64,000 nt of DNA, taken from Flavobacteriaceae bacterium (GTDB lineage: Bacteria; Bacteroidota; Bacteroidia; Flavobacteriales; Flavobacteriaceae). Both the position numbers and the translations under genes were made by a program. This document shows positions 1 to 64,000 of this stretch, piece after piece. Position 1 is the first letter of the stretch. Each line of letters begins with the position of its first letter. Location of the stretch: positions 1 to 64,000 of the forward strand of contig JALSLI010000197.1 in assembly GCA_026988395.1 (NCBI GenBank), given 5' to 3'. The notes beneath the pieces are model-generated. The model saw only the letters and a program-made list of their open reading frames with translations. It ran no database searches and had not been told where the DNA came from.

Positions 1-53
1 AAAATCGGTTGAAAAAAACTAAGTAAATCCTGAAAACTTTTGAATGTATTTTT

Positions 54-77
54 TAATCCAATAACAAAATTGGATTA
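54..77. terminator. Inverted repeat followed by T-run, likely rho-independent terminator of an off-window gene
   Basis: taatccaat-aacaaa-attggatta followed by ttttt. Confidence 0.5.
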
Positions 78-82
78 TTTTT

Positions 83-122
83 CGATAAGTCGATAAGTCG
101 ATAAGTCGATAAGTCGATAAGT
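83..122. repeat. Tandem repeat, 5 exact copies of the 8-mer CGATAAGT
   Basis: Read directly: (cgataagt)x5 at 83-122. Confidence 0.97.
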
Positions 123-342
123 TAAAATCATACCTCTAATTTAAAAAAAGAAAATGGCATAAAAAATACCCAGTGGTAGGTAGTTTTTTAATTTAATAAA
201 TTTACATTAAATTGATAATCAGTACTTTATAAAAATGTGTTAAAATTAACCTTTTACAAAAAATTCCTATTTTATAAATATATGCGGTACTAATACATAA
301 AATATTAATCTATTTCATTTATTTTTGCCAAAAACAAAAAGT

Positions 343-2409
343 ATGCAAGATTCAAACCCCAACAACAGATATACCATAACAGCAGCGTTGCCGTACACAA
401 ACGGAGCAGTACACATTGGGCATTTGGCAGGTGTTTATGTTCCGGCAGATATATACAGCAGGTATTTACGAGGTATAAATAAAGACGTTTTATTTGTTTG
501 CGGAAGTGATGAACACGGAGTGCCAATTACATTACGTGCCAAAAAAGAAGGCATCACACCACAGCAAGTGGTAGATAAATACCATAAAATCATTAAGGAT
601 TCTTTTAACGAATTTGGTATTTCTTTTGATAATTATTCACGTACTTCCGCTAAGGTGCATTACGATACAGCATCACAATTTTTTAAAAAATTATACGAAA
701 ATGGTAAATTTATTGAAGAAACCAACCAACAATTATACGATGAAGAGGCAAAGCAATTTTTAGCCGACCGATTTGTTATTGGTACTTGTCCGAAATGTGG
801 CAATGAAGAAAGTTACGGTGATCAATGCGAAAAATGCGGCACCAGCCACAACGCAACCGATTTGATTAATCCGAAATCTGCCATTACCGGAAATATACCA
901 ACATTAAAAGAAACGAAACATTGGTATTTGCCTTTAAATGAATACGAATCTTGGTTAAGAGAGTGGATTGTTGAAGGTCATAAAAAAGATTGGAAAACCA
1001 ATGTATTAGGACAAGTAAAATCATGGTTAGATGACGGATTACGTCCGCGCGCAGTAACTCGTGATTTAGATTGGGGAATTCCGGTTCCTGTTAAAGGTGC
1101 CGAAGGAAAAGTGCTATATGTTTGGTTTGATGCACCTATCGGTTACATTTCGTCTACCAAAGAATGGGCAGAAAAAAACAATAAAGATTGGGAGCCGTAT
1201 TGGAAAGACAAAAACACCAAACTCATCCATTTTATAGGTAAAGACAATATTGTTTTTCACAGTATCATTTTTCCGGCGATGTTAAAAGCAGAAGGCAGTT
1301 ATATTTTACCGGCAAATGTTCCGGCAAACGAATTTTTAAATTTGGAAGGTAATAAAATTTCCACCTCTAAAAATTGGGCGGTTTGGTTGCACGAATATTT
1401 ACAAGATTTTCCTGATAAACAAGATGTTCTGCGTTATGTACTTACGGCAAATGCACCGGAAACAAAGGATAATGATTTTACTTGGAAAGATTTTCAAGCC
1501 AGAAACAACAATGAATTGGTTGCTGTTTTAGGTAATTTTATCAATCGTGTTGTGGTGCTTACAAATAAGTATTATAGCGGAATTGTGCCTAATCCTACAA
1601 ACTTAACAGATATAGATGAACAGGTTTTGGAAGCATTAAAATTTGCTCCGAAAAAAATCGGTAAATCCATAGAACGTTACCGTTTTAGAGAAGCATTAAA
1701 CGAAATGATGCAAGTTGCCAGATTAGGAAATAAATATTTAGCTGATGAAGAGCCTTGGAAAAAAGTAAAAACAGATGCAGAGCGAACAAAAACAATTATG
1801 TATGTAGCTTTACAGATAGCAACTGCATTATCGGTTTTAACCGAACCTTTTTTACCTTTTACTGCTAAAAAATTACAAAAAATCTTAAATATTGATACTG
1901 ATTTATCTTGGGAAGATGTACAAAAAAAAGCTGTTTTATTACCTGAAAATCATCAAATAGGTCAAGCCGAATTGTTGTTTTCTAAGATTGAAGATACCGA
2001 AATCGAGAAACAAATCGCTAAATTAGAAGCGACAAAAAAAGAAAATGAAACAGAAAAAAAGGAAGTTCCACCTCAAAAAGAAACCATTTCTTTTGATGAT
2101 TTTACTAAATTAGATATGCGAATAGGTACTATTTTAGAAGCCGAAAAAGTACCAAAAACCAAAAAATTACTAAAATTATTGGTAGATGTTGGTGTAGATA
2201 AACGCACAATTGTAAGTGGTATTGCCGAAAGCTTTAAACCTGAAGACATTATCGGACAAAAAGTAACAGTTTTAATTAATTTAGAACCTCGTAAAATAAA
2301 AGGCATAGAAAGTCAAGGAATGATACTAATGAGTGACACGAAAGATGGTAAATTAACTTTTATTGAGCCTGAAAATGATAAAACACAAAACGGTACTTTT
2401 GTTAGTTAA
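343..2409 (+). CDS. metG: Methionine--tRNA ligase with C-terminal tRNA-binding domain
   Basis: [25 protein letters not shown], zinc-knuckle [30 protein letters not shown]-terminal EMAP-like [17 protein letters not shown] at 343 is preferred over the TTG at 325. Confidence 0.97.
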
Positions 2410-2459
2410 AATGCAACAAAAATGTTAAATGTTTAAAAATCATTAATTTTTTTAATCCA

Positions 2460-2493
2460 TTTGGTGTTAAATTATACAAAAAGTGTATCTTTG
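2460..2493 (+). promoter_or_regulatory. Bacteroidota-type promoter (-33 TTTG, -7 TATCTTTG)
   Basis: tttg at 2460-2463, tatctttg at 2486-2493. The same -7 sequence precedes tatA and the rhodanese gene in this window. Confidence 0.55.
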
Positions 2494-2497
2494 CACC

Positions 2498-2572
2498 GTT
2501 AAATTTTTATAATTTAACACTTTTTCTTTTTCATAGCAATTTCCCATTCACCGAAAGGTGAATGGGTTTTTT
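2498..2572 (+). ncRNA. Candidate ~75-nt small RNA (5' hairpin plus 3' rho-independent terminator)
   Basis: gttaaatt-tttat-aatttaac hairpin, then cccattcacc-gaaa-ggtgaatggg-tttttt. No ORF, and it sits between convergent genes. Confidence 0.4.
2543..2572 (+). terminator. Rho-independent terminator
   Basis: 10-bp stem cccattcacc/ggtgaatggg, GAAA tetraloop, T6. Confidence 0.85.
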
Positions 2573-3533
2573 ACTTTATCATTTGTTCGTAAGTAAGAAT
2601 AGTGGCATAGCCTTTTTCTTTAAAATATGCTGGCGTAGCCTTGTTTCCGGTAACTAAAACGAAGTCACCTCCCCAAGCACCTAAACTTTTAATGGCACCA
2701 AAATAATCCGTAAAAAGGATTTCTTTTATTGGTTTTTGATTTAAAATTAGAGATAAAATTTGTTCATGCTCGGTGATAATAAGCTCAAACTCATCTAATT
2801 TTAAGCCTTTATTTAGTAGTTTTTTGGTTATTTCTGTTATCTTTTTTATTTGAATTTCTTTGTTTTTTGTGTTTTTTTGATATGTTTTTATGGCATTTCT
2901 ACTATTTTTTTTAGTATTTAGATAAACAAAAAAAAGATTTTTTTTAAAAATTGGATTAAAAAAAACAGGATTTATAACAGGTTTTTTATCTTCTAATTTA
3001 TAAGTAATTGGCGAGTTGTTTTGAGCACAAGCAATATCATAAGCCGAACCGCCAAAAACTTTAAACTGTAATTTAAATGCATCTACCTTTGCCCATTGAG
3101 CAATGTTATTTATTAATGTTGATGATGTGCCTAATCCCCAATTTAATGGAAAATTTGTTTTTGTTTTGATGTAAAAACTTTCATTTTCAGTTAAAAATCC
3201 CGGATTTAATTGCTTTGCCTCGATTAAAATTTCTTGTAGTTTTTGTGCAATTTCTTGCTCTTTTTTACTCATTAAACGTTCACATTTAATGGTAAAATCT
3301 GGCAATTTAAATTCACATTGAAACCAATAATTGTCTTTTTCATCTAAGCTTTTCCATAAAAGACGGTTATTATTAGTTGTTTTTGAAATAGTTTTTAAAG
3401 GTAAAATTTCTAATGATTGTCCGTATTTTGTAGGTAAAGCAAGAGCTTCTGCACCATCTAAAACTAAATATTCGGCTGTGATAAGTAATTTTCCGTTACT
3501 GTAATATTTAGACACAATTTTATTTATTAGCAA
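2571..3533 (-). CDS. GHMP kinase family protein (mevalonate-kinase-like, GYDIA-type)
   Basis: GKLLITAEYLVLDGAEALALPT, LNWGLGTSSTLINNIA, FGGSAYDIACAQ. Confidence 0.85.
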   Translation of the reverse strand: MLINKIVSKYYSNGKLLITAEYLVLDGAEALALPTKYGQSLEILPLKTISKTTNNNRLLWKSLDEKDNYWFQCEFKLPDFTIKCERLMSKKEQEIAQKLQEILIEAKQLNPGFLTENESFYIKTKTNFPLNWGLGTSSTLINNIAQWAKVDAFKLQFKVFGGSAYDIACAQNNSPITYKLEDKKPVINPVFFNPIFKKNLFFVYLNTKKNSRNAIKTYQKNTKNKEIQIKKITEITKKLLNKGLKLDEFELIITEHEQILSLILNQKPIKEILFTDYFGAIKSLGAWGGDFVLVTGNKATPAYFKEKGYATILTYEQMIK

Positions 3534-4638
3534 TTAAATTTATTATTTTTAGAGCATTCTGTTTATTATCAAATAGTTTTAGTGCTTTTTTGCGTTTTTC
3601 AATTTCATCTTTACCGTATTCATTTTCAAAACACCATCTAATTTTTTCTTTAAATTCATTGTTACAATCGGCTATTTCACATAAATTTTCAAGACCTGTA
3701 TCTTCTACCATAGCATTATTTACTACACAAAACCGACTTTGAAAAAGAGCATAAATAAGTTTTAGTTTAATACCTGTTTTTTGAAATGTTGGCAAAACAT
3801 TTACTTGTGTTTCTTTAAACAATTCTTCTAATTTATTAGATGAATCCAGTTTAACAAATGAGATATTTTTATAAAGTTGTATTTCATTTTTTATTTCAGG
3901 GTGTGCATAGCTGCCGGCAACAACCAAAGGATATTCTAAATCTTTAAAAACCTTAAATAAATATTTGCATGCTTTTAAATTATCTGCTACTCTTAGATCA
4001 CCATGATACATCGCAAATTTTCCTTTTCCTGATAAATTTTTGACCTCATTATTTTTATGAAAAACAGGGATGTATTTTGCTTTATCTCCAAATTTATTTT
4101 TAAAATAACGTTGTTCGTAAGGAGATATGGTTAAAATATAGGTTGCTTTTTGTAAAATTTTCTCGTAAGATTTTAGTTTTTTAGCCTCTTGTTTAAAAAA
4201 AGATTTTCTAGGTAATTTACTTTCACTTTTAGCTAATCCTAAATAATATTTGTGCTCAATATTATGTGTTCTTACCAGTATTATCCTATTTTTAAAATCA
4301 TAATCATTTAAAGGATAAGTAGTATGTAAGCCTTCAAACAAAATAGGATGTTGGTCTTTTAGCAAGTTTTTTATAAGGTTAGAATTGCTTCTGGATTTTA
4401 CAATAAAAGGCTTGGAAGACAATAAATTTAAAGGTGATTTTGAACGTTTGTAGTAAAAAATTTCTTCACAATATTTTTCCAGTTCTTTAGATTTTCCTTT
4501 ACCGTATTCAAAAGTGTGTAATACAATATTTAATCCTAATTTATGTAGTACTTTTATTTTAAAAAAAACATCTATTACTCCGCCATAATTTGGCGGAAAT
4601 GGAACGTCAAACGAAACAATATGTATGGTTTTTTTCAA
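3520..4638 (-). CDS. Glycosyltransferase, GT4-like
   Basis: N-terminal SFDVPFPPNYGGVIDVFFKI; YHGDLRVADNLKACKYLFKVF; VNVLPTFQKTGIKLKLIYAL. Confidence 0.75.
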   Translation of the reverse strand: MKKTIHIVSFDVPFPPNYGGVIDVFFKIKVLHKLGLNIVLHTFEYGKGKSKELEKYCEEIFYYKRSKSPLNLLSSKPFIVKSRSNSNLIKNLLKDQHPILFEGLHTTYPLNDYDFKNRIILVRTHNIEHKYYLGLAKSESKLPRKSFFKQEAKKLKSYEKILQKATYILTISPYEQRYFKNKFGDKAKYIPVFHKNNEVKNLSGKGKFAMYHGDLRVADNLKACKYLFKVFKDLEYPLVVAGSYAHPEIKNEIQLYKNISFVKLDSSNKLEELFKETQVNVLPTFQKTGIKLKLIYALFQSRFCVVNNAMVEDTGLENLCEIADCNNEFKEKIRWCFENEYGKDEIEKRKKALKLFDNKQNALKIINLIANK

Positions 4639-4670
4639 AAAATAGTTTTAATGGAACAAAAGTAAATAAA

Positions 4671-4697
4671 AAAAGGTTGCCAATTAGCAACCCTTTT
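4671..4697 (-). terminator. Terminator downstream of M13 peptidase gene
   Basis: ggttgc-caatta-gcaacc; on the minus strand followed by TTTTTTT. Confidence 0.75.
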
Positions 4698-4714
4698 AGA
4701 AATACGTTTAATTT

Positions 4715-6772
4715 TTACCAAATCCTAACACGATCTTCAGGTTTTAAATACATTTTATCGCCTTCCTTTACTTGAAATGCCTTATAAAAAGCATCTACAT
4801 TTTTTAGAGGCATATATGCTCGGTACATTCCCGGAGCATGTGGATTAGTTTTAATTAAATTTCGTAAAGCATCTTCTCTCATTTTGGTTCTCCATACAGT
4901 TGCCCAAGACATAAAGAAGCGTTGATCAGGAGTAAAACCGTCAATTTTACCCGGTTTTTTCGTGTTTTTATAATTTAATTGTAATGCATCATATGCTACG
5001 TTTACGCCTCCTAAATCACCAATATTTTCACCTAAATTAAATTTACCATTTAGAAAAACGCCGGGCAATGCTTCTATTTGATTAAATTGTTCCTCTAGTT
5101 TTTTACCTCTTTCGGCAAAATTCTTTTCATCTTCTTTTGTCCACCAATTATTTAGATTTCCATCGCCGTCATATCTTGCTCCGGAATCATCAAAACTATG
5201 GGATATTTCGTGACCGATAACTGCTCCTATTCCGCCGTAATTCACGGCATCGTCTGCTTTATAATTATAAAAAGGAGGTTGTAAAATTGCTGCCGGAAAT
5301 ACAATTTCATTATTTGGAGGATTAAAATAAGCATTTACCGTTTGTGGCGACATATGCCATTCGGTTTTGTCAACAGGTTTTCCTATTTTAGCCATATTTT
5401 CATCAAAACGAAATTTAGAAACCGCTTTTCTATTTTCATAATATGAATTTTCTTTATTTACTTTTAATTTTGAATAGTCTTTCCATTTATCCGGATAAGC
5501 AATTTTAACCGTCATTTTATGCAGCTTTGCAATGGCATTTTCTTTTGTTTTATCACTCATCCATTCAACTTTTTTAATACGTTGTTCAAAAGCTGTTTGA
5601 ATGTTTTTAATCATTTTTTCCGCTTTTGCTTTAGCTTGGGGTGGAAATTTTTTGGCTACATATAATTTTCCTAAAGCTTCACCAACAGAGCCGTTAACAA
5701 CACTTAAACCTCTTTCTTTAATAGGCCTTTGTTTTTTAGAACCTCTTAGCGTTTTGCTGTAAAACTCCCAATTTGCTTTATCAATATCTTGGGTTAAAGA
5801 TCCTGCCGCACCATCGATTATATTCCATTTTAAGTAATCTTTAATGGTATTGATGTCTGTATTGTTTAAAACAGAATTTAACGATTTAAAATATTTTGGG
5901 TCTGTAACAATTAATGTATCAATGTTTTTTAGACCCAAATCTTTAAAATATTTTTTCATATCCAAAACCGGTGTCATTTTAGCAATTTCTTCAATGGATC
6001 TAGGGTTATATCGTTTTCGATCATCTCGATTTTCTTCTTTTGTTTTTCTGGGTATTGCTAATGCAGTTTCAAATGCAAGGATTTTTTTAGCCTTTTCTTC
6101 CGGATTTTTTTCATTGATAAATGTTAACATTCTAGCGATATGTTCTTCGTATTTTTTTAATTTTTCTTTTGTATCAGCATCTTTATCAACATAATAATCG
6201 CGACTTAAGCCCAAACCGGCAGGAAATAAAAAGACGGTGTTTTCATTAGATTTTTTAGGATGTGAACCTACATACAAGCCAAAAAAACCGGGACCTCCGT
6301 AAGGTTGTGTTTTGGTCATAAAATTTTGTACATCTTTTAAATCTTTAATTCCATCCACTTTTTTTAATAGCGGAATAATTGGTTGGATACCATTTTTATT
6401 TCTTGTAGCCAAATCCGTATAAGATTGAAAAAGATATACTGCTTTTTGTTGGTCTGTAATTTCGTTTTGTTTAGCATCTTTTAATGCGTTATTTTTCATT
6501 TCATTTTCTAATATTGCCAACACATCATCATCGGTTTTTTTACGAAGTTCGTTAAAACTTCCCCAAGAGGTTCGGTCGGCCGGAATTTCGGTTCTCTTTA
6601 ACCAATTGCCGTTTACATATTTAAAGAAATCATCTTTCGGACTAACTAAGGTGTCGATATTTTCTAATTCGATTCCCGGTGTTTTTGCTATTTCTCTTTT
6701 TTGTTTTTCCGCTTTACAAGAAAAAAGAGCAATTACAATACTCATTGCAATAATTGTTTTTGTTGTTTTCAT
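4715..6772 (-). CDS. M13 family metallopeptidase, lipoprotein
   Basis: HEISHSFDDSGARYD (HExxH), lipobox-like IALFSC; ATG at 6772 preferred over 6814. Confidence 0.95.
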   Translation of the reverse strand: MKTTKTIIAMSIVIALFSCKAEKQKREIAKTPGIELENIDTLVSPKDDFFKYVNGNWLKRTEIPADRTSWGSFNELRKKTDDDVLAILENEMKNNALKDAKQNEITDQQKAVYLFQSYTDLATRNKNGIQPIIPLLKKVDGIKDLKDVQNFMTKTQPYGGPGFFGLYVGSHPKKSNENTVFLFPAGLGLSRDYYVDKDADTKEKLKKYEEHIARMLTFINEKNPEEKAKKILAFETALAIPRKTKEENRDDRKRYNPRSIEEIAKMTPVLDMKKYFKDLGLKNIDTLIVTDPKYFKSLNSVLNNTDINTIKDYLKWNIIDGAAGSLTQDIDKANWEFYSKTLRGSKKQRPIKERGLSVVNGSVGEALGKLYVAKKFPPQAKAKAEKMIKNIQTAFEQRIKKVEWMSDKTKENAIAKLHKMTVKIAYPDKWKDYSKLKVNKENSYYENRKAVSKFRFDENMAKIGKPVDKTEWHMSPQTVNAYFNPPNNEIVFPAAILQPPFYNYKADDAVNYGGIGAVIGHEISHSFDDSGARYDGDGNLNNWWTKEDEKNFAERGKKLEEQFNQIEALPGVFLNGKFNLGENIGDLGGVNVAYDALQLNYKNTKKPGKIDGFTPDQRFFMSWATVWRTKMREDALRNLIKTNPHAPGMYRAYMPLKNVDAFYKAFQVKEGDKMYLKPEDRVRIW

Positions 6773-6804
6773 TTTGTTGATATTTATATAGTGTATTTTT
6801 ATTT

Positions 6805-9030
6805 TTAGAACCAAAATCCGATATTAATATGCCAATAATTTTGATTGTTATCAGGTGACCAAGCATATTTAAGCTCCAAAGGGCCAATAAACGAATCGTA
6901 ACCATAACCAATGGCATATCCGGTTTTTAAATTGTCGAATGCGGTACCGTTTGAAAAAATTTTGCTATTAAGACCTGCGGCATTTCCGATAAGGTTTAAA
7001 TAGTGTTTTTTTAAAAATTCATATTGTATTTTAGCTTGTCCTTTTATAAATGCTTTGTTTTGAAGTGATGCAAATTCATAACCGTAAAAAGGTTTGTAAT
7101 TATTTACTAGATTCTGATTATTTCCACCAAGCGAATAAATAAACGAAGGTGAACTATTGCCAAAAACCGAACCTAAATCCGTTTGTAATTGAAGCGTAAC
7201 ATTTTTGTGGAATGTTTGTGCATAACCTAATTTTGCCTTGATAATAGAAAAGGTTTCCAACTCAACATTGTTATAATTTGATGAAGCAAAGTAAATATCA
7301 TAACTACCATTAAAATACCAACCTTTTTTGGTAAAATATTTTCGATCATAAGTGTCTAAAATAACATTTCCGAAAACGCTAAAATAATTTCGATTATCAA
7401 AAAATATTTTCTGATTAATTGCATTATTTGTAAAAATTCGTTCGTATTTATGTTTAGCTCCTATTTTTAAGGCGAATTTTTCAGCAAATTTAGATAAAAG
7501 ATAAAATTGGTTGGTTAAGTCATTATATTTTATACTTTGCGGAGTATTAAAGATTGTAGTAGTACTGTTTTTATCGATAATATAATTTTTTTTAAACGAA
7601 GTATATTTAGAATTTACGCCAATTTGCCAATGGTAGCCATTATCTACCAAATAATCTACATTAAACCGGATATTGTCTCCAATAATAAAATCTGCCGAAA
7701 AAATGTCGTTATTGGTTAAAGCATGTTTTGATGTAAAATTGATAAGTACACCGGTTTTAAACAAATCATCATAATGAGCACTTAATTGTAGGCTATTGGA
7801 TATTTCTGATTCTTTTACATTAAAATCAATATCCGTTTTGTTGTTTTTTAAAAAAGTAAATTTATAATCCACACTTTTAAAATTTCCGGTAGCCATTAAA
7901 CCATTAATTGAGGTGTTAAATTGCTTGTATGTTAAAGAGTCATTTTCTTTAAGATTTAATTTAGAAAGAATGTAATTACGTGTATAATTTTTAGAACCGT
8001 GAATCTTAATTTTATTAATTTTAATGTATTCTTTTTCGTGTAATTTTACTCTTTTTTGTTGCTGTACCGGTTTTTTTTGTTGTTGAATTGCGATTGCTTC
8101 GAGGAAATCTGCATCTTCTAAGGCTATTTTTTCTCCTAAATCTATTAATTCTTTAGTTTTATCAAACGATATAACCGAATATCCTTTTATATTTGGATGC
8201 ATATAAATATCAGTATTGTTTTTATTTTGAACATCTTCATCATACATCTGAAAACTAATAATTTGCATAATCATTTTAGGAGCAGAATCCAAAGCTTGGC
8301 GTTTTTCCAATTTATCTTGCACATCGACACCTATGATAACATCTACGTCCTTGTTTTTCATAATATCGATAGGAAAATTATCTACAATTCCGCCATCTAC
8401 AAGTAATTTTCCGTCAATTTCAACAGGTTCCAGTAGTGTAGGGAAAGCACCGCTTGCTTTAACGGCTAATGGTAAAAAACCTTTTTCCATTACTACTTTG
8501 TCTCCATTTTCAATATCTGTTGCAACGCAATAAAACGGTATGGGTAATTTTTTAAAATTAGAAACATTATGCACGTGTTTGGTTAGTTTGGTCATTTCGT
8601 TTAATATATTTTGCCCTTTTGATAAAGCAACAGGCAAACCAACTTTCCAATTTTTTATTGGTAAGGTAAGTGCGTATTTTTCGGAATTTTGTTTTTGATA
8701 AAACGAATATTTTTCTCTTGGAATATTGTCTTGAATCAATTCATCAAAATTGTATGAATTAATAATCGAGTCGATTTGTTTGGCATTATATCCTGATGCA
8801 TATAAACCGCCAATCATTGCTCCGGCACTGGTTCCGCCAATGTAATCCACACGAACACCTAGACTGTCTAAAACTTTTAAAACACCAATATGCGCAAATC
8901 CTTTTGCTCCTCCGCCTGATAAAACCAATCCTACTTTTAAATCTTTACGATAGTCTTTTGACTCTTGTTTTTCTTGTGAAAAAACAAAACTTGAAAAAAT
9001 TAGAAAAAGGAGAATCCACGTGTTTTTCAT
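6805..9030 (-). CDS. Patatin-like phospholipase with POTRA/BamA-like C-terminal beta-barrel
   Basis: LSGGGAKGFAHIGVL, GGTSAGAMIGG, VDGGIVDNFP; C-terminal barrel ending in WHINIGFWF. Confidence 0.92.
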   Translation of the reverse strand: MKNTWILLFLIFSSFVFSQEKQESKDYRKDLKVGLVLSGGGAKGFAHIGVLKVLDSLGVRVDYIGGTSAGAMIGGLYASGYNAKQIDSIINSYNFDELIQDNIPREKYSFYQKQNSEKYALTLPIKNWKVGLPVALSKGQNILNEMTKLTKHVHNVSNFKKLPIPFYCVATDIENGDKVVMEKGFLPLAVKASGAFPTLLEPVEIDGKLLVDGGIVDNFPIDIMKNKDVDVIIGVDVQDKLEKRQALDSAPKMIMQIISFQMYDEDVQNKNNTDIYMHPNIKGYSVISFDKTKELIDLGEKIALEDADFLEAIAIQQQKKPVQQQKRVKLHEKEYIKINKIKIHGSKNYTRNYILSKLNLKENDSLTYKQFNTSINGLMATGNFKSVDYKFTFLKNNKTDIDFNVKESEISNSLQLSAHYDDLFKTGVLINFTSKHALTNNDIFSADFIIGDNIRFNVDYLVDNGYHWQIGVNSKYTSFKKNYIIDKNSTTTIFNTPQSIKYNDLTNQFYLLSKFAEKFALKIGAKHKYERIFTNNAINQKIFFDNRNYFSVFGNVILDTYDRKYFTKKGWYFNGSYDIYFASSNYNNVELETFSIIKAKLGYAQTFHKNVTLQLQTDLGSVFGNSSPSFIYSLGGNNQNLVNNYKPFYGYEFASLQNKAFIKGQAKIQYEFLKKHYLNLIGNAAGLNSKIFSNGTAFDNLKTGYAIGYGYDSFIGPLELKYAWSPDNNQNYWHINIGFWF

Positions 9031-9033
9031 CTT

Positions 9034-10860
9034 TTATCGAATAGAAGTAGTACTTAGACCAAAAGTATTAACTTTTTTATTAAAATGCAAAAAAATTTTT
9101 TCCGCTTTATCCTTGCCAATTATTTCTGTTAGACGTTCTAGACTTGCTTTTGTTACACGTTTAACAGATTTTAATTCTTTTAAAAGTTTTTCTTTTGTTT
9201 TATCACCAATTCCATGTATTAAATCGAGTTCTGATGTGATGGCAGATTTACTGCGTTTATTGCGATGATGTGTAATACCAAAACGGTGTGCTTCGTCTCG
9301 TAAACGTTGAATGATTTTTAGGGTTTCCGATTTTTTATCGAGATATAACGGAATGGGATCTTCCGGATAAAAAAGTTCTTCTAATCGTTTCGCAATTCCT
9401 ATTATGGCAACCTTTCGGCGTAAGCCTAGTTTCTCTAAACTTTTAACGGCAGAGGATAATTGCCCTTTTCCTCCATCAATAATAATGAGTTGAGGTAGCG
9501 TTTGTTTTTCATCTAATAATCGTTTGTATCTGCGGTAAACGACTTCTTCCATAGAAGCAAAGTCATTTGGACCTTCTACGGTTTTTATATTAAAATGTCT
9601 GTAATCTTTTTTGCTTGGTTTGCCATTTTTAAACACCACGCAAGCTGCAACCGGATTTGTACCTTGAATATTAGAATTATCAAAACACTCGATATGTCGC
9701 GGTTCTACCAACAAGTGCAAATCTTTTTTCATTTGCGACATAATGCGATTTACATGTCGTTCAGGATCGGTAATTTTTACCTGCTTAAACTGTTCTTGAC
9801 GGAAGTATTTTGCATTTCGTAAAGAGAGTTCTACAATCCGTTTTTTATCACCCGTTTTTGGAATGGTTACTTTTATGGTTTCGCCTAAATCTACTTTAAA
9901 CGGTACGTAAATTTCTTTGGTTATCGAGTTAAATCGTTGACGGATTTCAACGATAAACAATTCTAATATTTCTTTATCGGTTTCGGCTAATTTTTTTTTG
10001 ATTTCGGTAGTGTGTGATTGAATAATATTGCCGTTTACAATTTTTAAAAAATTCGCGTAAGCAAAATTTTCGTCAGATATAATACTAAACACATCTACAT
10101 TAGAAATACTAGGGTTTACAATGGTAGATTTTGCTTGGTAATTTTGTAATAAATCTAATTTTTCTTTTATTTTTTGTGCTTCTTCAAACTCCATTTTTTC
10201 AGCAAATTCATGCATCATTTCTTTAAAACGAGCTAAGGATTGTGCAAAATTTCCTTTAATAATATGTTTTATTGCTTTAATATCTTGGTTGTAATCGCTT
10301 TCGGTTTGCAGTCCTTCGCAAGCTCCTTTACAGTTTTTTATATGGTATTCTAAACACACTTTGTGTTTTTTATTTTGAATGTTTTCTACCGATAAATTAA
10401 AGTTGCAAGTACGTAACGGATACAATTCTTTTATTAAAGAGAGTAATGCTCGTGCTGTTCTCACCGAAGTATAAGGACCAAAATATTCCGAACCGTCTTT
10501 TATAACACGTCTGGTTAAAAACACACGAGGAAATCGCTCTTTTTTAATACAAATAAACGGATAAGATTTGTCGTCTTTAAGTAAAATGTTATATCGAGGT
10601 TGGTATTTTTTTATAAGATTATTTTCTAATAATAAAGCATCCGTTTCAGTTTCAACTACAATATGTTCAATTTTTACGATTTTCTGAACAAGAATACGGG
10701 TTTTTCCGTTTTCATGATTTTTAGTAAAATAAGAACTTACTCTTTTTTTTAAGTTTTTGGCTTTCCCAACGTATATTACAGTGTCCTTTTTATCGTAATA
10801 CAAGTAAACGCCCGCACTATCAGGTAATGTTTTTACTTGTAATGATAAATTATTGTCCAA
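9034..10860 (-). CDS. uvrC: Excinuclease ABC subunit C
   Basis: GIY-YIG N-terminus LPDSAGVYLYYDKKDTVIYVGKAKNLKKRVSSYF, UVR motif, C-terminal HhH domain. Confidence 0.97.
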   Translation of the reverse strand: MDNNLSLQVKTLPDSAGVYLYYDKKDTVIYVGKAKNLKKRVSSYFTKNHENGKTRILVQKIVKIEHIVVETETDALLLENNLIKKYQPRYNILLKDDKSYPFICIKKERFPRVFLTRRVIKDGSEYFGPYTSVRTARALLSLIKELYPLRTCNFNLSVENIQNKKHKVCLEYHIKNCKGACEGLQTESDYNQDIKAIKHIIKGNFAQSLARFKEMMHEFAEKMEFEEAQKIKEKLDLLQNYQAKSTIVNPSISNVDVFSIISDENFAYANFLKIVNGNIIQSHTTEIKKKLAETDKEILELFIVEIRQRFNSITKEIYVPFKVDLGETIKVTIPKTGDKKRIVELSLRNAKYFRQEQFKQVKITDPERHVNRIMSQMKKDLHLLVEPRHIECFDNSNIQGTNPVAACVVFKNGKPSKKDYRHFNIKTVEGPNDFASMEEVVYRRYKRLLDEKQTLPQLIIIDGGKGQLSSAVKSLEKLGLRRKVAIIGIAKRLEELFYPEDPIPLYLDKKSETLKIIQRLRDEAHRFGITHHRNKRSKSAITSELDLIHGIGDKTKEKLLKELKSVKRVTKASLERLTEIIGKDKAEKIFLHFNKKVNTFGLSTTSIR

Positions 10861-10877
10861 TTTTTATAGAATTGTTT

Positions 10878-11297
10878 TTAAGATTTGGCACTTAAGCCCA
10901 AAGCGTACAATTTTATTTTTTTTATCATACTCACCAAACCATTTGCTCTTGTTGGCGATAAGTGTTCTTTTAATCCGATTTTATCAATAAAATCAATGTT
11001 GGTATCTAAAATATCTTGAGCCTTTTGATTTGAAAACACACGGAGTAACAACGCAATAATTCCTTTGGTAATAATCGCATCGCTATCTGCTGTGTATTTT
11101 ATGATATTGCCGTCTTTTTCGGCATGTAACCAAACTTTAGACTGGCAACCTTTGATGAGGTTGTCATCTGTTTTATATTTTTCGTCGATTATCGGAAGAG
11201 ATTTCCCTAATTCTATTAAATAATCATATTTTTCCATCCAATCATCAAACATGCTAAATTCCTCTATAATTTCCTCTTGTATGTCTTGTATGTTCAT
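10878..11297 (-). CDS. SufE family Fe-S cluster assembly protein
   Basis: EEFSMFDDWMEKYDYLIELGKSLP...LIKGCQSKVWL. Confidence 0.92.
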   Translation of the reverse strand: MNIQDIQEEIIEEFSMFDDWMEKYDYLIELGKSLPIIDEKYKTDDNLIKGCQSKVWLHAEKDGNIIKYTADSDAIITKGIIALLLRVFSNQKAQDILDTNIDFIDKIGLKEHLSPTRANGLVSMIKKIKLYALGLSAKS

Positions 11298-11496
11298 GGT
11301 TTATTTTTTTGCAAATTTACGGAAATTTATGTGGAATTATTTGCTGTGTGATAAAAAGAAAATTTAACCGCAAAAATTCATCATCTTTATCCTTATAATA
11401 TAGTTGCACCAAATCTTTAGTTTTTAATTTACAAATAACCTTTTATTAGTTGATGTAAAAAATCGTAACTTGCACGCATAAAAATCAATTATAAAA

Positions 11497-14400
11497 ATGG
11501 AACAAATCCAACCTTATAAACCAAAAAATAAAATCCGTATTGTAACAGCAGCTTCTCTTTTTGACGGACACGATGCTGCCATAAATATTATGCGTAGAAT
11601 CATTCAATCTACCGGAGTTGAGGTCATCCATTTAGGGCACGACAGAAGTGTAGAAGAAGTGGTTAATACCGCAATCCAAGAAGATGCAAATGCGATTGCA
11701 ATGACTTCATATCAAGGCGGACATAATGAGTATTTTAAGTATATGTACGATTTATTGCAGGAAAAAGGAGCAAATCACATTAAGATTTTTGGTGGTGGTG
11801 GAGGTGTTATTTTACCTTCCGAAATCAAAGACTTAATGGCATACGGTATTACGCGTATTTATTCGCCTGATGACGGACGAAAAATGGGCTTGCAAGGAAT
11901 GATTAACGATATGATTCAAAAATGCGATTTTAATGTTGCCGAATTAAATATTCCTAACCAAAAGAATATTAAAAATAAAGATGTTAACGCTATTGCGAGG
12001 TATATTTCGCTTGCAGAAAATAAACCTGAAGAGTTCGAAAAAGTTTTTATTCCTCAAAAGGAAAATACCATTCCGGTTTTAGGTATTACCGGAACCGGAG
12101 GAGCCGGAAAATCATCGTTGGTAGATGAATTGGTAAGACGTTTTTTAACCGATTTCCCTAATAAAGAAATTGCCATTGTATCGGTAGATCCTTCCAAAAG
12201 AAAAACCGGAGGTGCTTTACTTGGCGATCGTATTCGTATGAATGCCATAAAAAACGATCGTGTTTATATGCGTTCCTTGGCAACTAGACAATCTAATTTG
12301 GCACTTTCCAAACACGTGGCAAGTGCAATTGAAGTTCTAAAAAAAGCAAACTATGATTTGATAATTTTAGAAACTTCCGGAATCGGTCAAAGTGACACCG
12401 AAATTACAGAGCATTCCGACTTATCGCTCTATGTAATGACGCCGGAATACGGAGCAGCAACACAATTAGAAAAAATAGATATGCTCGATTTTGCCGATTT
12501 AATTGCTCTAAATAAATTTGATAAACGAGGTGCTTTAGATGCTTTGCGAGATGTTAAAAAACAATATATGCGAAACCATAATTTATGGGATACACCTATG
12601 GATAAAATGCCGGTTTACGGTACCATTGCCTCGCAATTTAACGATCCCGGAATGAATAGTTTATACCGAGAAGTAATTAATACGATAAACAGTAAATTTC
12701 CGGATAAAAAAATGGAAAGCAGTTTTGAAATCACTTCCGAAATGAGTGAAAAACAATTCATTATTCCGCCAAACAGAACGCGTTACCTTTCTGAAATAAC
12801 CGAAATAAATCGTAAATATTTTCAAGATGCTAAAAAAGAAAAAGAAATAGCTCAAAGATTATTCGGAATTTTTAAAACCATTCTTTCGGCAGCAAATATA
12901 GATACCAATAAACACGAAGAATCTTCTTTTTTAACAGAGAACGGTTTAAATGAAGAAGAAATTATTCGCAATAGCGAAAAGTCCGAAAATCAAGACTTTT
13001 TAAACTTACTTTTTAAAGAGTTTGCAAGAGTGAAAATGGATTTAAATCCGCATCATTGGCAAACTATTTTTACTTGGAAAGAAAAAGTACAACGCTACAA
13101 AAATGAATACTATACTTTTAAAGTCCGTGATAAAGAAATTAAAATTAAAACGCATACCGAATCACTTTCGCACTTACAAATACCTAAAATTTCGTTACCT
13201 AAATATGAGGCTTGGGGTGATATTTTATATTGGACTTTAACCGAGAATGTTCCCGGAGAATTTCCATATGCAGCAGGAATTTATCCCTTTAAACGAACGG
13301 GAGAAGATCCAACCAGAATGTTTGCCGGAGAAGGAGGTCCGGAACGTACCAATCGCCGTTTTCACTATGTGAGTTTAGGAATGCCGGCAAAACGGCTTTC
13401 CACAGCATTTGATAGTGTTACGCTTTATGGAAATGATCCGGATTTAAGACCGGATATTTATGGAAAAATCGGTAATGCCGGTGTGTCGATTTGTTGTTTG
13501 GATGATGCTAAAAAATTATATTCCGGTTTTGAATTGACCAATCCAATGACTTCGGTTTCTATGACCATTAACGGTCCGGCTCCAATGATGCTTGGTTTTT
13601 TTATGAATGCTGCAATCGATCAAGAATGTGAAAAATATATTATAGAAAACGGTTTGGAAGATGAAGTAGAAGCAAAAATTAAAGAAATTTATAAGAAAAA
13701 AGGCGTTAAACGACCACAATATCAAGGCGAACTTCCAAAAGGGAATAACGGTTTAGGTTTAATGCTTTTAGGCGTTACCGGAGATGAGGTACTGCCAAAT
13801 GACGTCTATCAAAAAATTAAAACAGAAACTATAGCCAAAGTGCGTGGTACTGTTCAGGCAGATATTTTAAAAGAAGATCAAGCACAAAACACCTGTATTT
13901 TTTCAACAGAATTTGCCTTGCGATTAATGGGTGATGTGCAAGAATATTTTATCGAAAATAATGTGCGTAATTTTTATTCGGTTTCTATTTCCGGTTATCA
14001 TATTGCCGAAGCAGGTGCAAATCCGATTTCACAACTGGCGTTTACTTTGTCTAACGGATTTACTTACGTAGAATATTATTTATCCAGAGGAATGGATATT
14101 AATAAATTTGGTCCAAATCTATCCTTCTTTTTCAGTAATGGAATTGATCCCGAATATTCGGTTATCGGTCGTGTTGCCAGACGTATTTGGGCAAAAGCCA
14201 TGAAAAATAAATATGGAGCCAATGCCAGAGCTCAAATGTTAAAATATCATATTCAAACATCCGGACGTTCATTGCACGCACAAGAAATTGATTTTAATGA
14301 TATTCGTACTACTTTACAAGCTCTTTATGCAATTTACGATAATTGCAACTCGCTACACACCAATGCGTATGACGAAGCTATTACTACGCCAACCGAAGAG

Positions 14401-14943
14401 AGTGTGCGTAGAGCAATGGCAATTCAGTTAATTATTAATAAAGAATTGGGTTTGGCTAAAAATGAAAATCCGATTCAAGGAGCTTTTATTATTGAAGAAT
14501 TAACCGATTTGGTAGAGGAAGCCATTTATTTGGAATTTGACCGTTTAACGGAAAGAGGAGGCGTTTTAGGAGCAATGGAAACCATGTATCAACGAAGTAA
14601 AATACAAGAAGAAAGCTTGTATTATGAAACATTAAAACACACAGGAGAGTTCCCGATTATCGGAGTAAATACCTTTTTAAGTTCGAAAGGTTCTCCAACC
14701 GAAATACCAAAAGAAGTAATCCGTGCAACCGAAGAAGAAAAACAATATCAAATAGAAGTAATTAAAAATTTACATAAAGGAAACAAAGAAAAAACCGAAA
14801 AACAACTCAAATTATTACAAGAAAAAGCTGTAAACAACGAAAATATATTCGCTCAATTAATGGAAGCAACTAAAGTGTGTTCTATTGGTCAAATAACAGA
14901 TGCGTTGTTTAAAGTAGGCGGGCAATACCGCAGAAATATGTGA
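11497..14943 (+). CDS. icmF: Fused isobutyryl/methylmalonyl-CoA mutase (B12-binding domain, MeaB-like GTPase, mutase)
   Basis: B12 domain [19 protein letters not shown]-loop [20 protein letters not shown]; mutase [35 protein letters not shown]-terminal GGQYRRNM. Confidence 0.93.
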
Positions 14944-14952
14944 TTTAATAAC

Positions 14953-15017
14953 CTTTTAAAGCATCAATAAACGCGATTAAACCGTCTAATTCTACGTGAT
15001 CCATAATTACCACTTTG
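14953..15017 (-). repeat. Direct repeat copy 1: orphan copy of the 3' end of the PLP-decarboxylase gene
   Basis: 64/65 nt identical to 16212-16276, same orientation. Confidence 0.97.
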
Positions 15018-15021
15018 AAAA

Positions 15022-15081
15022 GATGAAAGTATTTTGAGCAATTAATGGAGGTAATCAAACTGTGCTATGTTGGTCAAACTA
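15022..15081 (+). pseudogene. Diverged 3'-end fragment of an icmF/methylmalonyl-CoA-mutase-like gene
   Basis: Encodes KYFEQLMEVIKLCYVGQTT*, compared with [19 protein letters not shown] in icmF at ~14843-14899. Confidence 0.65.
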
Positions 15082-15188
15082 CATAATAGTTGTTTGAAGT
15101 ATTTGACAGCAGTAGTAGCTACTTAACCTAAACTCAATGTTGTTCTAGCTATTCCTATAATTTGATTAGATAAAGTGAGCCAAGCTTA

Positions 15189-15443
15189 TCAATATTTAAT
15201 TAAGTTTGTGATTTCAAAATTATAATTCAATTCTTTTGATAATTTTTTAATATTCTTTATGGTATTAAGTAATTCAACATATTTACTTTTAAAGATTAAT
15301 TTCCCCAAAAAGCCCAGTTTCCAATAGAAAACAGTTGTAATTTTGTTATTTAAAAATTTGTTTGATAGTTTATAATAAAAATTATTTATATCAAAATCTC
15401 TGTTCAATTTAAAATTACAATTATTGTTTTTATTCGATTCCAT
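15189..15443 (-). CDS. Small basic hypothetical protein (84 aa), possible bacteriocin accessory/immunity protein
   Basis: ATG-started ORF immediately downstream of the bacteriocin-like gene on the same strand; no recognised family. Confidence 0.5.
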   Translation of the reverse strand: MESNKNNNCNFKLNRDFDINNFYYKLSNKFLNNKITTVFYWKLGFLGKLIFKSKYVELLNTIKNIKKLSKELNYNFEITNLIKY

Positions 15444-15477
15444 TTTAATGATAAATTAATATTGTTTACGTTCGAAT

Positions 15478-15666
15478 TTAGTTGTTAAATTGTTGATCCG
15501 ATACGTCACAAGTGCAAGTTGCTGTTCCTGTAAATATCCCAACAAGGTAACCAACTCCTCCAAAAAGAAATCCTCCTATAAGGGCTTGACCACCAATACA
15601 AGCGTCATAAGACGGGCAATTACCACCATTAATAACTTCCATTTGATTAATTTCTAAATTTTTCAT
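15478..15666 (-). CDS. Double-glycine-leader class II bacteriocin-like peptide
   Basis: MKNLEINQMEVINGG leader, then Gly-rich hydrophobic core NCPSYDACIGGQALIGGFLFGGVGYLVGIFTGTATCTCDVSDQQFNN; ATG at 15666. Confidence 0.8.
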   Translation of the reverse strand: MKNLEINQMEVINGGNCPSYDACIGGQALIGGFLFGGVGYLVGIFTGTATCTCDVSDQQFNN

Positions 15667-15933
15667 AAAAGTACATTTTTTAAGATAAAACACAAAATTG
15701 AAAATATTTTTTTATTCAATTTGCTAATTTATCAGGTTATTAATTGTTTTTTACAACTTACTTTAAAGACGCTTGTAGTTTACGTCTTTATACTACGTAA
15801 TATTTTGTAACGTATCACACTGTATGATTACTATGCAAAAATACAAACAAATAGAATATGTTATTATGTAAAAAACGGGTATTTTTAGTCTAATTTTGCA
15901 TATAATATTATTTCTATTAAATAAAATCTCGAA

Positions 15934-16058
15934 ATGTTACGAAAAAAATCATTTAAAAATAGGTGTTTTTACTCGTTTTATTAATTATACAAAAAGAATC
16001 AATTAGTGTTGCCTTAAATAAAGCTGATGCTATCTCTTTCATTAAAAAGGTTTATTGA
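15934..16058 (+). pseudogene. Possible frameshifted N-terminal remnant of an exported protein
   Basis: MLRKKSFKNR, then a frame change into VFLLVLLIIQKESISVALNKADAISFIKKVY*; preceded by taattttgc promoter-like motif. Confidence 0.25.
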
Positions 16059-16203
16059 GGGCTTCACTTTATGTAAAACCCCCACTTTTTCGGGTGTTAA
16101 ATTATTTTTTTAGAGTATATGTATTTTACAAAAATGTACTTACTTTTGAAATAGACTAGAAAAATAAACGTATATGTCAATTAGAGAGACATCGATGTAG
16201 TAT

Positions 16204-17445
16204 TTATATTTCTTTTAAAGCATCAATAAACGCGATTAAATCGTCTAATTCTACGTGATCCATAATTACCACTTTGTACCATTTTGGATTGCCGTTATGG
16301 GTATCCGGAACCAATTCGTATTTATTAGCAATAGCTTCCGGAACATATTTGGCATGAATGGTAATGATATTCATTCGTGGATTTCGGTAATATTTTATGT
16401 TTAATTCGTCTAATTGTTTACAGAACCAATCCGTTCGCATAAGTAAAATGGATATTTTTTCAAACCAACCGTAAAATCCATATGAAAATAAAATCATCCA
16501 AACGGCAATTGCATTAGTTCCTGATCTACTTCCGGAAACGGTTACATCCGTTCCATTTACGTATTGAGCTTCTTTGGTTGCGGCGTAAGTGATTAATCCT
16601 TTTCTACATAAAAATATACCTGTTCCGTAAGGAGCTTGCAGCATTTTATGTGCATCAATGGTAATGGATGAAATATCCGGATTAGAAAAATCAATTCGGT
16701 TTGTATCTTTTGAACTATTTGCTTTAAAAGGATAGATAAATCCACCAAAAGCACCATCGATATGAATGCGAAATTCCACGTCGTTTTTTCGTAAAGCTTC
16801 TGTATAAATTTTTGGATCATCCACAGAACCAAACATGGTGGTTGCCATATTAGAAACTACAATAAAATATTTTTTTCCGTTTTCTTTTTGGGTTTTTATT
16901 ATTTTGTCTAATGCATCTGTTAAAATTTCTCTTGTTTCAAAATCAACCGGAACAAAAGCAATATCCAAATCTAATAAATTAGCACCTTTTGGCATAGAAT
17001 AGTGTGAGTCCTCCGAGCAGAGAATTATAATTTCATCTTGCTTGGCTTGGTATTCTTTTTTAAACATATTACGGTAAACCCATAAAGCTTCAATATTGGC
17101 TTCTGTTCCACCTGTAGCGATATATCCGTCGTATTTTTCTTCGTTACAATAAAAAATATCTACGGCTAAAACCTGTAAAACTTCACGTTCAATTTGTTGC
17201 GTTCCGTTAAAGGCATGTTCCGATTCGCCAAAAGTATGGCAACCAATATTATTTGGATTTTTAACAAAAGCCTGTAATAATGGAGAATCTTTTAAAAAGG
17301 AAACATCAGTATTAAAAACTTTATCGTCTAGTTTTGAAGCAGGATATCCTAAAGAAATATCGCTTTCAAAATCAACTGTATCTTTTAAAGCTTCTCGGAT
17401 TCTTTTATTCTGTTGCTCTTTGGTGAGTCTTTTCCAGTATTTCAT
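16204..17445 (-). CDS. Group II PLP-dependent (aspartate/histidine-type) decarboxylase
   Basis: CHTFGESEHAF, YIATGGTEANIEAL, HIDGAFGGF, TIDAHKMLQAPYGTG (PLP lysine). Confidence 0.93.
   Translation of the reverse strand: MKYWKRLTKEQQNKRIREALKDTVDFESDISLGYPASKLDDKVFNTDVSFLKDSPLLQAFVKNPNNIGCHTFGESEHAFNGTQQIEREVLQVLAVDIFYCNEEKYDGYIATGGTEANIEALWVYRNMFKKEYQAKQDEIIILCSEDSHYSMPKGANLLDLDIAFVPVDFETREILTDALDKIIKTQKENGKKYFIVVSNMATTMFGSVDDPKIYTEALRKNDVEFRIHIDGAFGGFIYPFKANSSKDTNRIDFSNPDISSITIDAHKMLQAPYGTGIFLCRKGLITYAATKEAQYVNGTDVTVSGSRSGTNAIAVWMILFSYGFYGWFEKISILLMRTDWFCKQLDELNIKYYRNPRMNIITIHAKYVPEAIANKYELVPDTHNGNPKWYKVVIMDHVELDDLIAFIDALKEI
16212..16276 (-). repeat. Direct repeat copy 2 (inside the decarboxylase 3' end)
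   Basis: 64/65 nt match with 14953-15017. Confidence 0.97.
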
Positions 17446-17526
17446 AATTCCATTTTATTCATTAAATCGTTTGCAAAAATACGAATAATGAAAAAAATAA
17501 ACGTTATAACTTGATTGATTTACGGA

Positions 17527-18288
17527 TTATTTAATGCAAACAGGTAAAATTTCATTTTTTGTTAAACAATATCGTTTTACCATATCATTTGGTAATTTTT
17601 TGGTATAATCTATTTCATTTACTGTAAAACCTACTTGACGTAAGCGATCAAAATAATCTTTACCATATATTCTAACATGGTCGTATTGTCCGAAATGTTT
17701 GCTTCTTTCCTCAGGAGAAGTAATGGAAAAATCTTCGTATGTTTTTTCTAAGTTGAGGTCTTGCGGTACTTGAAAAACACCAAATCCTCCGGGTTTTAGA
17801 ACACGATACAGTTCTTGCATGGCTTTTTTATCATCTTCAATATGTTCTAAAACGTGATTGCATAAAACGACATCAAATTGATTATCCTTAAATGGCAAGT
17901 TTAAAATATTAGCTTTTACATCGACTATTGGCGAGTGTAAATCGGCAGTAATGTAATCTAAGTTTTTTAATTTTTTAAATCGATTTATAAAGCATTGCTC
18001 CGGTGCTATATGTAAAACTTTTTTTGGTTTTATAAAAAAATCGGTTTCATTTTTTAAATACAACCAAAGCAGGCGATGTCTTTCTAATGAGAGTGTACTT
18101 GGCGACAAGGCATTTTCACGTTGTTTGCCGTAGCCGTAAGGTAATAATTTTCGAAATGTTTTTCCGTCGATTGGATCTTCGTAGGTGTTTCCTTTATAGT
18201 ATAAATTTAAAAAAGGTCTTACCAAATAACTTATTTTGATAAGATAAGGTCTTGGAATAGTGTTTAAAATGCTTTTAAAAAGGGTCAT
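17527..18288 (-). CDS. Class I SAM-dependent methyltransferase
   Basis: VLHIAPEQCF, FDVVLCNHVLEHIEDDKKAMQELYRVLKPGGFGVFQVP. Confidence 0.9.
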   Translation of the reverse strand: MTLFKSILNTIPRPYLIKISYLVRPFLNLYYKGNTYEDPIDGKTFRKLLPYGYGKQRENALSPSTLSLERHRLLWLYLKNETDFFIKPKKVLHIAPEQCFINRFKKLKNLDYITADLHSPIVDVKANILNLPFKDNQFDVVLCNHVLEHIEDDKKAMQELYRVLKPGGFGVFQVPQDLNLEKTYEDFSITSPEERSKHFGQYDHVRIYGKDYFDRLRQVGFTVNEIDYTKKLPNDMVKRYCLTKNEILPVCIK

Positions 18289-19094
18289 TATTTTTGATGA
18301 AATTCGTCTTCTTCGTTAGATTTTATTCCTAATGCATCGTAAATGTATTTAAAAGTAGATAGCAATTCCGGTTTACCGTTAACAATTGCCACATCATGTT
18401 CAAAATGAGCAGAAGGTTTTTTATCGGCAGTTAAGATTGTCCAACCGTCTTTTAATTGAATAATTTGATGTGTTCCCATATTTACCATTGGTTCTATGGC
18501 AACAACCATACCTTCCTTAAATTTTTTACCACGCCCTCTACGACCGTAATTTGGCATTTCAGGATCTTCGTGCATTTTTCTTCCTAGTCCGTGCCCAACA
18601 AGTTCACGCACAATACCATAACCGTGTTTTTCACAATAATTTTGTATTGCAAAACCCGCATCACCAACGCGATTTCCGGCTTTTAGCTGTCTAATACCTT
18701 CGTATAGGCTTTCTTTGGTTACTTGGAGTAATTTTTTGGTTTCCGGAGCCACTTCGCCAACCTCAAAAGTATATGCATGATCGCCGTAAAATCCGTTTTT
18801 TAAAACACCGCAATCTACCGAAATAATATCGCCTTCTTCAAGAGGTTTATCTGTAGGAATTCCGTGTACTACTTGTGCGTTTGGACTCATACAAAGTGTA
18901 TTTGGGAAATCATATAAACCTAAAAAACCAGGAATTGCATCGTGATCTCGTATAAATTCTTCTGCAAGTTTATCAAGGTGTAATGTGGTAACTCCGGATT
19001 TTATTTCGGAGGCAACCATACCTAATGTTTTAGAAACTAATAAGGCACTTTCGCGAATTAATTCAATTTCTTCTGGTGTTTTAATTTTTATCAT
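18288..19094 (-). CDS. map: Type I methionyl aminopeptidase
   Basis: IKTPEEIELIRESALLVSKTLG, VSVDCGVLKNGFYGDHAYTF, GHGLGRKMHEDPEMPNYG; ATG at 19094 preferred. Confidence 0.96.
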   Translation of the reverse strand: MIKIKTPEEIELIRESALLVSKTLGMVASEIKSGVTTLHLDKLAEEFIRDHDAIPGFLGLYDFPNTLCMSPNAQVVHGIPTDKPLEEGDIISVDCGVLKNGFYGDHAYTFEVGEVAPETKKLLQVTKESLYEGIRQLKAGNRVGDAGFAIQNYCEKHGYGIVRELVGHGLGRKMHEDPEMPNYGRRGRGKKFKEGMVVAIEPMVNMGTHQIIQLKDGWTILTADKKPSAHFEHDVAIVNGKPELLSTFKYIYDALGIKSNEEDEFHQK

Positions 19095-19286
19095 GGAAAC
19101 TATAATCTGTAAATGAGATTGCAAAGATACTTCTTTTAAAAAATAATTTTATTAATTATGTATATTTTCTTATATTTGGGATAAGGTTAATAATTGTAAC
19201 ATAAGTTACAAATAAATGATGTGATTTGGTGTTATCTTTGCACCACAATTAATTATAAAATAATATTAACTAAAAAAGTATATAAA

Positions 19287-19589
19287 ATGGGATTATTTGG
19301 ATTTTTTGGAGGTGGTTCAGACACCAATCAAATTAAAGAGTATTTAGACAAAGGAGCAGTAGTGTTAGATGTAAGAACACCTGCTGAATGGGCTGAAGGA
19401 AAAGTAGAAGGATCAAAATTGATTACTTTAAACGACATACCAAACAAAGTACAAGAAATTAAATCATGGAACAAACCGGTAGTAGTGGTTTGTAGAAGTG
19501 GTGGTAGAGCAGGTACAGCCTTAAACTACCTAAAAAATGCCGGTATCGACGCTATTAATGGTGGTGCTTGGCAGAATGCAGCAATCTAA
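19287..19589 (+). CDS. Rhodanese-like domain protein
   Basis: GAVVLDVRTPAEWAEGKVEGSKLITL...VVVVCRSGGRAGTAL; promoter ttatctttgcacc upstream. Confidence 0.93.
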   Translation: MGLFGFFGGGSDTNQIKEYLDKGAVVLDVRTPAEWAEGKVEGSKLITLNDIPNKVQEIKSWNKPVVVVCRSGGRAGTALNYLKNAGIDAINGGAWQNAAI

Positions 19590-19633
19590 CAACTATTGTA
19601 GCATTAAATTTTTCATAATAAAGTGTTTTTAAA

Positions 19634-19662
19634 AACCGTTACTTTTTTAGTAATGGTTTTTT
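19634..19662 (+). terminator. Rho-independent terminator
   Basis: aaccgttact-ttttt-agtaatggtt-ttttt. Confidence 0.75.
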
Positions 19663-19670
19663 TATTGCCT

Positions 19671-20261
19671 TTATTTTGTTTTTTTAACGTATTTTGTTAA
19701 GATAACAATGTGTTGATCGCCTACGCGACCTTCAATATGTTCGGCATTATCGTGGACTAAAGAAATACGATGAACGGCTTCACCACGTTTTGCTGTAAAT
19801 CCGCCGCCTTTTACTTTTAAATCCTGAATTAAGACTACAGAATCACCATTTTGTAGGATGTTTCCATTACAATCTTTGTGGATGATTTTAGTGCTTGGAT
19901 CTACATGGTCTCCGGTGGCTTCCGCCCATTTTAAGACATCGTCTTCAAAATACATCATATCGATTAAATCGGATGCCCAATCTTGTGAAGAATATTTTAA
20001 TTTATTAAGCATTCGCCAAGCAGTAACTTGTACCGGAGTATGCTCAGACCACATGCTGTCATTTAAACATCGCCAATGATTTGCATCTAATTCGGTTTTA
20101 CCTTCTAATTGGTTTTTACACGTTTCGCAAACAAGAATGGTATTTTTCTCAGTTATATCATCTGTTACAGGAGGTACTTTAAAGATACTTAATTTTTCTT
20201 TATGTCCGCATAACTCACAAGATTCATTGCTACGTTTTTTTAATAATCGTTCTATACTCAT
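19671..20261 (-). CDS. PhnA domain-containing protein
   Basis: N-terminal zinc ribbon SCELCGHKE..CETC; C-terminal DCNGNILQNGDSVVLIQDLKVKGGGFTAKRGEAVHRISLV. Confidence 0.92.
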   Translation of the reverse strand: MSIERLLKKRSNESCELCGHKEKLSIFKVPPVTDDITEKNTILVCETCKNQLEGKTELDANHWRCLNDSMWSEHTPVQVTAWRMLNKLKYSSQDWASDLIDMMYFEDDVLKWAEATGDHVDPSTKIIHKDCNGNILQNGDSVVLIQDLKVKGGGFTAKRGEAVHRISLVHDNAEHIEGRVGDQHIVILTKYVKKTK

Positions 20262-20270
20262 GTTAATTAT

Positions 20271-21089
20271 TTAATATTGTTCATTTTCATTTGGGAAATC
20301 TTTGGATTTAACATCTAAAATATAATTTTTAAAAGCACCGGTCATTTCGTCATATAAGTTAAGATATCTTCTTAAAAAACGCGGATTAAATTCATGTGTC
20401 ATACCAAGCATATCGTGCATAACGAGTACTTGACCATCGACATCTACTCCGGCTCCAATTCCGATTACAGGAATATATAAACTATCAGCAACTTCTTTTG
20501 CTAATTTAGCAGGAACTTTCTCTAATACTAAGGCAAAGCAACCTAATTTTTGGAGTAATAAAGCATCTTCTTTTAATTTTTTTGCTTCTTCCTCTTCTTT
20601 AGCTCTTACGGTGTAAGTTCCAAATTTATAAATAGATTGTGGTGTTAAACCTAGGTGACCCATTACCGGAATTCCGGCAGTTAAAATTCTGGAGATCGAT
20701 TCTGATATTTCCGAACCACCTTCTAATTTAACCGAGTGACCACCGGTTTCTTTCATAATTCGTATAGCGGATTCTAAGGCTCTACGTGAATTCCCTTGAT
20801 AGGTTCCAAAAGGTAAATCTACTACAACCAAACATCTTTCTATTGCTCTTACAACCGAAGCAGCATGATAAATCATTTGATCTAATGTTATGGGTAATGT
20901 AGTTTCGTGACCTGCCATTACATTTGAAGCAGAATCACCAACAAGAATAATATCTATTCCGGCATGATCTACGATTTTTGCCATGGTATAATCATAAGCT
21001 GTGAGCATGGCAATTTTTTCGCCGTTTTGCTTCATTTCGTGTAATGATTTTACCGTAATTCGTTTGTATTGTTTTTTTGCTGTTGACAT
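20271..21089 (-). CDS. panB: 3-methyl-2-oxobutanoate hydroxymethyltransferase
   Basis: [52 protein letters not shown]. Confidence 0.96.
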
Positions 21090-21170
21090 TATTGTTTATT
21101 AAATGTATCGTTTTAAAAGTTTGTAAAGGTAAAAATAATATAAGTTTTGTATCGATAAAATGGATTGTTT

Positions 21171-21713
21171 TTATAGATTATCTATTTTATCTTGGGTTTT
21201 TTTAATAAAATCGGAATCTTTAATTTCTTCTACTTTTTCTAAAATGGAAGGGAAAACTGTTGGAGCGAAGTTTTTTACCGGAGTGTATAAAACAGAACTA
21301 TTTAGTATTTCTTGAGAAACAAACGGAATGGTGTCGTTTAATTTACCAAACATACTTATTATAACACTTAAAATTAATCCTATTTTGGCTGCACCGAAAA
21401 TTCCGCCGGCAATTTTATTTAAAAAACCTAATTGTGCAGCGTTAACCATTTTTGTAACCAGTTTTCCGATAAGAGAAATACCAAAAAGAATGACTAAAAA
21501 GGTAAGAGCAAAAGCAACAACTTGTAGTATATTTGGTTGCCAATTTACTTTTTGTTTAAGCCAACCTGCAATAAAATATGAAAAGTGAATGGCACCATAG
21601 AGTCCGGTAAGTAAAGAAACCAGTGAAGCAATTTCAACAAAAAGGCCTTTGTTAAAACCTTTAACTAAACCATAAACCAAGAAAATGGCAAGGATAATAT
21701 CAATATAATTCAT
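21171..21713 (-). CDS. CvpA family membrane protein
   Basis: YIDIILAIFLVYGLVKGFNKGLFVEIASLVSLLTGLYGAI. Confidence 0.88.
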   Translation of the reverse strand: MNYIDIILAIFLVYGLVKGFNKGLFVEIASLVSLLTGLYGAIHFSYFIAGWLKQKVNWQPNILQVVAFALTFLVILFGISLIGKLVTKMVNAAQLGFLNKIAGGIFGAAKIGLILSVIISMFGKLNDTIPFVSQEILNSSVLYTPVKNFAPTVFPSILEKVEEIKDSDFIKKTQDKIDNL

Positions 21714-21772
21714 TTGAATGTTTTTTACAAATATAAAATTATATTAGCAAATCTGTTGTTTTAGTAAAATAA

Positions 21773-21810
21773 AAACGAGTTAAAAGGACTTTGTTACTTT
21801 TAACTCGTTT
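21773..21810 (-). terminator. Terminator downstream of tail-specific protease
   Basis: aaacgagttaaaag...cttttaactcgttt inverted repeat. Confidence 0.65.
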
Positions 21811-21835
21811 CTTTAAATTTATTTGTAAATCTGTC

Positions 21836-23989
21836 TTATTGCTTCATTGCAACCTCTGATTTTTTAACTTTTAGCTCGGATAATACTCTTAAAGCTTCTT
21901 CTACATAAGGATCTTTTTTTAGATTTTTATGCCAAACTTCTCGTTTTTTTGCCAGTGTAGAATCTTGTTTGATTAAAGGTAACTCATAACTTGGTGATTC
22001 AAAAGTAAGACCATTATCGTAGTCTTTAATTTTATCGAATTTTTTAGATTCTTTTTGGTGTTTTTCAATATCCTTTTTATATTCCTCTAATTTTAGGTAA
22101 ACCAATTTATCATCTTGATTTTTCTTTAACCATTTTGCATTTTCATCAATTAATTGGAATTGCGGATTATTGTTAACACGTTGATTACTTTCGTTTACAA
22201 CTTGTTTTTTATTTTCATAGAAATCTAATGGATGGTATTTTGCAGGTTCAATTTTGTCCCATTTTAAAGGGTTTTCTTCTTCGCGTTCTCCAATTCCCAT
22301 ATAGGTATATTTATCCGGTACGGCAATGTCAGATGAAACACCTTTTAATTGCGTGGAGCCACCATTGATACGGTAAAATTTTTGAATAGTCATTTTTAGA
22401 GCTCCAAGAGGTTTACCGTAGTGGATAACACGATTTAAAGGTACAATATTTTGTACGGTTCCTTTACCGAAAGTTTGTTTGGAACCTATGATTACAGCTC
22501 GATTATAATCTTGCATTGCGGCTGCAAAAATTTCGGAAGCAGAAGCAGATAATTCGTTAACTAAAATAACTAATGGTCCGTTCCATTGAATTTTTTTATC
22601 GGTATCTTTATCAATTCTCGGTTTGCTGTTTGTATATTTTACTTGTACAACAGGGCCGTCTTTAATAAATAAACCAGCAATTTCTATGGCAGTTTTTAAA
22701 GAACCTCCACCATTATTTCTTAAATCTATAATTAAGCCTTCGATACCGTCTTTTTTGAGTTCTTCAATTTCTTTTTTCATATCGGAGTAAGAATTACGAT
22801 AATCTTTGGTATTGTTAAAATCGATATAAAATCCGGGTAAATGGATAATACCGTATTTTTTGCCATTAAAATTCACTTTACCGGATTTTGCAAAAGTTTC
22901 TTCTAATTCTACTACATCTCTAACAATAGGAATTACTTTAATAGATCCGTCAATTTTTTTAACAGTTAATCGTACTTCGGTACCTTTTTTTCCTTTGATA
23001 AATTCAATTGCATCATCTAAACGCATCCCAACGATATCTAATGGTTCTTTGTCACCTTGTGCAACTTTTAAGATGATATCACCAACTTCTAAATCGCCTT
23101 GTCGCCAAGCAGGACCTCCTGAAATCAGCTCAACAATTTTTGTGTAGTCGCCTTTTTTTTGTAATCTGGCTCCTATTCCTTCTAGTTTACCCGACATTTC
23201 TTGGTCGAATTTCTTTTTAATTTTTGGTGAGAAATAAGTAGTGTGTGGATCAAAAGTTCCGGTAATGGTGTTTAAGTACATAGCAAACCAATCATCATCA
23301 TTTAATTCGTCCATTCTGGTGTAATATTCATCCATACTTTTTAAAGCATCCTCTCTAGATTCTTTTTCCAATTCTTTAAACGATTTCTTTTTGTAATTTA
23401 CACTGTCTTTTTCTTTTTGATTTTCATCTTCAATTTTGTCGTGTAATCTACTAAGTACGTTTAATTTTAGTTGTTTTCGCCATAACTCTTTTCTTTCTTT
23501 TTCGTTTTTAGGAAACTGTTTTTTATCATAATCCAAACTTAGGGTTTCGTTTTTGTCAAAATTAAAAGGTTTTTTTAAAAGCTCTTTATAAAATTCTTTT
23601 GTTTCATTATTTCGCTTTAAAAAACGATCGGTAACTACTCTAAAAAAAGTAATGTCTTCGGCATTTATTTGGTTGTCAATTTCATTTTTGTATGTTTCAA
23701 ATTGGTTGATGTCTTTTTTTAAGAAAAACCGTTTCGTTGGGTCTAAAACCTCAATATATTTATTAAAAACTTTATTGGAAAAAGCATCATCAAATTTATT
23801 TGGATTGTAATGGTATTGTTTTAGAGCATCTCTGGTTAATGAAATTAAAACTTTATCTTTTTCGGTATCGGTTTGCGAAAATAAAGTGCAACTCCACATA
23901 CTACCAATAACCAAAGTTAGTATTAGTATAATTTTATAGTTAGCTTTCATAAATCTTGTTATTTTTATCATTTCTTTGAAATAGTTCAC
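21836..23989 (-). CDS. prc: Carboxy-terminal processing (tail-specific) S41 protease with PDZ domain
   Basis: GIGARLQKKGDYTKIVELISGGPAWRQGDLEVGD PDZ; VNELSASASEIFAAAMQDYNRAVIIGSKQTFGKGTVQ. Confidence 0.93.
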   Translation of the reverse strand: MNYFKEMIKITRFMKANYKIILILTLVIGSMWSCTLFSQTDTEKDKVLISLTRDALKQYHYNPNKFDDAFSNKVFNKYIEVLDPTKRFFLKKDINQFETYKNEIDNQINAEDITFFRVVTDRFLKRNNETKEFYKELLKKPFNFDKNETLSLDYDKKQFPKNEKERKELWRKQLKLNVLSRLHDKIEDENQKEKDSVNYKKKSFKELEKESREDALKSMDEYYTRMDELNDDDWFAMYLNTITGTFDPHTTYFSPKIKKKFDQEMSGKLEGIGARLQKKGDYTKIVELISGGPAWRQGDLEVGDIILKVAQGDKEPLDIVGMRLDDAIEFIKGKKGTEVRLTVKKIDGSIKVIPIVRDVVELEETFAKSGKVNFNGKKYGIIHLPGFYIDFNNTKDYRNSYSDMKKEIEELKKDGIEGLIIDLRNNGGGSLKTAIEIAGLFIKDGPVVQVKYTNSKPRIDKDTDKKIQWNGPLVILVNELSASASEIFAAAMQDYNRAVIIGSKQTFGKGTVQNIVPLNRVIHYGKPLGALKMTIQKFYRINGGSTQLKGVSSDIAVPDKYTYMGIGEREEENPLKWDKIEPAKYHPLDFYENKKQVVNESNQRVNNNPQFQLIDENAKWLKKNQDDKLVYLKLEEYKKDIEKHQKESKKFDKIKDYDNGLTFESPSYELPLIKQDSTLAKKREVWHKNLKKDPYVEEALRVLSELKVKKSEVAMKQ

Positions 23990-24113
23990 TAAAATAATGC
24001 CATTATTTCAAATACGTATGTAATTCTTCCTTTTTTTTCCTTTTTTAAGAAAATTTTAATCTTTTTGTGCCAAATTGTTCAAACTTATTTATCAAATAAA
24101 CTATCTTTGCAAC

Positions 24114-24398
24114 ATGATTTTATTTATTGGTGGTTCCGAAATGTTTTTTATTGCCGTTTTAGTGGTAATGATTTTTGGTGCCGATAAAATCCCGGAGATT
24201 GCTCGAGGTTTAGGTAAGGGATTACGCCAGATAAAACATGCTACAAACGACATCAAAAGAGAAATTACCGAATCGGCAAAAGAAAGCGGTTTAGATACCG
24301 AATTGCTTGGCGATTTAAAAAATACGGTAAACGATATTAAAAAAGATGTTACCGAAAATTTTGATGATATTACCGGTCCTATTAAACGCAAACGTTAA
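24114..24398 (+). CDS. tatA: Sec-independent translocase TatA/E
   Basis: MILFIGGSEMFFIAVLVVMIFGADKIPEIARGLGKGLRQIK; ctatctttgcaac promoter just upstream. Confidence 0.92.
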   Translation: MILFIGGSEMFFIAVLVVMIFGADKIPEIARGLGKGLRQIKHATNDIKREITESAKESGLDTELLGDLKNTVNDIKKDVTENFDDITGPIKRKR

Positions 24399-24979
24399 TG
24401 CTTTTTGTACAACAGAATATTTGGGATGAATTAATTAGGCAAGACCGTGAGTTATTGGTGCAATTAAACGCATTAGGATCTGATAAATGGGATGCTTTTT
24501 GGCTGTTGGTTACCAATCAATTTAATTGGATTCCGTTATTTTTATTCCTGTTTTTTTTGTTGTTTAAAGCTTATGGTTGGAAAAAAGGAATTGTCTTGGT
24601 TTTAATAGCGGCATTGTTAGTTACTTTTTCCGATCAATTGGTTAATTTGATTAAAAATAGCGTCATGCGTTTGCGACCAAATAATGATTTGGAATTAAAA
24701 ACAATTATTAGAGCCTTAAAACATCCACACGGATTTAGTTTCGTTTCCGGGCATTCTACAACTTCGTTTGCAGTAACTGTTTTTATGGTTTCGCTGTTGC
24801 GGAAACATTACAAATACATCGTATTTTTATTTTTATGGCCAATGCTTTTTGCATATAGCAGGATTTATTGTGGTGTGCATTTTCCGATTGATATTTTTAT
24901 GGGAATGCTTTTAGGGATAACTATTGGACTTCTATTTTATAGATTTAGTCAGATAATTTTACGAAAAGTAAATAGTTAA
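24398..24979 (+). CDS. PAP2-family phosphatase
   Basis: NSVMRLRPNND...FSFVSGHSTTSFAVTVF...YSRIYCGVHFPIDIFMG. Confidence 0.93.
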   Translation: MLFVQQNIWDELIRQDRELLVQLNALGSDKWDAFWLLVTNQFNWIPLFLFLFFLLFKAYGWKKGIVLVLIAALLVTFSDQLVNLIKNSVMRLRPNNDLELKTIIRALKHPHGFSFVSGHSTTSFAVTVFMVSLLRKHYKYIVFLFLWPMLFAYSRIYCGVHFPIDIFMGMLLGITIGLLFYRFSQIILRKVNS

Positions 24980-25043
24980 CTTAAGTGATAAGATTTAAGA
25001 AAAGTAAAATAGCTTTAAAACGAAAAGCTATAAAGAATATGGA

Positions 25044-25712
25044 TTAACTTTTTTTAAAAGCTCTTAACATTTCGCGTTTTCCTTTTGGACCCGGAATTTT
25101 CTCTACATTAAAACCGACTGCTAACATCGCTCTGCGAACCGAGCCTTTAGCCGAATAAGTAACTAAAACACCGTTGTTTTTTAAAGACAGAAACATTTTT
25201 TTAAACAGTTCTTCCGTCCATAATTCCGGTTGTACTCTTGCTCCAAAAGCGTCGTAATAAATTAAATCGAATTTAGCAATATCATTAATATCTCTAAAAT
25301 CTTTTTTCCTTTTCGTTAAACGGAATTGTTTGTCAATTTCAGATAATTCATCCCATTTTGAAAGGTGTAATTTTTCAAAAATTGCTTTATGGTTTTTGGC
25401 ATTTAAGGTTTTCGGATAGTTTAATAGAGTGATTTCTTTTTCGGATAACGGAAATTTTTCAATACCATCATAATAGATGGATAAATTCCTTTTTTTACTT
25501 TCCAAATAAGTAATAAAGGCATTTAAACCGGTACCAAATCCGATTTCTAAAATAGAAACCGTACTATTATCTTTAAATAAATCCAATCCCGAATGTATAA
25601 AAACGTGATAAGCTTCTTGGATAGCACCGTGTTTAGAATGGTATTGCTCTTTCCATTTTGGTAAGTGAAAACTAGTGGAGCCATCACCGGTAATAAAAAC
25701 TTTTTTTTCCAA
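25044..25712 (-). CDS. mnmD: tRNA (5-methylaminomethyl-2-thiouridine) methyltransferase-type, MnmD
   Basis: ILEIGFGTGLNAFITYLES, DLIYYDAFGARVQPELWTEELF, YSAKGSVRRAMLAVGFNVEKIPGPKGKREMLRA. Confidence 0.92.
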   Translation of the reverse strand: MEKKVFITGDGSTSFHLPKWKEQYHSKHGAIQEAYHVFIHSGLDLFKDNSTVSILEIGFGTGLNAFITYLESKKRNLSIYYDGIEKFPLSEKEITLLNYPKTLNAKNHKAIFEKLHLSKWDELSEIDKQFRLTKRKKDFRDINDIAKFDLIYYDAFGARVQPELWTEELFKKMFLSLKNNGVLVTYSAKGSVRRAMLAVGFNVEKIPGPKGKREMLRAFKKS

Positions 25713-25848
25713 ATTTATAAGATTGTTAATTTAGCTTATTTATTTTATGAATACTAAAATATATCGCATTAATTTTAGTTAATAACTAAAAAGGATAATA
25801 TTTTTTTGAACAAGTATTAAGTTGTATTTTTGCAAAAATAAACGATTT

Positions 25849-26916
25849 ATGGATACGGACATTTTAAACAGCATAAAAATTGAAAAAACAACACAATCTA
25901 AATTGCCAAAAGATGGTATAAATGATTTAAAATTTGGTAGTACTTTTACCGATCATATGTTTATTGTACAGTATAAAGACGGCAAATGGCAAGAGCCAAA
26001 AATTATGCCTTATCAGCCGTTAGAATTAGATCCTTCGACACGTGTTTTTCATTACGGACAAGCTATTTTTGAAGGCATGAAAGCATATAAAGATACCAAC
26101 AATAAAACTTGGTTGTTTAGGCCATTAGACAATCAAGAGCGTTTAAATAAATCTGCTGTTCGTATGCAAATGCCTGAATTACCAAAGGAAATTTTTATGA
26201 ACGGTTTAACTGAATTGCTAAAATTAGAAAAAGATTGGATTCCAACAGCAGATGGAAACTCACTTTATATTAGACCTTTTATGATTGCCAGCGGTAGAGG
26301 TATTTATGCAGCACCATCAGATGAATATTTTTTTATGATTATAGCTTCGCCATCAGGTAAGTATTATAGTAAAGATGTTAATGTTGTTATTGCTGAGCAT
26401 TACAGTCGTGCTGCAAATGGAGGCGTTGGAGCTGCAAAAGCAGCAGGTAATTACGGAGCACAGTTTTATCCTACACAACAGGCAATAAAAAAAGGATTTG
26501 ATCAAATAATTTGGACAGATTCCACACACACTTATTTAGAAGAAGCAGGTACGATGAATGTATTTTTTAGAATAAACGATACATTGGTCACAGCACCAAC
26601 ATCCGAACGTATATTAGACGGTGTTACCAGAAAAAGCATTATCGCTTTAGCTGAAAATATGGGAATTCCTGTAGAGGTTAGAAAAATTTCGGTACAAGAA
26701 ATTAAAGATGCTGCAAGAAACGGTGAGTTAAAAGAAATGTTTGGAGCCGGAACAGCAGCGGTTATTACGCCAATAGCTAAATTCTCGCATCGCGATGAGG
26801 AATTTGAATTGCCTAAATTAGAAAATCGTTATTCCGATATGTTTAAAAAGAAATTAACCGATATTCAATACAACCGTGACGAAGATCCTTTTGGATGGCG
26901 TTACTTGGTAGAATAA
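25849..26916 (+). CDS. ilvE: Branched-chain-amino-acid aminotransferase
   Basis: STRVFHYGQAIFEGMKAYKD, YIRPFMIASG, YLEEAGTMNVFF; ATG at 25849. Confidence 0.95.
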   Translation: MDTDILNSIKIEKTTQSKLPKDGINDLKFGSTFTDHMFIVQYKDGKWQEPKIMPYQPLELDPSTRVFHYGQAIFEGMKAYKDTNNKTWLFRPLDNQERLNKSAVRMQMPELPKEIFMNGLTELLKLEKDWIPTADGNSLYIRPFMIASGRGIYAAPSDEYFFMIIASPSGKYYSKDVNVVIAEHYSRAANGGVGAAKAAGNYGAQFYPTQQAIKKGFDQIIWTDSTHTYLEEAGTMNVFFRINDTLVTAPTSERILDGVTRKSIIALAENMGIPVEVRKISVQEIKDAARNGELKEMFGAGTAAVITPIAKFSHRDEEFELPKLENRYSDMFKKKLTDIQYNRDEDPFGWRYLVE

Positions 26917-26940
26917 ACAAAATTGGTTAAAGTATTATAA

Positions 26941-26972
26941 AAAAAGCTTCATTTATAAATGAAGCTTTTTTT
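26941..26972. terminator. Bidirectional terminator between convergent ilvE and sufD
   Basis: aaaaagcttcattt/aaatgaagcttttt. Confidence 0.8.
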
Positions 26973-27003
26973 ATATAAGATTTTTCTGTAAAAATTTTAT
27001 GGA

Positions 27004-28314
27004 TTAAAAACCTAATTCAACACCTAATTTTTTAGCCATTAATTTAGTGATACGTTCTTTAAGTTTCGGGAATTTAATTTTTTCGATAACATCATTTCCA
27101 AAAGCATAAAGTAATAAAGCGTGTGCTTCTTTTTTGGGGATTCCGCGTTGTTGCATATAAAATAAGGCAGTTTCATCTAATTGTCCGATAGTACAACCAT
27201 GCGAACATTTTACATCATCTGCAAATATTTCCAATTGAGGTTTAGCATAAATAGTAGATTTATCACCAATTAAAATGGAATTGTTTTGCTGAAAAGCATT
27301 AGTTAATTGTGCTTTTTGATGAACGATTACTTTTCCGTTAAAAACACCGGTTGCTTTATCTGCGTAAATTCCTTTATAAAGCTCATGGCTTTCGCAATTT
27401 GGTTGGTTGTGGTAAACCACTGTGTGATTATCTACGTATTGTTTGTTTCCTAAAAGGGAAAATCCGTTTAAATTAGATTCTAAACGCTCGCCTTCTTGAT
27501 AGAATTCCAGATTGTTTCTAGTGAATTTTCCACCAAAACTAAAGGTGTTTACCGAAACAATACTATTGTCTTTTTGTTGTACAAAAGTTTGATCGATAAG
27601 CGATGCTTTTTCGGTGTCATTTTGAATTTTATTATAATCTACAATGGCTCTTTTAGCGGCAAATATTTCGGTAACTGAATTAGTAAAATTAGAGGAATCA
27701 TCTATTGTTTGATGTCTTTCTAGAATTTGTACATGCGAATTTTCATCAACAACAACTAAATTTCTTGGTTGTAAAAATTGATTCCCATTTAAAGAAAAAT
27801 AAATGATTTGAATTGGTTTTGATACAACCGTATTTTTAGGAATATGGATGAATGCACCTTGTTGTGTAAAAGCAGTATTTAAATGCGTTAAGCTTTCGTT
27901 ATTTTTAGCTATTTTATTAAAATAATGATCTAAAATTAGCTTGTATTTCGGTTTTTTTATAGCCGATGATAATAGGCAAACATCAATTCCGGAATGTGTA
28001 GTTTCCGACAAGAAAGAGCTGTAAACGCCATTGATAAAAACGATTTTATAAGTATCTACATCTTGAATAAAATATTTTTTTACATCATTAAGTTCTACAG
28101 CTGCTTCATAAGAGTTTGTAATTTCATAGTCCTTATTTATAATTGCTTTAAGAGGGGTGTATTTCCATTCTTCTTCTTTTTTTGTAGGAAAACCTTTGTT
28201 TTCAAAAGCCTCAAATGCCTTTGTTCGTATTGGATGTATGGAGTCGTCAATATGAAGTTCTCCTTTATTTTCCAATTCAAAAAAACCGGTAGTTAATTTA
28301 TCTTTTAAATTCAT
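27004..28314 (-). CDS. sufD: Fe-S cluster assembly protein SufD
   Basis: C-terminal ADDVKCSHGCTIGQLDETALFYMQQRGI. Confidence 0.95.
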   Translation of the reverse strand: MNLKDKLTTGFFELENKGELHIDDSIHPIRTKAFEAFENKGFPTKKEEEWKYTPLKAIINKDYEITNSYEAAVELNDVKKYFIQDVDTYKIVFINGVYSSFLSETTHSGIDVCLLSSAIKKPKYKLILDHYFNKIAKNNESLTHLNTAFTQQGAFIHIPKNTVVSKPIQIIYFSLNGNQFLQPRNLVVVDENSHVQILERHQTIDDSSNFTNSVTEIFAAKRAIVDYNKIQNDTEKASLIDQTFVQQKDNSIVSVNTFSFGGKFTRNNLEFYQEGERLESNLNGFSLLGNKQYVDNHTVVYHNQPNCESHELYKGIYADKATGVFNGKVIVHQKAQLTNAFQQNNSILIGDKSTIYAKPQLEIFADDVKCSHGCTIGQLDETALFYMQQRGIPKKEAHALLLYAFGNDVIEKIKFPKLKERITKLMAKKLGVELGF

Positions 28315-28339
28315 TTTATCTATGTCTAAATGCTCATTT

Positions 28340-29089
28340 TTATTTTAACCAGTCGTATCCTTTTTCTTCTAGCTCGTGTGCCAATTCTTTACCGCCGGAT
28401 TTAATGATTTTTCCGTTGTGTAAAACATGCACAAAATCCGGTACAATATAATCTAAAAGACGTTGATAGTGCGTAATAACCAATACGGCGTTGTCCTTAT
28501 TTTTGAGTTTATTTACACCGTTTGCTACAATTTTTAGAGCATCGATATCCAAACCGGAATCTGTTTCATCTAAAATTGCCAATTTAGGTTCTAACATTGC
28601 CATCTGAAAAATTTCGTTTCGTTTTTTTTCACCACCTGAAAACCCTTGATTTAAAGATCTGGATAAAAATTTGCGATCCATTTCTAGTAATTCGGATTTT
28701 TCTTTAATCATTTTAAGCATATCTTTTGCCGGTAAATCTTCTAATCCTTGTGATTTACGTTTTGCATTGATTGCTGCTTTTATAAAGTTTGTGGTTGTAA
28801 CACCCGGAATTTCGACAGGATATTGAAAGGACATAAAAATTCCTTTATGAGCACGTTCTTCCGGTGATAAATCTAAGATACTTTCTCCTTCAAATAAGAT
28901 ATCACCTTTGATTACATCATACGTTTCGTTACCGGCGATAACGGAAGACAAAGTACTTTTTCCTGAGCCGTTTGGGCCCATTATTGCGTGGACTTCTCCG
29001 GGTTTTATCGTTAAATTAATTCCTTTTAAGATTTCATTATTTTCGATTCCTGCGTGTAAATCTTTTACTTCTAATATTGGTTTACTCAT
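28340..29089 (-). CDS. sufC: Fe-S cluster assembly ATPase SufC
   Basis: [44 protein letters not shown]. Confidence 0.97.
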
Positions 29090-29169
29090 TTTATAATATT
29101 TTTTTCAATCTAACTTTCCTAAAAAAATAGAATTGGTTTTTCTTTTTTAATATGATTATTTATTTTTAT

Positions 29170-30618
29170 CTATCCAACACTTCCTTCCAAAGAAATTTCC
29201 AATAATTTTCTGGCTTCTACAGCGAATTCCATTGGTAATTTATTTAAAACCTCTTTACTAAATCCGTTTACGATAAGAGCGATGGCTTTATCGGTGTCAA
29301 TACCTCTTTGGTTACAATAGAAAATTTGATCTTCACCAATTTTACTGGTAGTTGCTTCGTGTTCTATTTGTGCTGTGTTGTTTTTACATTCAATATACGG
29401 AAAAGTGTGTGCTCCACATTTATCGCCCATTAATAGAGAGTCACATTGCGAAAAATTACGAGCATTTTCGGCTTTATTATGTACTTGAACCAATCCGCGA
29501 TATGAATTTTGGGATTTTCCGGCAGATACACCTTTTGATATAATGGTACTTTTGGTGTTTTTACCTAAATGAATCATTTTTGTTCCGGTATCTGCTTGTT
29601 GGTAATTATTGGTTACTGCGATAGAATAAAATTCGCCAACCGAATTATCTCCTTTTAAGATGCAACTAGGATATTTCCAAGTAACGGCACTTCCGGTTTC
29701 TACTTGTGTCCAAGAAATTTTTGCATTAGTTTCACACAATCCTCTTTTGGTAACAAAGTTAAAAACGCCACCTTTTCCGTTTTTATCTCCGGGATACCAA
29801 TTTTGAACGGTAGAATATTTAATTTCGGCATCATCTAGTGCGATTAATTCTACTACTGCTGCGTGTAATTGGTTTTCATCACGTTGTGGAGCGGTGCAGC
29901 CTTCAAGATAACTTACATAACTTCCTTTATCGGCAATTAAAAGTGTTCGTTCAAATTGACCGGTTCCGCCTTCGTTTATACGAAAATAGGTAGAAAGTTC
30001 CATCGGACATTTAACGCCTTTTGGAATATAGCAAAAAGAACCATCGGTAAAAACCGCGGAATTTAATGCGGCGTAAAAATTATCTGTTTTAGGGACAATA
30101 GTACCTAAATATTTTTTTACCAAATCCGGATGTTTTTGAATAGCTTCGGAAATAGGCATAAATAAAATTCCTTTTTCGGCAAGTGTTTTTTTAAATGTGG
30201 TTGCAACCGAAACGGAATCAACTACAATATCCATTGCAACTCCGGCTAAACGTTTTTGTTCATTGATGGAAATGCCTAATTTTTCGTACATTTTAAGCAA
30301 CTCATCATCTACTTCGTCTAAACTGTCTAATTGCTTTTTTGGTTTAGGAGCAGAATAGTAAGAAATAGCTTGAAAATCCGGTTTAGGATAATTTACATTT
30401 GCCCAATCCGGTTCTTCCATATTTTTCCAGATACGATATGCATCCAATCTCCATTCGGTCATCCATTGTGGCTCATTTTTCTTTTTAGAAATAGCAATAA
30501 TTACTTCTTCGTTCAATCCTTTAGGGAAAGTTTCGGCATTTAAATCAGAATAAAATCCATATTCATATTCTTGATTTTCTAATTCCTTTTTTAAATCTTC
30601 TTCTGTATATTTACTCAT
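29170..30618 (-). CDS. sufB: Fe-S cluster assembly protein SufB
   Basis: [53 protein letters not shown]. Confidence 0.97.
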
Positions 30619-30656
30619 AATATTTATCTTTTTTTCCTTATTAATAAGGAATCATT

Positions 30657-30986
30657 TTATAAAGAAAAGGATTCGCCACAACCACAAGTTCGTTGTGCGT
30701 TTGGGTTATTAAAAACAAAACCTTTTCCGTTAAGTCCACCTTCATATTCAAGCGTTGTTCCTGCTAAATATAGGATGCTTTTTTTTTCAACAACAATTTT
30801 AATATCATTATCCTCAAAGATAGAATCATTTTCGTTTTTTTTATTGTCAAATTTTAATTCATAAGATAAACCGGAGCAACCACCACTTTTTACGCCAACA
30901 CGTACAAAGTCAGATTGCGGATTATATCCTTCTTCCTCCATCATGTTTGAGATTTTCTTTTTTGCAATTTCGCTTACTTTTATCAT
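30657..30986 (-). CDS. HesB/IscA/SufA family Fe-S scaffold
   Basis: VGVKSGGCSGLSYELKFD...NPNAQRTCGCGESFSL; ATG at 30986 preferred. Confidence 0.94.
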   Translation of the reverse strand: MIKVSEIAKKKISNMMEEEGYNPQSDFVRVGVKSGGCSGLSYELKFDNKKNENDSIFEDNDIKIVVEKKSILYLAGTTLEYEGGLNGKGFVFNNPNAQRTCGCGESFSL

Positions 30987-31203
30987 AATAATATAGATTG
31001 ATTCTAAATAAGTGCAAATATAGGTAAAGTTTCGGCAATTAAATGTTAAGAATAAGAAAAAAACGAGGTAAATATTCATTTTTAAATAACCTATCTGTTT
31101 AAAAATTAACACATTTATTTGAATAATTGGATAAATTAATATAAATTTGTCGCAATCGTATTAAAAAAATGCAACTAACCAATATTTTTTTAAGAAACTT
31201 TAT

Positions 31204-32148
31204 ATGAAAAAAAATTTACTTTTAATTGTGTTTACATTATTGATTTCTATACCCTCAATATTTGCACAACAAGACCCTCAGTACACACATTATATGTATA
31301 ATATGAATGTGGTAAACCCTGCTTATGCAGGAAGTAGAGAAACATTAAGTATCGGATTATTAGGAAGAACCCAATGGGTTGGAATCGATGGAGCACCACA
31401 GACAATTACTGCTAATATTCACGCCCCGGTTGGCAGAAATTTAGGATTAGGATTGTCTATTATAGCCGATAAGATAGGACCGGTAAAAGAGCAAAACGCG
31501 TATGCAGATGTTTCTTATACGATAGAAACTTCCGAAGACGGGAAATTATCTTTCGGATTAAAAGGAGGTGTTACCTTTTTTAATGCAGCCTTAAGTTCTA
31601 TTTTATTACCTGACGGAACTACCGGCGGAAGCTCGGCAGATGTGTTGTTTCAAAATGACGGAAAAGGAACTTTTCCAAATATAGGAGCCGGTATTTATTA
31701 TCATACCGATGATTATTACTTAGGCTTTTCGATACCAAACTTTTTAGAAACCCCACATTTTAAAGATGTGACATCCAGCACAGTAACCTTAGAAGCATCC
31801 GAGAAGATGCATGCCTTTTTTACGGCAGGTTACGTATTTGATTTAAGCGATAACGTGCAATTTAAACCTGCAACGATATTAAAAGCCGTTCCCGGTTCGC
31901 CATTATCAATAGACTTAACCGGTAATTTTATGATAAACGATACCTTTGAATTAGGCTTAGGTTACCGATTTGGTGATTCTATAGATGCCTTGGTTAGCTT
32001 TTTAGTAACCGATGATTTACGTGTAGGTTATGCATACGATTACACTTTAACCAGCTTAGGTGATTTTAACAGTGGTTCACACGAGATATTTTTACAATAT
32101 GATGTTAATCTATCCAGAAAGAATTTAAAATCCCCAAGATTCTTTTAA
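31204..32148 (+). CDS. PorP/SprF family type IX secretion-associated membrane protein
   Basis: QQDPQYTHYMYNMNVVNPAYAGSRETLSIGLLGRTQWVGIDGAPQ. Confidence 0.93.
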   Translation: MKKNLLLIVFTLLISIPSIFAQQDPQYTHYMYNMNVVNPAYAGSRETLSIGLLGRTQWVGIDGAPQTITANIHAPVGRNLGLGLSIIADKIGPVKEQNAYADVSYTIETSEDGKLSFGLKGGVTFFNAALSSILLPDGTTGGSSADVLFQNDGKGTFPNIGAGIYYHTDDYYLGFSIPNFLETPHFKDVTSSTVTLEASEKMHAFFTAGYVFDLSDNVQFKPATILKAVPGSPLSIDLTGNFMINDTFELGLGYRFGDSIDALVSFLVTDDLRVGYAYDYTLTSLGDFNSGSHEIFLQYDVNLSRKNLKSPRFF

Positions 32149-32165
32149 CAACAACTTAATTTATT

Positions 32166-33785
32166 ATGAAAAAAATAAGATTATTTGTAATAGCTATATT
32201 TAGTTTTATAGTTAGTTACTCTCAGACAACAGCAGGTGAATATAAAGTAGATAACTTAGATATCAATACAAAATATCAAGATTTCGGAACTACATTTTAT
32301 GGTAAAGATAAAGTAATCTTCTCTTCTTCAAGACCAAAACCAGGAACGATATTACAATCTAAATGGAAAGAAAACGGTCAGCCTTTTTTAGATTTATATG
32401 AAGGGACAATCAATGGAGATGGAACAATATCTAATGTGAAATTGTTTTCAAAAACATTAAATACCAAGTTTCATGAAGCTTCTGTTTCTTTTACTCCGGA
32501 TCAAAAAACAGTATATTTTACTAGAGATTTTTTTGTAGATAAAAAATTACAAAAAGACGATACAGGTATTACAAATTTGGCAATAATGAAGGCAAATGTT
32601 AGTCCTGATGGACAATGGACAGATATTGAGCCTTTGCCTTTTAATAATGCTGCTTATTCTTGTGGCCACCCTTCGGTTAATAAAGATGGTACAAAACTAT
32701 ATTTTACTTCCGATATGCCGGGAACAATTGGTGGAACAGATATCTTTGTGGTAGATATTTTACCAAATGGCACGTATGGTATTCCTAGAAATTTGGGAAA
32801 AAAGGTGAATACTTTAGGTAAAGAAATGTTCCCTCATATCGATAAAGAAGATATTTTATATTTTTCTTCCGATAGTAGAAAAGACGGCATGGGAGGTTTA
32901 GATGTGTATGCTGTTAAGATTTATTCAAAGGCGATTTCAGATGCATTGCATTTAGGTCCTCCGGTAAATAGTGAGCAAGATGATTTTGCGTATATTCTTA
33001 AAAATGATACACACGAAGGTTATTTTTCATCAAATAGACCAGGCGGAAAAGGAGATGATGATATTTACCATTTTACTTCATCACCACCGCTTAAAATTGA
33101 ATGTAAACAATGGTTAAACGGTGTTACTAAGAATAAGAAAACAGGCGAAGTTTTACCTAATGCAGTAGTTGTATTATTTGATGATAAAGATAATGAGGTT
33201 GATAGTACTACATCAGATGCAAATGGTGTTTTTAAATTAGAAATGGTTTGTGATAAAAATTATAAAGTAGTTGCGGCAAAAGAAAAATTTGAAAAGGATT
33301 CACATTCCTTCACAACAGAAGAAAATCCGGATGAGATAGTTAATGTAACATTAAACTTAGAACCAATTCCGGAAGTAGTTAAAGTTCGTAAAAAAGTTAT
33401 TGTAAATATTAATCCGATTTATTTTGATTTTGATAAGGCAAATATTCGTCCGGATGCTAAAGTAGAATTAGATAAAGTTGTTGCGATAATGAATAAATAT
33501 CCTGATTTAAAAATTGAAGCAGGATCACATACAGATTCCAGAGGTCCGGCAGAATATAACCAAATCTTATCGGAACGTAGAGCAAAATCTACTGTTGATT
33601 ATATTGTAAGTAAAGGAATTGACGCATCGAGATTGACAGCAAAAGGTTATGGTGAGACACAATTAACCAACCATTGTGACGGTACGGTAAAATGTACCGA
33701 AGAAGAACACCAACAAAATCGTAGAACGGAATTTGTAATTTTAAATCCGGATGTTTTAGGATATGAGGTAGAAGAAAACAAATAA
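32166..33785 (+). CDS. OmpA-family protein with WD40-like/PD40 and CNA-like domains (SprE/PorE-associated type)
   Basis: PD40-like repeats FSSDSRKDGMGGLDVYAVK; C-terminal YFDFDKANIRPDAKVELDKVV...GSHTDSRGPAEYNQILSERRAKS. Confidence 0.93.
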   Translation: MKKIRLFVIAIFSFIVSYSQTTAGEYKVDNLDINTKYQDFGTTFYGKDKVIFSSSRPKPGTILQSKWKENGQPFLDLYEGTINGDGTISNVKLFSKTLNTKFHEASVSFTPDQKTVYFTRDFFVDKKLQKDDTGITNLAIMKANVSPDGQWTDIEPLPFNNAAYSCGHPSVNKDGTKLYFTSDMPGTIGGTDIFVVDILPNGTYGIPRNLGKKVNTLGKEMFPHIDKEDILYFSSDSRKDGMGGLDVYAVKIYSKAISDALHLGPPVNSEQDDFAYILKNDTHEGYFSSNRPGGKGDDDIYHFTSSPPLKIECKQWLNGVTKNKKTGEVLPNAVVVLFDDKDNEVDSTTSDANGVFKLEMVCDKNYKVVAAKEKFEKDSHSFTTEENPDEIVNVTLNLEPIPEVVKVRKKVIVNINPIYFDFDKANIRPDAKVELDKVVAIMNKYPDLKIEAGSHTDSRGPAEYNQILSERRAKSTVDYIVSKGIDASRLTAKGYGETQLTNHCDGTVKCTEEEHQQNRRTEFVILNPDVLGYEVEENK

Positions 33786-33811
33786 TTAACCAAACTTAAT
33801 ATTATTTGTGA

Positions 33812-33837
33812 AACCACTCTTTTTAGAGTGGTTTTTT
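33812..33837 (+). terminator. Rho-independent terminator
   Basis: aaccactct-tttt-agagtggtt-tttt. Confidence 0.8.
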
Positions 33838-33861
33838 ATTTAAAAATGGTATTTTTGCATC

Positions 33862-34431
33862 ATGATTCAAATAGGAAAAACACTCGTTTCAGAAGAAATA
33901 ATTGACACCGATTTTGTGTGTAATTTAAGTGCTTGTAAAGGGCAATGCTGTATTGATGGCGATGCCGGAGCTCCGTTAGAAGAAGATGAATTGCAAATAA
34001 TGAAAGATATTTTTCCTAAAGTAAAGCCATTTTTAAGACCCGAAGGTCTAAAAGCAATTGAAGAACAAGGAATTTACACCACAAATGAAGATGGTGAACA
34101 CGAAACAACTTTAATCAATGGAGCAGATTGTGCATACGTAATTTATGATGATAAAAAAGTGGCTTTATGTGCAATTGAAGAGGCTTATAATCAAGGAGAA
34201 ATTTCATGGAAAAAACCGGTTTCTTGTCATTTATATCCTGTAAGAGTTAGAGAATATACTGAATTTTATGGTGTAAATTATGATAAATGGTCTATTTGTG
34301 ATGATGCTTGTGTCTTAGGAAAAGAATTACAAGTGCCAATATACAAATTTGTAAAACAGGCATTAATACGAAAATTCGGTGAAGATTGGTATGCAGAATT
34401 AGAGAAAGTAGCATCACAGCTAAAAAAATAG
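33862..34431 (+). CDS. DUF3109 family Cys-rich protein
   Basis: DFVCNLSACKGQCCIDGDAGAPLEEDE, KPVSCHLYPVRV; ggtatttttgc promoter. Confidence 0.88.
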   Translation: MIQIGKTLVSEEIIDTDFVCNLSACKGQCCIDGDAGAPLEEDELQIMKDIFPKVKPFLRPEGLKAIEEQGIYTTNEDGEHETTLINGADCAYVIYDDKKVALCAIEEAYNQGEISWKKPVSCHLYPVRVREYTEFYGVNYDKWSICDDACVLGKELQVPIYKFVKQALIRKFGEDWYAELEKVASQLKK

Positions 34432-34441
34432 TTTAAAATTT

Positions 34442-35206
34442 ATGTTATTACACTCAAAAATCTTAGGGAAAAGAGAACCATTAATAATTTTACATGGTTA
34501 TTTTGGTATGGGAGATAATTGGAAATCACTTGCTAACAAATTTTCAGAATTTTTTGAAGTACATCTAATAGACCAACGAAATCACGGCCGTAGTTTTCAT
34601 TCAGATGATTTTACGTACGAGTTGATGGTAGATGATCTTAAAAATTATATTTCACATTATAATTTAGATAAAATTTACCTTTTAGGACATTCCATGGGAG
34701 GAAAAACTGCCATGCTTTTTGCTGTTAATTATCCCGAAATCGTTAAAAAATTAATCATAGCTGATATTGCTCCAAAATATTATCCACCACATCATCAGTT
34801 TATTTTAGAAGCTTTAAATGCAGTTGATTTTAATAAAATTAATAGTAGGAGAGAAGTAGAGCAAGTTTTAAAAAAATATATTGATGAAGAAGGAATACGG
34901 CAATTTTTATTAAAAAACGTGTATTGGAAAGAAAAAGGAAAACTTGATTATCGTTTTAATTTAGAATCGCTAACCGAAAACAATCAAGAAGTAGGAGAAG
35001 CCTTACCGGTTTTTACAATGTATGAAGGTCCAACCTTATTCTTAAAAGGAGAAAATTCAGGCTATATCACTGAAGAGGATATTCCTCTGATTCAAGCACA
35101 TTTTCCAAATAGTAAAATAATTACCATAAAAAATTCCGGTCATTGGTTACATGCCGAAAACCCCAAACAATTTTATGATGAGGTATTAAAGTTTTATTTA
35201 GAATAA
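34442..35206 (+). CDS. Alpha/beta hydrolase (YbfF-like)
   Basis: LIILHGYFGMGDNWKSLA, LIDQRNHGRSFHS, LLGHSMGGKTAM. Confidence 0.92.
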   Translation: MLLHSKILGKREPLIILHGYFGMGDNWKSLANKFSEFFEVHLIDQRNHGRSFHSDDFTYELMVDDLKNYISHYNLDKIYLLGHSMGGKTAMLFAVNYPEIVKKLIIADIAPKYYPPHHQFILEALNAVDFNKINSRREVEQVLKKYIDEEGIRQFLLKNVYWKEKGKLDYRFNLESLTENNQEVGEALPVFTMYEGPTLFLKGENSGYITEEDIPLIQAHFPNSKIITIKNSGHWLHAENPKQFYDEVLKFYLE

Positions 35207-35215
35207 AATTATTAT

Positions 35216-38200
35216 ATGGCAACAAAATCAGATTATATAGATCGTTTTATTAAATTTTATGCAAACGAAAAAACACAAGAAAGAGGAAAATTATTGTATA
35301 AAAACAATGCAATAAAACAATATGAATACGAAAAAGATTTTGACACCTATATTTTTCATATTCAAGGAACATCATTATATCAAACTAAGATTGTGAACTT
35401 AAGAATTCAAAATCTCTCTACAAGCTGTACTTGTCCTTTTACTTATGGTGTAATTTGCAAACATACCGTAGCGGCCTTATTGGCATTAAAAAATAAAAAT
35501 CTCATAAACGTACAAAAAACCAAATCAAAGTTCAAACCAAAACCTAAAAGTATCAGAAAAAAAGTCCAACCGGTTATCATTAAAGATTATAAAAATATTA
35601 CAATAGATTTAATTAAAGAAAATACTTCATTAGATAATATAAAAGTACTATGTAGTAATTATGATATTGATAGTGTTGAAATTTTTAAACACCAGATCGT
35701 TTTTAAAGTAATAAAAGACTCTTTTTATAATTATAAAGTTTTTGAGGTAAATTTTGAACACAAAAACAATAAATTATATATCAACACAGATGACAATTCA
35801 AGAGCCTATGACGGACAATTAAAAAAAGCTGAAATAACCTGTTTATTACATATTATTAATACAAAATCTAATAAAATGTTTGATAAAGTATTTAATAATT
35901 ATGAAAAAATAAAACAAGAGTGTACAACAAAATACGGATTGAAACCACAAGAATTTGACGAATATTTTTACTTTAATTACGATATAGATGACGGATTTCA
36001 AATACTTAAAAGAAACAAAGCACAAGGTTTATTGCCATTAGATGATATTGAAACCGAATACAAAGATGTATTTAATAAGCTAACTGAGCCAAAAAAACCC
36101 GCACTATATCTAAGTAAACCAATTACACAAGAAAAAATTATAGGTTTTGCTTTAAAAAAAGATGATGATAATCAATATAAATATATTGTATTTGCAGCAA
36201 AACCAAATAAGGCAAAAACAAAATTACTTTCTAAATTTGAAACCGGATATAACAACAATGATGTTCTAATAACAAAAAATCAAAATCAAATAATTGGCTT
36301 AATTAAAGAATTGAATGAATGCTTTGCTTTTGACCAATATTATTTTAATCTATCCAAAAAAATTTTTAAGAAACTTGCAAAAGAACAATTTGTATTTTTA
36401 TTAAACGAAAATCATTATTATATAGGAAAAAACAGCATTAAAGAAATTTATATTGAAAAAACACCAGCTACATTTGTCTTAAATATTAGTAGTGATGATA
36501 CTTTTATCATGGCAAATTTAGTTTTAAAAATTGGTAATAAAAAATATCTTTTAAACGAAATGGACATTGATAATTCAAGTGATTTTATCTTTTATCATGA
36601 CAAATTTTTGATTCATTTGGAAAACTATAAAGATGTTATACTATATCATAATTTTTCAGAAGGTTTTAAAATTGTAAAAGAACGTAAAGATTTATTTTTT
36701 AAAAATATTATTCAGCCGTTATCAAAAAATTATAAATTAATTTTTGAAGACAATACGTTTAACCACCAAAAAATTAAACTTGATTATAAAAAAGAACAAG
36801 TTTTTTTATCTGAAAAAGAAGATTACATTATCATTCAGCCACAAGTGGTATATGACAACGAAACCTCTGTAGTTTTAACAAATAATGGAAATTATATTTA
36901 CCAAGACGCCAAAACAAATACCATTATTGAGTACGAAAGAAATTATGAACTAGAAACCGATTTTATAAATCAAATAGCAGAATTGCACTCTGATTTTGAA
37001 GAACAAAAAAATGAAAAATATTTTTATCTATCTTATGATGACTTTACCAAAGATTTTTGGTTTTATAATTTTTTCGATAAATTAAATGCTCTTGGTATTG
37101 AAATTTTCGGATTAAAAGAATTAAAAAATTTTAAATACTCACCTTATAAAGGTAAAGTTACTACATCTATTAAATCAGGTGAAGATTGGTTTGACGTGTC
37201 TGTTGATGTGTCGTTTGGCAACAATAGTGTAAGTATTTCCGATATTAAAAGAGCTGTAATAAATCAAAAAAAATACATTCAATTAAAAGATGGTTCTGTT
37301 GGGATTTTACCCGAAAAATGGTTACATAAACTTGAAAAATATTTTAGAAACGGCGAAATAAAAGACAACAAGCTAGCAATATCAAAATTAAAATATAATA
37401 TTATTGACGAATTATTTGATAATATTAACGAAACCGAAATTTTAGAAGAAATAGCTAACAAACGAAAGAAAATAGCAAATTTTAAAGAAATTTCCAAAAC
37501 TAAAGTTCCAGTAGAAATAAAAGCAACTCTTAGAGACTATCAAAAAGAAGGTCTTAACTGGCTTAATTTTTTAGACGAAATGGGTTGGGGAGGAATTCTG
37601 GCAGACGATATGGGATTAGGTAAAACACTTCAAATACTGACTTTTATACAGTATATTATTAAAAAAAATAAAACCCCTAATTTAATTGTTTTACCAACTT
37701 CATTATTGTTTAATTGGAAAGCAGAGATAGAAAAATTTGCTCCTAAAATTAGATATTATTTTCATTATGGAAGTGACAGAAGTAAATCAACAAAAAAATT
37801 TAACAAAAATCACATCATTTTTACAACTTACGGAACCTTGCTTAGGGATATCGAGTTTTTAAATAAATTTCAATTTAATTATGTAATTTTAGATGAATCA
37901 CAAGCTATAAAAAATCCTACTTCCAGAAGATACAAAGCGGTAAATTTAATTAAAGCAAAAAATAGAATTGCTCTAACAGGAACACCTATAGAAAATTCTA
38001 CTTTTGATCTTTTTGCTCAAATGAATTTTGTAAATCCCGGTATTTTTGGAAGTATGAATAATTTTAAAATAAATTATTCTAACCCTATTGATAAAGAAGG
38101 AAATGATATTGTCGCAAATGAACTACGGCGTATAATAAATCCCTTCATTTTAAGAAGAACGAAAGAAAAAGTGGCAAAAGAATTACCTCCAAAAACAGAA

Positions 38201-38911
38201 GATGTGCTTTATTGTGAAATGGAACCGGAACAACAAAAAATTTATGATGTTTATAAGAATAATTACAGAAATAAATTACTCAAAAACATAGAACAAAAAG
38301 GGATTGGTAAATCCAAACTGATGGTGTTAAAGGCATTAACTCGTTTAAGACAAATTTGCGACTCTCCAAAATTAATAGAAGACGTTAATTATACTAGTAG
38401 AGCCGTTAAAATTCAAGAAATTATAAATCATATTACCCAAAAAACTGCTAAACATAAAATTTTATTATTTTCTCAATTTGTAGGGATGTTAAATTTAATT
38501 AAAGATGAATTGGACATTTTAAATATTAAGTATGAATATTTAGATGGTAAAAGCAATAGCAAACAACGAGAAAATTCAGTTTTTAATTTTCAAAATAATC
38601 CGGATTTAAGAGTTTTTCTAATAAGTTTGAAGGCAGGAGGAACAGGTTTAAACTTAACGGCAGCTGATTATGTTTATATTATTGACCCTTGGTGGAATCC
38701 TGCTGTTGAAAACCAAGCAATAGATAGGTGCTATCGTATTGGTCAAAATAAAACAGTTTTTGCGTACAGGATGATTTGTAAAAATTCTATAGAAGAAAAA
38801 ATATTAAATCTGCAATCAAAAAAAAGAAAATTGGCTTCAGATATTATCCACACAGATGAAAATATGATTAAAAATTTAAGTGTTGATGATATTAAGAATT
38901 TATTTGGATAA
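35216..38911 (+). CDS. SNF2-family DEAD/DEAH helicase with N-terminal SWIM zinc finger
   Basis: SWIM CTCPFTYGVICKHTVAALLAL; ILADDMGLGKTLQ; DESQ; SLKAGGTGLNLTAADYVYIIDPWWNPAVENQAIDRCYRIGQ. Confidence 0.96.
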   Translation: MATKSDYIDRFIKFYANEKTQERGKLLYKNNAIKQYEYEKDFDTYIFHIQGTSLYQTKIVNLRIQNLSTSCTCPFTYGVICKHTVAALLALKNKNLINVQKTKSKFKPKPKSIRKKVQPVIIKDYKNITIDLIKENTSLDNIKVLCSNYDIDSVEIFKHQIVFKVIKDSFYNYKVFEVNFEHKNNKLYINTDDNSRAYDGQLKKAEITCLLHIINTKSNKMFDKVFNNYEKIKQECTTKYGLKPQEFDEYFYFNYDIDDGFQILKRNKAQGLLPLDDIETEYKDVFNKLTEPKKPALYLSKPITQEKIIGFALKKDDDNQYKYIVFAAKPNKAKTKLLSKFETGYNNNDVLITKNQNQIIGLIKELNECFAFDQYYFNLSKKIFKKLAKEQFVFLLNENHYYIGKNSIKEIYIEKTPATFVLNISSDDTFIMANLVLKIGNKKYLLNEMDIDNSSDFIFYHDKFLIHLENYKDVILYHNFSEGFKIVKERKDLFFKNIIQPLSKNYKLIFEDNTFNHQKIKLDYKKEQVFLSEKEDYIIIQPQVVYDNETSVVLTNNGNYIYQDAKTNTIIEYERNYELETDFINQIAELHSDFEEQKNEKYFYLSYDDFTKDFWFYNFFDKLNALGIEIFGLKELKNFKYSPYKGKVTTSIKSGEDWFDVSVDVSFGNNSVSISDIKRAVINQKKYIQLKDGSVGILPEKWLHKLEKYFRNGEIKDNKLAISKLKYNIIDELFDNINETEILEEIANKRKKIANFKEISKTKVPVEIKATLRDYQKEGLNWLNFLDEMGWGGILADDMGLGKTLQILTFIQYIIKKNKTPNLIVLPTSLLFNWKAEIEKFAPKIRYYFHYGSDRSKSTKKFNKNHIIFTTYGTLLRDIEFLNKFQFNYVILDESQAIKNPTSRRYKAVNLIKAKNRIALTGTPIENSTFDLFAQMNFVNPGIFGSMNNFKINYSNPIDKEGNDIVANELRRIINPFILRRTKEKVAKELPPKTEDVLYCEMEPEQQKIYDVYKNNYRNKLLKNIEQKGIGKSKLMVLKALTRLRQICDSPKLIEDVNYTSRAVKIQEIINHITQKTAKHKILLFSQFVGMLNLIKDELDILNIKYEYLDGKSNSKQRENSVFNFQNNPDLRVFLISLKAGGTGLNLTAADYVYIIDPWWNPAVENQAIDRCYRIGQNKTVFAYRMICKNSIEEKILNLQSKKRKLASDIIHTDENMIKNLSVDDIKNLFG

Positions 38912-39868
38912 CATTTGTTTTTTTATAAACCGTTCAATTTTATCGGCAATTGTTTTGGCTAATTTGTATTTTGATTCTACCGTCCATCCTGCAACATGAG
39001 GTGTTAATAAAACATTTTCTGCTTGGATTAAATATTCAAATGCTTTTGGAAGATTATTATCGGTAAAAAAGTTTTCAAAAGATAATTTTTCATATTCCAG
39101 TACATCTAAACAAGCTCCTAATATTTTTTTACTTTTAAGAGCTTCTACCAAATCATCTGTTTTAATAGCCGTACCTCTTGCTGTATTGATGATATAAAAA
39201 GGTTTTTTAAATTTGGCAATAAACTTTTTATTAACCATTTGATTTGTAAGTTTGGTATGTGGTGTATGAAGACTTAAAACATCGGTTTTTTCAAACAATT
39301 CGTCTAGTGTTACTTGTTTTGCATTTTGGTTGCCAACATTATCTTTAATATCATAACAAATTACGTTAACATCAAATCCGCTTAATACTTTTGCAAAAGC
39401 ATTTCCCATATTTCCATAACCAATTAATCCAATGGTTTTACCTTCTAATTCGATTCCTCTATTTTCTTCTCTAAGCCATTTTCCTTGTCGGATTTCTAAA
39501 TCTGCTTTTTTAAGATTGTTAAATAACGATAAAATCATACCAAGAGCATGCTCTCCTACGGCATTCCGATTTCCTTCCGGAGCTGAAATTAGATGTATTC
39601 CTTTTTCTTTTGCATAAGTAGTATCGATACTTTCTAATCCCGCACCAACACGTGCTATAAATTTTAAATTTGTAACTTTATCTATAAATCTCTTATCAAT
39701 TTTAAATCGACTACGTATAATTATACCATCGTATCGTTTAATGATATTTTCTATTTCACTTTTTGAGGATTTCTCATCGATATCTACATTTATTTGTAAT
39801 TCTTCCAGTTTATTTAATAGGTATTTATGATTGTTATCGATTATTAAAATTTTCATTTTATTTTTCAT
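38900..39868 (-). CDS. D-isomer-specific 2-hydroxyacid dehydrogenase (SerA-like)
   Basis: GIIIRSRFKIDKRFIDKVTNLKFIARVGAGLESID, GLIGYGNMGNAFAKVL, LLTPHVAGWTVES. Confidence 0.92.
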   Translation of the reverse strand: MKNKMKILIIDNNHKYLLNKLEELQINVDIDEKSSKSEIENIIKRYDGIIIRSRFKIDKRFIDKVTNLKFIARVGAGLESIDTTYAKEKGIHLISAPEGNRNAVGEHALGMILSLFNNLKKADLEIRQGKWLREENRGIELEGKTIGLIGYGNMGNAFAKVLSGFDVNVICYDIKDNVGNQNAKQVTLDELFEKTDVLSLHTPHTKLTNQMVNKKFIAKFKKPFYIINTARGTAIKTDDLVEALKSKKILGACLDVLEYEKLSFENFFTDNNLPKAFEYLIQAENVLLTPHVAGWTVESKYKLAKTIADKIERFIKKQMLSK

Positions 39869-39971
39869 AATTTATTATAGAATTAGTTAAAAAAGTCTAT
39901 TTTTTTTATTATTTTTACAAAGTATAAAGGAATTATAGTAACTATTTTGAGGGGAATATTACTATAATTTA

Positions 39972-40003
39972 AAAGCTCAATTTACTTACGTAAATTGAGC
40001 TTT
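39972..40003 (-). terminator. Strong hairpin downstream of atpG, likely end of ATP synthase operon
   Basis: aaagctcaatttac-ttac-gtaaattgagcttt, 14-bp arms. Confidence 0.7.
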
Positions 40004-40031
40004 AGTTTTTAATAGCATATAGTAGTCTTTT

Positions 40032-40895
40032 TTAACCGTTTAACGCTTCAGCACCACCAACAATTTCCAAGATTTCATTGGTAATAGCAGCTTGTCTGGC
40101 TTTATTGTATTGTAATAATAATTCATCTCGCAATTCACTTGCATTATCTGTAGCTTTATGCATTGCTGTCATTCTAGCTCCATGTTCTGCAGCAAAAGAG
40201 TCACGTAATGCTTTATACAATTGTGTTTTTAAGGATTTAGGAATTAATGCTTCAATAATTTCTTCTTTTGAAGGTTCAAAAATATAATCTTTTACAGCAT
40301 TATTACCATCTCCTTTTTCTTGAACAATAGGTAAATATGCTTCATTGGTTATAATTTGTGTAGCAGCATTTTTAAATTTGTTGTAAACCAATTCGATTTT
40401 ATCGAATTTTCCTTCTACATAAAACTGCATTAACTTCTCTGCAATATCAGCAACATTATCAAAGGTTAATTTGTCAAAAATGGCATTATTATTTTCGATA
40501 ACCGGAAAGGTTTTACGTAAAATATCATCTGCTTTTTTACCAATGGTCAAAAGAGAAACATCTTTATCTGAATACTTGTTTTGAATGATTTTAGTCGTTT
40601 CCTTTACAATGTTCGAATTAAATCCTCCACAAAGACCTCTGTTGGAAGAAATAACTACTAATAGAACTTTTTCAACGTTCCGACTTTGAGTAAATTCTCC
40701 ACCAACTTCACCATCTAGAGTAGCACTTAGGTTTTGTAATAGTTCGGTTAATTTATTAGCATACGGACGCATAGCCGTGATTGCATCTTGTGCTTTTTTC
40801 AATTTAGCGGCAGATACCATTTTCATGGCACTGGTAATCTGCATGGTTGAACCAATAGATGTAATTCGGTTACGTATTTCTTTTAAATTTGCCAT
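40032..40895 (-). CDS. atpG: F1F0 ATP synthase gamma subunit
   Basis: NLKEIRNRITSIGSTMQITSAMKMVSAAKLKKAQ; SNRGLCGGFN. Confidence 0.97.
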   Translation of the reverse strand: MANLKEIRNRITSIGSTMQITSAMKMVSAAKLKKAQDAITAMRPYANKLTELLQNLSATLDGEVGGEFTQSRNVEKVLLVVISSNRGLCGGFNSNIVKETTKIIQNKYSDKDVSLLTIGKKADDILRKTFPVIENNNAIFDKLTFDNVADIAEKLMQFYVEGKFDKIELVYNKFKNAATQIITNEAYLPIVQEKGDGNNAVKDYIFEPSKEEIIEALIPKSLKTQLYKALRDSFAAEHGARMTAMHKATDNASELRDELLLQYNKARQAAITNEILEIVGGAEALNG

Positions 40896-40912
40896 ATTAT
40901 CTAAATCTATTA

Positions 40913-40956
40913 TTTATAAACTGATGAGAAATAATTATTTCTCATCAGTTTATAAA
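40913..40956. repeat. 44-bp perfect inverted repeat between atpA and atpG
   Basis: tttataaactgatgagaaataa|ttatttctcatcagtttataaa, 22-bp arms with no mismatch. Confidence 0.97.
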
Positions 40957-40962
40957 ATTTTA

Positions 40963-42543
40963 CTATTGTTTGTATTTTGATGCTATTTCTTTAGCTGCAT
41001 TTGTTAATACTTCTAATGCTTCGTCGGTTAATTTTCCGGCTTTTAAAGTATTTAAAACATCTTGATGTTTTGCTGTTAAATAAGCCAAATAATCTTTTTC
41101 AAATTCTTTTACTTTATCAACAGGAACATCTTTTAATAAATTTTTTGTACCTGCAAAAATAATTGCGATTTGTTGTTCTACAGGCATCGGGTCATTTTGT
41201 GCTTGTTTAAGGATTTCAACATTACGTCTTCCTTTTTCAATAACACTTAATGTTGCAGCATCTAAATCGGAACCAAATTTTGCAAACGCCTCTAATTCAC
41301 GGTATTGAGCTTGATCTAATTTTAAAGTTCCGGATACTTTTTTCATCGATTTAATTTGTGCATTACCACCAACACGAGATACCGAAATACCAACGTTAAT
41401 TGCAGGTTTAACACCAGAGTTAAATAAATCAATATCTAAAAATATTTGTCCGTCTGTAATAGAAATTACGTTTGTAGGGATATATGCCGATACGTCTCCT
41501 GCTTGTGTTTCAATAATTGGAAGAGCGGTTAAAGAACCTCCACCTTTTATTTTGTCTTTAATGGAGTTTGGTACGTCATTCATACGTTTTGCAATCTCAT
41601 CATCATTTACAATTTTTGCAGCTCTTTCTAATAATCTAGAGTGTAAATAGAATACATCTCCCGGATACGCTTCACGTCCCGGTGGACGTCTTAATAACAA
41701 CGAGATCTCACGATAAGCAACTGCTTGTTTAGATAAATCGTCATAAACAATTAAAGCAGGTTTTCCTTGGTCTCTAAAATATTCACCAATAGCGGCACCT
41801 GCAAATGGAGCATATACTTGCATTGCAGCAGGATCTGATGCGTTAGCAGCAACAACAGTTGTATAAGCCATAGCTCCTTTTTCTTCAAAATTTTGAACAA
41901 TAGCAGCTACAGTAGATGCTTTTTGCCCAATTGCTACGTATATACAATATACAGGTTCACCTGCATCATAAAATTCTTTTTGGTTGATAATGGTATCAAT
42001 AGCAACGGTTGATTTACCGGTTTGTCTATCGCCAATAATCAACTCACGTTGACCTCTACCAATAGGAATCATTGCATCAACTGCTTTTAATCCGGTTTGT
42101 AAAGGCTCTGTTACAGGTTGTCTAAAGATAACTCCTGGAGCTTTACGCTCTAAAGGCATTTCAAAAGTTTCTCCAACGATAGGTCCTTTTCCGTCAATAG
42201 GTTGCCCTAATGTATTTACGACACGACCTATAATACCATCACCTACTTTTAATGATGAAATTCGGTTTGTACGTTTTACGGTAGTACCTTCTTTAATTTC
42301 AGTAGAGTGACCTAAAATCACCACACCAACGTTGTCTTCTTCTAAGTTTAATACGATACCTTCGGTACCTCCATCAAATTCTACAAGTTCTCCGTATTGT
42401 ACGTTTTCTAATCCGAAAACACGTGCAATACCATCACCTACTTGCAAAACGGATCCAACTTCATTTAATGAAGCTTCATCATTAAAGTTGGCTAATTGTT
42501 CTTTTAATATTGCTGATACTTCAGCTGGTTTTATTGTTGCCAT
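40963..42543 (-). CDS. atpA: F1F0 ATP synthase alpha subunit
   Basis: [51 protein letters not shown]. Confidence 0.98.
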
Positions 42544-42603
42544 ATTCGTTATTATTGAGTTTTTAACCTTTTTTATACTTAAAAGAGGTTATCATTCATT
42601 TTA

Positions 42604-43143
42604 TTATTTTTCTATTTTTTCAAAATTTCTTGATAAATTGTTTAATTTACCTGAAATACTAGCGTCTATTTGTTTATCTCCTATTTGTAAAATAAATCCA
42701 CCAATCACAGAATCATCTACAATGTTTTGCAAACTAACTTCTTTGCCGGTTTCTTGTTTTATTTTATTTAAAACTTTTTCTTTTAAATCGTCTGTTAAAG
42801 GCACTGCTGTTGTTACAATAGCAGAAGCAACATTTTGTGCTTTTTTAAATAGATATTGATATTGTTTTGCTACAAAAGGAAGCAAAGAAAGTCTTTTGTT
42901 TTTTAGTAATAATTGAATCACATTTTTTGTTATTTCATCAATTTTACCTCCAAAAACGGCATTTATTGCTTTTAACTTTTGCTCTGCCTTAAAAACAGGA
43001 TTGTTTAAAAACGATTGTAATTCTTTACTTTCTGCAATTGTATTTTCAATTAATTGCATGTCTTTATTTACAACGGCTTCTTTATTTTGTTTTTTAGCTA
43101 AGCTTAAAGCTGCTTTTGCGTAACGTAATGCTGCTCTGTTCAT
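42604..43143 (-). CDS. atpH: F1F0 ATP synthase delta subunit
   Basis: RAALRYAKAALSLAKKQ; DDSVIGGFILQIGDKQIDASISGKLNNL. Confidence 0.95.
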   Translation of the reverse strand: MNRAALRYAKAALSLAKKQNKEAVVNKDMQLIENTIAESKELQSFLNNPVFKAEQKLKAINAVFGGKIDEITKNVIQLLLKNKRLSLLPFVAKQYQYLFKKAQNVASAIVTTAVPLTDDLKEKVLNKIKQETGKEVSLQNIVDDSVIGGFILQIGDKQIDASISGKLNNLSRNFEKIEK

Positions 43144-43147
43144 CCTT

Positions 43148-43648
43148 TTAGTTTAAAGTCACTTCGTTTAGTAATTGATCAACTAATTGCAATTGTTTTT
43201 CCTTATCGGATAATTCTTTTTTCACAACTTTTTCGGCAATTGCAACAGATAATTCACCCATTTGTTTTTTCATATCTGAAATCGCTTTTGCTTTTTCGTT
43301 TTGAATTGCAACTTTAGTTTGCTCCATTAGTTTATTTGCTTGAATTTGAGCTTCTTCTTTAGCTTGATTAATGATATTATCTTTCATTTCTCTAGCATCT
43401 TTTAATAAAGCATCTCTTTCGGCTCTAGCTTCTTTTAAGATTTTTTCGTTATCTGCTTGTAAGTTAAGCATTTCTTGCTTAGCACGTTCGGCTCCTTCTA
43501 AAGCATTTTTAATATTATCTTCTCTTTCGTTAACTGCATCTAAAATTGGTTTCCATGCAAATTTTCTTAAAAGCAATAATAATCCTACAAAAAGTAAGAT
43601 TTGCCAAAAGAATAGTCCTACTGAAAATTCATTTAATAATTTATCCAT
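43148..43648 (-). CDS. atpF: F1F0 ATP synthase b subunit
   Basis: GLFFWQILLFVGLLLLLRKFAWKPILDAVNEREDNIKNAL. Confidence 0.96.
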   Translation of the reverse strand: MDKLLNEFSVGLFFWQILLFVGLLLLLRKFAWKPILDAVNEREDNIKNALEGAERAKQEMLNLQADNEKILKEARAERDALLKDAREMKDNIINQAKEEAQIQANKLMEQTKVAIQNEKAKAISDMKKQMGELSVAIAEKVVKKELSDKEKQLQLVDQLLNEVTLN

Positions 43649-43688
43649 TTATTTATCTATTTTTAAAGTAATCTAATTTTTTAATAAA

Positions 43689-43717
43689 ACCGATGATAAC
43701 CAACCGTTACCATCGGG
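43689..43717 (-). terminator. Intra-operonic hairpin between atpE and atpF (attenuator or RNA-stability element)
   Basis: ccgatgataac-caacc-gttaccatcgg; minus strand followed by TTTTATT. Confidence 0.5.
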
Positions 43718-43731
43718 TTCAAATTTTGGGT

Positions 43732-43923
43732 CTAGCTAGCAAATAATGCTGCGAAACCAATACCTTCAATAAGCGCTGCTGCAATAAGCATTGCTGTTTG
43801 AATTTTTCCGGAAGCTTCAGGTTGTCTTGCAATTGCATCCATTGCAGAACCACCAATTTTACCAATACCTAAACCGGCACCAATAACGATTAAACCTCCA
43901 CCAATAATACTTGGAATTGTCAT
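43732..43923 (-). CDS. atpE: F1F0 ATP synthase c subunit
   Basis: GGGLIVIGAGLGIGKIGGSAMDAIARQPEASGKIQTAMLIAAALIEGIGFAALF. Confidence 0.97.
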   Translation of the reverse strand: MTIPSIIGGGLIVIGAGLGIGKIGGSAMDAIARQPEASGKIQTAMLIAAALIEGIGFAALFAS

Positions 43924-43959
43924 AATAAATATATTTAATGATTAATAATATTCTTGTTT

Positions 43960-45087
43960 TTAATGTGCTTCTTCATGTTCATGTTCTTCTACTGCGGCTC
44001 CAAAATATAGAGCAGAAAGCATGGTAAAAATATATGCTTGTAATGCAGCTACTAATAATTCTAATAAGGATAGGGCAAACGCTAATAAAAACGATAAACC
44101 ACCACCAACTAGATTTTTATATAAAAAGATTAAACCAATTATACTCATAAGCACTACGTGACCGGCAAACATGTTTGCATAAAGACGTATTGTCAGAGCA
44201 AAAGGCTTAATAATAGTACCTAATAATTCGATTAATGCTAAAAATGGTCTAAGTAAAACCGGTACTCCCGGCATCCAAAAAATGTGTTTCCAGTAATCTT
44301 TTTTTGCCGTAAAAGTTGTGATAAGATATGTTAATAACGCTAATGCTACTGTAATAGCAATGTTACCGGTTACATTTACCCCTAGAGGAGTTAAACCAAA
44401 TAAATTTAAAAACCAAATAAAGAAAAATATGGTTAATAAATATGGCATGTATTTTTTATAGTGTTTTTCACCAATATTTGGAATTGCAATATCATCCCTA
44501 ATATAAAGTATAATTGGCTCTAAGAAACGACCGGGTCCCTTTGCGATTCCGCCATTTTTGCTATAAGATTTTGCTAATCCGGAAAACAATAAAAACATTA
44601 ATAATCCGGTTATCATAATCATAAACACATTTTTTGTAATGGAAAAATCTATAGGTTTTTTGTTTGTTTCAAATCCTTTTTCGTTGTGTTCTATTTTTCC
44701 ACTTGCATCAGTTCTGTAAATATGGCCGTTTCCATGAGAAATAGCATAATATTTACCATTGCTTTCTACAACACCATTTCCTTCGTGAAATTTTGAAGAA
44801 GAAAAGATATGTAAACCTTCATCCCATAAAATAACAGGTAAAGGAAATTCTATTCCCTTTGTAATGTGAAATCCATGTGTATCTTGCAAGTGATGCTTGA
44901 TGTCTTTTTTTATTTTGTCTTTTAAACTTAAGTTTTCTTCTCCATGTTGGTTGTGTTCGGAACTATGGTTTTCCGTTTGATGTGATGTAGTTTCATGTTT
45001 TGCTTCTTCATGATGCTCTTGTGCAACAAGATTACTTATTGAAAATAAAGTAATTATTGTTAGGATGTGTAGTGCTCTTTTCAACAT
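43960..45087 (-). CDS. atpB: F1F0 ATP synthase a subunit with long His-rich N-terminal extension
   Basis: TIRLYANMFAGHVVL; N-terminal signal-like segment followed by EHHEEAKHETTSHQTENHSSEHNQHGEE. Confidence 0.95.
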   Translation of the reverse strand: MLKRALHILTIITLFSISNLVAQEHHEEAKHETTSHQTENHSSEHNQHGEENLSLKDKIKKDIKHHLQDTHGFHITKGIEFPLPVILWDEGLHIFSSSKFHEGNGVVESNGKYYAISHGNGHIYRTDASGKIEHNEKGFETNKKPIDFSITKNVFMIMITGLLMFLLFSGLAKSYSKNGGIAKGPGRFLEPIILYIRDDIAIPNIGEKHYKKYMPYLLTIFFFIWFLNLFGLTPLGVNVTGNIAITVALALLTYLITTFTAKKDYWKHIFWMPGVPVLLRPFLALIELLGTIIKPFALTIRLYANMFAGHVVLMSIIGLIFLYKNLVGGGLSFLLAFALSLLELLVAALQAYIFTMLSALYFGAAVEEHEHEEAH

Positions 45088-45164
45088 TTTAAACTCTTAA
45101 ATTTGAGATTTTTAAATTTTTGCAAATGTATAACATAAATGCTTAACCGGAAAATAAAAAATGG

Positions 45165-45554
45165 TTAAAATTTTAAGTTGTTTAGTATTTTACTTACGAT
45201 AAGCGATTCGTAAATTAAACAAATAGTGTACGGAATGAAAAAGGTGATTATTTCCGCTTTTGTAAGAATGCCATCTTTTTTATAAGTTGGATAGATAAAG
45301 ATGAAAAAAAGTGCAAATTTCAATAAACTTGAGGTCATAAAGGCAAACCCGATTTGATCTTTATATTTATTTTTAAAAAAATCGACAAAGAGAAAAAATA
45401 AAATTACCAAACTACTATTTAAAATGTATGCTGTTTTAATTAAATTATGTTCTGCATTTATTTGATATTTATCAGAAATTTTTAGTTGTATAGTATAAGA
45501 GGATAGTAGTAGTATTATTAGAATTAGATATTTTGCTGTTTTTTTTTGAAACAT
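45165..45554 (-). CDS. Small membrane protein of ATP synthase region (hypothetical)
   Basis: Four hydrophobic segments, syntenic between atpZ-like gene and atpB; ATG at 45554 preferred. Confidence 0.65.
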   Translation of the reverse strand: MFQKKTAKYLILIILLLSSYTIQLKISDKYQINAEHNLIKTAYILNSSLVILFFLFVDFFKNKYKDQIGFAFMTSSLLKFALFFIFIYPTYKKDGILTKAEIITFFIPYTICLIYESLIVSKILNNLKF

Positions 45555-45612
45555 TTGGTATAGATTTAACTCAAAATAAAGAATCACCTGTGCAATGAAC
45601 AGAGGTGATTTT

Positions 45613-45831
45613 TTAATCTTGAATTTTTTGTAGTTTTTTTATGAGTAAAAACATTGAGCCAATAAAAGCAATAACCACAATTATTAAAGTATAGTAATTA
45701 TTATCATTAGGATATTTTTGGTCTAACCATTTTCCTAATTTTGCAGAAAGAAAAATAGTTAATCCCAACTCTAACCCAAGGCCGGAAAAAAATAACAGTT
45801 TGTTAAGCTGTTTTTTCTGATTTTTTGCCAT
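45613..45831 (-). CDS. AtpZ/AtpI family protein
   Basis: LNKLLFFSGLGLELGLTIFLSAKLGKWLDQKYP...IGSMFLLIKKLQK. Confidence 0.88.
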   Translation of the reverse strand: MAKNQKKQLNKLLFFSGLGLELGLTIFLSAKLGKWLDQKYPNDNNYYTLIIVVIAFIGSMFLLIKKLQKIQD

Positions 45832-46207
45832 GTTTTAATTCTTTAACAGAACCTTTCATAGAGCAAGTAACGTTAAATTCAGCTCCAGGTTCTACGGCTA
45901 ATTTACCCATAACAACTTCTCCTTGAACTTTTGCGGAGCTTTTAAGAGTTAGCATGTCATCAACTTTTAGTGTACCTATAATTGTTCCTTCTATGTCTGC
46001 ATTGTGGCAGATAGCATCTCCTTTAATTACGCCTTGTTTTCCTAAAATTATTCTTGCTTTAGTTTTTATAGTACCTTCTATTTTACCATCGATTCTAAAA
46101 TCGCCTTCAGAGATAATATCACCTTTAAAAGTAGTATTTGCTCCAATGATATTTCGTTCGTTCATTGTGTTAGTTGTATTTTTAGTATTTTTTTTCTCAG
46201 AAAACAT
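45803..46207 (-). CDS. Bactofilin (polymer-forming cytoskeletal protein)
   Basis: NIIGANTTFKGDIISEGDFRIDGKIEGTIKTKARIILGKQGVIKGDAICHNADIEGTIIG. Confidence 0.93.
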   Translation of the reverse strand: MFSEKKNTKNTTNTMNERNIIGANTTFKGDIISEGDFRIDGKIEGTIKTKARIILGKQGVIKGDAICHNADIEGTIIGTLKVDDMLTLKSSAKVQGEVVMGKLAVEPGAEFNVTCSMKGSVKELKHGKKSEKTA

Positions 46208-46230
46208 ATTATTTATTTTTAAAAGGTTTA

Positions 46231-48621
46231 TTATTTTTTTGGTCTTTTGTTTGTTGGAGGACCCATAGATTTCCGCTCTTTAATCTTTTTGAGCATTTCT
46301 TGGTTTGAGGGAAGTCTTCCTTTTCGTTTTATATTTTCTTTTCCTGTATTAGCTTGTTCTTTTTTTTGTTTTTTTTCTTTCTTTTTCTTTTTTCCGGTTA
46401 AAAAGTCAATAATTTCTTGTGCTCTTTTTGCTTCTACAGTGTTTGGGTAGTTGTTTACAATAAAATTAAGAGATTTAAGATATTCCTTTTTTCCTAATGT
46501 TTTTGCAATTGCTTGTGCTTTTAAGAGCTCAAATTTTGCTTTTATTGGGGATTCTTCTAAACTTACCAAGTTGTTATTGCAATCTTCTATTACTTGTTGG
46601 TATTCTTTATTTTGATATCGTTCATATATCTTTTTATATTTATTTTCAGGTGAATCTGCATCATCTGATGTATCCTTCTTTTCAGGGTGTAAAATTAATT
46701 GTGCATATTTAGAATCCGGATATTCTGTAGTAATTTTATCTTTGTAAAATGTACTTTTAGCATCATTACCTATTTGTGCATATGCTTTGTATAAATGATA
46801 GTAGGCAGGTAATGTTAGATTAGAATCTTTTAAGTTGAACTGTAATAGCTTTTCCAATTGTGTTATGGCTAGCTTTGGTTTTTTAAACTGTTCTTTATAT
46901 AAAACACCTAAATTATAATAGGATTTATTTCTAATTTTGTTAATGCTGTCTATTTTAGTTTGTTCACTTGGTATTTTATCTAAATAAGTTGCTAATTCAT
47001 ATTTTTTTGTGTCTTTTTCTTCGTTATTTTCGGCTTCTTTTTCTTTAATTTCTTCTTCATTTGCTGTGGTTTTATCTGATAATCGCCAATTATCTTCTAA
47101 AGGTCTGTTTCCCCAAGTTTTTTTAAATTCTTCTTCTCCAAAACTTACGGTTTGCGTATTGTAGAAATAAAACTTGCTTCCTTTTTTTAAAGCGTTACCG
47201 GAATTTAAACTTCCAAACCCACTAAAATTTTTTCCTTTTTTGTTTTTAGCTATAATTTCGGCTTCTTTATCTTTTTGCTTTAATTTTTTAATATAATCTT
47301 TAAAATAAGCTTCTCTTTCCGGAATGCTCATTGCTATCAAATTAAGAATACTATCGTTTTGTTTGATATCGTTTTCTAAGCGAATAACGTAATCCAAGCT
47401 TTTGCGAAGACGTTTTATTTTTCTAAAGCGTTTTGATTTTGGAAGTATAGAGAGGTTAATCACACTGTCGTAATACGCACCTGATGTTACAAATTTTGCT
47501 TTATCAAAATAAATATCTCCCAAAGCTTCGTATGCTTTATCTTTTTGGACGTCTTTTGCTAATTTTGTTCTTAATGATTTTTTAAAATACGCAATTGCTT
47601 GATTTGTGTGATTGTTGACAGATTCAATTTTACCGATTTGATAAAAGATACCATCTAAATATGGTCTATTATCTCGATTTTTGGTTAGTTTTTTAAGATT
47701 TTCCAATAAAGCATCTGTATTATCGGTTGCTTTGTTATAATTTTTTGCTCTTTCCAGTTGTGCATAAATACGAAAACGATAAGGTGCTTTTTTATTGTTT
47801 TTTATTTTATCAAAAGCCATATTAGAGGAATCGATTTTTCCTTGATTTCGGAATAATTGTCCTAAAATAAAAGCATTTCTCGTTGCTTGGTTGTAGTTTT
47901 TATGCGTGTATTTTAAGGCTTGGTTTAAGTGATTAATCACTTGTTGTGTGCTGTCCATTTGCATATAAGCCATTGCCAAAGCGGTATGAGCATCATCTTT
48001 AATATTGTCTTCTAAATCTTTATTCTTGGTTAAATATTTGTCTAATTTATAGATGGCATCTTCTTCTTGTCCAAGTCGAATGAGTGATTTGGCTTCCCAA
48101 ACTCTGGCTGTTTGAAACAAATCGGATTTAGGATATTTTTTAATCATGTATTTAAAGGTTTCCAGAGCAGGAACAAAACGTTGGTCGTAATATCTAGACT
48201 TCCCTAATAAAAAATATGCATCATCAATTTGTTTGTTTTTTTCTTTTGTTCCGATATTTATCGAATGTTTTTGGATGGCTTTTACAGCTTTTTCTTCAGC
48301 CCGTTCAAAACCTTGTGCATTGGATTTAGAACTTGATTCAACCGAAAGTTTAGAACCCGGAGTTTTTGGTAAGGCCAAGACATCTTTTTCTTTAATTTTT
48401 AATGGTTCTATTGGTAAAATTTTGCTGAAATCATCTTCATAAGCATCGTCTATTTCTTTTTTCGCTTTGTCAAATGCCAAATTACCGTTGTACAAAACGT
48501 TGTATTTTGCAGCAGTGGAGTGTAGAGTTCTACTTACAATAGTATCTTTATTGGTAGAACAACTCCAGAAAACCAAAGCAAAAGCGGTTAGTATCGAATA
48601 TAGAATTTTTATGCCTTTCAA
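46231..48621 (-). CDS. porW: Type IX secretion system lipoprotein PorW/SprE (TPR-rich)
   Basis: Lipobox FWSCSTNKDTIVSRTLHSTAAKYNVLYNGNLAFDKAKKEID, TPR repeats, basic Pro-rich C-terminus. Confidence 0.9.
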   Translation of the reverse strand: MKGIKILYSILTAFALVFWSCSTNKDTIVSRTLHSTAAKYNVLYNGNLAFDKAKKEIDDAYEDDFSKILPIEPLKIKEKDVLALPKTPGSKLSVESSSKSNAQGFERAEEKAVKAIQKHSINIGTKEKNKQIDDAYFLLGKSRYYDQRFVPALETFKYMIKKYPKSDLFQTARVWEAKSLIRLGQEEDAIYKLDKYLTKNKDLEDNIKDDAHTALAMAYMQMDSTQQVINHLNQALKYTHKNYNQATRNAFILGQLFRNQGKIDSSNMAFDKIKNNKKAPYRFRIYAQLERAKNYNKATDNTDALLENLKKLTKNRDNRPYLDGIFYQIGKIESVNNHTNQAIAYFKKSLRTKLAKDVQKDKAYEALGDIYFDKAKFVTSGAYYDSVINLSILPKSKRFRKIKRLRKSLDYVIRLENDIKQNDSILNLIAMSIPEREAYFKDYIKKLKQKDKEAEIIAKNKKGKNFSGFGSLNSGNALKKGSKFYFYNTQTVSFGEEEFKKTWGNRPLEDNWRLSDKTTANEEEIKEKEAENNEEKDTKKYELATYLDKIPSEQTKIDSINKIRNKSYYNLGVLYKEQFKKPKLAITQLEKLLQFNLKDSNLTLPAYYHLYKAYAQIGNDAKSTFYKDKITTEYPDSKYAQLILHPEKKDTSDDADSPENKYKKIYERYQNKEYQQVIEDCNNNLVSLEESPIKAKFELLKAQAIAKTLGKKEYLKSLNFIVNNYPNTVEAKRAQEIIDFLTGKKKKKEKKQKKEQANTGKENIKRKGRLPSNQEMLKKIKERKSMGPPTNKRPKK

Positions 48622-48724
48622 AAGATATTTTTTGTTGCTAAAATAACTAAAATCCCTTAATTTTATTGTTTAAAGGACTGTAAAAGTACAATTATTTTTT
48701 AAATTCGTTTACCGAAAGAAATTT

Positions 48725-49714
48725 TTATCGTTTTACCAGTTTAAAAGTATTGGTTTTACTTTCGGTTTTAACTCGTAAAAAATAAACACCTTTCATTAAA
48801 TTGTCGGTATTTAAAACAGTACTGTTTCTTACAACCTGTAACCGTTTCCCGTTAAGGGAAATTAATTCCAATGAGATTATTTTTTGCTTACTTGATACTT
48901 TAACAATATCTTTTACAGGATTAGGATAAATGGAAATCCGAGTTAAATACTCATCATTAATATTGGTAGTTGTGCTATTGTGAATTACGCCAACAGCATC
49001 TAGGTCAAATCCGCCGGAACTGAAAGCCGTAGGATAAGGATCGTTTACGATATTATTTTGATTGTCATATGTTGCAAACGAAGGATTAACAGTACCAACA
49101 ACATCAATTAATTTAATATAATTGATGTTGTTTAAGTTTACTGTTGTGCCTTGAATAAGGTTGTTTAAATCGGATAAATCAAAAGGTGTTCCGTAATTAG
49201 CAATGTATTTTCCTGCTAAATCATGTATGTTTCGTGCATTTATAAATCCGAAACTGTCTATTTGTGTATTGCTTGGCATTTCGGAAATTGCCGGAAATCG
49301 TACATATTCAACGCCATCGGTACTGACTTCAACAAAAGCAAATTCTAAAAATGCCATTTCGGAGCCGTCTTCTTGTAAAAAGCCGTTTTCAAAAATAGCA
49401 AAATCTGCTCCTTGTCCGTTGGTAATAGGATGGTTAAAAGTTAGAATTGCCATTCCACCATCACCTAAACTCACAACATTATTATTTGGTTGTCCAACAG
49501 CGTTGTTTTCTGCACCGTAATCTGCAAAACCGTTATCCGGAAAGGCAATATCGAGATAACCTCTTGTAACGCTAACCGAATTTGCCCAATCAATAAAACG
49601 CGTATCGTCTTTATAAATTGCCGTAGTACCGGAAATGCCAACTTGAGGCGGAAAACTTTGAGCTTGTAAAAACAAGACAAATAATAAAAATATGCTAGTG
49701 AGTTTTGTTTTCAA
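48725..49714 (-). CDS. T9SS type A sorting domain-containing secreted protein
   Basis: Signal peptide; FAIFENGFLQEDGSEMAFLEFAFVEVSTDGVEYVRFPA; C-terminal ISIYPNPVKDIVKV...MKGVYFLRVKTESKTNTFKLVKR. Confidence 0.9.
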   Translation of the reverse strand: MKTKLTSIFLLFVLFLQAQSFPPQVGISGTTAIYKDDTRFIDWANSVSVTRGYLDIAFPDNGFADYGAENNAVGQPNNNVVSLGDGGMAILTFNHPITNGQGADFAIFENGFLQEDGSEMAFLEFAFVEVSTDGVEYVRFPAISEMPSNTQIDSFGFINARNIHDLAGKYIANYGTPFDLSDLNNLIQGTTVNLNNINYIKLIDVVGTVNPSFATYDNQNNIVNDPYPTAFSSGGFDLDAVGVIHNSTTTNINDEYLTRISIYPNPVKDIVKVSSKQKIISLELISLNGKRLQVVRNSTVLNTDNLMKGVYFLRVKTESKTNTFKLVKR

Positions 49715-49718
49715 AATC

Positions 49719-50693
49719 TTATTTTTTGATGATTTTTTTAATAGCTATTTTATTATCTTGTTGAATTTTAATAAAATAAACACCGGTTGCAAAATTGCTT
49801 AAATCCATTTGTTCTGTTTCATTGCAATTGGTATTGGAATAGATTTGTTTTCCGTTAAGGTCATTAATTGTAATGGAAGCATCTTTACAATTTTGAATGT
49901 TTAATACATCGTTTACCGGATTTGGATACATATTAATATTGGAAATTAAATCATTTTCGGTAGTGGAAAGTGTGGTAGAATATACTAAATCATCCATTGC
50001 AAAATAATAAGGAGTGTATGAATCGCTTGCACTCATTTCAAATTTTAGACCTTTTACATTGCCAAGGGAAGATAAATCTACGTTAGTCCAGTCACCAACA
50101 ATAATTGCATTTCCGTTAGTAAAATCTGCTAAATAGAAATCAATTGAATTTCCCAGTGTATCATCTCCTGAAACACCAAGCGTTCCGTTGTCATCTAAAA
50201 CGGCTGTAATGGTTAATTTAAAATAATCTCCTGATTGAAAATCGTGACCGGTTCCATCAGATCCATCCATAAATTTGTACGCCCAAACACTATTGGTTAT
50301 TTGTACGGATTGTACATTTACCGTTTGGTCAAAAGTCATGGCATCACCACTGTACGTATAAACAAATGCGTAGTTTGAAGAACCGTTTGCTCCGCCGCCA
50401 TTTGATGAATAAGCAGAATAATTTGTATAGCTTGCCGTGTTTAGATCGGTTTGGTTGGAATAGGCAAAACCATTCCAGTAATCATAAACACCTGTATTAG
50501 TGTAATTTACGTAAAAATTAGCCATTTGGTCTTCGTAAGAAATAATTTGACCGGAACCATCGGTTGCAGTATATTCGGTTTCGCCGTTAAAATAACCGGA
50601 ATTAGGAACAGTTAAGCCCTCAAAAGTAACGGTAGTTTGTGCAAAAATAAAATTTGCGATAAAATAGGTAAATAAAAGTAGTTGTTTTTTCAT
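49719..50693 (-). CDS. DUF4465-like, T9SS type A sorting domain-containing secreted protein
   Basis: TFEGLTVPNSGYFNG...YDYWNGFAYSNQTDLNTASYTNYSAYS; C-terminal NMYPNPVNDVLNI...FATGVYFIKIQQDNKIAIKKIIKK. Confidence 0.88.
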   Translation of the reverse strand: MKKQLLLFTYFIANFIFAQTTVTFEGLTVPNSGYFNGETEYTATDGSGQIISYEDQMANFYVNYTNTGVYDYWNGFAYSNQTDLNTASYTNYSAYSSNGGGANGSSNYAFVYTYSGDAMTFDQTVNVQSVQITNSVWAYKFMDGSDGTGHDFQSGDYFKLTITAVLDDNGTLGVSGDDTLGNSIDFYLADFTNGNAIIVGDWTNVDLSSLGNVKGLKFEMSASDSYTPYYFAMDDLVYSTTLSTTENDLISNINMYPNPVNDVLNIQNCKDASITINDLNGKQIYSNTNCNETEQMDLSNFATGVYFIKIQQDNKIAIKKIIKK

Positions 50694-50814
50694 GATAATA
50701 AATTTGTTAATTAATAATTTATTCCAAAAACAACCGGAAAAATAGTATAGATGATTATATGCAAAGGCATATTTTCACCCATTGCTTTTATCCCGAAAGC
50801 TGTTGGATGTTTTT

Positions 50815-50985
50815 AGAAAAGGCAGGTATTCTGACTTACTCTTTTACTTTAAACGCCTTCCCGTTTTATGCAAACAGTGGCAAAATGTTTAAAGCTTTTT
50901 AGAGATTACAGCAGCGGGAACTGTTGCCGATTTTCACGGCATTCCCTTTTAAACGATTTTACTCGTACCTTAATCTGTTACAAAT
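50815..50985 (-). promoter_or_regulatory. Cobalamin (B12) riboswitch
   Basis: Minus strand: AAAAGGGAATGCCGTGAAAATCGGCAACAGTTCCCGCTGCTGTAA...GCCACTG...CGGGAAGGCG...GTAAGTCAGAATACCTGCC; matches the conserved cobalamin riboswitch core. Confidence 0.93.
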
Positions 50986-51069
50986 TTACATATAAATTTG
51001 GATAAAATGCACAAAAAAATGCCGATCTTAAAATCGGCACTTTTATAAATAATTTTATGTTGTTTAAAA

Positions 51070-52386
51070 TTAATATCTATAATGTTCCGGTTTGTAAGGT
51101 CCTTCAACAGTTACACCAATATATTCGGCTTGTTCAGGTGTTAGTTCTGTTAATTCGATACCTATTTTTTCCAAGTGTAATTTTGCTACTTTTTCATCTA
51201 AATGTTTTGGTAGCATATAAACTTTATTTTCGTATTTATCGGAATTATTCCACAATTCAATTTGTGCCAAAGTTTGATTGGTAAACGAGTTACTCATAAC
51301 AAAACTTGGGTGTCCGGTAGCACAACCTAAATTTACTAAACGACCTTCGGCAAGTAAAATAATTTCTTTTCCGTTTATGGTATATTTATCTACTTGTGGT
51401 TTTATGGTATCTTTGGTGTCACCATAATTTTCGTTTAACCAAGCCACATCAATTTCATTATCAAAATGACCAATATTACACACAATAGTTTTATCTTTCA
51501 TTTTTAAGAAATGTTCCGGTCTAACGATATCTTTATTTCCGGTAGTAGTGATAATAATATCGGCTTTATCTACAACGTTTTCTAATTTTTTTACTTCAAA
51601 ACCATCCATTGCAGCTTGTAAAGCACAGATAGGATCAATTTCGGTTACAGTAACAATGGCACCTGTTCCTTTAAAACTGGCAGCTGTACCTTTACCAACA
51701 TCACCATAACCACAAACTACAACACGTTTTCCGGCAAGCATAATATCGGTTGCTCTTCTAATGGCATCAACAGCAGACTCTCTACAACCGTATTTATTAT
51801 CAAATTTAGATTTGGTTACCGAATCGTTTACATTAATGGCAGGCATTGGCAATGTGCCATTTTTTACTCTTTCGTATAAACGATGTACACCTGTGGTGGT
51901 TTCTTCGGATAAACCTTTGATATCTTTGGCCAGATGCGGATATTTATCTAACACCATATTGGTTAAATCTCCTCCGTCATCTAAAATCATATTAAGTGGT
52001 TTACGGTCTTCGCCGAAGAATAATGTTTGTTCAATCGCCCAGTCAAATTCTTCTTCGTTCATTCCTTTCCAAGCATAAACTGAAATTCCTGCATCTGCAA
52101 TTGCAGCCGCAGCTTGGTCTTGTGTAGAAAAAATATTACAAGAACTCCAAGTTACTTCTGCTCCTAATTCTTTTAAAGTTTCAATTAAAACAGCCGTTTG
52201 GATGGTCATGTGTAGACATCCGGCAATTCTTGCTCCTTTTAGAGGTTGTTCATCTTTATATTCTTCGCGTAAGCTCATTAATCCCGGCATTTCTGCTTCA
52301 GCTAATTTAATTTCTTTTCTTCCCCAATCAGCTAGACTAATGTCTTTTACTTTATATTTTACGTAAGTATCGGTATTTGCACTCAT
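51070..52386 (-). CDS. ahcY: Adenosylhomocysteinase
   Basis: [42 protein letters not shown]-terminal [10 protein letters not shown]. Confidence 0.98.
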
Positions 52387-52440
52387 AATTGTATCTTTGT
52401 ATTTTAAGAATTGCAAAAGTACAAAAAATTTTATTATTTT

Positions 52441-53058
52441 ATGCCTTTATACCAAACGATAGAACCAAAAGATAATACCAAGGTGTTGATTTGGAAAATT
52501 ACCGAAGATTTAGATTTTTTTAAAAATATCAATTTAGCCCAAAACAGTTTAAACCGATTGGAAAATATGAAATCAGAGGTGCATCAAAAAGGGTTTTTAA
52601 GTGTTCGCCATTTATTAAAGGAATTAGGATATGGTGACTCTGATTTATTTTATACTAAAGACGGAAAACCACATTTAAAAGATGGGAAACGGATTTCAAT
52701 TACGCATTCTTTTGCTTTCTCGGCAATTATTGTAAGTGATAATGTTGTGGGAATTGATATAGAAAAAAACAGAGAGAAAATCATTAAAATCGCTCCTAAA
52801 TTTATAGCATCTGAATTTAAGTTTTTAGATAAAGATAACTTAGTTGAACATTTAACTGTAATTTGGGGAGCAAAAGAAAGTTTGTATAAAATTCATCCAA
52901 ACGGAGGCTTGTTGTTTAAAGAACATTTACCGATTGAAGCTTTTAAATTAGAAGATAGACAGGCAAGAGGTTGGATTAAAAAAGAGGATTTTTATGAGGT
53001 TTATCAGATACATTTTAAAAAAATTGAAAATTACAGTTTGGTTTATGCCTTGAATTAA
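52441..53058 (+). CDS. 4'-phosphopantetheinyl transferase superfamily protein
   Basis: [41 protein letters not shown]. Confidence 0.92.
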
Positions 53059-53068
53059 AATTGTTAAA

Positions 53069-53581
53069 ATGGAAAAAACAGTACAATTAAAAACAATGGA
53101 ATTATTTTATGCCAAAGATTTTGCTAAATTGGCAAATAATAAAGCTATTCAGAAAAATATGCGTGATGTTTTTCCATTTCCTTATAAAGAAAAATATGCT
53201 ATCGATTTTATTAAAAAAATGACAAGCAGCTCTAACAATAATGTATTTGCTATATTTTATAAAGGAAAATTGGCAGGTGCTATAGGTTTACACAGAATGG
53301 ATGATATAAATCGTTTTACCGCTGAATTGGGTTACTGGATTGGCGAACCTTTTTGGAATAAAGGAATTGCTTCGGTTGCGGTAAAAAAAATGATACAATA
53401 CGGATTTCAAAATCTGGATATTAACCGCATTTTTGCAAGTACTTTGGAAACAAATATTGCTTCGCAACGTGTTTTACTTAAAAATAATTTTATATTTGAA
53501 GGCATTAGTCGGAAATCGGCTTATAAAGATGGTGTCTTTTTAGATGAACATCGGTTTAGTTTATTAGAAAATGAAAGATAA
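53069..53581 (+). CDS. GNAT family N-acetyltransferase (RimJ/RimL-like)
   Basis: RFTAELGYWIGEPFWNKGIASVAVKKMIQYGF...NIASQRVLLKNNFIFEGI. Confidence 0.93.
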   Translation: MEKTVQLKTMELFYAKDFAKLANNKAIQKNMRDVFPFPYKEKYAIDFIKKMTSSSNNNVFAIFYKGKLAGAIGLHRMDDINRFTAELGYWIGEPFWNKGIASVAVKKMIQYGFQNLDINRIFASTLETNIASQRVLLKNNFIFEGISRKSAYKDGVFLDEHRFSLLENER

Positions 53582-54278
53582 AGTATTAAAAGACATACAA
53601 AAAGCATATCGAAATCATCAAAAAAAGTTGGTTATCCTTTTAGATCCTGACAAAACTCAAATAGCTGATTTACCGGATATCGTTAAAAGAATACACCAAT
53701 TAAATACCAATTGTATTTTTGTTGGAGGCAGTTTATTGTTTAAAAATATTATCGATGAATTTATTTTGCATATAAAACAGTTAACCGATTTACCTGTTGT
53801 GCTTTTTCCGGGTTCGGCAATGCAAATTTCCAATCAAGCAGATGCTATTTTGTTTTTACAATTATTGTCAGGTAGAAATCCGGATTATTTAATTGGTAAT
53901 CAAGTGATTGCTGCTCCTTTATTAAAGCAAACTGATTTAGAGGTTATTTCTACCGGTTATTTATTGGTGGAAAGCGGTAGAGAAACTACGGCATCATATA
54001 TTAGCAATACCAAACCATTACCGTCACATAAGCCCGAAATTGCCGTTGCAACAGCTTTGGCAGGCGAATTTATTGGCAATAAATTAATTTACCTTGACGG
54101 AGGAAGTGGTGCTTTACATCCAATTTCGTTAAATATGATAAAAATGGTTTCCGAGAATGTAAATTTACCTTTAATTATAGGAGGAGGAATAAAAACAAAA
54201 AAACAGATACGTGCTGTTTTTGATGCCGGAGCAACTGTTGTTGTTATCGGAACGGCTTTTGAAAATGATGAATTTTAA
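53571..54278 (+). CDS. Geranylgeranylglyceryl/heptaprenylglyceryl phosphate synthase
   Basis: LVILLDPDKTQIADLPDIV, CIFVGGSLL, VVLFPGSAMQIS, YLDGGSGALHPI, IIGGGIKTKKQIRAVFDAGATVVVIGTA. Confidence 0.92.
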   Translation: MKDKVLKDIQKAYRNHQKKLVILLDPDKTQIADLPDIVKRIHQLNTNCIFVGGSLLFKNIIDEFILHIKQLTDLPVVLFPGSAMQISNQADAILFLQLLSGRNPDYLIGNQVIAAPLLKQTDLEVISTGYLLVESGRETTASYISNTKPLPSHKPEIAVATALAGEFIGNKLIYLDGGSGALHPISLNMIKMVSENVNLPLIIGGGIKTKKQIRAVFDAGATVVVIGTAFENDEF

Positions 54279-54281
54279 ATT

Positions 54282-55034
54282 TTGAAAACAACAATTCACA
54301 TAAAAGGAAAAGAGTATCAAACCGATTTATCCAATCCGTTAGATATTTCAATTCCATTAGAAAATAAAAAGGGTACTTTGGCTTGGTATGTTAAAAATCC
54401 GATAATTGAACCTGTGGTAATCGATGATTTTGTAGGTTCGGTTAAAAAAGGAGCTTCTACCAATTTTAATAAAATTACATTTTATCCGCATGCAAATGCA
54501 ACACATACCGAATGCGTAGGTCACATAACCAAAGAATTTTATAGTATTAACCGTTTATTAAAAAAATTCTTTTTTTTAGCAGAATTAATTAGCGTTGCAC
54601 CTAAAAAGAAGGGAAGCGATTGTGTTATTACCAAATTTCAAGTAAAAGAAGCGATAAAGCATGAAAATTTAGAAGCCTTAATTATTAGAACATTACCAAA
54701 TACAAAAGAGAAATTAAATAAAAATTATTCTAATAGCAATCCGCCGTTTTTGTTAGAAGAGACTGCTGTTTATTTAAAAGAAATCGGAATTAAACATCTT
54801 TTAATCGACTTGCCTTCGGTAGATAAAGAAAAAGATGACGGAAAATTAGTTGCACACAAGGCATTTTGGAATTTTGGTTCTAATCCAAGGTTAGACGCTA
54901 CCATAACAGAATTTATTTTTGTAGATAATACAATTAAAGATGATTTGTATTTGTTAAATCTACAAATAGCATCCATTGAAAATAATGCAACTTTAAGCAA
55001 GCCGGTTTTGTATAAATTAAAATCGCACTTCTAA
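54282..55034 (+). CDS. Cyclase family protein (kynurenine-formamidase-like fold)
   Basis: HANATHTECVGHIT, YLKEIGIKHLLIDLPSVD; TTG start. Confidence 0.75.
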   Translation: MKTTIHIKGKEYQTDLSNPLDISIPLENKKGTLAWYVKNPIIEPVVIDDFVGSVKKGASTNFNKITFYPHANATHTECVGHITKEFYSINRLLKKFFFLAELISVAPKKKGSDCVITKFQVKEAIKHENLEALIIRTLPNTKEKLNKNYSNSNPPFLLEETAVYLKEIGIKHLLIDLPSVDKEKDDGKLVAHKAFWNFGSNPRLDATITEFIFVDNTIKDDLYLLNLQIASIENNATLSKPVLYKLKSHF

Positions 55035-55556
55035 ATCAGTATCTTTTGTTGTGGTAAATTCCTCTTCATTTTTGCCTAATTCTTTAAAATCATAGAAATT
55101 TCTCTTTTTTTGTTGAAATAATTTTTCATCTACAACATAGACATTAGGTAAAGTATCGTGCCAACCTCTTACACTGCTACCTAAATAAGAAAAAGCATCA
55201 AATGGTATAAAACGAGAAAAAGTTCTACCAACGATTTGTTTTAACGTTGGTTTTTCGCCATTTTCATTTACTACGATGGTTTTAGATAAGTATTTGCCAA
55301 TAGATTTTTGTAAGAAAAATTCAAAGACAATAAAATAAAGTAATATTGTGCCGTAAGTAACAGCGATATTAAAAAAAGAGGAATCTACTATAGTGTTAAC
55401 CAAAGCCATTCCGCCGATTAAGGCAAGGACAACACCTAAAATTGCACTAACAACGATTAAAAGGATATAATACATTATGGTGTCAATAAACAAATTAGCC
55501 AAACGTTGTCCGGAACTTGCATATAAATCAGGTGTAATTTTAAATTCTTTTTGCAT
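55017..55556 (-). CDS. RDD family membrane protein
   Basis: SSGQRLANLFIDTIMYYILL...GKYLSKTIVVNENGEKPTLKQIVGRTFSRFIPFDAFSYL. Confidence 0.92.
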   Translation of the reverse strand: MQKEFKITPDLYASSGQRLANLFIDTIMYYILLIVVSAILGVVLALIGGMALVNTIVDSSFFNIAVTYGTILLYFIVFEFFLQKSIGKYLSKTIVVNENGEKPTLKQIVGRTFSRFIPFDAFSYLGSSVRGWHDTLPNVYVVDEKLFQQKKRNFYDFKELGKNEEEFTTTKDTDLEVRF

Positions 55557-55623
55557 GTTGTTTTGTTAAACAACAAATATATTAAATTTTAATGGATAGT
55601 TAAATTAACCTATTATTGGATAT

Positions 55624-56109
55624 CTAGTAAAAAGCAAAAAAAGAAAATTGGAAATTAGATAAATTAAAACCGGTGTTATTAGTAAAATGAAATTTCCATT
55701 GTCCATTTTGTGCTTCTATTGTTGTCACTAAATTTCCGTAATTTATTCCTGATGGTAAGGGACCAATCCAAGTCATTATGCAAGTACTGGTTGTAATACA
55801 ATTTGAATCGGTTAAAGCTAATGTAGAAGAACCTGATGGAATATTTATAAGTCCGGAAAAAAACTTACCCATAGCAGTAGTTTGGCTTTGATTTAGCATG
55901 GAAGTACTCCAACTAGGAGCTGTATTAGGTCCGTTAGAAGTTAGTATTTTACCTGCTGTTCCCGGATTGTTATTTGGCATAATAGCACCCGAAAATTTAA
56001 TATTACCTGTTACATCTAAAGACTCTGTAGGATTTGTATTTCCAATGCCAACTTGCGAAAAAGCTGAAATCACTAAAAATAAAAAGAATGTAAAGATGCT
56101 TGTTTTCAT
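55624..56109 (-). CDS. Secreted hypothetical protein
   Basis: Signal peptide MKTSIFTFFLFLVISAFSQ followed by VGIGNTNPTESLDVTGNIKFSG, typical of Flavobacteriia secreted repeat/fibre-like proteins; ATG at 56109. Confidence 0.65.
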   Translation of the reverse strand: MKTSIFTFFLFLVISAFSQVGIGNTNPTESLDVTGNIKFSGAIMPNNNPGTAGKILTSNGPNTAPSWSTSMLNQSQTTAMGKFFSGLINIPSGSSTLALTDSNCITTSTCIMTWIGPLPSGINYGNLVTTIEAQNGQWKFHFTNNTGFNLSNFQFSFFAFY

Positions 56110-56174
56110 AAAAAATTGTTTTAACAAAAGTATTACTATATTAAAATATATGCATTGATTTCTATCAATACAAA

Positions 56175-56211
56175 AAAAAACCTTATTCAATAAAGAATAA
56201 GGTTTTTTTGT
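56175..56211 (-). terminator. Terminator of rplM-rpsI-rpsB-tsf cluster
   Basis: aaaccttattc-aataaa-gaataaggttt with flanking A/T runs. Confidence 0.85.
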
Positions 56212-56231
56212 TATGTATTATATTTTAGTAA

Positions 56232-57059
56232 TTATCCTAATGCAACACGTTTAAAATCGGTTACATTAACATCTTTACCTAAAGATTCTTTTACATATTG
56301 GTCAACGCTCTTTTTAGAATCTTTAATAAATGCTTGATTTACTAAAGTATTGTCTTTAAAGAAACGTCTTAATTTACCTTTTGCAATATTATCTAACATA
56401 GCTTCCGGTTTACCTTCTGCACGTAATTGATCTTTTGCAATTTCAATTTCTTTTTCGATTACAGATGCATCTACAGCATCTTCGTTTAAAGCTATTGGAT
56501 TCATTGCAGCAGCTTGCATAGCAACATCTTTTGCAACAGTAGCAGCACCTTCGGCATCTGAAGACAAACCTACTAAGGTAGCGATTTTGTTTCCTGCATG
56601 GATATAAGATCCAACAAAAGGAGCTTCAATTTTTTCGAAAGCTGTAATTTCTAATTTTTCACCGATAACACCGGTTTGTTCAATTAGTTTCTCGGCAACA
56701 GTAATTCCGCCAAAATCAGCTGCTAAAAAAGCATCTTTATCTGCAAAATTTAGTGCAATATCAGCAAAGTCATTTGCTAATTTTACAAAAGAATCATTTT
56801 TACCTACAAAATCGGTTTCACAACCTAAAACAATAGCAACACCAACAGTATTGTTATCGTTTACTTTAGCGATAGCAGCACCTTCCGTAGAAGCTCTGTC
56901 TGCTCTTTTTGCAGCAACTTTTTGTCCTTTTTTTCTAAGGATTTCAATTGCTTTATCAAAATCACCTTCAGCCTCAACTAATGCATTTTTACAATCCATC
57001 ATTCCGGCACCGGTAGTTTTTCTTAATTTATTTACTTCTGCAGCAGTTATTTTTGCCAT
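56232..57059 (-). CDS. tsf: Elongation factor Ts
   Basis: VNKLRKTTGAGMMDCKNALVEAEGDFDKAIEILRKKGQKVAAKRADR. Confidence 0.98.
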   Translation of the reverse strand: MAKITAAEVNKLRKTTGAGMMDCKNALVEAEGDFDKAIEILRKKGQKVAAKRADRASTEGAAIAKVNDNNTVGVAIVLGCETDFVGKNDSFVKLANDFADIALNFADKDAFLAADFGGITVAEKLIEQTGVIGEKLEITAFEKIEAPFVGSYIHAGNKIATLVGLSSDAEGAATVAKDVAMQAAAMNPIALNEDAVDASVIEKEIEIAKDQLRAEGKPEAMLDNIAKGKLRRFFKDNTLVNQAFIKDSKKSVDQYVKESLGKDVNVTDFKRVALG

Positions 57060-57084
57060 TTTAATAAAATTTTCTAATTAATAA

Positions 57085-57816
57085 TTATTTTTTTGCTTCT
57101 GCTTTTTTTGGTTCTTTATCTTTACCGGTTTGTCTTTCTTCAAGACCTTCCGCAATAGCGTCTGTAAGGTAAGATAGCACTTTTTCGATAGATTTAGAAG
57201 CATCATCATTAGATGGAATTACAAAATCTACTAATCGTGGATCTGAATTGGTATCTACCATTGCAAAAATAGGAATGTTTAATTTACGTGCTTCCGCAAC
57301 AGCGATATGCTCTCTTTTAATATCCACAACGATTAAGGCACCAGGTAAACGCGTCATATCACGGATAGAACCTAAATTCTTTTCTAATTTTGCTCTGGTA
57401 CGATTAATTTGTAATTTTTCTCTTTTTGATAAAGCGTCAAAAGAACCATCTTGTTTCATTCTATCGATAACTGCCATTTTTTTAACGGCTTTTTTGATAG
57501 TTGCAAAGTTTGTTAACATTCCGCCCGGCCATCTTTCGGTGATGTAAGGCATATTAACAGAACTTGCTTGATTTGCAACGATTTCTTTTGCTTGTTTTTT
57601 GGTAGCTACATAGAGTACTTTTCTACCTGAGGCTGCAATTTTTTTAAGAGCTTTTTGAGCTTCTTCAATTTTTGCAGCGGTTTTATATAAATCGATAATA
57701 TGAATTCCTTTACGTTCTGTATAGATGTAAGGAGCCATATTAGGATTCCACTTTCTTGTTAGATGTCCAAAGTGTACACCTGCGTCTAACAATTCTTTTA
57801 CTTCTGGTTTTTTCAT
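57085..57816 (-). CDS. rpsB: 30S ribosomal protein S2
   Basis: VKELLDAGVHFGHLTRKWNPNMAPYIYTERKGIHIIDLYKT. Confidence 0.98.
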   Translation of the reverse strand: MKKPEVKELLDAGVHFGHLTRKWNPNMAPYIYTERKGIHIIDLYKTAAKIEEAQKALKKIAASGRKVLYVATKKQAKEIVANQASSVNMPYITERWPGGMLTNFATIKKAVKKMAVIDRMKQDGSFDALSKREKLQINRTRAKLEKNLGSIRDMTRLPGALIVVDIKREHIAVAEARKLNIPIFAMVDTNSDPRLVDFVIPSNDDASKSIEKVLSYLTDAIAEGLEERQTGKDKEPKKAEAKK

Positions 57817-57942
57817 TTTTTGTTAAGTTTACGTTCCGTATGAATTAGCAATATTTAAGTAGTCTCAAAAAAAGAAAATCTTAAAAATTTGGATGCTAAA
57901 CTCAAACAATAACTTTTTAATAATTTTACTAAAACTAAAATA

Positions 57943-58329
57943 TTAACGTTTAGAGAATTGGAATTTCTTACGAGCTTTCTTTTGTCCGTATTTCTTACGT
58001 TCCACCATTCTTGGGTCTCTTGTTAATAAGCCTTCCGGTTTTAAAACACCTCTGTTTTCTTCATCTAATTCACATAATGCACGTGAAATTGCCAAACGAG
58101 TTGCTTCGGCTTGACCTGTAATACCACCACCTACAACTGTAACTTTAATATCAAATTTACCAACATTATCGGTTAATGTTAATGGTTGGTTTACTTTGTA
58201 CTGTAAAGTTCCGGTAGTAAAGTAGTTTTCCATATCTTTACCATTTACGGTAATTTTACCGGATCCGTCACTCATATACATACGAGCAACTGCTGTTTTT
58301 CTTCTACCTATTTTATGAATTGTATCCAT
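57943..58329 (-). CDS. rpsI: 30S ribosomal protein S9
   Basis: IGRRKTAVARMYMSDGSGKITVNGK...LTRDPRMVERKKYGQKKARKKFQFSKR. Confidence 0.98.
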   Translation of the reverse strand: MDTIHKIGRRKTAVARMYMSDGSGKITVNGKDMENYFTTGTLQYKVNQPLTLTDNVGKFDIKVTVVGGGITGQAEATRLAISRALCELDEENRGVLKPEGLLTRDPRMVERKKYGQKKARKKFQFSKR

Positions 58330-58330
58330 A

Positions 58331-58786
58331 TTATTTAATGTCGTTTAAATTAATTGCTTTAGGTTTTTGAGCTTCTTTATTGTGTTCTGCACCTGTAAAA
58401 ACATGCAAGTTTTTATAAATTGCTCTTCCTAATTTGTTTTTAGGTAACATTCCTTTAACAGCATTTTCTACTAAACGAATTGGATCTTTTTGAAAAACCT
58501 CGGTAGCAGATAATGTTCTTTGTCCTCCTGGATAACCTGTATGGCGTACATATGTTTTGTCCGTCCATTTTTTTCCAGTTAATTGAATCTTCTCAGCGTT
58601 GATTACGACTACATTGTCTCCGCAATCTACGTGAGGGGTAAAGTTAGGTTTGTGTTTGCCTCTAATTAGTTTTGCAACTTTAGATGCTAATCTACCTAAC
58701 ACTTCGCCTTCGGCATCTACAACTAACCATTCTTTATTAACGGTTGCTTTGTTTGCAGATACTGTTTTGTAACTTAATGTGTTCAC
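58331..58786 (-). CDS. rplM: 50S ribosomal protein L13
   Basis: WLVVDAEGEVLGRLASKVAKLIRGKHKPNFTPHVDCGDNVVVINAEKIQLTG. Confidence 0.98.
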   Translation of the reverse strand: MNTLSYKTVSANKATVNKEWLVVDAEGEVLGRLASKVAKLIRGKHKPNFTPHVDCGDNVVVINAEKIQLTGKKWTDKTYVRHTGYPGGQRTLSATEVFQKDPIRLVENAVKGMLPKNKLGRAIYKNLHVFTGAEHNKEAQKPKAINLNDIK

Positions 58787-59012
58787 ACGTATATTTTTAA
58801 TTAAACATTCCTCTTTACTCTAAAGAGTTTGCAAAATTACGTATATTTATTTATTTGACAAGTGCTAATTGTCTTTTTTTTAAGTTGAGCGGTTTGTTTT
58901 TAATAATTAGAGTAAGATTTAAACTTTATTGGTTGTTTTTGCAGGAAAATAAGTAACATAGAAAACGTATTCTATTTTAAAATAATATCTTTGTAATCTA
59001 AATTTAGATTAA

Positions 59013-61370
59013 ATGAATTTTTGGACTGTTGTAGCAAGAGGAATTTTAAGAGGTAAATATATTATATTAGCCATTCTAATTGCAATTACGTATTTTTTAG
59101 CAAGTCAAATAAAGAATGTTAAGTTTTCAAATTCCGAGGCAAATTTATTACCAAGCGATCATCCTGCAAATCTTGAGTATGATAAGTTTCTTAAAATTTT
59201 TGGAGAGGAAGGTAATTTAATTATTCTCGCAGTTAAAGATTCTACAATTTTTGAGCCTGAAAAATTTTATAACTGGAACAAACTTATCCATAGATTAGCA
59301 AAATATCCTGAGGTAGAAACCGCTAAATCGATTGCTGATATCAAGGAGTTGGTAAAAGATAAAAAAAATAAAAAATTTATTACCAAAGATTTATTTGATG
59401 ACAAGCCAAAGTCTAAAAAAGAAATACTAGCTATAAAAAAGGAGCTATTTAATAATTTACCATTTTACGAAAATTTACTATTTAATAAAGAAACCGGAAC
59501 GATTAGAGGAATAATTTACCTTAAAAAAGATATTGTAAACACCAAAAAACGAATTACGTTTGTCTTGGATAAATTAATTCCGGAAATTAAAAAATTTGAA
59601 AAAGAAAATAAAGTTAATGTGTATGTTTCCGGGATGCCTTATGTACGTACACTTAATGCCAAGAGTATAAAAGATGAAATGAAATATTTTGTTTTTGGTG
59701 CTCTTTTTATTACAGCTTTAATTTTCTTCTTCTTTTTTAGATCGTATAGAGCTACTTTTATCACATTACTTACCGTTGTAATTGGTGTAATTTGGTCGTT
59801 TGGAACGATTGGATTATTAGGTTACAAAATAACGATTTTAACGGCGTTAATTCCGCCTCTTATTATTATCATAGGTGTGCCTAATGCTGTTTTCTTGATT
59901 CATAAATACCAACAAGAAATCAAAAATCATGGTAATCAAGCAAAATCATTAATTCGTGTTATTTCTAAAATTGGGAATGCTACTTTAATGACTAATTTAA
60001 CTACAGCAGCAGGTTTTGCAACGTTTATTTTTACAAAAAGCAAGACTTTAAATGAATTTGGAATTGTGGCGTCAATTAATATTATGGGAATTTTCTTACT
60101 CTCATTATTATTAATTCCAATTATTTACAGTTTTATGCCAATTCCTAAAAAGAGACATTTAAAACATTTAGAAAAGAAATGGATAAATAAAATTGTAGAT
60201 TGGATGATTCATACAGTAAAACACCACCAAATTACAATCTATATTGTTACGTTTATTCTAGTGATTATTAGCATTATTGGAGTTTATCAAATACGTGTTT
60301 CCGGAAGTTTAATTGAAGATATGCCAAAAGGAAAACAATTTTATAAAGATATAAAGTTTTTTGAGGATGAATTTGGAGGTATTATGGCTTTGGAAGTTTT
60401 GGTAGATACCAAGATACCAAAAGGAGTAATGAAGCTTTCTACCCTAAAAAAAATGCAACAAATTGAAGATGAAATTGAAGAAATACCCGAACTTTCGCCA
60501 ACATTTTCAGTTTTAAATTTGGTTAAATATTCCAAACAAGCTTATTATAACGGCAATCCGAAGTATTATCAATTACCATCAAAACAAGAAAAAACATTTT
60601 TACTTTCATACACTAAAAACTCTAAAACAAACAAAAATATGTTAAAGAGTTTAGTAGATTCTACCGGAAGATATGCCAGAATGACAACTTATATGAAAGA
60701 TGTCGGTACCGAAAAAATGGATGTTATTGAGGAGCGATTAGCAAGTAAAGTAAAAAAATTCAATAAAAAAGGATTTGATATTTCGTTAACCGGAAAAGCG
60801 TTGGTTTTTATGAAAGGTACTACGTATTTGGTTAAAAATCTATTTATTTCATTGGCAATAGCTATTTTGCTTATATCCTTATTTATGGCTTGGATGTTTC
60901 GCTCCTTTAAAATGATTTTAATATCATTAATTCCTAATGTTTTACCATTACTTTTAACTGCCGGACTTATGGGTTATCTTGGTGTACCAATAAAACCATC
61001 CACAATTTTAGTATTTAGTATCGCTTTTGGGATTTCAGTAGATGATACTATTCATTTTTTGGCAAAATATCGTCAAGAATTAAAAGCTAATAACTGGAAA
61101 GTTAGAAAATCTGTTTTTAAAGCTTTACGTGAAACAGGCGTTAGTATGTTTTATACATCTATCGTGTTGTTTTTTGGGTTTTTAATTTTTACATTATCCA
61201 GTTTTGGCGGCACCATTGCTCTTGGTGGTTTGGTTTCAATAACATTATTATTTGCCATGGTTTCTAATTTGTTGTTATTGCCTGCTTTATTACTTTCTTT
61301 TGAACAAAAAATAGCCAATAAAAAGACTTTTATAGAACCAAAAATTAAAATTTTACCTGAGGAACAGTAA
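59013..61370 (+). CDS. RND/MMPL superfamily transporter
   Basis: Two copies of MMPL-like TM domains (LIPPLIIIIGVPNAVFLIHKYQQE; VFSIAFGISVDDTIHFLAKYRQE). Confidence 0.93.
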   Translation: MNFWTVVARGILRGKYIILAILIAITYFLASQIKNVKFSNSEANLLPSDHPANLEYDKFLKIFGEEGNLIILAVKDSTIFEPEKFYNWNKLIHRLAKYPEVETAKSIADIKELVKDKKNKKFITKDLFDDKPKSKKEILAIKKELFNNLPFYENLLFNKETGTIRGIIYLKKDIVNTKKRITFVLDKLIPEIKKFEKENKVNVYVSGMPYVRTLNAKSIKDEMKYFVFGALFITALIFFFFFRSYRATFITLLTVVIGVIWSFGTIGLLGYKITILTALIPPLIIIIGVPNAVFLIHKYQQEIKNHGNQAKSLIRVISKIGNATLMTNLTTAAGFATFIFTKSKTLNEFGIVASINIMGIFLLSLLLIPIIYSFMPIPKKRHLKHLEKKWINKIVDWMIHTVKHHQITIYIVTFILVIISIIGVYQIRVSGSLIEDMPKGKQFYKDIKFFEDEFGGIMALEVLVDTKIPKGVMKLSTLKKMQQIEDEIEEIPELSPTFSVLNLVKYSKQAYYNGNPKYYQLPSKQEKTFLLSYTKNSKTNKNMLKSLVDSTGRYARMTTYMKDVGTEKMDVIEERLASKVKKFNKKGFDISLTGKALVFMKGTTYLVKNLFISLAIAILLISLFMAWMFRSFKMILISLIPNVLPLLLTAGLMGYLGVPIKPSTILVFSIAFGISVDDTIHFLAKYRQELKANNWKVRKSVFKALRETGVSMFYTSIVLFFGFLIFTLSSFGGTIALGGLVSITLLFAMVSNLLLLPALLLSFEQKIANKKTFIEPKIKILPEEQ

Positions 61371-61478
61371 AATCAGCATCTGATTTGGCATAATAATTGA
61401 TTTTTAGTCTATTAAAATATGGGAAATAGGTGTTTTAATTAAAAATGTCTATATTGTACTCCCAAAAAATAAATTAAA

Positions 61479-61865
61479 ATGAAAAAAGTACTGCTAACAA
61501 TTATTTTATCCGGTTTTCTTTTTGGATTTATTGGTATGCAAGATGATATTTGGAAAGCTCCTGAAGCTGCCAAAAAATTAAAAAATCCAATTCCTAAAGA
61601 TGCCAATTCTATTGAAAGAGGAAAAAGAATCTTTCGTAGTAGATGTGCTGTCTGTCATGATCTAAACGGTCACGGAAACGGTCCCGGAGCAAAAGCATTA
61701 ACACCAAAACCAAAAGATTTGACTTTGCCTTTGATTCAAAATCAAACCGATGGAGAAATTTTCTGGAAAATATCAAAAGGTAGAAATGACATGATTAAAT
61801 GGGAACCAATTTTAACCGAAAAGCAACGTTGGGATTTGGTAAATTACATTAGATCTTTAAAATAA
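61479..61865 (+). CDS. c-type cytochrome
   Basis: GKRIFRSRCAVCHDLNGHGNGPGAKALTPKPKDLT; CxxCH. Confidence 0.92.
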   Translation: MKKVLLTIILSGFLFGFIGMQDDIWKAPEAAKKLKNPIPKDANSIERGKRIFRSRCAVCHDLNGHGNGPGAKALTPKPKDLTLPLIQNQTDGEIFWKISKGRNDMIKWEPILTEKQRWDLVNYIRSLK

Positions 61866-61927
61866 AGTCTAATTTTTTAAAACTTAAGAGTTGCTTTTAG
61901 TAACATCTATTGTTTTTTATTTTTGAG

Positions 61928-62968
61928 CTACAAATCAAATCGTAAACCAAAAGAAACATTGTGTTGTCCGTTGTAATTATGTCTAAACAAATCGTTTAAA
62001 TCGTATTTTACATAAAAACTGGTGTCTTTATAACCAATTAATCCTTGTACACCATAAACAAACTTGTTTACGTTGTAATCTCCTTTTCGTTTATCTCTAA
62101 TGGTTTTTCCGTTTAATTTATATTTGAGAATTTGTTTGGATTTTAGATTAATTCCGGCAAATCCACCAAAACTAAAACGAAAAGTTCTATTACGATAAAA
62201 TATTTTTTTACCGTTTTTAATTTCCGGTTTACTAAAATCAGTTTCTACCATTATCGGAACCACCAATTGTACATTTTTAAAACGCGATTTTTTTAAATCA
62301 TAAGTAAAAGACTGTAATGTTGTTGTGTTACCCGAACTTACGTAGTATAGATTGTCTTTCAATCTAAGGTTGTTGTATCTAACCGAAAATCCGTAGTCGA
62401 TATAAAAAATCGGATTTTTTTTAAAAATCCGTGTTTTATAATTTGTTCCCAGTTCAAAGAAATATGATTTCCCAAAATAAAAAGGCATGTCTTGCATCGA
62501 ATTTATATTATTGCCTTGCATTACATTGTTTAATCCGAAAGCGTAAACAAAATAAGAGTAGGTACGTTTGTTTTTGTACTCGTATTTTTTGCCTTTTTCT
62601 TTACCTAATCTAATGCTTATTGTACGGTATTCTTGTTCTTGTTTAGTTTCGATTAATTTTTTGTGTACGCGATTTTCCATGGCAGTATGCAATTCTTTTT
62701 CTAATGCATCTACCTGTGTTTTGATGTTTTTTGCATGTTTGGTTACGGCTTCTTTCTTTAAAGTTTCGTATTCTTCTTCGGTAATAAGATCTTTGTTATA
62801 ATTTTTTTCAATCTCTCTAATTTCTTTTTTCATTAACGCTCGTTCGCTTGTGGTAATGGAATCAATTTTATACGAAATTTCTTTGGTTTTAGACTCTAAA
62901 TCTTGACTTAATACGCTTTGAACCAATCCAAATAAAAGCAATACGGTACTAATTATTATTCGTGTCAT
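61928..62968 (-). CDS. Predicted outer-membrane beta-barrel protein with coiled-coil N-terminus
   Basis: Signal peptide, charged helical region, alternating beta-strand C-terminus ending NVSFGLRFDL. Confidence 0.65.
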   Translation of the reverse strand: MTRIIISTVLLLFGLVQSVLSQDLESKTKEISYKIDSITTSERALMKKEIREIEKNYNKDLITEEEYETLKKEAVTKHAKNIKTQVDALEKELHTAMENRVHKKLIETKQEQEYRTISIRLGKEKGKKYEYKNKRTYSYFVYAFGLNNVMQGNNINSMQDMPFYFGKSYFFELGTNYKTRIFKKNPIFYIDYGFSVRYNNLRLKDNLYYVSSGNTTTLQSFTYDLKKSRFKNVQLVVPIMVETDFSKPEIKNGKKIFYRNRTFRFSFGGFAGINLKSKQILKYKLNGKTIRDKRKGDYNVNKFVYGVQGLIGYKDTSFYVKYDLNDLFRHNYNGQHNVSFGLRFDL

Positions 62969-62978
62969 TTTTTATAAT

Positions 62979-63674
62979 TTAATTGTTAGAAATATGGTTT
63001 TCAACTGCCTGTGCACCGGCAATTAATTTTTTAATAATTTTATTTTTTAAGGTATTATCTTCTTCGTTTTCCAGCGTATAAAGAATTTCACCGGTCTTAA
63101 TTTTAATTTTAAGATTCGTAGTGTCTTCTTGTATTAAATTTCTAAGTGAAGCAACTAAAAGTTTATTCATTTCGGCATCCGACAAAGGTGTTTTTTGTGG
63201 GTTATTCGCAACGATTATTTTTTCCTTATCGGAATTGTTTTTAGAAACATCATGTGTATCATTTTCAGGAAAGTTTTCTGTTAATTTCACCGTTTTTTTA
63301 ACGGAATATTTTTCCGGTTTAACCGTATTTTTTGATGCAACATATTTTTTATTTTTACCAATAATAGGTTTTTGCTTAATAGGTAATGCAAGCTTCTTTT
63401 TTGTTTTAGGTATAAGTGTCTTAGGTTGTTTTTTATCAACTGTAATTAAATTTTCTTTTTGTTTTATATTACTATGTTGTCTAAAAAAGATTGTCAATGC
63501 AATTAAAAAACCGATAAGCATACCGGTAATGGCAAAATATCTATAAAAAGTACTTTTTTTAGTATTTTGTTTTTGTTCCAATTTTGCATTTAAAACCTCC
63601 CATAATAACGGATTTGGCGTAATTTCTCTATTACGGAAATGTTCTTTTACCTTTTTTTCGATATTATTTTCCAT
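62979..63674 (-). CDS. Single-TM protein, candidate anti-sigma factor
   Basis: IEKKVKEHFRNREITPNPLLWEVLNAKLEQ, TM YFAITGMLIGFLIALTIFF; overlaps upstream ECF sigma gene. Confidence 0.6.
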   Translation of the reverse strand: MENNIEKKVKEHFRNREITPNPLLWEVLNAKLEQKQNTKKSTFYRYFAITGMLIGFLIALTIFFRQHSNIKQKENLITVDKKQPKTLIPKTKKKLALPIKQKPIIGKNKKYVASKNTVKPEKYSVKKTVKLTENFPENDTHDVSKNNSDKEKIIVANNPQKTPLSDAEMNKLLVASLRNLIQEDTTNLKIKIKTGEILYTLENEEDNTLKNKIIKKLIAGAQAVENHISNN

Positions 63675-64000
63675 ATTGTGATTTTTTATTTTTGAGGGAT
63701 TTCTTTATTTGCTGTTTAGCCTTTCGGTAACGTAATTTTGAAGCATTTTCGGTAATGTTTAAAATTTCGGCAATTTCTTTATGTTTGTATTCTTCGATAA
63801 CAAATAAGTTAAATACAAATCGTAATTCAGGTTTTAAAGCGTCTATTGCCACTTGTATTTTATCGGTATTTATTCTCTTTTGTGTTTCTTCTTCGGCTAT
63901 TGGTTTGTCTTTAAATTCATCTGTTATAAATGTGTTTTTTTTAATGCGTAAATACGAAATACATTCGTTTATCATAATTTTTCGTATCCAGCCTTCAAAA
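63664..64000 (-). CDS. ECF-type RNA polymerase sigma factor (5' end beyond window)
   Basis: FEGWIRKIMINECISYLRIKKN (region 2) continues to the window edge; region 4 LRFVFNLFVIEEYKHKEIAEILNITENASKLRYRKAKQQIKKSL. Confidence 0.9.
   Translation of the reverse strand, partial: FEGWIRKIMINECISYLRIKKNTFITDEFKDKPIAEEETQKRINTDKIQVAIDALKPELRFVFNLFVIEEYKHKEIAEILNITENASKLRYRKAKQQIKKSLKNKKSQYGK

Follow-up and report, generated by a model that had tools for sequence, protein, structure and literature searches.

The double-glycine-leader (GG) peptide encoded in the analysed window, that is, the whole stretch of 64,000 nucleotides taken from the draft genome of a Flavobacteriaceae bacterium (2.37 Mb, 84% complete, 200 contigs), is, as far as its sequence and its relatives allow it to be classified, a genuine, solitary class-II-type bacteriocin of Bacteroidota, belonging to a kind that is already known. 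The open reading frame (ORF) that follows it is probably its immunity protein. The reading that we favour, with somewhat more belief than doubt, is that of a solitary bacteriocin and immunity pair that is either stranded or borrows an exporter encoded on another contig, C13. The points of interest are the partner family and the missing exporter; the peptide is otherwise ordinary in kind. The features of the pair are as follows:

15478..15666, minus strand: 62-aa double-glycine-leader bacteriocin-like precursor peptide (ORF read, profile score, relatives in 16 loci)
15622..15666, minus strand: leader MKNLEINQMEVINGG, with predicted C39 cleavage after GG (conserved columns in 21 members)
15481..15621, minus strand: 47-aa core with Cys 2/8/36/38, a Gly-rich hydrophobic centre and a net charge of -3
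15189..15443, minus strand: 84-aa basic ORF, candidate immunity protein of the WxxGxxGxxxFK family (profile of the partners in loci L123, L131 and L137)

The precursor ORF runs on the minus strand from the ATG at 15666 to the stop codon ending at 15478 and encodes 62 aa in total, i.e., the 15-aa leader MKNLEINQMEVINGG and a 47-aa core with cysteines at positions 2, 8, 36 and 38. The original prediction had described the peptide, its division into leader and core and the four cysteines exactly, with the strand unnamed. The G + C content of the gene is 36.5%, and an AT-rich ORF of 62 aa would by itself carry no weight. The leader has hydrophobic residues at -4 (I), -7 (M) and -12 (L) and glycines at -2/-1, which is the general pattern of C39-exported GG peptides; the same positions and the GG are read by a characterised C39 protease of solved structure (PMC6363468). 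The peptide had no match in the plasmid and phage collections, none of the viral contigs matched, and the PDB sequence search found nothing. The AlphaFold model of the peptide (pLDDT 51.6) was too poor for fold searches.

Relatives were first gathered from other flavobacteria, and the resulting six-member alignment was scanned once against the GTDB genome collection, which gave 16 named loci. Their hosts include Tenacibaculum, Flavobacterium, Winogradskyella, Subsaximicrobium, Capnocytophaga canis, Allomuricauda, a Bacteroidales MAG and others. The relatives' leaders follow the consensus MKxLELNQMExxxGG; among the 21 members, L4, M9, E10 and one C-terminal cysteine are invariant, and G14 of the leader is invariant or nearly so. 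When the profile was built from 20 relatives and the precursor left out, the precursor scored 47.6 bits, whereas no full shuffle out of 1000 exceeded 13.9 bits. When only the core was shuffled and the leader kept (n = 1000), the scores averaged 33.5 bits (sd 3.2, maximum 45.8), so most of the profile signal comes from the leader and a smaller but real part from the core. Without the leader, the core similarity is weak (8.5 bits); in pairwise comparisons with 500 shuffles each, the nearest cores were those of loci L134 (z 6.6), L131 (5.1) and L123 (5.0). Taken as sequence evidence, these scores support homology rather than chance as the basis of the peptide call. The single-peptide search of 199 relatives gave only matches that were weak on their own, some of them chance matches in other frames, and the leader pattern at the DNA level occurred at 67 sites in 400 genomes of the family, only about eight of which are GG-peptide genes. 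In its own genome the 21-member profile matched the window locus only, and it had no match in five genus-mates.

In two of the relatives (L131:4994-5170 and L128:4994-5190), an in-frame TAA stop lies early in the core and is followed by a well-conserved continuation; judged from the reading frames, these are probably decaying bacteriocin genes.

A contiguous triad of genes adjoins the peptide in 13 of the 16 named loci; it encodes a membrane protein of ~210 aa, a CxxC thiol oxidoreductase of ~172 aa and a C39 ABC transporter of ~720 aa. The hydropathy of eight triad membrane proteins indicated five transmembrane (TM) stretches in six of them and four in two. The bacteriocin-like character given to the peptide in the original prediction was thus borne out by homologues that conserve the leader and the C-terminal cysteine and mostly stand beside C39 exporters. 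Locus L157, which represents another family of the same class, contains two peptides followed by the same triad, while in genome G007 the peptides and the transporter are on different contigs. Based on gene content and peptide format, and not on bacteroidetocin sequences, we take the relatives' loci to be bacteroidetocin-type systems.

No cassette gene was matched within the window. Neither the five-TM gene nor the cassette-type C39 transporter was found in the draft genome of the strain or in five genus-mates (70-94% complete), and for the oxidoreductase the scores in the strain's genome did not rise above the generic thioredoxin level (33.5 bits vs 174.8 for the cassette copy of G007). It is worth adding that two genomes that are 99% complete, G025 (locus L107) and G102 (locus L108), carry GG-leader peptides with partner genes and have no C39 peptidase domain match anywhere, so exporter-less peptides are not unique to this draft.

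The genome-wide search returned two C39 matches, both on contig C13, in agreement with the predicted absence of a C39 transporter from the window. The sole C39 ABC transporter of the assembly is intact and belongs to a complete second GG-peptide export locus (L013, G000 contig C13:574-10381), which consists of an HlyD adaptor, the C39 ABC transporter, a C39-like/VKOR/thioredoxin fusion and three cysteine-rich GG peptides (4279-4449, 4556-4717 and 4888-5058), and which we read as also holding a LytTR-type regulator and a histidine kinase. The leaders of these peptides are longer and of another type (MKxLKKLGKxL..GG; leader_Chryseo-like, NF047798). The search for other leaders of the window type, which had been suggested, was negative: the pattern scan revealed no second one in the genome. 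The C39 domains of the cassette relatives share at least 65% identity with that of L137. With these domains the C39 domain of the C13 transporter shares 31-33% identity, and with those of several transporters of its own genus 50-65%. By these identities, the C13 transporter is of a subtype different from the cassette type, with its own three presumptive substrates. The GG-peptide transporter that the peptide, according to the original prediction, would need elsewhere in the genome thus exists, albeit as a different subtype. Position -7 is Gln in two of the three C13 leaders and M in the window leader. Borrowing of the C13 exporter by the window peptide is plausible, because the characterised C39 protease mentioned above cuts very diverse GG peptides (PMC6363468).

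The peptide had been called an orphan, which does not hold, since an ORF begins on the same strand 34 nt after its stop codon and members of the same family follow related peptides. This partner ORF has a charge of +9 and a G + C content of 18%, and it matched nothing in Pfam and nothing meaningful in NCBIfam. It aligns through a W-x2-G-x2-G-x3-F-K core with ORFs of L123, L131 and L137, each located directly downstream of a related GG peptide. Against the three-member profile of these partners it scored 22.8 bits, compared with 10.5 bits for the best of 2000 shuffles and 7.5 bits for the best of the other ORFs of the window and loci. Moreover, when the 22 cores are ordered by similarity to that of the window peptide, those of the peptides paired with this family (in L123, L131 and L137) take ranks 2, 3 and 7, and the chance of ranks as good as these is, by our own count, about 0.015. 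Core and neighbour would thus seem to vary together, as expected of a toxin and immunity pair, and the adjacency expected of an immunity gene recurs in several genomes (L123, L131, L137 and the window). The partner is probably the immunity protein for the peptide. The family-wide partner search gave only chance-level matches, many of which contained stops or lay within larger ORFs; the partner family is therefore either rare or too divergent for such a search. The AlphaFold model of the partner (pLDDT 55.7) was too poor for fold searches.

Another partner family, of 131-141 aa, occurs directly after the GG peptide in L122, L127, L130, L132 and L107; its presence in L128 is doubtful according to leave-one-out scores. 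Judged by eye, its members combine a beta-rich half with two TM stretches.

The pair is located in an islet between a gene that ends at 14943 and a gene at 16204-17445 (minus strand), which we read as methylmalonyl-CoA-mutase-like and glutamate-decarboxylase-like (gad), respectively. The features of the islet are as follows:

14953..15017, no strand: left copy of a 65-nt direct repeat matching the 3' end of gad, 98% identical to 16212-16276
15039..15101, no strand: copy of the 3' end of the mutase gene, diverged (76%)
15018..16211, no strand: AT-rich islet between the repeats, carrying the peptide and its partner
16212..16276, no strand: right copy of the 65-nt repeat, within the 3' end of gad

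The G + C content of the islet is 25%, compared with 31% for the window. Copies of both gene ends, that of gad and the diverged one of the mutase, lie at its left edge, and the whole arrangement resembles the scar of a recombination or integration event. All five genus-mates have the gad gene, but in the flanks examined there it has neither the mutase nor the islet next to it; therefore, the position of the islet looks specific to this lineage, as the description of the region as a non-conserved insert had implied.

Among the known systems, the closest are the bacteroidetocins, whose loci encode the peptide, a five-TM protein, mostly a thiol oxidoreductase and a C39 ABC transporter (Coyne et al. 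2019, PMC6671954). Their leaders have 15-16 aa and end in GG, the mature peptides have about 42-48 aa, and the cores contain at least two and usually four cysteines (PMC6671954). Such peptides serve Bacteroidota as weapons against competitors; the target of the bacteroidetocins is BamA (PMC8546649). The window peptide shares this format (15 + 47 aa), the four cysteines and the Bacteroidota host, and the loci of its relatives hold the same four gene types. However, the other three gene types are missing beside the window peptide, and its core is acidic (-3) and Gly-rich, whereas bacteroidetocin cores are basic. Moreover, the window peptide is followed by a candidate immunity gene; for the bacteroidetocins, whose producers inhibit themselves, none was found (PMC6671954). 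The lengths of leader and core and the number of cysteines are thus those of a bacteroidetocin, but the neighbouring export genes are absent, and for this reason we do not file the peptide as one. By analogy, if exported, it probably works like a bacteroidetocin. With the Gram-positive class II GG-leader bacteriocins it has the GG leader and a small Gly-rich core in common; the proposed HMM search against class II families did not place it there, as Bacteriocin_IIc (PF10439) gave 14.4 bits, under the curated cut-off of 27.1; across the family, the model had weak matches to 7 of the 21 members. Class IIa leaders typically have 18-24 aa (PMC6671954), compared with 15 aa here. The C13 peptides of the same genome (NF047798) likewise have GG leaders and cysteine cores, but they differ in their longer leaders, their cores and their C39 subtype (31-33% to the cassette type).

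Two further candidates were rejected. The similarity to C19orf12 (PF20721) was below the cut-off and probably reflects a shared glycine-rich composition. A lanthipeptide or other modified peptide was dropped, as there was no modification enzyme among the neighbouring ORFs.

In the mechanism that we favour, a precursor would be synthesised, and a C39-peptidase ABC transporter would remove its 15-aa GG leader during export. The 47-aa core, which may contain one or two disulfides, would then act on the envelope of related bacteria, and protection of the producer would come from the 84-aa protein encoded downstream. The peptides of the relatives would be exported by the neighbouring bacteroidetocin-type cassette; because this cassette is missing here, export would need the C13 transporter or genes missing from the assembly, or has ceased. 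Decay of the islet is possible, since it is AT-rich, its partner gene has 18% G + C, no terminator was found in it and no promoter stood above chance.

That export has indeed ceased, and that peptide and partner are the remains of a bacteroidetocin-type cassette that lost its transporter, is unlikely but deserves serious consideration. The cassette genes are absent from the genome and the genus-mates, and the base composition of the islet and of the partner, together with the stops in the peptide genes of L131 and L128, points in the same direction; the partner may then persist as protection against the bacteriocins of relatives. However, both ORFs are intact, the peptide gene has a higher G + C content than the islet and a fully canonical leader, and the genome still has a C39 transporter. 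Somewhat more doubtful is the proposal that the pair is a mobile toxin and immunity islet, free of its own exporter and using any host C39 transporter, in which the WxxGxxGxxxFK proteins are a new immunity family matched to a subset of cores. Were this true, specific immunity genes would be available for a bacteriocin type whose published members showed none.

It is improbable that the cognate cassette is present in the organism and missing from the assembly, which would make the peptide an ordinary satellite of a full system. The incompleteness of the draft and the separate contigs of peptides and transporter in G007 agree with this, but the cassette five-TM protein is lacking in all five genus-mates, and the nearly complete G102 and G025 demonstrate that such peptides do occur without an exporter. 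GG leaders serve pheromones too, and a signalling role instead of a toxic one would account for the leader; we regard it as very improbable, given that the hydrophobic, Gly-rich cysteine core of 47 aa and the adjacent partner fit a toxin and immunity pair better and that the islet holds no sensor gene.

Under the favoured reading of a solitary bacteriocin and immunity pair, a type of bacteriocin that is known mainly from the gut Bacteroidales gains flavobacterial members. It also gains two recurring families of candidate immunity proteins, where the published producers inhibit themselves and no immunity gene was found. In addition, the fate of a GG peptide that lacks an exporter of its own can be tested here.

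Loci L126, L129, L136 and L157 contain two different GG peptides in tandem, which are possibly two-peptide bacteriocins; in three of these four loci, the second peptide begins with a GG-x-(F/W)-x-x-x-FC-like motif.

Follow-up and report, generated by a model that had tools for sequence, protein, structure and literature searches.

A probable riboswitch-controlled gene pair for vitamin B12 capture, with type IX sorting tails, in a Flavobacteriaceae genome

Described B12-capture proteins and the layout of the locus

Competition for vitamin B12 shapes many microbial communities, and the capture proteins known so far come mostly from gut Bacteroides. The closest described arrangement is the btuK-btuH-btuB-btuGH-btuJ operon of B. 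thetaiotaomicron, in which BtuH-type and BtuJ-type surface proteins are produced together under a riboswitch. BtuJ1 of this organism binds B12 with sub-nanomolar affinity (PMC13398666, PMC12751083), and BtuJ1 and BtuJ2 belong to the DUF4465 family (PF14717, IPR027828), eight of eight diverse members of which bound B12 when tested (PMC13398666). The T9SS-type C-terminal sorting domain IPR026444 is found on 229 of 824 DUF4465 members (PMC12751083). Both the B12 binding of DUF4465, known since work of 2025-2026, and its T9SS tails are therefore already published. The BtuH proteins are represented by BtuH1, BtuH2 (7BIZ) and the BtuH half of BtuGH (8BLW); in BtuH2, Asn399 and Phe401 contact the nucleotide loop and the lower ligand (PMC8941943).

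The window analysed here is a stretch of 64,000 nt from contig JALSLI010000197.1, and the host genome is 84% complete. Like the B. thetaiotaomicron operon, it combines a riboswitch with genes for a BtuH-like and a BtuJ-type protein, but in the host these surface-protein genes are separate from btuB-btuG, which lies on another contig. The features used below are:

11497-14943, plus strand: IcmF-type fused isobutyryl-CoA mutase, B12-dependent (NF045497, 1752.7 bits)
46231-48621, minus strand: PorW/SprE, a T9SS component (733 bits vs 250)
48725..49714, minus strand: gene B, 329 aa, BtuH-like secreted protein (from its tail, riboswitch linkage and a PDB profile search)
49719..50693, minus strand: gene A, 324 aa, DUF4465 (BtuJ-type) protein (PF14717, PDB matches, TIGR04183)
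50804..50987, minus strand: cobalamin riboswitch aptamer (RF00174, full-length covariance-model match)
50981..50988, minus strand: promoter-like box TAAATTTG, fitting TAnnTTTG
51013..51039, minus strand: terminator-like hairpin TGCCGATTTTAAGATCGGCA followed by TTTTTTT, 3' of ahcY (read from the sequence)

The RF00174 model matched the leader end to end (model positions 1-189, window 50987-50804 on the minus strand) with 108.5 bits and an E-value of 3e-26, the gathering score being 31.5. This is the element that the preliminary description had placed at 50815-50985, and comparison with the Rfam model thus bears out its cobalamin assignment. RF00174 has no other match anywhere in the host genome, which is 84% complete. 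Shuffled versions of the leader fold worse (z -4.7). Family membership predicts that the element binds cobamides and represses the genes downstream; inspection of the expression platform showed neither a clear terminator nor a clear sequestering hairpin.

The hairpin at 51013..51039, which a palindrome scan listed for the plus strand only, sits between the upstream ahcY and the riboswitch unit. Five genomes of the genus share the bases T, A, T, T and G of the promoter-like box TAAATTTG without variation, and the box fits TAnnTTTG, the -7 promoter motif of Bacteroidota. Together, the hairpin after ahcY and the putative promoter suggest that the leader starts its own transcript. From the end of the aptamer to the start of gene A there are 110 bases, and gene B, on the same strand, begins only 4 bases beyond the stop of gene A.

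Gene A and the sorting tails

Gene A matches PF14717 with 117 bits (gathering score 25; E 1.6e-33), so that the earlier call of a DUF4465-like protein can be made without the qualifier. Its closest solved structures are 9hmu (D5EK51, E 1e-13) and 9fct (BtuJ1, E 1e-11) in the PDB, both of them DUF4465 proteins crystallised with B12 (residue data in PMC12751083). The TP-Y motif of the HI loop reads YTPYYF in gene A, Tyr230 being the counterpart of BtuJ1 Tyr245, and its Thr, Pro and Tyr are invariant in our alignment of the family (A3). Alignment to 9fct shows that the equivalents of BtuJ1 Tyr97, Thr242 and Tyr245 are retained (residues from PMC12751083), while Trp78 is replaced by Tyr, Tyr146 by Trp and Asn241 by Tyr. 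The change at the DE-loop Tyr146 is an exchange of one aromatic residue for another and leaves the Pfam membership unaffected. Given the PF14717 match and the published binding data, gene A adds a member to a family known to bind B12, and its protein would, by extrapolation from that family, bind B12 as well. This half of the pair is already known in kind. It resembles BtuJ1 and BtuJ2 in sequence, in the TP-Y motif and in riboswitch control; however, those two are lipoproteins encoded in operons with transporter genes, whereas gene A carries a T9SS tail and has gene B as its sole partner.

The N-terminus of gene A is signal-like, and its type A T9SS tail covers residues 255-322; in gene B, the tail covers residues 262-326 and follows a core at residues 18-250. 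The preliminary description had noted both tails, and both exceed the curated cut-offs: TIGR04183 scores 54.7 bits for gene A and 46.1 for gene B (cut-off 23), PF18962 62.2 and 43.2 (cut-off 27). Of the secretion machinery, PorW/SprE is present in the host genome, encoded immediately after gene B in the same orientation. This adjacency is probably accidental, since PorW/SprE is missing from the corresponding place in the sister genome G002 (L016).

Gene B, its family and its relation to BtuH

Pfam matched the tail of gene B alone and no domain in its core; the cores of 44 relatives were likewise unmatched (0/44). A single-sequence query with gene B found three loci in the genome contigs. With a family profile, relatives were detected in 55 of 396 Bacteroidota genomes and in 40 of 392 sampled Planctomycetota genomes, and none in the viral contigs searched. 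To score linkage, positions were compared, and a gene B locus was counted as linked when it lay on the same strand as an RF00174 match and at most 6.5 kb downstream of it. This applied to 31 of 47 loci in Bacteroidota (0.07 expected at random) and to 23 of 27 in Planctomycetota (0.03 expected), the 27 being the stronger matches of that search. Through shared ancestry these loci are not independent, but they span two phyla and many families.

The neighbours of gene B relatives include BtuB-like TonB-dependent transporters, DUF5074/BtuG-like propellers and DUF4465 genes; at one locus (L015) the order is riboswitch, BtuB-like gene, DUF4465 gene, gene B, DUF5074 (BtuG-like) gene, next gene. In many Planctomycetota, gene B comes first after the riboswitch, and no BtuB- or BtuG-like neighbour was detected in the stretch read. 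A T9SS-type tail was found by a local profile on 31 of the 47 members from the Bacteroidota search, and a few members resemble lipoproteins.

Gene B and a DUF4465 gene share a riboswitch in the window and in the genomes G002 and G005, and also in G048 and G050, where transporter genes stand alongside. Among Planctomycetota, six genomes (G452, G840, G619, G579, G509 and G683) likewise have the pair behind a single riboswitch, in both gene orders, and several of the proteins there end in PEP-CTERM or dockerin sequences instead of T9SS tails. Parts of the pair locus are also present in G003 and G001, split by contig ends. The recurrence of the pair with altered order and altered sorting signals points to a common function. 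One Planctomycetota frame (L128, 6701-8857) contains gene B and DUF4465 sequences in a single reading frame. We set it aside as evidence of a fusion, since it has a sorting signal in its interior and a further signal-like stretch, so that a lost stop codon or an assembly error is possible.

To compare gene B with known structures, 44 relatives were aligned (A4; the window's positions 48968-49663 and loci L005-L089), leaving out, as BtuH members, three lipoproteins at the edge of the family. The one of these that was tested (L086) matched BtuH2 (7BIZ) with an E-value of 6e-45 and BtuGH (8BLW) with 9e-70. An earlier profile of eight gene B sequences had found nothing significant in the PDB. When searched against 177,635 PDB sequences, the A4 profile returned exactly two entries at E<=10, namely 8BLW (8.8e-7) and 7BIZ (0.006). 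Alignment to BtuH with hhalign gave a probability of 91 for the close tier of the family and 95 for the distant tier, and profile-profile comparison joined the two tiers with an E-value of 1.5e-26.

Common to the gene B family and BtuH is a core of the form SLG-GG...DF...ENxF. The equivalents of BtuH2 Asn399 and Phe401 (numbering checked) are Asn110 and Phe112 of gene B, which are invariant in A4 as part of ENxF. An equivalent of Gln333 appears as GQ in the distant tier only and is missing from the window protein. For the corrin contacts His476, Tyr510, Trp511 and Trp577 no counterpart was seen, and these positions fall outside the significant alignment. With two contacts conserved and the corrin contacts unalignable, we grade gene B as BtuH-like, a designation that the evidence supports, and not as a certified BtuH. 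From this sequence kinship, its protein may be expected to bind B12. Compared with BtuH, the family is remotely similar, shorter and without PKD domains, and it carries a T9SS or PEP-CTERM tail in place of the lipid anchor.

An AlphaFold model of the gene B core, made from a four-sequence alignment, was too poor for use as evidence (mean pLDDT 48.7, pTM 0.54). Foldseek gave no match to this model at E<=0.001; the weak matches were to carbohydrate-binding-like sandwiches, and BtuH was absent among the top 50.

The only NCBIfam family touched by the gene B core is NF033170, the Leptospira LIC_13355 lipoproteins. The match of the window protein is partial (29 bits against a cut-off of 120), and 35 of the 44 relatives match at E<=0.001, at best with 2.6e-13. 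These matches suggest that the LIC_13355 family may share the BtuH-like core. LIC_13355 has been studied as a binder of host components, and B12 is unmentioned in the text of the paper (PMC11891782); these lipoproteins would merit a fresh look.

Uptake genes and the function of the pair

Scanning the window with local profiles revealed no BtuB-, BtuG- or BtuF-like ORF. Elsewhere in the host genome, on contig C131, a BtuB-like transporter gene is followed by a BtuG-like gene (L105, 6262-9145), and the transporter is 44% identical to the riboswitch-linked BtuB-like protein of G005. The term "secretion-only module" used in the preliminary description thus fits the locus, in that no transporter was found in the window, but not the organism. 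RF00174 did not match at this host btuB-btuG pair, although a riboswitch precedes the same pair in the sisters G002, G005 and G004 (L090, L091 and L092). A riboswitch-linked btuB, for which the preliminary description had proposed a genome-wide check, is thus present in these relatives and absent at the host pair, and control of uptake seems to differ among close relatives.

CbiC, a marker of corrin synthesis, was absent from the six genomes of the genus that were searched, an absence weakened by the incomplete assemblies; it fits scavenging. PF02965 (MetH) had no match in the 84%-complete host genome and one in the sister G004.

Taken together, we consider it highly probable that the two genes form an operon for the capture of vitamin B12 (cobamide). 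When cobamide is plentiful, the riboswitch would switch the operon off, and under scarcity both proteins would be produced. They would be exported by Sec and then by the type IX secretion system, and might be kept on the outer surface, bound to vesicles or released. Outside the cell, the BtuJ-type and BtuH-like proteins would bind cobamides and deliver them to the BtuB-BtuG transporter of the outer membrane, whose genes lie at another place in the genome; imported B12 could then serve enzymes such as the IcmF encoded in the window. B12 binding by these two proteins, the direction of regulation and the hand-over to BtuB-BtuG are the steps that we infer. The earlier proposal of T9SS-delivered, cobamide-binding or scavenging proteins is supported, with binding itself a prediction. 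For gene A, the prediction draws on what has been published for DUF4465 proteins (PMC12751083, PMC13398666); in the case of gene B, its basis is riboswitch linkage in two phyla, the btuB and btuG neighbours and distant relatedness to the domain with which BtuH binds B12. The proposal did not mention that B12 binding by DUF4465 was already established.

It is conceivable, though we think it unlikely, that gene B acts in a B12 operon without binding the vitamin, as a scaffold, a docking partner of BtuB/BtuG or of gene A, or a vesicle or surface factor comparable to BtuL of B. thetaiotaomicron. Both BtuL and BtuK2 are indeed encoded in B12 operons without binding the vitamin (PMC12751083), and the missing counterparts of the corrin-contacting residues of BtuH2 would agree with such a role. 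However, the core that gene B conserves corresponds to the part of BtuH that grips the nucleotide loop, and in many Planctomycetota gene B directly follows the riboswitch, with no BtuB/BtuG-like neighbour detected in the stretch read. Far less credible is that the proteins bind some other ligand, for example a glycan, and are linked to a riboswitch by mere chance in the host genome. The resemblance of the weak gene B model to carbohydrate-binding sandwich domains could be cited here, but it is no argument for a glycan, since the domain of BtuH is likewise similar, by DALI, to one associated with carbohydrate lyases (PMC8941943). The published binding by DUF4465 proteins also speaks against this reading, and we set both the glycan and the accident aside because riboswitch linkage recurs far above chance in two phyla.

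Returning to B12 capture by both proteins, we favour, with somewhat less assurance than for the operon itself, a broader reading. Gene B would found a large unnamed family of extracellular cobamide-binding proteins, distantly related to BtuH, present in Bacteroidota and Planctomycetota and perhaps in Leptospira (LIC_13355), delivered by each host's own sorting system and forming with DUF4465 a stand-alone, riboswitch-controlled capture pair apart from the transporter. In the literature searched, whose coverage is incomplete, we found no description of the link between the gene B family and cobalamin riboswitches or of its kinship with BtuH, nor of a transporter-less DUF4465-gene B unit in two phyla with differing sorting systems. 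Such a reading would suggest a probable function for a widespread family that has no Pfam entry, and would mean that B12 is captured at the surface in Planctomycetota too, and by proteins delivered other than as lipoproteins. The pair is directly testable, as it offers two soluble domains for a colour-based binding assay.

Two further loci were noted among the relatives. At L096 (G381, 4473-9272), a cobalamin riboswitch is followed by three tandem BtuH-like lipoproteins and then a DUF4465 lipoprotein, an arrangement that resembles B. thetaiotaomicron operon 1. At L088 (8717-10990), the DUF5074 (BtuG-type) propeller of a B12 locus carries a T9SS tail, and thus BtuG-like proteins, too, appear to occur in secreted forms.
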